A stretch of 37,335 nucleotides of DNA from Chitinophagales bacterium. GTDB taxonomy: Bacteria; Bacteroidota; Bacteroidia; Chitinophagales; UBA2359. Where the stretch lies: the NCBI GenBank assembly GCA_020630635.1, contig JAHDBB010000006.1, positions 1-37,335 on the forward strand. The letters run 5' to 3'. The position numbers and the translations under genes are program-made. Each line of letters opens with the position of its first letter. Position 1 is the stretch's first letter. The notes below the pieces were generated by a model, which was not told the origin of the DNA, did not search any database, and saw only the letters and a program-made list of their open reading frames with translations. Positions 1 through 37,335 of this stretch are shown in pieces.

Positions 1-2
1 CA

Positions 3-62
3 GATAAGGATGATTCAAAAATAGGAAGAAACTTAATTGACAGTGTACTAAGTAACGATTAA
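3..62 (+). CDS. C-terminal end of an unknown protein (partial)
   Basis: The third frame is open from the window edge and reads DKDDSKIGRNLIDSVLSND before a TAA stop. The gene begins outside the window. Nineteen residues are too few to assign a family. It points the same way as sprA, but about 770 bases of repeats separate them, so a shared transcript is unlikely. It could also be a chance open frame. Confidence 0.3.
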   Translation, partial: DKDDSKIGRNLIDSVLSND

Positions 63-83
63 AAAATAAGTCCAGCATTTCGG

Positions 84-209
84 AAAAAGAGATTTTGAGT
101 CAAGATAAGGCGAAAAACATAGTCATAGCAGTGCTACGACGAGGCTTTTCAACGCAATATTGGCTCAAAAGATCGCTACCAAATGCGGAAGTTATTTTTT
201 TCTCGTTAC
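84..209 (+). repeat. Dispersed repeat family F, copy 1
   Basis: The copy starts near GGAAAAAGAGATTTTGAG, holds the core CATAGCAGTGCTACGACGAG followed by GCTTTTCAACG, and ends near AATGCGGAAGTTATTTTTTT. The core recurs at 651-769 and, inverted, at 25548-25720. It lies directly before an R element (223-390). No function is known to me. Confidence 0.6.
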
Positions 210-222
210 TAAACAATGATTT

Positions 223-390
223 TTTTGGAGAGAACGTTTTAGTGCTTTGTCGTACAGCCAAGTCCCGCTATCCGTTCTTATTGCTGCCTTTCGCCTACCG
301 CAAGTCTTTTCGACTTGTGGTCAAAGCCAAGCCCCATGCAGCAATACCACTACTATCGGGTCTAGTTGAAAAAGGTCTCAACCCCTATCA
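223..390 (+). repeat. Structured intergenic element R, copy 1 (forward)
   Basis: Flank TTTGGAGAGAACG is followed by AGTCCCGCTATCCGTTCTT at 261 and by ACCACTACTATCGGGTCT ending near 363. The distal arm is TTGCTG/CAGCAA, and inside it is a second hairpin with arms CCGCAAGTC and GACTTGTGG. That inner hairpin is shared with copy 9 (31809-31988), so these two copies are close relatives. The outer arms pair imperfectly, as in the other copies. Confidence 0.8.
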
Positions 391-650
391 AACTGCACAC
401 AAACCAACATGATGCTTTTTATGATATGTTTTTTATCAAAAAAATGAAAAGCACGAACGGTGTCTCCCGCTGGCGGGAGAATGAAAGAGGGTGGATTCAC
501 AAATGAACTGTAATACCTTTATAATAAAAAGGAAATAACCACTTTTAAAAATTAACAATAGATACATTAGGTGCATTGGAAGATATTTCGTAAAAACAGA
601 TGGCATCTGTTTCAAGTGAAGCATCAGAAATAAGGTATTCCAAAGTTTGA
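391..650. other. Non-coding stretch with one perfect hairpin
   Basis: No convincing gene is present. Bases 463-480 form a perfect palindrome with arms TCTCCCGC and GCGGGAGA and a two-base centre. It is not followed by a T tract, so it is a poor terminator candidate. The short open frames here have no family likeness. Confidence 0.5.
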
Positions 651-769
651 CTAAGAGATTTTTTGATTTTTTAGACGAAAAACACAGTCATAGCAGGGCT
701 ACGACGAGTATTTTCAACGACAAAAATCGGAAAATATCAATGTCAAACGGAATAATTTATTTTTGTTAC
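651..769 (+). repeat. Dispersed repeat family F, copy 2
   Basis: This copy shares AGAGATTTTTTGA at its start and GAAAAACACAGTCATAGCAG plus GGCTACGACGAG in its core. It ends with CGGAATAATTTATTTTTGTT, which resembles the end of copy 1. The end overlaps the best promoter-like box upstream of sprA, so the element may supply that promoter. Confidence 0.5.
758..765 (+). promoter_or_regulatory. Candidate -7 box for sprA
   Basis: TATTTTTG fits the Bacteroidota TAnnTTTG -7 motif and lies 64 bases before the sprA ATG. No TTTG is seen at the expected -33 distance, so support is partial. The box lies inside the end of a family F repeat. Confidence 0.35.
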
Positions 770-829
770 TTCACCAATAACCAAAATTTACAGAAAATCT
801 ACTAACACCAGTCTTATAGAAATTCAAAA

Positions 830-3800
830 ATGAGCGTAGGGAAGAACATAACCGTCATTACTTTCATAGCCAGTCTTTTACTAGCCCTATCCAATCCAGG
901 ATACAGTTATAATAGAAGTACCGTCTATGATCTAGATTTTGCCACCTATGAAGAAGAGCTATATAATAATATGGTCCCTTCTTTAGTTGAGCCAAGCGAT
1001 TCAGGAGATTTACCATACCCCATACAAGACACCCGTTTCGACTATCTTAACGACCAACCAAGTAACAATCCATTCGATTTACAACCATCCCAATCCAACA
1101 TCGAATACGACCCTGTTACGGGCGAATACTCCATATCCAATCCGTCAACACCGTATATGCCTCCACAGACATTAGAGTTTGACGAATTTTGGGATATTCA
1201 AGACAACTCCAGCATGTCCGATTATTGGCAAAATCAAAGCCAAAATAACTCTAATTTAGGATATGATTTTTCGGGTTTAGCACCCAAATTGGAACTACCC
1301 GATAATATGGGCGGAATCTTTGGAGATGAAGCTGTTGATATTCGTCCCACAGGAGGGATCGAACTCATCATGGGTTACCGAAGACAAATCATTGATAATC
1401 CGACCCTTTTGGAGTGGAACCGAGACATCACACAGCCCGATTTTGATATGAATATCAATATGGGGGTAACAGGAAAGATCGGAAACAACCTCAATTTCAA
1501 CATCAACTATAATACCCAAGCTACTTTCGATTTTGAAAGACGTTTAAAATTGGAGTATACAGGAGATGAAGATGACATTCTCCAAAAAATTGAGGCAGGT
1601 TATGTAGACTTCCCACTTCCTACCACTTTAATACCTGGAAGTCACAGCCTCTTTGGACTCAAAACCCAACTCAAATTTGGTCGTTTAACAGCTACTACCG
1701 TCCTTTCTCAACAAAAATCAGAAAAACGCTGTTTTGACATCGAACAAGGAGCTTTAAGAAAAGAATTTGAAATTCGCTCAGACCAATTTGAAGAAAATAA
1801 ACACTTCTTCCTCGCTCAATACTTTAGAGACAATTATAATCGTGCTTTATCTACCCTTCCTTACATTCAATCAGAAGTATTTATCACCTATGTAGAAGTC
1901 TGGGTTACCAATAGAACAGGAACCACCCAAGATACTCGTAACGTATTGGCATTGATGGACTTAGGAGAAACCGATCCACATCGCCAACCCAACATCACGC
2001 CACAAGTATCGGATAACTTCCCACGCAACGAAGCCAACTCACTTTACGGTTCTGTAGCAGCAGATGGAGATAACAGAAGTATCGACAATGTAATCACAAA
2101 TGTAGAACAAACCTTACAACTTAGTAATACCGCTGATTTTAGATTAACAGAAGCAAGAAGACTTCGTCCCAACGAATTTACTTATGACCCACAATTGGGG
2201 TATATATCGCTCAATACAGGACGATTACAAACAGAAGATATTTTAGCAGTTGCTTACGAATACACGACCATTTGGGGAGACACCTATAAAGTAGGAGAAT
2301 TTTCTCAAGATCGTCCACCAAACATCAATGATTCTGGACGAGAACAAGTTCTTTTGACCAAGATGTTAAAAACAAGAGGACAACCCACCAGCCTTCCTGT
2401 ATGGGACTTAATGATGAGAAACGTCTATAAATTGCCTGGAGCTTATCGTGTCAACAAAGACGACTTTAGATTAAATGTATTCTATGAAACACCTGGTGGT
2501 GGAGTAACCCGTTTCTTACCTGATGGCGAAAATGTACGAGATAAACTATTAATTCAACTTTTGGGCTTGGATAATATGAACTTCCAAAATGACCCCAAAC
2601 CAGATGGTGTTTTCGATTTTTTTACTGCCCAACCAGTCGCACAAAATCCCCAATACGCCACCCAAAACCAATTTGGACAGTCTAATACAGGAGGTAGAGG
2701 ACGTGGCAGTAACTTTGGAGGCAATAATCGAGGATCTCAATACGGAGGAGCCAACGCCCAATACTTTAGCACGATGACACAAAATGGGCTGCTATTCTTC
2801 CCAGTAGTAGAACCTTTTGGAGAAGACCTCAAAAAGAATTTTAGCGACAATGAAGCAGCCTTAGCCAATAGTTTTGCCTATGACTATCTATATGATACTA
2901 CTTTAGTCATTGCAAGACAATTTCCAGAAAAAAACCGTTTCCTCATAAAAGGACAATTTAAGTCCAATAACTCTTCTGAAATTATATTAGGAGCCTTCAA
3001 CATTCCACAGGGTTCTATCGTCGTAAGAGCAGGGGGACAATTATTAAGAGAAGGCTCTGATTATACCGTCAACTACGGATTAGGAAGGGTCAACATCATC
3101 AACGATGCCTACCTAAATTCAGGAATCCCGATCCAGGTTTGTTACGAAGATCAAAACCTCTTCAGTATTCAGCAAAAAACCTTATTTGGAACAAGATTAG
3201 ATTATTGGATCAATGACGACTTTACGTTGGGAGGAACTTACGTACATCTTTCTCAGCGTCCTTTTACCCAAAAAGTCAACTATGGAGATGATGCAATCTC
3301 CAACCGTATGGTCGGTTTAGATGGAAACTACTACAAGGAATCGCCTTGGTTAACTCGAATGGTGGATAAAATTCCATTTATTGATACCAAAGAAAAATCA
3401 TCTGTCAGTTTCAATGCCGAAGCAGCACGATTCATTCCTGGACACGCCAAAGCCATTGATTTAGGTTCCAATGGTGTTGTTTTCTTAGACGATTTTGAAG
3501 GAACACAGAGTCAGTTAAGTATGGAATTCCCGATTACTGCTTGGTCTCTTGCCAGTACACCAACTGGTGGTGGACCAAATGGAGAGCAGATTTTCCCAAC
3601 TGCTGATCTAAAGGATGACTTAAGCTATGGCTATCAAAGAGGTACATTTGCTTGGTACAAAGCTGATTATAGTTCTATCAGACGAGATTCAATGGTTAGA
3701 ACACACTACAACAGAAATATTCAGTTGACAGAAGTTTTCCCACAAAAACAATTTGAACAGGGACAAGTCAATCTTTTAAGTTTTGACTTAGCCTACTTCC

Positions 3801-6800
3801 CAGAACGTCCTGGTCCTTATAACTTTGCGAGTGCTCCTAGCGACCTTGACCAAAATGGGAATCTAGTAAATCCAAAAGAAAGCTGGGGGGGAATGATGAG
3901 AGAATTAGATCTCAATGACTTCCAATTCCACAATATTGAATACATTGAGTTTTGGATGTTAGATCCTTTTATTGATAATCCAGATCATGAGGGTGGAACC
4001 ATGTTTATTGACTTAGGAACGGTATCTGAAGATGTTTTAAAAGATGGTCGTCGTTCCTTTGAAAATGGTCTACCAACCCCTAACCAACCTGAAAATACTG
4101 ATACAACTCTATGGGCAAGAGTTTCCAAAAATAATGTAATTGCCCGTTTCTTTGATAGTGATACGACCAATAGAAGGGCACAAGATGTCGGGTTTGATGG
4201 TTTAGATAACGAAGGGGAAAGAATCCTTTTTCAAAACTATTTAGCCGAAATTGAGGCACGAGCAGACTTATCTCAAGATGTTAAAGATGCTATTTTAGCA
4301 GACCCCGCCAATGACGATTTCGTATTTTTTACAGATTATCCTGCTTCAACAGATATGAGCGAAAGATACAGTCGTTTCAATCATCCACAAGGCAACTCTG
4401 TCAGACAAGATCAAGAACGAGAAGATAGTGGTCAAAGTCGAATTACTCGTTCAGCAACCAACTTACCAGATAACGAGGACTTGAACGATGACAATGCCCT
4501 AGAACAAACAGAATCTTACTTCCAATATCGAATAGAATTACGTCCTGAAGATCTGGTAATGGCTGAACAAGGAAGCAACTTTATTACCAGCATTCAAGAA
4601 AGCAATAGTGAAAATGCCATTGTAGATGGTCTGCCAGCTCGCTGGTTAAAATTCCAAATACCTGTGGCAGAATTTGAAGCACAAGTAGGTGAAATTGCCA
4701 ACTTTACTTCTATTCAATTTATGAGGGTTTATATGACAGATTTTGCTCAACCTGTCGTCTGTCGTCTTGCCGATTTCAACCTTATTCGTAATCAATGGCG
4801 TAGATATGAATCCAATATTTATGAGGAAGGAGAGTATCAACCAAGTGATAATATCACAAGCTCTCAATTCAATTCTACCTCTGTTAGTTTTGAACAACAC
4901 TACAATCGCCAACCAGTTCCTTATCGTATCCCACTAAACGTACAACAGGAACAAATTTTTAACAACACAACTACTCCCCTTCTTCAAAATGAGCAATCTC
5001 TTGCTTTGCAAGTTTGTGATTTGGAGGATGGAGTTGCCAATGCAGTGTTCAAAACAGAACGCTACGATATGCGAATGTTTAAGAGGCTACAAATGTTGAT
5101 ACACGCAGAGGAAGGACTCGAAAGTACCAGTACTTTACAAAATGGAGATGTATCAGCAATCATCAGGATCGGTAGTGATTTTACCTCCAACTATTATGAG
5201 TATGAAGTCCCTCTTACAGTCACTCCCCATCAAAATTATGGAAACAGTGACGCTGATAGAAGGGCTATTTGGCCTGAAGGAAATAGGGTCGATATAGCAT
5301 TAGACGATCTGGTAGAACTCAAAAAAGTTAGGAACTATACGCTTGATAGCCCCAACTTTACCAAGCCCTTCTCTCGCTTTGTAGAAACAGAACTAGTAGA
5401 CTCCTTAACAGGAGAAAGTAAAAAACTTCGCCGTAAAATTACCATTGTGGGAAGTCCTGACTTGGGTAAGGTTTCCACCATTATGTTAGGGGTTAGAAAC
5501 CCAAAAAGAACGGCTTTAACTTTAGATACAGATGATGGCTTAACCAAATGTGCCGAAGTCTGGTTCAATGAAATGGCTCTAGCAGAATTCAATGAAGAAG
5601 GTGGTTATGCCGCCTTAGCTCGTATGGATGTTAAGTTAGCAGACTTTGGTAATGTCACCGTATCTGGAAATATGCATACGGCTGGTTTCGGAACATTAGA
5701 ACAAAAAATTGTAGACCGTTTCCAAGACAATCTCTACCAATACGATGCAACTGCCAATATCAATCTGGATAAGTTTTTACCCAAGAAAAGTGGCATTAGA
5801 ATTCCTATGTATGCAGGTTATTCTGAATCGGTAAGCAATCCTAAATACGATCCTTATAATACGGATATTATTCTCAAAGAAGCACTGGATTCTATAGAAC
5901 TATACAAAGGAAGAGAGGCAAGGGATTCGGTCAAAAAACAAGCCCAAGAATATACCAGTATCAAAAGTTTGAACTTTAGTAATGTACGAAAGATACGAAC
6001 CAATACCGAAAAGAAACAACGTTTTTACGATATTGAAAACTTCAACTTAACAGCCGCTTATACCGAAATCAACTATCGTGATCCAACGGTTGAAAAGGAG
6101 AAAGAGAAACGATACAGAGGAGAATTAGGCTATGCTTACTCAACTAGACCCAAGTATATTCGTCCATTCAATAAGTTGATAAAATCCAAAAACAAGTATC
6201 TTAAACCTATAAAGGATTTCAATTTCAACTTTGTGCCTTCTAGTCTTTCTTTCAGAACAGACCTCAATCGACTCTTAGTGTCCACTAAATTGAGAAACCT
6301 AGTAGGCGATGATTTTGAGATGCCAACTTTCTATAACAAAGACTTTACTTGGGGAAGACACTATGGCTTAAAATTGGATTTGGCGAAGTCATTAAGTTTA
6401 GACTTCCAAGCAAGCAATAATTCTCGTATCGACGAGCCACAAGGCGCACCAACTGATGAGGCAAAAGAAGAACTTTGGAATAACTTCAAAAAGCTAGGTC
6501 GTACGCTCAATTACAACCAAAAAGCAACTGTCAATTGGAATGTGCCTATTGACAAGTTCCCACTATTTGACTGGACTAAAATACGTACCAGCTATGAAAC
6601 GACTTATAATTGGGTAACAGGTCCAGAAGTATTGATTGATTCTTTAGATATTGGTAATACTATTTCTAATAATCGCAATATACGAATCAATGGAGAATTA
6701 AACTTTAGCAAATTGTACAATAAGTCCAAGTTCTTAAAGAAAATCAATACACCAAGTAAGAAAAAGAACAATCGTCCTCCAAGAGATAAGGAAAAAGGCA

Positions 6801-8320
6801 AAGATAAAGACAAGGACAAGGACAAAGAAGACGATAAGACCAAAGAGAAGAAAAAACGAAATGCCTCTAGCATCAATCCTGGTGTCAAAGCAGTAGTTAG
6901 TCCGCTGATTATGCTTAAACGAGCGTCTTTGACCTTTACCCAACGACAAGGAACGGAAGTACCTGGTTTTATGCCTCAATCGCAATTATTGGGACAAAAC
7001 TGGAGTGGAAATGGGGTTTCATCAGCAGCTCCTGGTTTAGACTTCCTGTTTGGTATGCAACCTGATACTACCTGGCTCAATGAAGCAGCCAGCAAAAACT
7101 GGATCACGACCAATCCTTATCTGAACCGACAAGTTCGTCAGACCTATGATCGAAGCATTCAGGGAAAAGCCACAATTGAGCCTTTCAATGGTTTCAAGAT
7201 TGATTTGACCTTGACACAAACTCACAGGGAGACCCGTACAGAGTTCTTTAAAGTCAATCGTGATGGTGAATTTGAACACTTGGCTCCTACCGATATTGGA
7301 AGCTATACGGTTTCTTATCTGCCTTTCAAAACGGCTTGGGATAATCCAGGTGATTCGGTGGAACTCTCTGAAACCTATCAAAAGTTTGAGAGAAATAGAA
7401 GTATTATTTCTCAACGATTGGGTGAAGATAACTTTGCGAGTACGGGTACTTATTATAGTCCAATAGACTCAACCTTCTTAAATGATTACTCAAGAGGATA
7501 TGGTCCTTATTCACAAGACGTTTTATTAGCTTCATTTATTTCGGCTTATAAAGGGGTAGATGCCGACGATATTCAATTGAAAAATATCTTAAGACAGGCT
7601 CCTTTGCCTAACTGGACACTTACTTGGAATGGCTTGAATAATATAAAGGCTTTACAAAATGTCTTATCAAGCATCAATATCACACATGGTTATAAATCAA
7701 CTTATACCATCAATCAATTCCGTACAGAACAATCTTTCAATAGTAAGGTTTATCCGCAAAATACGAACTTACAAGCTCCTTATGTGATGGATACATTATC
7801 TGGTAATTTCTACCCGAACTTCCGTATTCCTGATGTTCAAATATCAGAGCAGTTTGTACCTTTGATTGGGTTGGATATGGCATTTACCAATAACTTTACG
7901 GCTCGTTTCCAATACAATAAGTCTCGTATCTTAGGATTGAGTTTAGTGGATTTCCAAATAAACGAATCCTTGTCAGAAGAATTTACAATTGGAGCAGGTT
8001 ATCAGATTGCAGGATTGCAACTGCCATTTAAGAATAAGGATGGTGAAAATATCGTCTTGAAAAATGACTTGACCTTCAACTGTGACTTTTCTTTGATGGA
8101 CAATATCACTTCGGTCTATGCTTTGGATCAAGATATTGCTCAACCGACAACAGGTAATAATACATTGCGTCTTTCACCGACTATTGATTATGTAGTCAAT
8201 GATCGGATTCGTTTGACCTTGTATTATGAAAGAACTCGGACTCGTCCTTATACGTCACAATCGTATCCAACGATCAATACAAAGGGCGGTATTCGCTTGA
8301 ACTTCTCGTTGGCACAGTAA
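830..8320 (+). CDS. sprA: SprA/Sov, outer-membrane translocon of the type IX secretion system
   Basis: SprA forms the very large beta-barrel through which T9SS cargo crosses the outer membrane; in gliding relatives it is also needed to export the adhesins used for motility. The 2496-residue length fits the family (about 2400-2500). Residues 1 to about 26 form a signal peptide with the hydrophobic run ITFIASLLLAL. The family-typical FLDDFEGTQ lies near residue 887. Many alternating hydrophobic/polar segments and an aromatic-rich C-terminus fit a barrel. Two inserts look variable: a Gly/Asn/Arg-rich loop at about 621-642, and a Lys/Asp/Glu run with a (KD)n core at about 1984-2010. The first in-frame ATG gives the signal peptide directly. 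The gene stands alone, with its own terminator at 8341-8377. No ruvA is visible upstream, unlike in flavobacteria as I recall. Confidence 0.97.
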   Translation: MSVGKNITVITFIASLLLALSNPGYSYNRSTVYDLDFATYEEELYNNMVPSLVEPSDSGDLPYPIQDTRFDYLNDQPSNNPFDLQPSQSNIEYDPVTGEYSISNPSTPYMPPQTLEFDEFWDIQDNSSMSDYWQNQSQNNSNLGYDFSGLAPKLELPDNMGGIFGDEAVDIRPTGGIELIMGYRRQIIDNPTLLEWNRDITQPDFDMNINMGVTGKIGNNLNFNINYNTQATFDFERRLKLEYTGDEDDILQKIEAGYVDFPLPTTLIPGSHSLFGLKTQLKFGRLTATTVLSQQKSEKRCFDIEQGALRKEFEIRSDQFEENKHFFLAQYFRDNYNRALSTLPYIQSEVFITYVEVWVTNRTGTTQDTRNVLALMDLGETDPHRQPNITPQVSDNFPRNEANSLYGSVAADGDNRSIDNVITNVEQTLQLSNTADFRLTEARRLRPNEFTYDPQLGYISLNTGRLQTEDILAVAYEYTTIWGDTYKVGEFSQDRPPNINDSGREQVLLTKMLKTRGQPTSLPVWDLMMRNVYKLPGAYRVNKDDFRLNVFYETPGGGVTRFLPDGENVRDKLLIQLLGLDNMNFQNDPKPDGVFDFFTAQPVAQNPQYATQNQFGQSNTGGRGRGSNFGGNNRGSQYGGANAQYFSTMTQNGLLFFPVVEPFGEDLKKNFSDNEAALANSFAYDYLYDTTLVIARQFPEKNRFLIKGQFKSNNSSEIILGAFNIPQGSIVVRAGGQLLREGSDYTVNYGLGRVNIINDAYLNSGIPIQVCYEDQNLFSIQQKTLFGTRLDYWINDDFTLGGTYVHLSQRPFTQKVNYGDDAISNRMVGLDGNYYKESPWLTRMVDKIPFIDTKEKSSVSFNAEAARFIPGHAKAIDLGSNGVVFLDDFEGTQSQLSMEFPITAWSLASTPTGGGPNGEQIFPTADLKDDLSYGYQRGTFAWYKADYSSIRRDSMVRTHYNRNIQLTEVFPQKQFEQGQVNLLSFDLAYFPERPGPYNFASAPSDLDQNGNLVNPKESWGGMMRELDLNDFQFHNIEYIEFWMLDPFIDNPDHEGGTMFIDLGTVSEDVLKDGRRSFENGLPTPNQPENTDTTLWARVSKNNVIARFFDSDTTNRRAQDVGFDGLDNEGERILFQNYLAEIEARADLSQDVKDAILADPANDDFVFFTDYPASTDMSERYSRFNHPQGNSVRQDQEREDSGQSRITRSATNLPDNEDLNDDNALEQTESYFQYRIELRPEDLVMAEQGSNFITSIQESNSENAIVDGLPARWLKFQIPVAEFEAQVGEIANFTSIQFMRVYMTDFAQPVVCRLADFNLIRNQWRRYESNIYEEGEYQPSDNITSSQFNSTSVSFEQHYNRQPVPYRIPLNVQQEQIFNNTTTPLLQNEQSLALQVCDLEDGVANAVFKTERYDMRMFKRLQMLIHAEEGLESTSTLQNGDVSAIIRIGSDFTSNYYEYEVPLTVTPHQNYGNSDADRRAIWPEGNRVDIALDDLVELKKVRNYTLDSPNFTKPFSRFVETELVDSLTGESKKLRRKITIVGSPDLGKVSTIMLGVRNPKRTALTLDTDDGLTKCAEVWFNEMALAEFNEEGGYAALARMDVKLADFGNVTVSGNMHTAGFGTLEQKIVDRFQDNLYQYDATANINLDKFLPKKSGIRIPMYAGYSESVSNPKYDPYNTDIILKEALDSIELYKGREARDSVKKQAQEYTSIKSLNFSNVRKIRTNTEKKQRFYDIENFNLTAAYTEINYRDPTVEKEKEKRYRGELGYAYSTRPKYIRPFNKLIKSKNKYLKPIKDFNFNFVPSSLSFRTDLNRLLVSTKLRNLVGDDFEMPTFYNKDFTWGRHYGLKLDLAKSLSLDFQASNNSRIDEPQGAPTDEAKEELWNNFKKLGRTLNYNQKATVNWNVPIDKFPLFDWTKIRTSYETTYNWVTGPEVLIDSLDIGNTISNNRNIRINGELNFSKLYNKSKFLKKINTPSKKKNNRPPRDKEKGKDKDKDKDKEDDKTKEKKKRNASSINPGVKAVVSPLIMLKRASLTFTQRQGTEVPGFMPQSQLLGQNWSGNGVSSAAPGLDFLFGMQPDTTWLNEAASKNWITTNPYLNRQVRQTYDRSIQGKATIEPFNGFKIDLTLTQTHRETRTEFFKVNRDGEFEHLAPTDIGSYTVSYLPFKTAWDNPGDSVELSETYQKFERNRSIISQRLGEDNFASTGTYYSPIDSTFLNDYSRGYGPYSQDVLLASFISAYKGVDADDIQLKNILRQAPLPNWTLTWNGLNNIKALQNVLSSINITHGYKSTYTINQFRTEQSFNSKVYPQNTNLQAPYVMDTLSGNFYPNFRIPDVQISEQFVPLIGLDMAFTNNFTARFQYNKSRILGLSLVDFQINESLSEEFTIGAGYQIAGLQLPFKNKDGENIVLKNDLTFNCDFSLMDNITSVYALDQDIAQPTTGNNTLRLSPTIDYVVNDRIRLTLYYERTRTRPYTSQSYPTINTKGGIRLNFSLAQ
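6781..6858 (+). repeat. Low-complexity Lys/Asp/Glu tract inside sprA
   Basis: Repeated AAAGAC/AAGGAC-type codon pairs encode KGKDKDKDKDKEDDKTKEK, about residues 1984-2010. Such a charged run between beta-strands probably sits in a loop or turn. Its repetitive DNA could vary in length between strains. Confidence 0.7.
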
Positions 8321-8340
8321 ACAGAATATTCTAAAATAGG

Positions 8341-8377
8341 AAAGGAGATTCGCCTTGATGGTGAATCTCCTTTTTTT
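8341..8377 (+). terminator. Rho-independent terminator of sprA
   Basis: The hairpin arms are GGAGATTCGCC and GGTGAATCTCC with loop TTGAT and one G-U pair. An A tract precedes it and seven T follow. It starts 20 bases after the sprA stop codon. Confidence 0.88.
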
Positions 8378-8450
8378 ATGCCTTTTGAGACCTCTTCTAA
8401 GTTTGCCAAAGTTATTGATATATTTTACAATCAAAGCAAAAATGTATCGC

Positions 8451-8567
8451 TTCAATCGGATTGCTAACCTAGAAAAGAAGAGGCAATCCGATTGATAAAG
8501 AGAAAGGAGTCATTAATATAAATCAATCGGATTGCTGGTTCATACGGGAAGCCCCATCCGATTGAAA
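8451..8567. repeat. Four short repeats arranged as two inverted pairs
   Basis: TCAATCGGATTGC occurs at 8452-8464 and 8523-8535. Its reverse complement occurs at 8483-8495 (GCAATCCGATTGA) and, shortened, at 8556-8566 (ATCCGATTGAA). The order is direct, inverted, direct, inverted. The cluster sits between the convergent sprA and infB. It may fold into two hairpins or bind a dimeric protein; no function is known. Confidence 0.7.
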
Positions 8568-8649
8568 CGACTTACCTTTTCGTTGATTTTAGTCAACTTT
8601 AGTGAAACACTTAGACAGCTTGCTCTTTTTCATGTCAGTTTCTAAGCGG

Positions 8650-8801
8650 TTCAGTTACTGTGGGGACTGACCACAACCATCTAGCCCCGATAGAAGTGGT
8701 ATAGCAAAGTGCAGAGCTAGAAGATTTTGCGAAGCTTGCTATAAGAACGGATAGCGGGACTTTCCTGTACGACGAAGCTCCCAACCTTTCGCTCCTAAAA
8801 A
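8650..8801 (-). repeat. Structured intergenic element R, copy 2 (inverted)
   Basis: AGCCCCGATAG begins at 8683 and AAGAACGGATAGCGGGACT ends at 8761. The distal arm is ATAGCAA/TTGCTAT. The conserved tail GTACGACGAAGC is followed by TTTCGCTCCTAAAAA. Outside these, TTCAGTTA (8650-8657) and TAACTGAA (8813-8820) are complementary and could close the whole element. Confidence 0.85.
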
Positions 8802-8873
8802 TGAAAAATCACTAACTGAACTGCATTAATAATTGAGCATTCACCATTTACAATTATAACATTTATTTTATGA

Positions 8874-9022
8874 TGAGGAGAGAACGGTTATTACTCTTTC
8901 ATCGCAACGGGGCTTCTCGCTATCCGTTCTTATCACCAAGCCCCGCCAAACCTTTAGCCAATGCTCATTGGTGATACCACTACTATCGAGTCTATACAAG
9001 CAAGGACATTTGCTCTATCAAA
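8874..9022 (+). repeat. Structured intergenic element R, copy 3 (forward)
   Basis: GAGGAGAGAACGG is followed by TTTCATCGCAACGG, then CTCGCTATCCGTTCTTAT and ACCACTACTATCGAGTCT. The distal arm is TCACCAA/TTGGTGA. It belongs to the GGAGAGAA/ATCG subtype shared with copies 6 and 8. It faces copy 2 across 72 bases in the gap between the convergent sprA and infB. Confidence 0.82.
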
Positions 9023-9040
9023 GGTTTTCAAATAGGCACA

Positions 9041-9073
9041 AAAAAAGCCCAATGGCAACAACCATTGAGCTTT
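9041..9073 (-). terminator. Rho-independent terminator of the rimP-nusA-infB operon
   Basis: Read on the minus strand, AAAGCTCAATGG pairs with CCATTGGGCTTT around the loop TTGTTG, with one G-U pair and a following T tract. It lies 21 bases past the infB stop codon. Confidence 0.87.
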
Positions 9074-9094
9074 AAATCTTTTATGTATAAGGAC

Positions 9095-12000
9095 CTACTT
9101 CAAAGTTCGCTTAATTTCAATCTCTTCATATCCTTCTATCACATCACCCACTTTGATGTCGTTATAGTTCTTGATATTCAAACCACATTCCAAACCAGAC
9201 CCTACTTCTTTGGCATCATCTTTAAAGCGTTTTAAAGAAGCCAATTCACCCGTATATTTCACGATACCATCTCGGATCAATCTGATCTTGGTATTACGGC
9301 TGATCTTACCATCTTGTACCAAACATCCTGCAATCGTTCCAACCTTACTAATTTTGAAGACATTTTTGACTTCTACATTGCAAACGATCTTTTCTTCGAT
9401 AGTCGGTTCCAACATTCCCTCCATAGCGGCCTTGATCTCTTCGATGGCATCATAAATGATAGAGTACAATCGAATATCAATGTCTTCTTTTTCCGCCAAT
9501 TGACGAGCTTGGATCGAAGGACGTACTTGGAAACCAATGATGATGGCATCAGAAGCAGTTGCTAAAAGTACATCTGATTCTGAAATTTGTCCAACAGACT
9601 TGTGAATCACATTGATTTGAATCTCTTCGGTAGAAAGTTTGAGTAAAGAATCTGCCAATGCCTCCACAGAGCCATCCACATCCCCTTTAACGATCAAGTT
9701 AAGCTCTTTAAAGTTGGCAAGTGCCAAACGTCTTCCAATCTCGTCCAAAGTGATATGCTTCTTGGTACGACGACCTTGCTCTCTCATAATCTGCTCTCGT
9801 CTCAATGCTAGTTCTTTAGCCTCTTGTTCTGATTCATAGACTTTAAACTTCTCCCCTGCTTGTGGTGCGCCATTGAGTCCCAAGACCAATACAGGAGTTG
9901 AAGGTCCTGCTTCTTTTACCCTTGTTCCTCTTTCATCAAACATGGCTTTTACTTTTCCATAATTGGAACCTGCTACGACCATATCACCAATTTTGAGCGT
10001 TCCATGTTGGACTAATACTGTAGAAACATAGCCTCGTCCTTTATCCAAAGAAGCTTCTATCACAGATCCTCCTGCACTACGACCAGGATTGGCTTTTAGC
10101 TGCAACATTTCAGCTTCCAACAAGATTTTCTCAAGTAACGTATCTATGTTTTTACCAAACTTAGCAGAAATATCTTCTGATTGATATTCACCTCCCCAGT
10201 CTTCCACTAACAAGTTCATCCCTGCTAATTGTTCTTTAATTCTTTCAGAATTGGCATTGGGACGATCCATTTTATTGAAAGCAAAGATAATGGGTACACC
10301 TGCTGCTTGTGCGTGGCTGATGGCTTCTTTGGTTTGAGGCATGACTGCGTCATCCGCTGCAATCACGATAACTGCAATGTCGGTTACTTTAGCCCCTCTT
10401 GCTCTCATCGCAGTAAAGGCTTCGTGACCAGGTGTATCAAGGAAAGTAATATTTCGACCACTTTCGGTAGTCACTTCATAAGCACCAATGTGCTGTGTAA
10501 TTCCTCCGACCTCACCTGCGATAACGTTGGCACTTCGTATATAATCCAGCAAAGAAGTTTTACCATGATCGACGTGTCCCATAATCGTGACAATAGGAGC
10601 ACGTTCTTCCAAATCTTTAGGATCATCTATAATCTCTTCCTCTTCTTCTTCATCAGATACACTGATAAACTGGACTTTGAAACCAAACTCATCTGCTACT
10701 AAGTCGATGATTTCAGCATCTAATCGCTGATTGATAGATACAACTGTACCAACTTGGAAACAAGCTTGGATGACAGAAGTAGGAGAGACATCCATTAGAC
10801 TGGCTAGCTCACTTACTGTGATAAACTCCGTAACTTGTAAGATTTTGCTTTCTTCTGCTGCTTTCGCATTTCTTGCAGCCTCTCTTTCAGCAGCAGCAGC
10901 TCTTTTATCCTTCCTATTTCTAGCTCGGTTGCTCTTTTTAGTTCCACCTGCCAGTTTGGCCATAGTAGCCTTGATTTTTTCCTGAATTTCTTTTTCAGAA
11001 ACCTCATTGGTCTTATTGGCTGTTGCTGGACGATTGGATCGTCTTCTATTATTGCGATTTCCTGAGTTGTTACGGTTTCCAGAATTATTGCGATTTCCTG
11101 AGTTGTTACGGTTTCCTGTATTAGTACGATTTCCAGAATTGTTACGGTTTCCTGTATTGGTACGGTTTCCAGAATTGTTGCGGTTTCCTGTATTATTGCG
11201 GTTTCCAGAATTGTTACGATTTCCTGTGTTGCTACCTTCTCTGTTGGTATTGTTTCCAACATTTGCTTTTTTGGTAGTCGTTCGCTTAATACGAGTTCGC
11301 TTTTTCTTTTTGTCTTTTTTGCTAGTTTCTACAGGAAGCTCTATTTTTCCAAGTACTTTAGGTCCCTCTAAAATAGGGACAACTCTTTTGTGAACCTCTA
11401 CTTCAGTAGGTTCTTCTACAGTAGGTTTTGAGATAGTTTTAGGGATATTATCGGTTTGAGTAATAGGTTGTTTTTTGGGCTCTTTAGCTTGACTTACCTC
11501 TTTTTTAGGTTTTGTTGTTTTGTCAGCTATAGGTTTACGTTCTTTTCCTTTCTTATTATTACCTTCTTGTTTGCGTTCATTTCTTTGAGGTCCCTTATCC
11601 TTCGGTTTTGATTTTCCTTTAGATCTAGGTGGCTTAGAGTCTGTATTTTTAGGTTTGGGCTTTTTAGTTTGAATACTATCTATGTCAATCTTGCCAATTA
11701 CTTTAGGACCTCTTAATTCATCAGGTTTTTCCTCTTGTACTTTAGGAGCTTCTGCCTTTGCAACAGGAGTTGGCTTTTCTTCAACAACAGGAGGTGTAGG
11801 AGGCGGTGGTATTTGTACCTTCTCTTCCTGCACTTTTTTATCTTCGGCTACAATATCTTTCTTTATTGTAGGCGTTTCTTGTTTCTCTTCTACTACATTT
11901 TCCTCCTTAGAAGTTACTGGTGAAGTTTTTATCTCTACTGTTTCTTCCTTGGTTTTAGCCTCTATCTCCTCAACAACTGGAGGAGTTGGGGTTTCAACTT

Positions 12001-12457
12001 TAGGAATAGGTTTTTCTTCAACTGGTTCAGGCTTTTTTTCTTCTTGAACCACCACTACCTTTTCTTCTTCTTTTACATCAGGAACCACTTCTACTTTTTC
12101 TTCTGCAACTGGTGGTTGAGATTCCACAACAGGTTCTTCTTTTTCTGCTTTAACAACAGTTGGTTCTTGGACAGGAAGCTTATTTTTGGCTTTAACAACC
12201 ACGTCTCCTTCCTCGTCTAGTTCGATACGGTCTCTCTTTTTTTGACCGATAGTTACTTGTTTTGCCCTCTCTTTTAGGGCAATCTCAGAGCTAAAATCTT
12301 TTTTCAAAACAGCATACATCTCCCCTGTAAGCTTAGTGGTGGGTTTAGCTTCCACCTCAAAGCCTTTCTTACGAAGATGTTCTGCAATTGTATCAATACC
12401 AAGATTGATTTCTTTGGCTACCTTAGCCATTCGTGTTCCCTTTGTAACTTCTGGCAT
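9095..12457 (-). CDS. infB: Translation initiation factor IF-2
   Basis: IF-2 is the GTPase that brings fMet-tRNA to the small subunit and promotes subunit joining. An IF2N-like helical domain occupies residues 1 to about 60. It is followed by a linker of over 500 residues: alternating acidic, Pro/Val/Glu and Lys-rich stretches, then ten six-residue [12 protein letters not shown] repeats at about 409-470. The G domain starts with GHVDHGKT at 627-634, followed by [20 protein letters not shown] and SAKFG. The beta-barrel and C-terminal fMet-binding domains complete the chain. At 1120 residues it is longer than the E. coli protein (890), all of the excess being linker. The ATG at 12457 puts [14 protein letters not shown] at the usual place. 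It is the last gene of the operon, 315 bases after nusA. Confidence 0.97.
11051..11231 (-). repeat. 18-base tandem repeats inside infB
   Basis: Ten units of 18 bases encode N-[ST]-G-N-R-[NT]. Units differ mainly at two positions: AAC/ACC, and TCA or TCT against ACA. In the antisense frame they read as RFPELL repeats, which is an artefact. The tract lies in the disordered linker before the G domain and could change length by slippage without breaking the frame. Confidence 0.85.
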
Positions 12458-12593
12458 TTAATATTTTATGGTTTCAACAACTTATGAAGTTAAGCAATAC
12501 AACTATCACGTTGCGAAGTATTTGTATTACTTGCTCACTTATATGAAATATTATTTAATAAAAATGTAATTACTTAACCCTTAGAGGTTGTTC

Positions 12594-12627
12594 TAAATAT
12601 ATATAGTAACAAAAATTTGACAAAAAA
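12594..12627 (-). promoter_or_regulatory. Candidate internal promoter for infB
   Basis: On the minus strand, TTTTTTG (12621-12627) and TATATTTA (12594-12601) are 19 bases apart, close to the Bacteroidota TTTG/TAnnTTTG pattern with one mismatch at the last -7 base. It lies in the 315-base gap between nusA and infB and would give a leader of about 130 bases. The rest of the gap is AT-rich, with no gene seen. Confidence 0.45.
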
Positions 12628-12772
12628 TCAAGATTTTGTTTTGATGTGCCATAATAATTTGTAATCACTATATGATTACTGGTACATATTTCTATCAAAA
12701 TTAGCGAACAATGTACTATTGTACTTTCATTTAATTTTGACAGAAAATAAAAAACGTAGATTTATTTTTAAA

Positions 12773-14560
12773 CTATTCTTCTTCTTTGATAGCATCCTCA
12801 TCATCTGTATCTGTTGTATCTTCAGAGACTATATCTTTAGGTTCTTCTTCTTTGATAACATCCTTATCATCTGCCTCTGTATTCTCAGAAGCTATATCTT
12901 TAGGCTGTTCTTCTTCTTTGATAGCATCCTTATCATCTGTCTCTGTTGTATTTTCAGAAGCTATATCTTTAGGTGTTTCTTCTGTGGAAGACGCTGCTAC
13001 ATTTTCAGGTTCTTTTGTTCCTTCGGCTGTATCCTCACTTTTATCTGTTGTACCTTCAGGAGCTATATCTTGCGTTTTTTCTACCGTTGAAGATGCTACT
13101 ACGTTTTCAGCTTTTTCTTCAGCTACCTCCTCTGTATCTGTTGCACTTTCAGAAGTTATATCTTTAGGCATTTCTTCAGAAGAAGCTATTGCATTTTTAG
13201 GTTCTTTTTCTTCAGGTTTACCGTCTACTGCTTCAGCAGTTTTAGCTTGTGTGGGTTTGTCTTCTTTTTTAGCAGTTGATTGAGACTTAGATTGACCATC
13301 CTCTTCTGTCTCAAATTCTTCTTTAAGTACTTTAATAACAAAATCAACCGTTTCTTCCTCTAAATCAGAACGTCTGATGATTTCATTTCTTTCAAGATTG
13401 AGTACACTTCGAGCTGTATCCAGACCAATACTTTTCAATACTCCAATCACCCACTCATCAATTTCATCTGTAAACTCTTCTAATAAAATATCGTCTTCCT
13501 CTTCAATCTCATCTATATCTCTATAGACATCAATTGTATAACCCGTCATCTTACTAGCTAAATTAATGTTGACTCCTTTTTTACCAATAGCCTTAGAAAC
13601 TTCTTCAGGATCAAGGTAAACCGAGACTCTTTTCTCATCCTCGTCAATATCCATTGAGTTGATTCTAGCAGGTGTTAGACAACGACGGATAAAGAGTGGC
13701 ATATTGGCAGTATAGTTGATAATGTCTATATTTTCGTTTTTCAACTCTCTTACTATACCGTGTATTCTAGAACCTTTCATTCCTACACATGCACCAACGG
13801 GATCTATTCTTTCATCGTATGATTCTACAGCAACTTTGGCTCTTTCACCTGGTTGTCGTACAATTCTCTTAATGACAATTAAGCCATCAAAAATCTCAGG
13901 AACTTCTAATTCTAATAATTTTGCTAGGAAATTATTATCTGTACGAGAAAGTCGAATAATAGGACTATTGTTTCTTAAGTCTACTTCTTTGACAATGGCA
14001 CGTACGCTATCTCCTTTTTTGAAGAAATCACTTCTAATCATTTCATTTCGAGGCAAAATTAACTCATTGCTTTCATCGTCTAGAACTAATATTTCCCTTT
14101 TCCAAATCTGATAAACCTCTCCATTGATGATTTCTCCTACCCTATCACTATATTTTTTGTACAGCTCATCTTTTTCCAACTCCATAATCTTGGAGATGAG
14201 TGTTTGCCGAGCAGCTAGAATGGATCTTCTGCCAAATTCAATTATCTTTATTTCTTCATAGAGTTCTTCTCCTACTTCATAATCCTTTTCTATAGTTAAT
14301 GCTTTAGTAATTCCGACTTGCTGAGTTGGATCAAATACCTGTGTATCTTCTACAATCTCTCTTCTTCGCCATATTTCAAGGTCTCCCTTGTCGGTATTAA
14401 CAATAATGTCAAAGTTGTCGTCGGTTCCGTACTTTTTCTTTAAGAGTGTTTTAAAAACATCTTCTAGCACCTTCATCATAGTAGGTCTATTAATGTTTTT
14501 AAACTCTTTAAACTCTGAAAAAGATTCAACTAAATTTAAATTACTAACTCTTCTTGCCAT
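12773..14560 (-). CDS. nusA: Transcription termination/antitermination factor NusA with a long acidic tail
   Basis: NusA binds RNA polymerase and nascent RNA, controlling pausing, termination and antitermination. Residues 1 to about 125 are the polymerase-binding N-domain. The S1 domain follows (about 130-200), then two KH domains marked by GMKGSRI and GKKGVNI. A short region ends near residue 425. The remaining 170 residues are an acidic tail rich in Glu, Asp, Thr and Ser, ending in three near-identical 22-24-residue repeats built on PKDIASENT...DDKDAIKEEE. Most relatives stop near 410-420 residues, so the tail is unusual. The gene lies between rimP and infB, the conserved order. The ATG at 14560 gives the expected N-domain. 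Confidence 0.95.
   Translation of the reverse strand: MARRVSNLNLVESFSEFKEFKNINRPTMMKVLEDVFKTLLKKKYGTDDNFDIIVNTDKGDLEIWRRREIVEDTQVFDPTQQVGITKALTIEKDYEVGEELYEEIKIIEFGRRSILAARQTLISKIMELEKDELYKKYSDRVGEIINGEVYQIWKREILVLDDESNELILPRNEMIRSDFFKKGDSVRAIVKEVDLRNNSPIIRLSRTDNNFLAKLLELEVPEIFDGLIVIKRIVRQPGERAKVAVESYDERIDPVGACVGMKGSRIHGIVRELKNENIDIINYTANMPLFIRRCLTPARINSMDIDEDEKRVSVYLDPEEVSKAIGKKGVNINLASKMTGYTIDVYRDIDEIEEEDDILLEEFTDEIDEWVIGVLKSIGLDTARSVLNLERNEIIRRSDLEEETVDFVIKVLKEEFETEEDGQSKSQSTAKKEDKPTQAKTAEAVDGKPEEKEPKNAIASSEEMPKDITSESATDTEEVAEEKAENVVASSTVEKTQDIAPEGTTDKSEDTAEGTKEPENVAASSTEETPKDIASENTTETDDKDAIKEEEQPKDIASENTEADDKDVIKEEEPKDIVSEDTTDTDDEDAIKEEE
12776..12976 (-). repeat. Tandem repeats encoding the NusA C-terminal tail
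   Basis: Three units of about 66-72 bases encode the PKDIASENT...AIKEEE blocks at residues about 528-595. Nucleotide identity between units is high: TTCTTTGATAGCATCC or a near match recurs three times on the plus strand. This points to recent duplication. Weaker copies of the same pattern lie upstream in the tail. Confidence 0.8.
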
Positions 14561-14660
14561 TGATTCTAGTTTTACTAGCTCAAGATTTAATATTTTGAAA
14601 TAAAAATTACTATTAAGGGAAAGTCCCTTATGTACTAACTGTATTTGGTACTAAAAAGGT

Positions 14661-15128
14661 TCAAAATGTAATTTTTTTCTTTACACTTTTTATTTCTTCA
14701 AACTGTACTTGATGAAGAATTTGTTGTGGAATTTTTCCTTTTTTCTTTGGAATATGTTCTTCTATCTCAAAAGTTTGTTCTTCTACTTTTTTTAATATCC
14801 CCTCTATTTTTGTGCCATCTTTAAACAATACCTCAACATTTCGTCCTAAGTTTTTTTGATATTGTTTAAATACTTTGAAAGGATTGGACATTCCTGGTGA
14901 AGAAACTTCTAAAACATATTTTTCATTCACCAAGCCCTCTTCTTCTAAGATTGTTTCTAACTGGCGACTTAAACTGACACAGACTTGTAAATCAACATTT
15001 TTTGACATCTCATCTACAAATACCTGAATCTTTTGTTTGGGACTCACCTTTATATCTACTAAAAAACAGTCTGTTCCCTCAAAATGTGTCTCTACCACAT
15101 TTTTTATTCTAGATTTTATTGCCTCCAT
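14661..15128 (-). CDS. rimP: Ribosome maturation factor RimP
   Basis: RimP assists assembly of the 30S subunit, acting early around protein S12. The 155 residues show the usual two domains: an N-terminal alpha/beta domain with VDIKVSPKQKIQVFVD and the family signature YVLEVSSPGM near residue 65, then an Sm-like C-terminal barrel (NVEVLFKDGTKIEG). It is the first gene of rimP-nusA-infB, with 100 bases to nusA. The leader holds two inverted repeats (15142-15189) and a promoter-like box. Confidence 0.93.
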   Translation of the reverse strand: MEAIKSRIKNVVETHFEGTDCFLVDIKVSPKQKIQVFVDEMSKNVDLQVCVSLSRQLETILEEEGLVNEKYVLEVSSPGMSNPFKVFKQYQKNLGRNVEVLFKDGTKIEGILKKVEEQTFEIEEHIPKKKGKIPQQILHQVQFEEIKSVKKKITF

Positions 15129-15141
15129 AGTGTTTAAGCTC

Positions 15142-15156
15142 GTTCATTGAATGAAC
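15142..15156. promoter_or_regulatory. Perfect palindrome in the rimP leader
   Basis: GTTCATT and AATGAAC flank a single G, 14 bases before the rimP start codon. The symmetry suits a dimeric DNA-binding protein, or a small RNA hairpin with a three-base loop. It is the inner of two adjacent inverted repeats. Confidence 0.5.
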
Positions 15157-15165
15157 TCCAATAAA

Positions 15166-15189
15166 ATAGGGGACATAAGCGTCCCCTAT
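15166..15189 (-). promoter_or_regulatory. Nine-base-pair hairpin in the rimP leader
   Basis: ATAGGGGAC and GTCCCCTAT are perfectly complementary around a six-base loop. It lies between the promoter-like box at 15201-15208 and the rimP start. Its T-rich 3' side on the minus strand (TTTTATTGG) is weak for a terminator, but an attenuator is possible. Confidence 0.6.
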
Positions 15190-15200
15190 GAAATTTGCTG

Positions 15201-15208
15201 CAAATATA
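15201..15208 (-). promoter_or_regulatory. Candidate -7 box for rimP-nusA-infB
   Basis: On the minus strand TATATTTG matches TAnnTTTG exactly. The nearest upstream TTTG is only 14 bases away, shorter than the usual 17-19, so the -33 part is uncertain. Transcription from here would include both hairpins in the leader. Confidence 0.45.
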
Positions 15209-15229
15209 CAAATATTCTTGTACAAATAA

Positions 15230-15600
15230 AAATTATATTTTTGAGTTTGTGGTAAGATTTCGCTTATAACTTCTTTGATTTTACCTAAAAAGTCTCCTTA
15301 ATCACTTTTATGCTTAGGGATCATTTGACGGGGCTTACACAAAGAAAACACTTAAACCACTGTTTATCAATTAATTACAGCTTTACAAAGTAAAAAACCA
15401 GCTAACATTCCTTAAAAATTGTACTTTATTTCTTTGTTTACCTATTTTATATTTGTTCTTATATAATTGTTGCTGGAGACTTGTGGCTTCCATAATTTGT
15501 AAATGAAAATTGTATTAATATTCCAACTTATGTTTATTTTTTACGTTTAGGTTAGAAGGAGTTTTAATAAAATCTAAAGGGATTGTGGCACTAGCAAGCA
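15230..15600. other. Non-coding stretch between the divergent rimP and T9SS cargo genes
   Basis: The stretch is AT-rich, with no open frame of interest, no tRNA-like fold and no strong repeat that I can see. It separates the rimP promoter region from R element copy 4. Confidence 0.5.
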
Positions 15601-15603
15601 TGG

Positions 15604-15759
15604 ATCAGTCACTATATGTTCTGCCCTTTCCTAAATAGCCCCGATAGTAGTGGTATGCTAAACGCAGCGTTGGCTAAAAGAATTTGCGAGGCTTTTAGCA
15701 TAAGAACGGATAGCGGGACTTGCTGTGACGATGGAAGAAAAGCCGTTCGCTCCTAAAAA
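15604..15759 (-). repeat. Structured intergenic element R, copy 4 (inverted)
   Basis: AGCCCCGATAG begins at 15637 and AAGAACGGATAGCGGGACT ends at 15720. The distal arm is ATGCTAAA/TTTAGCAT, and the loop holds the recurrent GCGTTGGCTA. The tail ends in TTCGCTCCTAAAAAT. It lies between divergent genes, about 60 bases upstream of the promoter-like boxes of the cargo gene. Confidence 0.85.
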
Positions 15760-15822
15760 TAATTAGAGATCAATAGTACTTGCATTTTTACATTTCTTCA
15801 TTATATAAATAGAAGAGGTGCT

Positions 15823-15906
15823 TACTTTTGTATAGAAGATGGCATTAACTATTGAAAAGAGTTGAGAAACTTGATTTTTTGATAAAATTTAACTAATATA
15901 CATTTT
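15823..15906 (+). promoter_or_regulatory. Two candidate promoters for the T9SS cargo gene
   Basis: TACTTTTG at 15823-15830 matches the -7 motif exactly but lacks a clear -33. TTG at 15879-15881 and TACATTTT at 15899-15906 are 17 bases apart and fit both boxes with one mismatch. The second would start transcription only a few bases before the ATG, so the first may be the better choice despite its missing -33. Confidence 0.4.
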
Positions 15907-15919
15907 AAACATTAAGACC

Positions 15920-16819
15920 ATGAAAAGATTACTTTCGACTTTTATTTTACTACTTGGTGTAGGACTTTTTGTGAATGCTCAATCTGTGAATGTACAGTTT
16001 ACAGAAAATACTGCTAGTTCCAACTGTGAGGCTAACTTATATTGTGTGGATGTACAGCTTAATATTTCTGATGCAGATGCTCAAGTAATGGGTAATGCTT
16101 CCGTTCGATTTAGTTATGATCCTGAAGTTTTGAGCTTCTCTGGTAGAACAGGAGAAATTACAAAAGGTAGCTATACTTCCAAAAATTTTGACCCTGCTAC
16201 AAGCTGTTCTAGCTTGAGTCCCTATGCTCCACATAGTTTTGATGGATTGATTCCTGGAGATTTCTTAATTTCTACCTTATTGACCAGTCCTTATGTATCT
16301 GGTGCTGATTGTACTTCTAAATTGTCTGATGAATGGACGACTTTATCGACTATTTGCTTTGAAGTATTGGATAATAATCAATCTCCTAAGCTTAAAGTGA
16401 CTGGAACTCAAAATGGTCATGTTACCAACTTAGCTGGTTCTAACTTTAATGATGCATCTAATGAGCCTTCTAATAAATTCTTGAATGGTTCATTTGAAGG
16501 ATTAAGTACTTCATTCAGTGATGTTTGTGAAGTTTCTTCTAATACGACTAACTTGGTTGGTAACGGCTGGCAAATTGTTTCTTTACAGCCTGTTCCAGTA
16601 CAAGATAATATGACGTTGGAGCTTCAATTGACCAATGCTGCTGATGTGGACATTCAAATCTTTGATTTGTCTGGAAAATTGGTTCAGCAATTTACTCGTA
16701 AAGCAACAGCAGGTCTTAACCAAATGAGTTTGGATGCAAGTCAATATGCTCCTGGTGCTTATTTCTTATCTGTTAAGAAAGGCGATGAGTTACTTGCAAC
16801 AAAGTTTATTAAGAAATAA
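15920..16819 (+). CDS. Secreted protein with a type A T9SS C-terminal sorting domain
   Basis: The 299-residue product starts with a clear signal peptide (MKRLLSTFILLLGVGLFVNA, residues 1-20). Residues about 22-195 look like a cohesin- or adhesin-type beta-sandwich (LYCVDVQLNI, SVRFSYDPEVLSF). Six cysteines at 36, 42, 96, 131, 146 and 203 could form disulfides. Residues about 218-299 match the type A sorting signal: PVPVQDNMTLEL, VDIQIFDLSGKLV, then GAYFLSVKKGDELLATKFIKK at the end. That domain directs export through SprA and is normally cut off or replaced by a surface anchor. The cargo's own function is not recognisable. It is a single gene with its own terminator and candidate promoters. 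Confidence 0.88.
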   Translation: MKRLLSTFILLLGVGLFVNAQSVNVQFTENTASSNCEANLYCVDVQLNISDADAQVMGNASVRFSYDPEVLSFSGRTGEITKGSYTSKNFDPATSCSSLSPYAPHSFDGLIPGDFLISTLLTSPYVSGADCTSKLSDEWTTLSTICFEVLDNNQSPKLKVTGTQNGHVTNLAGSNFNDASNEPSNKFLNGSFEGLSTSFSDVCEVSSNTTNLVGNGWQIVSLQPVPVQDNMTLELQLTNAADVDIQIFDLSGKLVQQFTRKATAGLNQMSLDASQYAPGAYFLSVKKGDELLATKFIKK

Positions 16820-16840
16820 TTGATTTTGTTTTTGAAAAAT

Positions 16841-16877
16841 AAAAAAAGCCATTTCCGATTAGGAAATGGCTTTTTTT
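16841..16877 (+). terminator. Rho-independent terminator of the T9SS cargo gene
   Basis: Arms GCCATTTCC and GGAAATGGC around the loop GATTA are extended by seven A-T pairs, giving a 16-base perfect stem. It lies 22 bases after the stop codon. The same hairpin and loop recur at 17171-17203. With an A tract before and a T tract after, it may work in both directions. Confidence 0.92.
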
Positions 16878-16960
16878 ATTGCGATTCGGGGTTGAGCAAA
16901 TTCGTGAATTTGCTTTACGTTATTTGGGACGAAGTTTAGGTGCTTTGTTTTATTTTTTAT

Positions 16961-17098
16961 TTTTGGAGCGAAGGGTTGGGGGTGCTTCGTCGTAATGGAA
17001 AGTCCCGCTATCCATTCTTATTCGTGTGGCTAGGTTTTTCTAAGCCAACGCTTCTACACGAATACCATTTCTATCGGGGCTATTTTGAAAGGTCTCAA
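16961..17098 (+). repeat. Structured intergenic element R, copy 5 (forward)
   Basis: TTTTGGAGCGAAGGGTTGGG leads to CTTCGTCGTAATGG, AGTCCCGCTATCCATTCTT at 17001 and ACCATTTCTATCGGGGCT ending at 17081. The distal arm is TTCGTGTGG/CTACACGAA with one G-U pair. It sits between two identical terminators, in the gap between the convergent cargo gene and rplQ. Confidence 0.85.
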
Positions 17099-17170
17099 TG
17101 TTTTATTTTTTTGTATTTCTTAAGTTTTAGACTCATTTTACCAAAAGTATCAAAGACTCAAAAAAAATAA

Positions 17171-17203
17171 AAAAAGCCATTTCCGATTAGGAAATGGCTT
17201 TTT
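17171..17203 (-). terminator. Rho-independent terminator of the ribosomal operon
   Basis: The stem and GATTA loop are identical to the hairpin at 16841-16877: arms GCCATTTCC and GGAAATGGC plus five A-T pairs. On the minus strand it ends in a run of T and lies 22 bases after the rplQ stop codon, so it ends the 33-gene operon. Confidence 0.9.
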
Positions 17204-17225
17204 ATTTAATCTTTTCGAAAGGTTT

Positions 17226-17897
17226 TTATTCTTCGTCCTTTTTAGGTTCTTCTGCATCGTCAGCCTTTGGCTCTTCTGAAGTTGCTTCATCTACGACATC
17301 TTGTGCTTCTTCTTTTACTTCCTCTACCACATCAGTTGCCTCTTGTTTTACCTCCTCTACCGTTTCAGTGGCTTCTTGCTTTACTTCCTCTACTACATTT
17401 TGAGCTTCTTCTTTTACTTCTTCCGTTGCTGTTTCCGTAGTAGCTGCTGCTGCTTGAGCTTCATCTCCGCCTTTTTTCTTACGACGACGACTTCTTCTTG
17501 TTTTCTTCTTAGAAGGATCGTCTGTTTGAAGCATCAAGTCATTGTAATCAACTAGCTCGATGATACACATTTCTGCACCATCTCCTAATCGGAAGCCTGT
17601 CTTAATGATACGTGTATAACCGCCTGGTCTATTAGCAATTTTGTTAGAAATATCACCAAATAATTCTTTGATGGCTTCTTTGTTTTTAAGATAGCTAAAT
17701 ACGACTCTTCGGCTATGAGTTGTATCTGTTTTTGCTTTAGTCAAAAGTGGCTCAACATATTTTCTAAGTGCTTTTCCTTTGGCTAAAGTTGTTTTGATTC
17801 TTTTATGCTCAATTAAGGAACAAGCCATGTTTGCTAACATCGCTTTACGATGTGCTGTCTTTCTTTTAAGATGATTGAATTTTTTACCGTGTCGCAT
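17226..17897 (-). CDS. rplQ: 50S ribosomal protein L17 with a long acidic tail
   Basis: L17 is a large-subunit protein near the exit tunnel. Residues 1 to about 120 are the normal domain ([20 protein letters not shown], then [20 protein letters not shown]). A Lys/Arg-rich bridge ([15 protein letters not shown]) follows, then a tail with four 11-residue repeats at 161-204 of the pattern V-K-[EQ]-E-A-[QT]-x-[VT]-V-[ED]-E, and an acidic end. At 223 residues it is far longer than E. coli L17 (127). Such 11-residue repeats are known from amphipathic helices of LEA and apolipoprotein type; a role here is unknown. It is the last gene of the operon, 66 bases after rpoA. Confidence 0.95.
17286..17417 (-). 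repeat. 33-base tandem repeats in the rplQ tail
   Basis: Four units of 33 bases encode the 11-residue blocks [33 protein letters not shown] and [11 protein letters not shown]. The periodicity implies growth by unit duplication, and length changes in whole units keep the frame. Confidence 0.82.
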
Positions 17898-17963
17898 AGC
17901 TTTATCTAATTCGGTGACTTTGTAAGATTTGCTTACTTAGCCAGTTATTATAAAAAATGTTGC

Positions 17964-18962
17964 TTATTCTTCGTCTAATTTATATTTAGAAAGGTCCATT
18001 CCAAAAGAAAGTCCTTTATCAATCACTAATTGTTCGATTTCCATTAGAGATTTACGTCCAAAGTTTCGGAATTTAATCAACTCGGCTGTGTCGTATTGTA
18101 CTAATTCGCCTAATGAATTGATTTTCGCAGCTTTTAGACAGTTGTAAGCTCTAACTGATAAGTCAAGATCTTCCAAGTTGGTTTTGAGTAACTTACGCAT
18201 ATGTAATACGTGTTCATCAACGATGTCTTCGCTTGGATCTGGCTTGGTATCGAAAGTGATATTTTCATCAGAAATCAACATCAAGTGCTGGATCATAATT
18301 TTAGCAGCTTCTTTGATGGCTTCTTCGGGATGGATGGTTCCATCTGTTTTGATTTCGATGATGAGTTTTTCGTAATCGGTTTTTTGTTCTACCCTTGTAT
18401 TTTCAACGCTGTATCTTACATTCTTGATAGGCGTATAGATGGCATCAATCGGAATAGTACCAATAGGATCGTCTTTTGATGCATTTTCTTCAGCAGCTAC
18501 ATACCCACGTCCTTTTTTGAGGACAATCTCCATTTCAAAGTTCACAGATTCATCCATTTGACAAATTAACTTGTCAGGATTGGTGATGGCAAATCTAGTA
18601 GTAAATCTTGAAATATCGCCTGCTCTAAATTCGTTTTGTCCATTTAAGCTAATGTGCAAACGCTCTGGCTGTCCATCATCTTCTGGGTCATTCACTTTGA
18701 AACGTACTTGTTTGAGGTTGAGTACAATTTCAGTAATATCTTCAATAACTCCTTCCATCGTTGCAAACTCATGGTCAACTCCACTAATCTTAATGGAAGT
18801 GATTGCGTATCCTTCGAGGGAAGATAACAAAATTCTTCTCAAAGCGTTTCCAACAGTTACACCAAATCCAGGCTCTAATGGACGAAATTCGAATAGTCCT
18901 TCAAAGTCCGTTGCTTTTTGTAAGATAATTTTGTCAGGTGTTTGGAATGTCAATAGACTCAT
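17964..18962 (-). CDS. rpoA: DNA-directed RNA polymerase subunit alpha
   Basis: Alpha dimerises to start assembly of RNA polymerase and contacts promoter DNA and activators through its C-terminal domain. The N-terminal domain covers about residues 1-235 ([20 protein letters not shown] is typical). The C-terminal domain covers about 260-332 ([20 protein letters not shown], then [14 protein letters not shown]). At 332 residues it has normal length. The gene lies between rpsD and rplQ, as usual for the alpha operon. A 291-base gap containing R copy 6 separates it from rpsD; no promoter is obvious there. Confidence 0.97.
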
Positions 18963-19052
18963 AAGTAGATAGTTTATGTTGGATTTTGAAAATTTAGCCT
19001 TAATTAGATGACTTCTGTCAAAATACCTGTGCTGGTTTTTGACTATTCAATG

Positions 19053-19206
19053 TACAGTTTCTATAGGTTCTTTCTGCAACCAACTAGACCCGATAGTAGC
19101 GGTATGAATGTACTCGCATTGGCGTGGGTTGTGGCCAAGCTACATTCATAATAGCGGATAGCGGGGAGACCTGTTGCGATGAAAGAGGAACTGTTCTCTC
19201 CTAATA
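19053..19206 (-). repeat. Structured intergenic element R, copy 6, between rpsD and rpoA
   Basis: AGACCCGATAGTAGCGGTAT begins at 19086 and ATAGCGGATAGCGGGGAGA ends at 19169. The distal arm is the ten-pair TATGAATGTA/TACATTCATA and the loop has GCATTGGC. The tail is GCGATGAAAGAGG then TTCTCTCCTAA, the same subtype as copies 3 and 8. In the operon mRNA it reads in the forward sense. Confidence 0.85.
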
Positions 19207-19253
19207 AAGCTTCTATAAGAACAATATATAGAAGAAAATCGTTCGATTGAACT

Positions 19254-19859
19254 TTACTTCGAGTAAAGCTCGACTATCAACTGCTCCTTGATATTTTCTG
19301 GAATTTCTTGTCTTTGAGGAATAGCCAATAAGGTTCCTGACATTGAATCACGATTGAAATCTACCCAAGGAAATTGCTTACCTTTTTTGTTTAAAGACTC
19401 TTGGATAACCTTAAAATCTTTAGACTTTTCCCTGATACTGATGACATCGTTGATTTTGACACTAGCAGAAGGCACGTTGCATACACGCCCATTGAGAACA
19501 ATATGCTTGTGGCTTACTAACTGTCGTGCAGCTCTTCGAGAAGGAGCGAGTCCCATTCGAAAGACCACATTGTCAAGACGAGTTTCCAATAATTGGAGTA
19601 AGTTTTCACCTGTTACTCCTTGTCTTCTGTTGGCTTCTTTGAATAAGTTACGGAATTGACGTTCCAATACACCGTAGGTATATTTTGCTTTTTGCTTTTC
19701 TTTTAATTGCAAACCATAATCAGAAGGAGATTTTCTTCTTTTACCAGGTCCGTGTTGTCCTGGTGGGTAATTTTTTCTTTCGAAGCTCTTATCATATCCG
19801 AAGATGGCTTCGCCAAATTTTCTTGCAATTTTTGTCTTTGGACCTTTATATCTTGCCAT
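19254..19859 (-). CDS. rpsD: 30S ribosomal protein S4
   Basis: S4 starts assembly of the 30S body by binding 16S rRNA; in E. coli it also represses the alpha operon. The 201 residues include the N-terminal rRNA-binding part ([20 protein letters not shown]) and the S4 RNA-binding fold with [20 protein letters not shown] and [12 protein letters not shown]. The N-terminus has none of the zinc-binding cysteines found in some S4 proteins. The 140-base gap to rpsK holds hairpins that could serve regulation. Confidence 0.97.
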
Positions 19860-19883
19860 TTTTTAAATTATTTTGCTGGACCT

Positions 19884-19942
19884 GGTAGTCTTTTTGATGC
19901 TACCTATTTACAAACGAAATGCCACCAATTGGAGTTGGCGGC
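19884..19942 (-). promoter_or_regulatory. Hairpins in the rpsD leader
   Basis: In the mRNA, GCCGCCAA pairs with TTGGTGGC (19921-19942) around a six-base loop. Its one G-U pair would be an A-C mismatch on the other strand, so the fold suits the transcribed strand. A second, smaller hairpin has arms GGTAG/CTACC at 19884-19904. Both lie within the 140 bases between rpsK and rpsD. Confidence 0.45.
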
Positions 19943-19999
19943 GATTTTGAGTTTTAAAATTTAAATATTTAGGAATGAAATAGCTCCTAAAGCAAAGTA

Positions 20000-20398
20000 T
20001 TAGACTCTTCTTTTCTTTGGAGGACGACATCCATTGTGTGGTAACGGAGTAACATCTCGAATGACGGTTACTTCAATTCCTGAATTATTGATAGTACGGA
20101 TTGCTGACTCTCTTCCTGCACCTGGTCCTTTTACCAATACCTCTACTTTTCGCAAACCTGCGTCATACGCTGTTTTTGCTGCGTCACTTGCAGAAATTTG
20201 TGCTGCGTAAGGAGTATTTTTTTTGGAACCTCTAAATCCAGATTTACCCGCAGATGACCAAGAAATGACATCTCCTTTGGCATTGGTGATAGAAATGATA
20301 ATGTTGTTGAAGCTAGCTTTAATATAGGCTTTTCCTTCAGCAGTTACATGTACATTTCTTTTTTTGGCAGGGGTTCTTTTACCTTTTCCTTTTGCCAT
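20000..20398 (-). CDS. rpsK: 30S ribosomal protein S11
   Basis: S11 sits on the 30S platform and contacts the 16S rRNA near the E site. The 132 residues start with a basic tail ([20 protein letters not shown]). The conserved [20 protein letters not shown] and [14 protein letters not shown] follow, and it ends in [16 protein letters not shown]. Length and motifs are normal. It lies 22 bases after rpsM. Confidence 0.97.
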
Positions 20399-20420
20399 TT
20401 TATTTATTTTTTAATTGTGA

Positions 20421-20795
20421 TTACTTAACTGCTTTTTTCTTACCTGCAACTGTTTTACGCTTACCTTTTCTTTGTCTAGCGTTGGTACGTGTACGTTGCC
20501 CTCTTAATGGAAGCCCTTTTCTATGTCGGATACCTCTATAACAGCCGATGTCCATTAGACGCTTGATATTTAACTGAACCTCACTTCTAAGTTCACCTTC
20601 TACTTTGATATCACCAATTTCAGTTCTGATGTTGGTAATTTCTTCGTCAGTTAGGTCCCTTGCTTTTTTCTCAGGATCAATATCAGCAGCTTCTAATATT
20701 TGTAAGGCTGTAGTGTTTCCAATACCATATATATAGGTAAGGGCAATTTTGATTTTTTTGAACTTTGGTAAATCTATACCTGCAATACGTGCCAT
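20421..20795 (-). CDS. rpsM: 30S ribosomal protein S13
   Basis: S13 lies in the 30S head and forms bridges to L5 and the P-site tRNA. The 124 residues show [20 protein letters not shown], the helix-two-turn-helix [12 protein letters not shown], and the C-terminal tRNA-contacting tail [19 protein letters not shown] followed by a Lys-rich end. It is the first alpha-type gene after rpmJ, 22 bases apart. Confidence 0.97.
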
Positions 20796-20817
20796 AATCT
20801 ATCTTTTAGGTTGTTTT

Positions 20818-20934
20818 TTATCCTTGTCTTTGTTTGAAGCGAGGATTCTTTTTGTTAATGACATATAACTTGCCTTTTCTTTTTACCACTTTACAATCAG
20901 CGGTTCTTTTTTTTATAGATGCTCTTACTTTCAT
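20818..20934 (-). CDS. rpmJ: 50S ribosomal protein L36, zinc-free form
   Basis: This 38-residue gene was read directly from the gap between infA and rpsM. It begins [18 protein letters not shown] and ends NPRFKQRQG, the L36 pattern. Of the usual zinc ligands Cys11, Cys14, Cys27 and His33, only Cys14 remains; the others are Thr, Asn and Phe. It is therefore a form that cannot bind zinc in the usual way. The position between infA and rpsM is the standard one. Spacing is 62 bases from infA and 22 to rpsM. Confidence 0.95.
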
Positions 20935-20996
20935 GGCATGAAAAGTTTATACTGTTATTGTTTAAGCAATATCAGTCAATGATTTAATTTACTTTT

Positions 20997-21215
20997 TTAG
21001 CGATAACGGTAGGTAATTCTACCTTTTGTTAAGTCGTAAGGCGACATTTCTACAGCTACTTTATCACCTGGTAAGATTCTTATATAATGCAAACGCATTT
21101 TACCGGCGATATGAGAGAGAATCTCATGTCCATTTTCCAATCGTACTCGAAACTTGGCATTTCCTAAAGATTCAACAACGACTCCGTCTTGCTTTATTAC
21201 GTCCTGTTTACCCAT
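20997..21215 (-). CDS. infA: Translation initiation factor IF-1
   Basis: IF-1 occupies the A site of the 30S subunit during initiation. The 72 residues form a single S1-like OB fold: [20 protein letters not shown], then [20 protein letters not shown] and [15 protein letters not shown]. Length and motifs are normal. It lies 33 bases after map. Confidence 0.97.
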
Positions 21216-21248
21216 TTAATTTTTTTGTGGGGTGCAAAGATAATAAAA

Positions 21249-22049
21249 TTATATAACTTCTGACAATTCTATATTACTTTTAATTGCCGCTTCTGTATAT
21301 TCAAAGGTTGAAAGAATGTCTGCTTGGTTGGGTTGTACTGCTACCGTATGCTCAAAATGGGCAGATGGTTTGCCGTCTCTGGTTGCGATGGTCCATCCAT
21401 CTGCCAACTGTTCGATGTGTCTTCTCCCCATATTGACCATTGGTTCTATAGCGATAACCAGACCTTTTTTCAGTCTTATTCCTGAACCTTTTTTACCATA
21501 ATTGGGAACTTCGGGACTTTCATGTAATTGTCTTCCAACTCCATGTCCAACTAGTTCTCTCACAATTCCATAACGATGTTTTCTTCCTGCATATTCTTGT
21601 ATGGCATTAGAAACATCTCCTATGTTATTGCCAACAATGGCTTTCTCAATTCCTTTATAAAGAGCTTCTTTGGTTACTCTCAACAGTTTCATGATCTCTT
21701 CTTTGACTTCTCCTACACAATAGGTATAAGCAGAATCACCATAAAAGCTGTTTTTTACTACTCCACAGTCTATAGAGATAATGTCTCCTTCTCTTAGTTC
21801 TCGCTTGCTAGGCATCCCATGAACCACATGCTCATTAACAGAAATACAAAGGGTATAAGGAAACCCTCTATATCCTTTGAATCCCGGCACGCCTCCCATA
21901 TCTCTAATATAGGATTCAGCGATTTGATCTAATTGCAGTGTTGTAATGCCTGGTCGAATGACCTTAGCAACTTCTGCATGAGTTCGAGAGACAAGAAGAT
22001 TGCTTTCTCGAAGCAACTCTATTTCTTCAGGTGTTTTGTAGTAAATCAT
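21249..22049 (-). CDS. map: Type I methionine aminopeptidase
   Basis: This enzyme removes the initiator Met from new proteins. The metal ligands and catalytic His are visible in order: HVVHG (His), SIDCG (Asp), YGDSA (Asp), VGHGVG (His), AIEPM (Glu) and HFEHT (Glu). The 266 residues have no N-terminal extension, as in the short bacterial form. It follows secY by 30 bases and precedes infA, the usual Bacteroidota order, with adk absent. Confidence 0.96.
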   Translation of the reverse strand: MIYYKTPEEIELLRESNLLVSRTHAEVAKVIRPGITTLQLDQIAESYIRDMGGVPGFKGYRGFPYTLCISVNEHVVHGMPSKRELREGDIISIDCGVVKNSFYGDSAYTYCVGEVKEEIMKLLRVTKEALYKGIEKAIVGNNIGDVSNAIQEYAGRKHRYGIVRELVGHGVGRQLHESPEVPNYGKKGSGIRLKKGLVIAIEPMVNMGRRHIEQLADGWTIATRDGKPSAHFEHTVAVQPNQADILSTFEYTEAAIKSNIELSEVI

Positions 22050-22079
22050 AACTCTTTAACACAGCGACTATATAAAGGT

Positions 22080-23429
22080 TTAAACACTTGCACCAACAGC
22101 TCCACTGGCTCTACCCTTGATACGGGTTCCTCCTTTCATTAACCCATCATAGTGACGCATTAATAAGTGGCTTTCAATTTGTTGTAAAGTATCCAATACA
22201 ACTGCTACTAAAATTAATAAGGACGTTCCTCCAAAGAAATCGGCAAAACGAGGATTGACTCCTGCCATGTTAGCAAATACAGGTAAAATCGCAATGATAC
22301 CCAATGCAATCGCTCCTGGTAAAGTTATTTTAGAAAGAACATTATCAATAAAATCTGCTGTGCTTTTTCCAGGCTTTACACCAGGAATAAATCCATTGTT
22401 ACGTTTCATGTCCTCTGCCATCTGATTCGGATTAATGATCAAGGCAGTATAGAAGTAAGTAAATAATACAACTAAGATAAAAAACAGTGCATTGTACCAG
22501 AAAGAATAATAGTACTCACCTGTTGCCAGACTTTGACCAATAGCTGATTCTGGTGCTAATTGTCCTACAAAAGAAGGAATGAACATCAATGCTTGTGCAA
22601 AGATGATTGGCATCACACCAGATGCATTGACTCTTAATGGAATAAATTGTCGTACACCGCCATATTGTTTATTTCCAACGATTCTTCTTGCGTACTCTAC
22701 AGGAATTCTACGAACCCCTTGAATCAATAATACCGTCACAAATACGATGGCAACAAAGATGGCTATTTCTATCAAGAAGAAGATCAGTCCTCCACCTCCA
22801 CCAGCGAGTTTACTTTGTAATTCTGCAGATAATCCAAATGGTAAATTGGCGATAATACCAATCATAATCAATAAGGAAATACCATTACCAATACCTCTAT
22901 CAGTGATTTTTTCACCCAACCACATACAAAATACGGTTCCTGCTGTTAATACAATCATCGTAGAAACGGCAAAAAGGAATTTTGATGGGATTACAATTGC
23001 ATTACCTGCGATAGAATTAAGGAAGGTGATGTATCCAATACCTTGTACCGCAGTAACAATGATCGTGAGATAACGAGTCATTTGAGTGATCTTCCGTCTT
23101 CCGCTTTCTCCTTCTTTTTGGAGTTTTTGGAAGTAAGGGACTGCTAATGTTAGGAGCTGTACAGCAATAGATGCCGAGATATAAGGCATGATTCCTAATG
23201 CAAAAACAGAGGCTCTTGTAAAAGATCCTCCCACAAACATATTCAGAATCCCTAATAATCCTCCTTGTCCTTGTGCTTGCAAGTCACCAAGTGCATTAGG
23301 GTCAATACCTGGCAAAACAATAAATGAGCCAATACGGTATATTAATACGAGACCCAAGGTATAAATTATTTTATTCCTTAGGTCTTCAATTTTCCAAATA
23401 TTTTTTAAGGTTTCTATCAGTTTGTTCAT
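22080..23429 (-). CDS. secY: Preprotein translocase subunit SecY
   Basis: SecY is the central channel of the Sec translocon in the inner membrane, also the first export step for T9SS cargo. The 449 residues contain about ten hydrophobic segments, with GGSFTRASVFALGIMPYISA near the plug and TM2, and GGVRQFIPLRVNASGVMPII in the TM7 region. An inserted poly-Gly loop (AGGGGGLIFF) lies near residue 215. The gene lies between rplO and map. A 9-base-pair inverted repeat lies in the 118-base leader. Confidence 0.97.
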   Translation of the reverse strand: MNKLIETLKNIWKIEDLRNKIIYTLGLVLIYRIGSFIVLPGIDPNALGDLQAQGQGGLLGILNMFVGGSFTRASVFALGIMPYISASIAVQLLTLAVPYFQKLQKEGESGRRKITQMTRYLTIIVTAVQGIGYITFLNSIAGNAIVIPSKFLFAVSTMIVLTAGTVFCMWLGEKITDRGIGNGISLLIMIGIIANLPFGLSAELQSKLAGGGGGLIFFLIEIAIFVAIVFVTVLLIQGVRRIPVEYARRIVGNKQYGGVRQFIPLRVNASGVMPIIFAQALMFIPSFVGQLAPESAIGQSLATGEYYYSFWYNALFFILVVLFTYFYTALIINPNQMAEDMKRNNGFIPGVKPGKSTADFIDNVLSKITLPGAIALGIIAILPVFANMAGVNPRFADFFGGTSLLILVAVVLDTLQQIESHLLMRHYDGLMKGGTRIKGRASGAVGASV

Positions 23430-23452
23430 AACACTATATTCAAGCTATTCTA

Positions 23453-23484
23453 AGATATTGTAGAACATTTGCTAAACAATATCT
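23453..23484 (-). promoter_or_regulatory. Inverted repeat upstream of secY
   Basis: AGATATTGT and ACAATATCT are perfect complements separated by 14 bases, 24 bases before the secY start. No promoter boxes are obvious nearby. It could be an mRNA hairpin or a protein site. Confidence 0.4.
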
Positions 23485-23547
23485 AAGAGACATTTAGTTC
23501 AATTAATTAGCAATATACACACAAAAGTCTTCAAAATAGCAAGTTTA

Positions 23548-23994
23548 TCATAATAATTCAAGAGAACCTCCTGCTTTTTCGATAGCCTCTTTTGCAGAAG
23601 CACTACAAGCATGAACTTTGAAGGTAATAGCAGATTTTAACTCTCCTCTACCCAATATTTTTATTTTATGGTTTTTGCCAACGATTTTTAATTCTCTTAA
23701 TTTTTCAAAAGAAAATTCAGAGATACTATGTTTGTCAGCTAATTTTTGGACAGAATCCAAGTTTAAACCGAGATACTCTACCCGATTGATATTTTTAAAA
23801 CCTCTTTTGGGTACTCTTCTTTGAAGAGGCATTTGACCTCCCTCAAAACCTCTTTTTCTTGAGTAACCAGAACGAGATTTTGCACCTTTGTGTCCACGTG
23901 TTGATGTTCCACCTCTGGTTGAACCTTGTCCACGTCCCACTCTTTTCTTTTTTTTGACAGAGCCTTTGGCTGGCTTCAGTGTATGTAATTCCAT
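23548..23994 (-). CDS. rplO: 50S ribosomal protein L15
   Basis: L15 is a late-assembling large-subunit protein. The 148 residues start [20 protein letters not shown], followed by the Gly/Arg-rich extension [20 protein letters not shown] and [17 protein letters not shown]. The globular C-terminal part ends in [20 protein letters not shown]. All are family-typical. It lies 20 bases after rpmD. Confidence 0.97.
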
Positions 23995-24014
23995 GACTTG
24001 CTTTGTTAAAAAAA

Positions 24015-24194
24015 TTAAACTTCTTCTACTTTGACAAGGTGTTCTACTTTGCGAATCATACCTTGTACCGCATCATTAAGCTCTTTTTCGGTAGTCATAC
24101 CGATTTTTCTCAAGCCAAGTGCTTCCATCGTTCTTTTTTGTCTTTTAGGACGATCTATTATGCTTTTGACTTGTGTTATTTTTACTTTACCCAT
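24015..24194 (-). CDS. rpmD: 50S ribosomal protein L30
   Basis: This gene was read directly between rpsE and rplO. The 59 residues begin [20 protein letters not shown] and continue [17 protein letters not shown], matching L30. It ends [10 protein letters not shown] before TAA. A longer opposite-strand frame covers the same bases but has no family likeness. R copy 7 occupies the 250-base gap between it and rpsE. Confidence 0.95.
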
Positions 24195-24256
24195 TGTCTA
24201 ATGTTTTTGTTACACCTATAGATAATAATGTGATATACACTGTTAGAATTAATACT

Positions 24257-24407
24257 TTTTTTAGGAGCGAATATTTGGGTGCTTTGTCGTAATGGAAAGT
24301 CCCGCTATCCGTTCTTATTGCTGTTGCTTTTCTGCAATATAACCCAACGCACACACAGCAATACCACTGCTATCGGGGCTATTTTGCATAGTCTCAACCT
24401 CTATCCC
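24257..24407 (+). repeat. Structured intergenic element R, copy 7, between rpsE and rpmD
   Basis: TTTTTTTAGGAGCGAA leads to GCTTTGTCGTAATGG, AGTCCCGCTATCCGTTCTT at 24298 and ACCACTGCTATCGGGGCT ending at 24380. The distal arm is TTGCTGT/ACAGCAA. It is the only one of the four operon-internal copies that reads antisense in the mRNA, showing that both orientations are tolerated there. Confidence 0.85.
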
Positions 24408-24444
24408 AAAACCATGTAATTGTTCTAAAGTTTATATCAAAAGA

Positions 24445-24984
24445 TTAGTCATCTTTGGCGGTATAAACTTTATTAAGGCTAATACCTCGTGTTTTGGCAA
24501 TAACAAAAGGATCTCTCAACTTAGATAGAGCATCCATTGTAGCTTTGATAACATTGTGAGGATTGGAAGATCCCAGAGATTTAGCAATTACATCTGTCAC
24601 ACCAGCACATTCCAAAACAGCACGCATTGCACCTCCTGCAATTACTCCTGTTCCTTTTGATGCAGGACGTAATAATACTTTTCCAGCACCATATTTACCG
24701 TGTTGACGATGTGGGATAGTTCCTTCGTGCAAAGGGACTTTTACCATACCACGAGAAGCTTCTTCTTTTCCTTTGTTGATTGCTTCAACTACCTCACGTG
24801 CTTTACCAAGTCCGTGTCCTACTTTACCTTTACCATCTCCTACTACTACAATAGCAGAAAAACTAAAGGTACGTCCACCTTTGGTTACTTTTGCAACACG
24901 ATTGATGGCAACAACTTTGTCTTTGAGGTCGGAATCGCCTCTTTTGTTGTCTTTTCTCTGGTTTCTTTTCTGATCTCTTTTCAC
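24445..24984 (-). CDS. rpsE: 30S ribosomal protein S5
   Basis: S5 supports decoding accuracy and mRNA unwinding at the entry channel. The 179 residues have a charged N-terminal tail ([20 protein letters not shown]), the double-stranded RNA-binding part [20 protein letters not shown], and the C-terminal domain with GIPHRQHG-like [20 protein letters not shown]. Length is slightly above average. It lies 15 bases after rplR. Confidence 0.97.
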
Positions 24985-24999
24985 TTGATTTTATTTTGG

Positions 25000-25347
25000 T
25001 TAAAATACTAGTCCTGCCTCTCTTGCTCCTTCTGCTAAAGCTTTGACTCGTCCGTGATATAAGTATCCACTTCTATCAAACAAAATATTTTCGATACCCG
25101 CAGCTTTGGCTTTGCTTCCGAGGGCTTTTCCAACTTCTTTAGCTATTTCAACTTTTGTGCCAGAAGCACCTACAGCTTTTGAATCGGTAGCAACTAAGGT
25201 GTGTCCTGCTAAATCATCAATGATTTGGGCATAGATTTCTTTGTTGCTTCGGAATATAGCAAGTCGAGGACGTTGAGACGTTCCTTCAATTTTGTTTCTA
25301 ATTTTATAGCGAATTTTTCGTCTTCTTTCTACTTTTTTAGAAGCCAT
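25000..25347 (-). CDS. rplR: 50S ribosomal protein L18
   Basis: L18 binds 5S rRNA in the central protuberance. The 115 residues start [20 protein letters not shown] and include [20 protein letters not shown] and the C-terminal [20 protein letters not shown]. An in-frame ATG 63 bases further upstream (25410) would add residues with no family likeness, coded by the edge of R copy 8, so the inner start is chosen. Confidence 0.95.
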
Positions 25348-25390
25348 TTTTAATTGTATTTTGTTGATATTGATTTTTGATCTGGCACTA

Positions 25391-25530
25391 AGCAGTACTA
25401 TCCTATCCAACTAGACCCGATAGTAGTGGTATTCGTGTGGAAGCGTTGGCTACCTAAAACGTTGGCGACACGAATAAGAACGGATAGCGGGGAGATCCAA
25501 CACGATGAAATACGGACTGTTCTCTCCTCC
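25391..25530 (-). repeat. Structured intergenic element R, copy 8, between rplF and rplR
   Basis: AGACCCGATAGTAGTGGTAT begins at 25413 and AAGAACGGATAGCGGGGAGA ends at 25495. The distal arm is ATTCGTGT/ACACGAAT and the loop has GCGTTGGCTA. The tail is ACGATGAAATACGG then TTCTCTCCT. It reads forward in the mRNA. It shares the 418-base rplF-rplR gap with family F copy 3. Confidence 0.85.
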
Positions 25531-25547
25531 AGATTTTTTTAGAATAC

Positions 25548-25720
25548 GTAATGATAAAAAAACAACTTCCGCATTTTAACTGTGATACTTTCCAATGTAT
25601 TTCCGAGATGTCGGACCAGTTCAAAAGCCTCGTCTTAGCCCTGCTATGCCGAAACGTCGGACCGCTCCGTTTTTTGTCGAGTCGTCGAACCGCTCTCCAT
25701 CAAAAAGTCTCTTTGTTACA
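25548..25720 (-). repeat. Dispersed repeat family F, copy 3, inside the ribosomal operon
   Basis: On the minus strand it holds CATAGCAGGGCTAAGACGAG followed by GCTTTT, and later AAAATGCGGAAGTT, as in copy 1. On the plus strand, three short direct repeats (GTCGGACC or GTCGAACC followed by AGTTC, GCTCC or GCTCT) lie at 25610, 25656 and 25684. It lies between R copy 8 and rplF and should be part of the mRNA. Confidence 0.6.
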
Positions 25721-25765
25721 AATGAGGAATTTATTATTTAACCATTACTAAAGAAAAAAGAAGGA

Positions 25766-26320
25766 TTATGAAGCAGCCGTTTTACCTTGTTTTCTTCTAA
25801 GCTCTTCTCCTTTAAATTTGATACCTTTTCCTTTGTATGGTTCTGGCTTTCTAAAGGCTCTAATTTTGGCAGCAACCTGTCCAATAAGTTGTTTGTCAAC
25901 GCCTTCAAGAACAATAATAGGGTTTTTACCTTTTTCAGATATTGTCTCCAACTTTAACTCATTGGGTACCATAAAGTAAATAGGGTGTGAATATCCTACT
26001 TGAATTTCTAATAGGTTGCCTGTATTGTTGGCACGATAACCAACTCCAACCAACTCTAGTTCTTTTTTGTAACCTTGAGAAACTCCTATGACCATGTTAT
26101 TGATAAGGGCCCTGTAAAGTCCATGAAGAGAACGGTGTCTTTTCTGGTCAGTAGGACGAGCAACATTTAACACTCCGTCTTCGATTTTGAGAGAAATGTC
26201 TGGATCAATGGCTTGTTTAAGTTCTCCTTTTGCACCTTTGACTGTAACTGTATTAGAATCATCTACGTTGATGGTCACACCAGCCGGTATATTGATGGGT
26301 GCTTTTCCTATTCTAGACAT
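25766..26320 (-). CDS. rplF: 50S ribosomal protein L6
   Basis: L6 sits near the factor-binding site of the large subunit. The 184 residues begin MSRIGKAPINIPAGVTINVD and have two related domains, ending in the signature EPYKGKGIKFKGEELRRKQG. An upstream in-frame ATG at 26350 would add ten residues lacking family likeness, so the inner start is used. It lies 66 bases after rpsH; the next gene, rplR, is 418 bases away across two repeat elements. Confidence 0.95.
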   Translation of the reverse strand: MSRIGKAPINIPAGVTINVDDSNTVTVKGAKGELKQAIDPDISLKIEDGVLNVARPTDQKRHRSLHGLYRALINNMVIGVSQGYKKELELVGVGYRANNTGNLLEIQVGYSHPIYFMVPNELKLETISEKGKNPIIVLEGVDKQLIGQVAAKIRAFRKPEPYKGKGIKFKGEELRRKQGKTAAS

Positions 26321-26386
26321 ACGCTTATTTTTAGACAAAAAACAATTCACTATACAAAAAGTGAATTGCTCTTTACTGTTTTTATT

Positions 26387-26794
26387 TTAGTAGATAGTAC
26401 AAAGTACTTCACCTCCTACCTTTAGTGATCTTGCTTCTTTGCCAGTCATCACACCAGAAGAAGTAGAGATAATAGCAATCCCTAATCCATTGATAACTCT
26501 TGGTATTTTATCAGACTTCGTAAATTGACGTAAACCTGGCCTACTTACCCTTTCGATCTTGGTAATTGCTGATTTTTTTGTAAAAGGATCATACTTTAAG
26601 GCAATTTTGATTACTCCTTGATTATTGGGAGTATCTTCAAATTTATAGCGAAAGATGTATCCTTGCTCGTAAAGAATTTCAGTCATTCTTTTTTTGAGAT
26701 TCGATGCAGGAATTTCGACGATTCGGTGGTTGGCTAAGATAGCATTTCGAATCCGTGTCAAATAATCTGCAATTGGATCTGTCACTGCTGACAT
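26387..26794 (-). CDS. rpsH: 30S ribosomal protein S8
   Basis: S8 binds the central domain of 16S rRNA; in E. coli it represses the spc operon at the rplX-rplE junction. The 135 residues start DPIADYLTRIRNAILANHRI after MSAVT and end GIAIISTSSGVMTGKEARSL plus KVGGEVLCTIY, the rRNA-binding signature. It lies 34 bases after rpsN. Confidence 0.97.
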   Translation of the reverse strand: MSAVTDPIADYLTRIRNAILANHRIVEIPASNLKKRMTEILYEQGYIFRYKFEDTPNNQGVIKIALKYDPFTKKSAITKIERVSRPGLRQFTKSDKIPRVINGLGIAIISTSSGVMTGKEARSLKVGGEVLCTIY

Positions 26795-26828
26795 ACTTTT
26801 TTCTTTTTATTTGTACAACTAATGATTT

Positions 26829-27098
26829 TTACCAACTTGCTTTGGTCATTCCTGGAATTTTGCCTGCAAGTGCTAGTTTTCTCAAAGCTACTCTTGAGAT
26901 ACCAAAGTAACGTACATAGCCTTTGGGACGACCTGTGAGACGACAACGGTTATGTAATCTTACAGGAGAGGCATTTTTGGGTAATCTATCCAATCCTTCA
27001 TAGTCTCCTGCTGCTTTGAGTGCTGCTCTTTTTTCAGCATATTTTTTGACAAGTCTTTGTCTTTTTCTTTCTCGTGCTTTTACTGCTTCTCTAGCCAT
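26829..27098 (-). CDS. rpsN: 30S ribosomal protein S14, zinc-free form
   Basis: S14 assembles late in the 30S head. The 89 residues contain [20 protein letters not shown] and end [11 protein letters not shown], with the long zinc-free layout: the CxxC pairs of the short zinc form are absent and only one Cys is seen. It lies 5 bases after rplE. Confidence 0.96.
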
Positions 27099-27103
27099 AG
27101 CGA

Positions 27104-27667
27104 TTAAGAATTTTGGTTTTTAAAAGGCATACCCAATGCTTTGAGTAAGGCAAACGCTTCAGCATCAGTTGGGGCTGAAGTAACAAAGGTAACATCCATT
27201 CCTGTGATTCGAGAAATTTTGTCGATATTAATTTCAGGAAAGATAATCTGTTCGGTAATCCCCATGCTGTAATTACCTCTACCATCGAAGCTCTTATCAT
27301 TGACTCCTCTAAAGTCTCTTACACGAGGTAATGCAACGGCTAAAAGTCTATCAAGAAATTCCCACATACGGTCTTTACGAAGAGTCACTCTTACCCCAAT
27401 AGGCATTCCCTCTCTTAATTTGAAGTTAGAGACAGATTTTTTGGCAATGGTTGGGAGTGCTTTTTGCCCCGTGATGGCGGTCATTTCTTTGACTGCAACA
27501 TCGACCATTTTTTTGTCTTGAGTTGCAGCTCCAAGTCCTTGATTCAAACAAATCTTTTGAAGACGAGGTACTTGCATGATGCTTTTGTAGCTAAACTGTT
27601 CCATAAGAGCAGGAACGATTTCTTGCTCATATTTGGATTGTAATCTTGTTTTATTCTTCTTTTCCAT
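27104..27667 (-). CDS. rplE: 50S ribosomal protein L5
   Basis: L5 binds 5S rRNA and bridges to S13 and the P-site tRNA. The 187 residues include [40 protein letters not shown] and the signature [20 protein letters not shown]. Its first 17 bases overlap the end of rplX, suggesting translational coupling. Confidence 0.97.
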
Positions 27668-28022
27668 TTTCTTCTATATTTCCATTAATTATCGCTCCTG
27701 TTTTTTTAGAATAACGAACCATTCTTCCATTCTCTCCTTTTTTTCTACCTGTACGTGTAGTTTCGTTTGTTGCTGGATCGACTAACATTAAATTTGAGAT
27801 ATGGATAGTTCCCTCTTTTTCAATTCGTCCTCCTTCTGTTTCTTCACTACGAGCTTTGGTATGCTTCGTAATCATGTTGGCACCTTCTACGATTGCACGA
27901 TATTTTTTTCGATCTACTTTTAGGACCTTGCCAACCGTACCTCTTGAGTTGCCGCTAAGGACTTTAACGGTATCTCCTGATTTGATGTGAAACTTAAAAT
28001 TATTTTGCGTCTTCTTTTTCAT
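27651..28022 (-). CDS. rplX: 50S ribosomal protein L24
   Basis: L24 starts assembly of the large subunit and lies at the tunnel exit. The 123 residues contain the KOW motif ([20 protein letters not shown]) and [13 protein letters not shown]. It is somewhat longer than E. coli L24 (104), with a charged tail that overlaps rplE by 17 bases. It lies 11 bases after rplN. Confidence 0.96.
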
Positions 28023-28033
28023 GACTTTATGAT

Positions 28034-28402
28034 TTAAAGAACTTCAGGAGCTAAAGAAACGATTTTCATGTATTCACGCTCTCTTAGTTCTCTGGCAACA
28101 GGACCAAAGATACGAGTTCCTCTAGGTTCATCTTGAGTATTAAGTAAAACGACTGCATTGTCGTCAAATCGGATATATGAGCCATCTTTTCTTCGTACTT
28201 CTTTTCGTGTACGAACGATGACGGCAGGTGAGACGGCTCCTTTTTTGACACCTCCCCCTGGTGCAGCATCTTTGACGGCGACAATAATTTTGTCCCCTAG
28301 AGAAGCATATCGTCTTCCTGTACCACCAAGTACACGAATACAAAGCACTTCTTTGGCACCGCTGTTATCGGCAACTCTTAGCCTAGATTCTTGTTGTATC
28401 AT
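28034..28402 (-). CDS. rplN: 50S ribosomal protein L14
   Basis: L14 lies at the subunit interface and is the docking point for factors such as RsfS. The 122 residues start [20 protein letters not shown] and end with IVSLAPEVL, the standard L14 layout. Its start overlaps the rpsQ stop by one base, a sign of coupled translation. Confidence 0.97.
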
Positions 28403-28662
28403 TATTTTGCTCTTTCAATGATTTCGACTAATCTCCAGGTTTTTCTTTTGCTTAATGGCCTGGTTTCCATTATTTTAACGGTATCTCCTATGTTGCACTC
28501 GTTTTTTTCATCATGCGCAGCAAACTTTTTGGTTTTCTTGATGAATTTGCCGTACATAGGGTGCATTACTTTACGTTCCACAGTAACTGTAATGGTTTTA
28601 TCCATTTTATCACTAGTAACGATACCGATACGAGACTTTCGGAGTTTTCTTTGTTCTGACAT
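28402..28662 (-). CDS. rpsQ: 30S ribosomal protein S17
   Basis: S17 is an early-binding 30S protein with an OB fold. The 86 residues show [20 protein letters not shown], the typical [19 protein letters not shown] and [20 protein letters not shown]. It lies 7 bases after rpmC. Confidence 0.97.
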
Positions 28663-28669
28663 TTGGAAT

Positions 28670-28888
28670 TTATTTTTTTGCTGCTATTTCTCTTGCTCTC
28701 AATTCAGTGTTGATACGAGCAATATTTCTACGCATTTCTTTGAATTGGTTGAAGTTAGCTATTTTGACAGCGGCATGGTTGAAACGTGCCTTTTGATATT
28801 CGCTAGCGTCTTCTTTCAACTTACTTTCCAATTCTTGGACAGAAAGTGCTTTCAACTCTTCTGAGGTGTATTTTGTTATGTTATCCAT
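28670..28888 (-). CDS. rpmC: 50S ribosomal protein L29
   Basis: L29 is a helical protein at the tunnel exit near the SRP and trigger factor site. The 72 residues include [20 protein letters not shown] and the signature [20 protein letters not shown]. It is slightly longer than average at the N-terminus. It lies 9 bases after rplP. Confidence 0.95.
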
Positions 28889-28897
28889 TTTCTTATA

Positions 28898-29323
28898 TTA
28901 ATTAGTTTCAACATAATCTCTTCTGACGACAAACTTCGCTTTTACAGGAAGTTTTTGGGCCGCTAATCTGAAGGCTTCTTCTGCGATAGCAGATGGAACC
29001 CCTTCTGCTTCAAACATAATGGTACCAGGTTTGACTACGGCTACCCATCTGTCAGGAGCTCCTTTACCCTTACCCATACGTACTTCGGCAGGTTTTTTCG
29101 TTAATGGTTTATCCGGAAAGATGCGAATCCAAACTTTACCTTCCCTTTTCATATAACGAGTCATAGCAACACGAGCAGCTTCTATGGTTTTGGCCGAGAT
29201 GAATCCTGTTCCTAATGATTTAAGTCCAAATGAACCAAAAGCAATGGTTGCTCCACGCCCTGCAACACCTTTAACTTTTCCTTTTTGTTGCCTTCTGTAT
29301 TTTGTTCTTTTTGGCTGTAACAT
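28898..29323 (-). CDS. rplP: 50S ribosomal protein L16
   Basis: L16 positions the A-site tRNA and is a late assembly protein. The 141 residues begin [20 protein letters not shown] and carry the conserved [20 protein letters not shown] and [18 protein letters not shown]. Length and motifs are normal. The 43-base gap to rpsC is unremarkable. Confidence 0.97.
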
Positions 29324-29366
29324 AACTTTTTATTTTAACAACTAGTGTTGTTAGATTATCATAAAA

Positions 29367-30104
29367 TTACCCTCTTCGGTTTCCTCCACGATTTCCTCCA
29401 CGGTTTCCTCCACGATTTCGACCACCACCTCTTCTTCTTTCTTGTTTCTTTGGTTTTGCTGGTGTTAAATCAACTTTTCCATATTTTTCACCTTTGCAAA
29501 TCCAAACTTTCACACCGATAATACCATAGATTGTATTGGCTTCTTTGAGTGCATAATCGATATCTGCTCTGAAAGTGTGTAGAGGAATACGTCCGTCTTT
29601 ATATTCTTCAGAACGTGCCATATCTGCACCATTCAAACGTCCTGCAACTCGTACTTTGATTCCTTCTGCTCCCATTCTCATCGTAGATCCAATAGCCATT
29701 TTGATGGCTCTACGGAAGTTCACTCTTGACTCAAGCTGCTTTGCTATAGTTTCAGCAACAATACTAGCATCTAGTTCTGGACGACGAATTTCGATGATAT
29801 TGATTTGGACTTCTTTGCTTGTTAGTTTTTTCAACTCCTCACGAATTCGATCAACTTCTCCTCCTCCTTTACCAATAATAATACCAGGTCTAGAAGTATG
29901 GATTGTAATGGTGATTCTCTTTAGAGTTCTTTCTATCACAATACGTGCAATTCCTCCTTTATCAATACGGTGATTGAGGTATTTACGAATATTTTCGTCT
30001 TCTACTAACTTATCAGCAAAATCTTTAGAGGAACCGTACCAGTTGGATTCCCAACCTCTAACGATGCCTAATCTATTGCCTATTGGATTTGTTTTTTGTC
30101 CCAT
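29367..30104 (-). CDS. rpsC: 30S ribosomal protein S3 with an Arg/Gly-rich tail
   Basis: S3 forms part of the mRNA entry channel and helps unwind mRNA. Of 245 residues, about 1-105 contain the KH domain ([20 protein letters not shown]), and about 110-210 the C-terminal domain ([20 protein letters not shown]). The tail ([20 protein letters not shown] plus RRG) is an RGG/RGGN repeat, which may bind RNA. It lies 18 bases after rplV. Confidence 0.96.
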
Positions 30105-30122
30105 ATCTTAACTATATTTTGG

Positions 30123-30584
30123 CTATTGAGTTGTCTCTGTTGATTCAGTTGATTGATTATCTGTTTCTGGTGCATCATCTGTTTGTGCCACCTCCGCTGC
30201 AACTGTAGCTTGTTCTACGAGTTGTTCTAATTGTTCCTCTGCTAAACGACTATCAATGACAATCGTAACATGGTTGGAACGTTTGCGAATACGGTGTGGA
30301 CGACCAAATGGTGCTGGTCGGAATCTTTTGAGCATTCTACCAGGATCAACGGTGATTTTTTTGATAAATAAATCAGCGTCTTCTGCACTTTTACCTGCAT
30401 TTTTATTTTCCCAGTTAGAAATAGCTGAACGCAATAGCTTTTCTAAGTTGTGGGCTGCATGTTTTTTGGTAAATTTTAGCGTATTGAGTGCTTTACCTAC
30501 GTCTTCGCCACGAATTAAGTCTGCCACCAAACGAACCTTACGAGGTGACATTCTAAAGTTTTTCAATTTTGCAACAGCTTCCAT
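30123..30584 (-). CDS. rplV: 50S ribosomal protein L22 with an acidic tail
   Basis: L22 lines the exit tunnel with its long beta-hairpin. Residues 1-110 are normal ([20 protein letters not shown], then [20 protein letters not shown]). About 43 further residues form an acidic, Thr/Glu-rich end ([14 protein letters not shown]). E. coli L22 has 110 residues, so the tail is an addition. It lies 6 bases after rpsS. Confidence 0.96.
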
Positions 30585-30590
30585 TCTATC

Positions 30591-30860
30591 TTACTTTAAT
30601 TTCTTTGAAGAATGACCTTTAAAATTACGAGTTGGAGAGAACTCTCCAAATTTGTGTCCTACCATGTTTTCTGTGACATACACTGGTATGAACTTATTTC
30701 CATTGTGGACAGCTACTGTGTGTCCTACAAAGTCAGGAGAAATGACAGATGCTCTAGACCACGTTTTGATAAGTTTTTTCTTACCACTTTCGTTGAGAGC
30801 GTCTATTTTTTTCTGTAACTTGTAGCTTACGTAAGGTCCTTTTTTTAATGATCTAGCCAT
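30591..30860 (-). CDS. rpsS: 30S ribosomal protein S19
   Basis: S19 lies in the 30S head with S13. The 89 residues start [20 protein letters not shown] and contain the signature [20 protein letters not shown]. Its ATG shares one base with the rplB stop codon. Length is normal. Confidence 0.97.
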
Positions 30861-31690
30861 TATTTTCTAGATTTTTTCTTACTAATGATTAATTTAGAAG
30901 ATGCCTTGTGGCGATTACGAGTCTTCTTACCTTTGGCATATAATCCTGTTCTTGAACGTGGATGTCCTCCAGAAGATTTACCTTCTCCACCTCCCATTGG
31001 GTGATCGACAGGGTTCATTGCGACTCCTCTTGTACGAGGTCTCTTACCTTTCCAACGGTTACGTCCTGCTTTTGCTAAAACTTGTAAGTTGTGATCTGTG
31101 TTGGAAACGGTTCCAATGGTCGCTTTACAAGTCAAAAGAATCATACGGGTTTCACCTGATGGCATTTTGATAATGGCATATCTGCCGTCTTTGTTTGCCA
31201 ATTGTGCATAGGTTCCTGCGCTTCTTGCAATGACTGCTCCTCTTCCTGGTTCTAGCTCTATATTGTGAATGATCGTTCCTAAAGGAATATCTTTGAGAAA
31301 AAGGGTGTTTCCTAAATCAGGTGATGCCCCTTCTCCTGACACAATTTTATCGCCTACTTTAATGCCTTCTGGTGCAATGATGTATCGTTTTTCACCATCG
31401 GCATAAGCGATTAAAGAAATAAAAGCGGTACGATTGGGATCATACTCTACTGTTTTGACAACACCAGGTACTCCGTGCTTATTTCGCTTGAAGTCAATGA
31501 TTCTGTAACGCTTTTTGTGTCCTCCTCCTCTGTTTCGGGCAGTTGTGCGCCCTTTGCTGTTTCTACCTCCTGACTTTGAGTGTGGAGCCAACAAGCTTTT
31601 TTCTGGCTTATTGGTGGTTAACTCAGAGTAGTCAACACTTACTCTAAATCTTGTACCAGGTGTAGTTGGATTATATTTTTTTGTTGCCAT
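30860..31690 (-). CDS. rplB: 50S ribosomal protein L2
   Basis: L2 is needed for subunit joining and lies close to the peptidyl transferase centre. The 276 residues show [20 protein letters not shown] and the signature [20 protein letters not shown] with the conserved His. It is the first gene after the 312-base gap holding R copy 9. The leader also has a seven-pair hairpin (GTGATTG/CAATCAC at 31751-31771). Confidence 0.97.
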
Positions 31691-31808
31691 AATTTCGATT
31701 CTTATCGGTTATCGAAAACCATACTTTTGAATTAAAGTGACAAGTTTGTGGTGATTGGTGTTTTCAATCACTTTTGAGATGTCTCTATAATATTTTGGTT
31801 TTTAAATT

Positions 31809-31988
31809 GGTTCAGAAACTATGGGTTCTGACCTTAACGAACTAGCCCCGATAGTAGTGATATTCGTGTGAAAGGCTCTGAACCACAAGTCGAAAAGACT
31901 TGCGGTAGAAGGCAAGGCTACACGAATAAGAACGGATAGCGGGACTTTCCTGTACGACGAAGCATTTGAACCTTTCGCTCCTAAAAAG
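31809..31988 (-). repeat. Structured intergenic element R, copy 9, between rplW and rplB
   Basis: AGCCCCGATAGTAGTGATAT begins at 31844 and AAGAACGGATAGCGGGACT ends at 31946. The distal arm is TATTCGTG/CACGAATA, and inside it is the CCACAAGTC/GACTTGCGG hairpin shared with copy 1. The tail is GTACGACGAAGC then TTTCGCTCCTAAAAA. It reads forward in the operon mRNA and fills most of the gap. Confidence 0.86.
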
Positions 31989-32002
31989 GAACATTGGTTT
32001 TT

Positions 32003-32344
32003 TTATGCTTCTGCTGCAGTTGGTTCATCTTCGTTCTCTGTTGGAAGTTCTGCATCGGCATAAAAATCTATGACATCGCCTTCGGCTAATGTGACAATTG
32101 CTTTCTTTTTTAATGCAGTCTTACCCGTTAAAAAGCCTGTCTTGGTATAACGAGTTTTCGCTATTCTGGGTGTTCTCAATGTATTGACTTTGGTTACAGA
32201 AACCTCGAACATCTCTTCTACGGCCTTTTTTATCTCAATTTTATTTGCTTTAAGATTGACATAAAAGGTATAGGCATTGCGGTCTTCCCCTAGTTTTTCA
32301 GATTTTTCTGTAATAACAGGCTTGATGAGTATATTTTTTGACAT
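32003..32344 (-). CDS. rplW: 50S ribosomal protein L23
   Basis: L23 lies at the tunnel exit and docks trigger factor and SRP. The 113 residues show ILIKPVITEKSEKLGEDRNA, EIKKAVEEMFEVSVTKVNTL and a short acidic end (AELPTENEDEPTAAEA) beyond the usual fold. It lies 22 bases after rplD. Its stop is only 15 bases from the tail of R copy 9. Confidence 0.96.
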   Translation of the reverse strand: MSKNILIKPVITEKSEKLGEDRNAYTFYVNLKANKIEIKKAVEEMFEVSVTKVNTLRTPRIAKTRYTKTGFLTGKTALKKKAIVTLAEGDVIDFYADAELPTENEDEPTAAEA

Positions 32345-32366
32345 TACTATATAATTTTGCTATTAA

Positions 32367-32981
32367 CTAAACGATGTCTTCTACTGCACTTTCGACAATA
32401 ATCAAAGCGTTGGCATTGAGGATGTCGTAAGTATTTAAAGAATTGACATTGACGCTATTGGCTTTAGCAACATTTCGTATTGACAAGATTACGTTCTTAT
32501 CACTATCTTTGGTTACTAATAAAGTCTTTTTGCCATTTAGCTCTAGCTTATTCAAAATATCAACAAACTGTTTGGTCTTTGGCGCATCAAACTTTAGGTC
32601 TTCTAAGACATAGATGTTTTGATCTTTGGCTTTGTAAGTTAAAGCAGAATTGCGGGCTATTTTTTTGACCTTTTTGTTAAGTTTAATCTCGTAGTTACGA
32701 GGTTTGGGTCCAAATACTCGCCCCCCCCCTCTGAAGAGAGGGTTTTTGATGTCTCCAAATCGAGCCGCACCAGATCCCTTTTGCTTTTTTAGCTTTTTAC
32801 GAGATCCAGCTATTTCATTTCGTTCTTTAGACTTGTGCGTTCCTTGTCTTTGATTGGCGAGGTACTGTTTTACAGCCAGATAGATGCAATGATCATTGGG
32901 TTTAATCCCAAAGATGTCGTCTTTGAGTTCTACCTGTTTTCCTGTAGCATTACCGTCGGCACTTAATACATCAACTCTCAT
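32367..32981 (-). CDS. rplD: 50S ribosomal protein L4
   Basis: L4 reaches into the exit tunnel; in E. coli it also represses the S10 operon. The 204 residues contain NQRQGTHKSKERNEIAGSRK, KQKGSGAARFGDIKNPLFRG and GGRVFGPKPRNYEIKLNKK. The conserved RGGG is coded by AGA and a run of nine G (32721-32729 on the plus strand as C), a possible slippage site. It lies 8 bases after rplC. Confidence 0.97.
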   Translation of the reverse strand: MRVDVLSADGNATGKQVELKDDIFGIKPNDHCIYLAVKQYLANQRQGTHKSKERNEIAGSRKKLKKQKGSGAARFGDIKNPLFRGGGRVFGPKPRNYEIKLNKKVKKIARNSALTYKAKDQNIYVLEDLKFDAPKTKQFVDILNKLELNGKKTLLVTKDSDKNVILSIRNVAKANSVNVNSLNTYDILNANALIIVESAVEDIV

Positions 32982-32989
32982 AATTGCTC

Positions 32990-33607
32990 TTATTTTTCAA
33001 TAATTACATAAGAACCTTTAGCTCCTGGTACCGAACCTTTGACCAAGACAAGGTTTTTATCTTTAAAAACTTTGACAATTTTCAAATTTCGAGTTTTCAC
33101 TCGACTGTTCCCTGTTCTTCCAGCCATACGCATTCCTTTGAATACCCTAGCAGGATAAGATGCTGCTCCAATTGCTCCAGGAGCTCTTTCTCTGTTGTGT
33201 TGTCCGTGTGTTCTTTGTCCAACCCCGCCAAAACCGTGTCTTTTGACTACCCCTTGAAATCCTTTACCTTTGGTTGTCCCAATAACGTTTACAACTTCAC
33301 CTTCTTGAAAAATTGAAGCATCTATTGTAGTACCCAAATCAACTTCTTCCTCAAAGTCTCTAAACTCTCTAATAGTAGCAGCAGAACTTACTCCTGATTT
33401 TTTGAGATGTCCTTTGACTGCGCTTGTAAGATTTTTTTCTTTACGCTCTCCAAAAGCTAACTGAACAGCATAATAGCCGTCTGTTTCTTCGTCTTTGATT
33501 TGAGTTACATAACAGGGGCCGGCTTCGATGATTGTACAAGCGACATTTGCGCCATTTTCATCGAATATGCTAGTCATGCCGACCTTTTTACCTATTAATC
33601 CTGTCAT
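32990..33607 (-). CDS. rplC: 50S ribosomal protein L3
   Basis: L3 helps nucleate the large subunit and reaches the peptidyl transferase centre. The 205 residues start [20 protein letters not shown] and include [20 protein letters not shown] with [20 protein letters not shown], all family-typical. It lies 2 bases after rpsJ. Confidence 0.97.
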
Positions 33608-33609
33608 AA

Positions 33610-33918
33610 TTATACTTTTATTTCAACATCTACTCCACTTGGTAGCTCTAGCTTCATCAAAGCATCAATGGTTTTAGAGGTTGAACTATATATGTCTAAC
33701 AATCTTTTATAAGTACACAATTGAAACTGTTCTCTTGATTTTTTGTTCACGTGAGGTGATTTAAGAACAGTAAATATCTTCTTGTGTGTGGGCAGTGGTA
33801 TCGGACCCGATACCACCGCACCTGTAGCTCTTACAGTCTTCACAATTTTCTCAGAAGATTTATCAACTAAGTTGTGATCGTAAGATTTAAGTTTGATTCT
33901 AATTTTTTGTGATGCCAT
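33610..33918 (-). CDS. rpsJ: 30S ribosomal protein S10
   Basis: S10 is a 30S head protein that also pairs with NusB in antitermination. The 102 residues include [40 protein letters not shown] and the end [11 protein letters not shown]. Length is normal. It lies 4 bases after fusA with no new promoter, so the str and S10 parts appear joined. Confidence 0.97.
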
Positions 33919-33922
33919 AATC

Positions 33923-36046
33923 TTAATCTACTTTTACTTTACCTTGTGCTTTTGCAATCACCTCTTCTGCAATAGCATTAGGAGCTTTTTCGTAGTGAGA
34001 GAACTCCATAGTTGAAGAAGCACGACCAGAAGTGATGGTTCTAAGTGCCGTCACATATCCAAACATTTCAGAAAGTGGTACTTTGGCTTTTACTACTTGC
34101 GCCCCTGCTCTCATATCCATACCTTCCATTATTCCTCTTCTTCTGTTAATGTCACCAACTACATCCCCTGTACTTTCCTCTGGTGTAATTACCTCTAACT
34201 TCATGATAGGCTCTAACAATACTGCTCCAGCTTTAGGAGCTGAATTTCTGAAGGCCATTTTAGCACATAACTCAAAAGATACAGCATCTGAATCCACTTG
34301 GTGGAAGCTACCATCAAATAGACGGACTTTGAGAGAATCGATATTATATCCTGCTAACACCCCTGTCTTCATTGCTTCTTTGAAGCCTTTTTCTACAGAA
34401 GGAATAAATTCTCTTGGGATTGATCCACCAACGATGTCATTGACAAATTGTAATCCTTCTTTAACTTCTCCTGTTTCTGGATCTGGATCGGCTGGCATAA
34501 TTTCAAAGATGATGTCTGCGAATTTACCACGACCACCTGATTGTTTTTTGTAGGTTTCTCGGTGTTTGATTGTTTTAGTAACCGCTTCTTTGTAGTTTAC
34601 TTGTGGTGCCCCTTGATTGGTTTCCACTTTAAACTCTCTTTTCAATCGATCAACTAAGATTTCGAGGTGAAGCTCACCCATACCACTGATGACTGTCTGT
34701 CCTGTCTCTTCTACAAAAGATACTTTGAAAGTTGGATCTTCTTCTGCTAATTTAGCCAAAGACATTCCCAATTTATCTAAGTCTTTTTGAGTCTTAGGCT
34801 CGATTGCCATTGCGATAACTGGCTCAGGAAATTCCATGCTTTCAAGAATGATCGGTGATTTTAAATCACTTAATGTATCCCCTGTTTTGATGTCTTTAAA
34901 TCCTACTGCTGCTCCAATATCTCCTGCTTCGATAAAATCAATAGGATTTTGCTTATTGGCGTGCATCTGGTAAATACGAGAAATACGTTCTTTTTTACCG
35001 CTTCTATTGTTTAAGATATAAGATCCTGCATCTAGTCTTCCTGAATATGCTCTAAAGAACGCTAAACGTCCTACATAAGGATCTGTCGCAATTTTGAATG
35101 CTAAAGCTGAAAAAGGCTCGCTAGCATCTGGTTTACGAGAAAGCGTTTCTCCACTATCAGGATCTGTTCCTTCAATCGCTTCTATATCTAAAGGAGATGG
35201 CAAATAAGAGATGACCGCATCCAACAAATTTTGTACTCCTTTGTTTTTGAAAGCCGAACCACACATCATAGGAATGATAGACATATCAATGGTTGCTTTT
35301 CTAATAGCCGCCATTAGTTCGTCTTCAGAAATAGAATTGGGATCTTCAAAGAATTTTTCAAGAATTTGATCATCGTACTCTGCTACTGCCTCTACTAGTT
35401 TCTCACGATATTCATCAACTTCTGCTTGCAAATCTTCGGGGATTGGAATTTCGGTCCAAGTTGCTCCTTGTGAATCCTCATCCCAAACAAGTGCTTTATT
35501 AGTAATCAAATCAACAACACCTCTAAAATCATCTTCTGCTCCGATTGGAATTTGCAAAGGAACAGGATTGGCTTTAAGCATATCTTTGACCTGTCTTACT
35601 ACTTCCAAAAAGTCAGCGCCAGAACGGTCCATTTTGTTTACGAATCCGATACGAGGGACTTTATAGCGATCAGCTTGTCTCCAAACCGTTTCAGATTGAG
35701 GTTCTACTCCTGATACTGCACAGAATAATGCAACCACACCATCTAGTACTCTTAAAGAACGTTCTACCTCTACTGTAAAGTCAACGTGTCCTGGAGTATC
35801 AATGATATTAATTTGGTATGGCTTACCACGATATAACCATTCTGTTTTGGTAGCAGCAGATGTAATCGTAATACCTCTTTCTTGTTCCTGCTCCATCCAA
35901 TCCATGGTAGCTGCACCGTCGTGTACCTCTCCAATTTTGTGAGTTATACCTGTATAATAAAGTACACGTTCAGTAGTAGTGGTTTTTCCTGCATCAATGT
36001 GAGCAGCAATCCCAATATTTCTTGTAAAATTTAGATCTCGTGCCAT
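33923..36046 (-). CDS. fusA: Elongation factor G
   Basis: EF-G is the GTPase that drives ribosomal translocation. G motifs are visible at AHIDAGKT (15-22), RGITI (58-62), DTPGH (83-87) and NKMD (137-140). The later domains include [20 protein letters not shown] of domain IV. At 707 residues it has normal length. It lies 30 bases after rpsG. No tuf follows, unlike in E. coli. Confidence 0.97.
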
Positions 36047-36076
36047 AACTGACTTAAATAATTATTGTTTTTGAAA

Positions 36077-36544
36077 TTAAACTCTAAAGTGTGAAAATGC
36101 TTTATTAGCTTCAGCCATCTTGTGAGTATCTTCTTTCTTTTTGAAGGCAGCTCCTTCTTTACGAGAAGCCGCAATGATTTCAGCTGCTAATTTTTCAGCC
36201 ATTGATTTGCCATTTCTTTTTCTGGCATAACCAATAAGCCATTTTGTACCCAAAGACACTTTTCTTGCTACTCTTACTTCCGTTGGAATCTGGAATGTAG
36301 CCCCTCCAATTCTTCGGCTTCTTACTTCTACTTCAGGAATTACATTACCTAATCCTTTTTTCCACAATTGATAACCATCTTCATTCGTAATTTCATTTAT
36401 TCTATCAACTGCATCATAAAAGATTTTAAACGCAATGCTTTTTTTTCCACTCCACATCAAGTTGTTTACAAAACGAGTTACGTTTTCGTCATTGAACCTA
36501 GGGTCTGGTGTTAGGTATCGTTTTTTTGCTCTGGCTTTTCTCAT
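36077..36544 (-). CDS. rpsG: 30S ribosomal protein S7
   Basis: S7 starts assembly of the 30S head and in E. coli represses the str operon. The 155 residues start MRKARAKKRYLTPDPRFNDE and show the signature PEVEVRSRRIGGATFQIPTE. The end (HKMAEANKAFSHFRV) is typical. It lies 19 bases after rpsL. Confidence 0.97.
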   Translation of the reverse strand: MRKARAKKRYLTPDPRFNDENVTRFVNNLMWSGKKSIAFKIFYDAVDRINEITNEDGYQLWKKGLGNVIPEVEVRSRRIGGATFQIPTEVRVARKVSLGTKWLIGYARKRNGKSMAEKLAAEIIAASRKEGAAFKKKEDTHKMAEANKAFSHFRV

Positions 36545-36563
36545 TATTCTAAATTCTTAATGA

Positions 36564-36938
36564 TTATTTTTTTGGTCTTTTTGCTCCATACTTGGAACGG
36601 CTTTGTTTTCTATCAGCAACGCCTGCCGTATCTAAAGAACCTCTTACAATGTGGTATCTTACACCAGGTAAGTCTTTTACCCTTCCTCCACGAATAAGGA
36701 CAATTGAGTGTTCTTGTAGATTGTGTCCTTCACCTGGAATGTACGCAATTACTTCTCTACCATTAGTTAATCTTACCTTAGCCACTTTTCTCAATGCAGA
36801 GTTGGGTTTTTTAGGAGTAGTTGTATATACCCTAGTACAAACTCCACGTCTTTGTGGGCAAGAATCTAATGCTTTAGATTTAGTAGGTGTTTTTATGACC
36901 TTTCTACCTTTTCTTACTAATTGTTGAATTGTAGGCAT
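36564..36938 (-). CDS. rpsL: 30S ribosomal protein S12
   Basis: S12 is the decoding-centre protein whose mutations give streptomycin resistance. The 124 residues hold [20 protein letters not shown] and [20 protein letters not shown]. Lys43 and Lys88 are present, the usual sensitive state. It is the first gene of the 33-gene operon, with a leader of about 200 bases and a promoter at 37144-37173. Confidence 0.97.
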
Positions 36939-36942
36939 TTAA

Positions 36943-37023
36943 ACTCGGTTTTTTGGGGGTACAAGGAAAGTCTTTTTATAATCCCCCTTTGACATGGAAA
37001 GCATTATGAAAGCCAACCGAGTC
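36943..37023 (-). promoter_or_regulatory. Long-range inverted repeat in the rpsL leader
   Basis: In the mRNA, ACTCGGTT (37016-37023) pairs with AACCGAGT (36943-36950), the latter ending four bases before the rpsL start codon. Within the enclosed 65 bases, GGGGG and CCCCC could form an inner stem. Together they would place the start region next to a helix, as in autoregulated ribosomal leaders. Confidence 0.5.
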
Positions 37024-37143
37024 TAATTAAGAGGGAAGCTGCATTGTATTGCAATAGGTATTTTGAGCATCCTTTTACTCCCATTAATTTATTTTTGACA
37101 ATTTAATTAAGGATTTTATTATATCCTTTATCAAAAAGCTGTG

Positions 37144-37173
37144 CAAAGGTAGTACTTTTTTATTAAAAACAAA
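37144..37173 (-). promoter_or_regulatory. Promoter of the str-S10-spc-alpha operon
   Basis: On the minus strand TTTG (37170-37173, within a T run) and TACCTTTG (37144-37151) are 18 bases apart. This matches the Bacteroidota housekeeping pattern TTTG, 17-19 bases, TAnnTTTG at every fixed base. The predicted start is near 37137, leaving about 200 bases of leader. Confidence 0.8.
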
Positions 37174-37287
37174 AAAAAATGATGTTTTTTTATTTTTAGT
37201 AATGATCCTTGAATGACAGTAAAAGAGACTTTTTTATAATTCCTTTATAATCAATTGGATGTACATCTTTTTGTAAAATTTGTTTTA

Positions 37288-37335
37288 CTTTTTGGAGCAA
37301 ACAGTTTGTCTTTCATCGTTATAGAAAGTCCCGCT
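37288..37335 (+). repeat. Structured intergenic element R, copy 10 (cut by the window edge)
   Basis: CTTTTTGGAGCAAACAG is followed by TTTCATCGTTATAG and AAAGTCCCGCT, where the window ends. The order and wording match the left half of the other forward copies. It lies upstream of the rpsL promoter. Confidence 0.75.

Follow-up and report, generated by a model that had tools for sequence, protein, structure and literature searches.

Four inverted motif copies between sprA and infB of a Chitinophagales bacterium are the centre of an old MITE insertion, with similar hairpins at gene ends

The closest precedents for the element described here are SPRITE and the REPINs. SPRITE of Streptococcus pneumoniae is a dispersed, MITE-like terminator repeat that lies near gene 3' ends and is enriched between convergent genes, and its co-option as terminators has been suggested (PMC3049150). 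Like SPRITE, the element studied here is MITE-like and dispersed, and combines a terminator-like hairpin with a U-rich tract near 3' ends. SPRITE, however, ends in AAAA/TTTT and has a single 18-bp stem, and no duplication of its target has been demonstrated; the present element differs in its inverted repeats of 21 bp, its duplications of 8 bp and its one to three inverted hairpins, and a separate set of hairpins is found at gene ends. REPINs and BIMEs (PMC3116915, PMC2817692) share with it highly conserved inverted ends, a variable loop, alternating orientation and decayed solitary copies, but here the conserved arms lie inside a larger element that has duplications of 8 bp, and we found neither a RAYT association nor a GTRG or CGTC tag. 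RUP, BOX, ERIC, Correia/NEMIS and Chunjie (PMC10969869) are similarly short, palindromic and non-autonomous, sit mostly between genes and have terminal inverted repeats as well as target duplications; here, in contrast, conservation is higher in the internal arms than in the terminal repeats, and 72-nt hairpin units vary in number. MITEs are already known as a class, and this element is a variant of it.

The window (the whole 37,335-nt stretch of DNA that was analysed) contains four alternating inverted copies of a short motif after sprA, as the initial annotation had claimed, with the fourth copy partly changed (Table 1). They lie in the gap between sprA (+ strand) and infB (- strand), past a terminator-like hairpin of sprA at 8341-8373 and before one of the annotated "R elements", which are Rfam Flavo-1-like repeats. 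The 10-mer TCAATCGGAT occurs four times in the window against 0.05 expected, a count reached in none of 100 shuffles, and the fourth arm keeps this 10-base core exact at 8556-8565. The gaps between arms are 18, 27 and 17 nt (20 for the last when arm 4 is counted as its 10-base core); this spacing had been called uneven, and the gaps are indeed as given, but across copies the arrangement is regular, with distances of 31, 41 and 31 nt from one arm start to the next, giving a 72-nt repeat. The cluster is not a CRISPR, as already recognised, since its repeats alternate in orientation and its loops are related sequences and not unique spacers. An nhmmer model built from 30 complete copies of a dispersed element aligns to the window over model positions 7-238 of 240 (envelope 8389-8624; by eye, the inverted repeat starts at 8387). 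No clear 8-bp duplication is left flanking the window copy. The four arms are the centre of an old, degraded MITE insertion in the sprA/infB convergent gap.

Table 1. Parts of the motif cluster and of the surrounding element in the window
Feature	Position	Strand	Basis
Degraded copy of ~240-bp palindromic MITE	8387..8624	+	nhmmer E 9.8e-55, 184 bits
Degraded left terminal inverted repeat, GAGACCTCTTCTAAGTTTGCC (consensus GGCTACCCGTCTAAAGTTGCC)	8387..8407	+	alignments
Arm 1, TCAATCGGATTGC	8452..8464	+	repeat search
Loop 1, 18 nt, differs between copies	8465..8482	+	copy alignment
Arm 2, reverse complement of arm 1	8483..8495	-	inverted repeat I10
Inter-hairpin linker, TAAAGAGAAAGGAGTCATTAATATAAA; consensus length 28 nt	8496..8522	+	copy alignment
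Arm 3, TCAATCGGATTGC	8523..8535	+	repeats D7, I7
Loop 2, 17 nt	8536..8552	+	sequence
Arm 4, CCCATCCGATTGA	8553..8565	-	common arm-4 variant; inner three bases unpaired
Degraded right terminal inverted repeat, GTCAACTTTAGTGAAACACTT	8592..8612	-	alignment

The window also holds copies of Flavo-1 (RF01705) at 15633-15724, 16997-17085, 24294-24384 and about 8642-8824. This genome gave at least 150 scored matches to that family, at least 145 of them over the cut-off, and a 22-base core related to it occurs about 300 times in 0.94 Mb; Flavo-1 thus resembles a dispersed repeat more than it does one sRNA gene. An association of the MITE with Flavo-1 was considered and is unconvincing: it holds for 32 of 47 elements, but also for 56% of points placed at random in intergenic DNA.

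Read from one end, the MITE consists of a 21-bp terminal inverted repeat, a 44-nt subterminal stretch, hairpin 1 (13-18-13), a 28-nt linker, hairpin 2, about 38 nt and the other terminal repeat. Each hairpin follows the formula TCAATCGGATTGC-N18-GCAATCCGATTGA, and in all but two of 128 hairpins (126) the loop measures 17-19 nt. The consensus as a whole is a near-complete palindrome, with a predicted folding energy of -118.8 kcal/mol for one strand and -138.2 kcal/mol for the other. Most copies have two hairpins, but 168-bp copies (L072, L104) have one and L069 has three, which indicates that hairpin units are gained and lost. The terminal repeat, GGCTACCCGTCTAAAGTTGCC in the 30 seed copies, is flanked by exact 8-bp target-site duplications in 16 cases among the copies with both inverted repeats and by 8-bp pairs with one mismatch in six more; at the other lengths tested, from 4 to 12, there was no exact case. 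With a length of ~240 bp, no transposase gene and many dispersed copies, the element can be securely assigned to the MITEs on its sequence, and its copies appear to have spread by transposition.

Several copies are rearranged. At L105 3122-3431 one MITE apparently lies inside the linker of another, and at L079 14795-15032 the hairpins are intact and the linker is inverted. Half-loops occur in several combinations among copies, as if swapped at the loop centre, and together with the inverted linker this suggests recombination within the palindrome. The same stretch, two hairpins with an insert between them, is present on two contigs (L093 4586-4894 and L102 1264-1574). A second small repeat, with ends ACGTGAACTCGGA / TCCGAGTTCACGT, lies beside the MITE copies L071, L072, L076, L113, L119 and L122; in several copies of this repeat the MITE occupies an identical position close to the repeat's end, and a part of the MITE copies therefore probably arose by duplication of a single insertion.

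The draft assembly is fragmented (6.32 Mb in 739 contigs, 87% complete, with many contig ends in repeats). At no more than one mismatch, it contains 481 copies of the 13-mer, 234 forward and 247 reverse, compared with two for a reversed control; there is thus a large excess of the motif genome-wide, contrary to the lack of excess that the initial annotation had named as a refuting outcome, and its strand bias, which the initial annotation had proposed to count, is nil. This number of copies would supply the arms for about 120 elements, and the dispersed ~240-bp element is present in about a hundred copies in this bacterium, with 57 copies scoring at least 115 bits in 0.94 Mb. The enrichment in convergent gaps that was anticipated for a structural site exists but is mild (14 of 47 elements, p=0.013), as expected of tolerated insertions, and does not support such a site; with copies inside a transposon and no strand bias either, a chromosome-structuring role is unsupported. 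The suggestion of a small mobile hairpin proved right in kind: the copies are dispersed, and their terminal inverted repeats and target duplications of 8 bp are those of a MITE.

The element is close to restricted to this genome. The pattern AATCGGATT-N8-22-AATCCGATT occurs 178 times here (G000) and once each in G017, G037 and G095, and is absent from the other 96 of the 99 relatives searched; with the hairpin itself nearly absent from them, conservation of the cluster in close relatives could not be shown. Among 84,980 species represented by one genome each, a search that may leave out records of the window's own genome, the exact hairpin appeared in two records, both Saprospiraceae or Chitinophagales MAGs. 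Full MITE copies are present in two separately deposited MAGs. The relatives' copies L123 and L124 lie on short contigs of MAGs otherwise devoid of the exact hairpin; mis-binning of these contigs is possible, and their non-repeat DNA does not occur in this genome. Plasmid and phage records held nothing matching the window copy, and the exact hairpin was not found in viral contigs.

A candidate source of the transposase is a 1670-bp insertion sequence (L063 1-1670, contig C112) whose terminal repeats are perfect over 25 bp and, in their first 19 bp, identical to those of the MITE. Its coding region consists of a half matching DUF6399 (E 1.8e-45) and a half with a weak HTH match, in different frames that overlap at a T7 run; programmed frameshift, decay or an assembly error may each account for this split. 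The insertion sequence is present in one copy in the assembly, and contig C112 begins at its first base, so there is no left flank in which to find a target duplication. It carries no arm array, a single 9-of-10 match in its coding sequence being at chance level. DUF6399 (PF19936) is a Pfam family of unknown function. Its members in cyanobacteria and Thiodictyon share with the present protein the C-terminal domain, an N-terminal HTH-like region and the motifs DET, VSD and SSxVEGRNG, but are encoded in a single frame (524-558 aa) where ours is split at the T7 run; terminal repeats around the gene were found in Thiodictyon and were not convincing in two cyanobacteria. The motifs would be compatible with a DDE enzyme. 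A search of solved structures with the DUF6399 half gave no credible match, and none of the 99 relatives, in which the MITE is also nearly absent, has a DUF6399 gene. With its shared ends, the insertion sequence is the only candidate mobiliser of the MITE that was found.

Outside the MITEs, hairpins are found mostly directly 3' of genes. A motif search over both of our samples, allowing one mismatch per core arm, yielded 27 gene-end hairpins with the stem AATCGGATT..AATCCGATT at 5-46 nt after the stop codon in 1.42 Mb, their core conservation being in part a product of how they were selected. They have the anatomy of intrinsic terminators, a stem-loop soon after the stop codon and then a U-tract: the next 12 nt contain 5.85 T on average, compared with 2.51 after MITE hairpins (p=9e-11), and the first MITE hairpin, read inward, has no U-tract next to it (TAAAGAG). 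Their core is kept while the inner pairs of the stem vary, with both partners changed (G-C, A-T), and the 14-23 nt between core arms show no fixed spacing. The genes concerned are diverse, many with apparent signal peptides (by eye). The counts free of core-selection bias are those made without the motif, from the longest stem within 110 nt 3' of each ORF end (ORFs of at least 450 nt). TCGGAT was the most frequent stem 6-mer, both in a MITE-masked first sample (13 of 123 stems in 0.94 Mb), whose contigs were mostly picked for the motif or element ends, and in a second sample (9 of 70 stems in 0.48 Mb), in which MITEs were unmasked and contigs C13 and C39 had been picked for holding the motif. 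The position of TCGGAT, always on the 5' side, was rejected as evidence of orientation, because a hairpin of the form A..A' gives this reading whichever strand is taken; the informative feature is the loop direction of solitary copies alone, and the loop had been chosen by likeness to two loop words.

By this anatomy, the gene-end hairpins are probably the intrinsic terminators of their genes. We infer common descent of the MITE and gene-end hairpins, and prefer co-option of MITE hairpins as gene terminators, with the reverse direction, capture of a terminator by the MITE, nearly as likely. In the explanation that we favour, and consider likely as a whole, the cluster in the window belongs to an old insertion of a non-autonomous DNA transposon (MITE), nearly palindromic throughout and holding two hairpins. 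A DDE-type reaction on the 21-bp terminal inverted repeats would have moved its copies, duplicating 8 bp of the target, by an enzyme that is probably that of the DUF6399 insertion sequence with the matching repeat. The hairpins of the MITE would form terminator-like structures in RNA for transcription arriving from either side, and the solitary hairpin cores at gene ends would act as intrinsic terminators, an activity read from their anatomy.

The arms are by far the best conserved part of the element. Among 26 distinct complete copies the mean pairwise distance is 0.006-0.09 in the arms, as opposed to 0.15 in the inverted repeats, 0.18 in the linker, 0.22-0.31 in the subterminal stretches and 0.30-0.42 in the loops, and when copies were collected with flank models blind to the arms, the adjoining 10-base core was exact in nearly all of 105 usable flanks. 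Shared variants are much rarer in arms than elsewhere (2.7% vs 14.1%, p=5e-69), while private, post-insertion mutations are only slightly so (8.5 vs 13.0 per 1000, p=0.07; p=0.001 in otherwise invariant columns, but these columns are thereby selected), which places the constraint mainly on the lineages that spread. We have dropped the idea that old copies keep their arms by function, selection on arms after insertion being at most weak.

Such a pattern is what a site used in movement would give, and it is possible, though on balance unlikely, that the arms are DNA sites for a protein (transposase, accessory factor or regulator), a rival to be taken seriously and close to the protein-binding array among the suggestions of the initial annotation. 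The sequence of an arm comes near to an odd palindrome (CAATC-G-GATTG). With distances of 31 and 41 bp between arm starts, or about three and four helical turns, four bound dimers would lie on one face, a phasing that is based on two numbers only. The higher conservation of arms than of inverted repeats and the tight loop lengths fit the same explanation, as does the core being kept as a sequence: across the 10 core pairs of 110 distinct hairpins, changes break the pair in 94 cells and are compensated in six. The candidate insertion sequence, on the other hand, lacks the array, and the variable distance between core arms and the U-rich tails of the gene-end hairpins are better explained by RNA. 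A bolder extension of the terminator explanation, which we regard as doubtful, is that a species-specific factor recognises AATCGGATT/AATCCGATT, as RNA hairpin or as DNA, and that the MITE, bearing this signal both ways, seeded about 100 genes with terminators of conserved sequence; 3'-end formation across one genome would then have been rewired by a family of transposons.

The hairpin could instead be a REPIN-like replicator in its own right, which a RAYT-type Y1 transposase would move and which the MITE would have captured. REPIN anatomy (PMC3116915) is matched in the conserved inverted ends and the variable loop, and also in the tandem arrays and the decayed copies that stand alone, and some 12 solitary hairpins have flanks lacking detectable MITE similarity. 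We consider this improbable: the motif was not found within the loci of the four Y1_Tnp genes of the assembly, there is no GTAG or CGTC tag, and solitary copies cluster at gene ends. Most motif copies, moreover, lie within elements having 8-bp duplications, which Y1 enzymes are not known to make. A DNA-uptake signal, as in Neisseria and Haemophilus, would also be a species-restricted short motif, often an inverted pair after genes, and inverted pairs of those signals often double as terminators. Uptake signals are, however, numerous as single copies, many within genes, whereas of the 60 sites outside MITEs in 0.94 Mb, 46 belong to inverted pairs, which leaves too few singles and makes this very improbable. 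Finally, a chance cluster or an assembly artefact, for which one could cite the incomplete draft and its many contigs ending in repeats, can be dismissed in view of the 481 copies against two in the control, clean 8-bp duplications at many separate sites and full copies in two separately deposited MAGs.

If the explanation that we favour is right, DUF6399 proteins would gain a candidate function, that of an insertion-sequence transposase. One conserved hairpin would then be common to a mobile element and to the terminators of genes in one genome, and the direction of the exchange, from transposon to terminator or the reverse, would be testable with close relatives.
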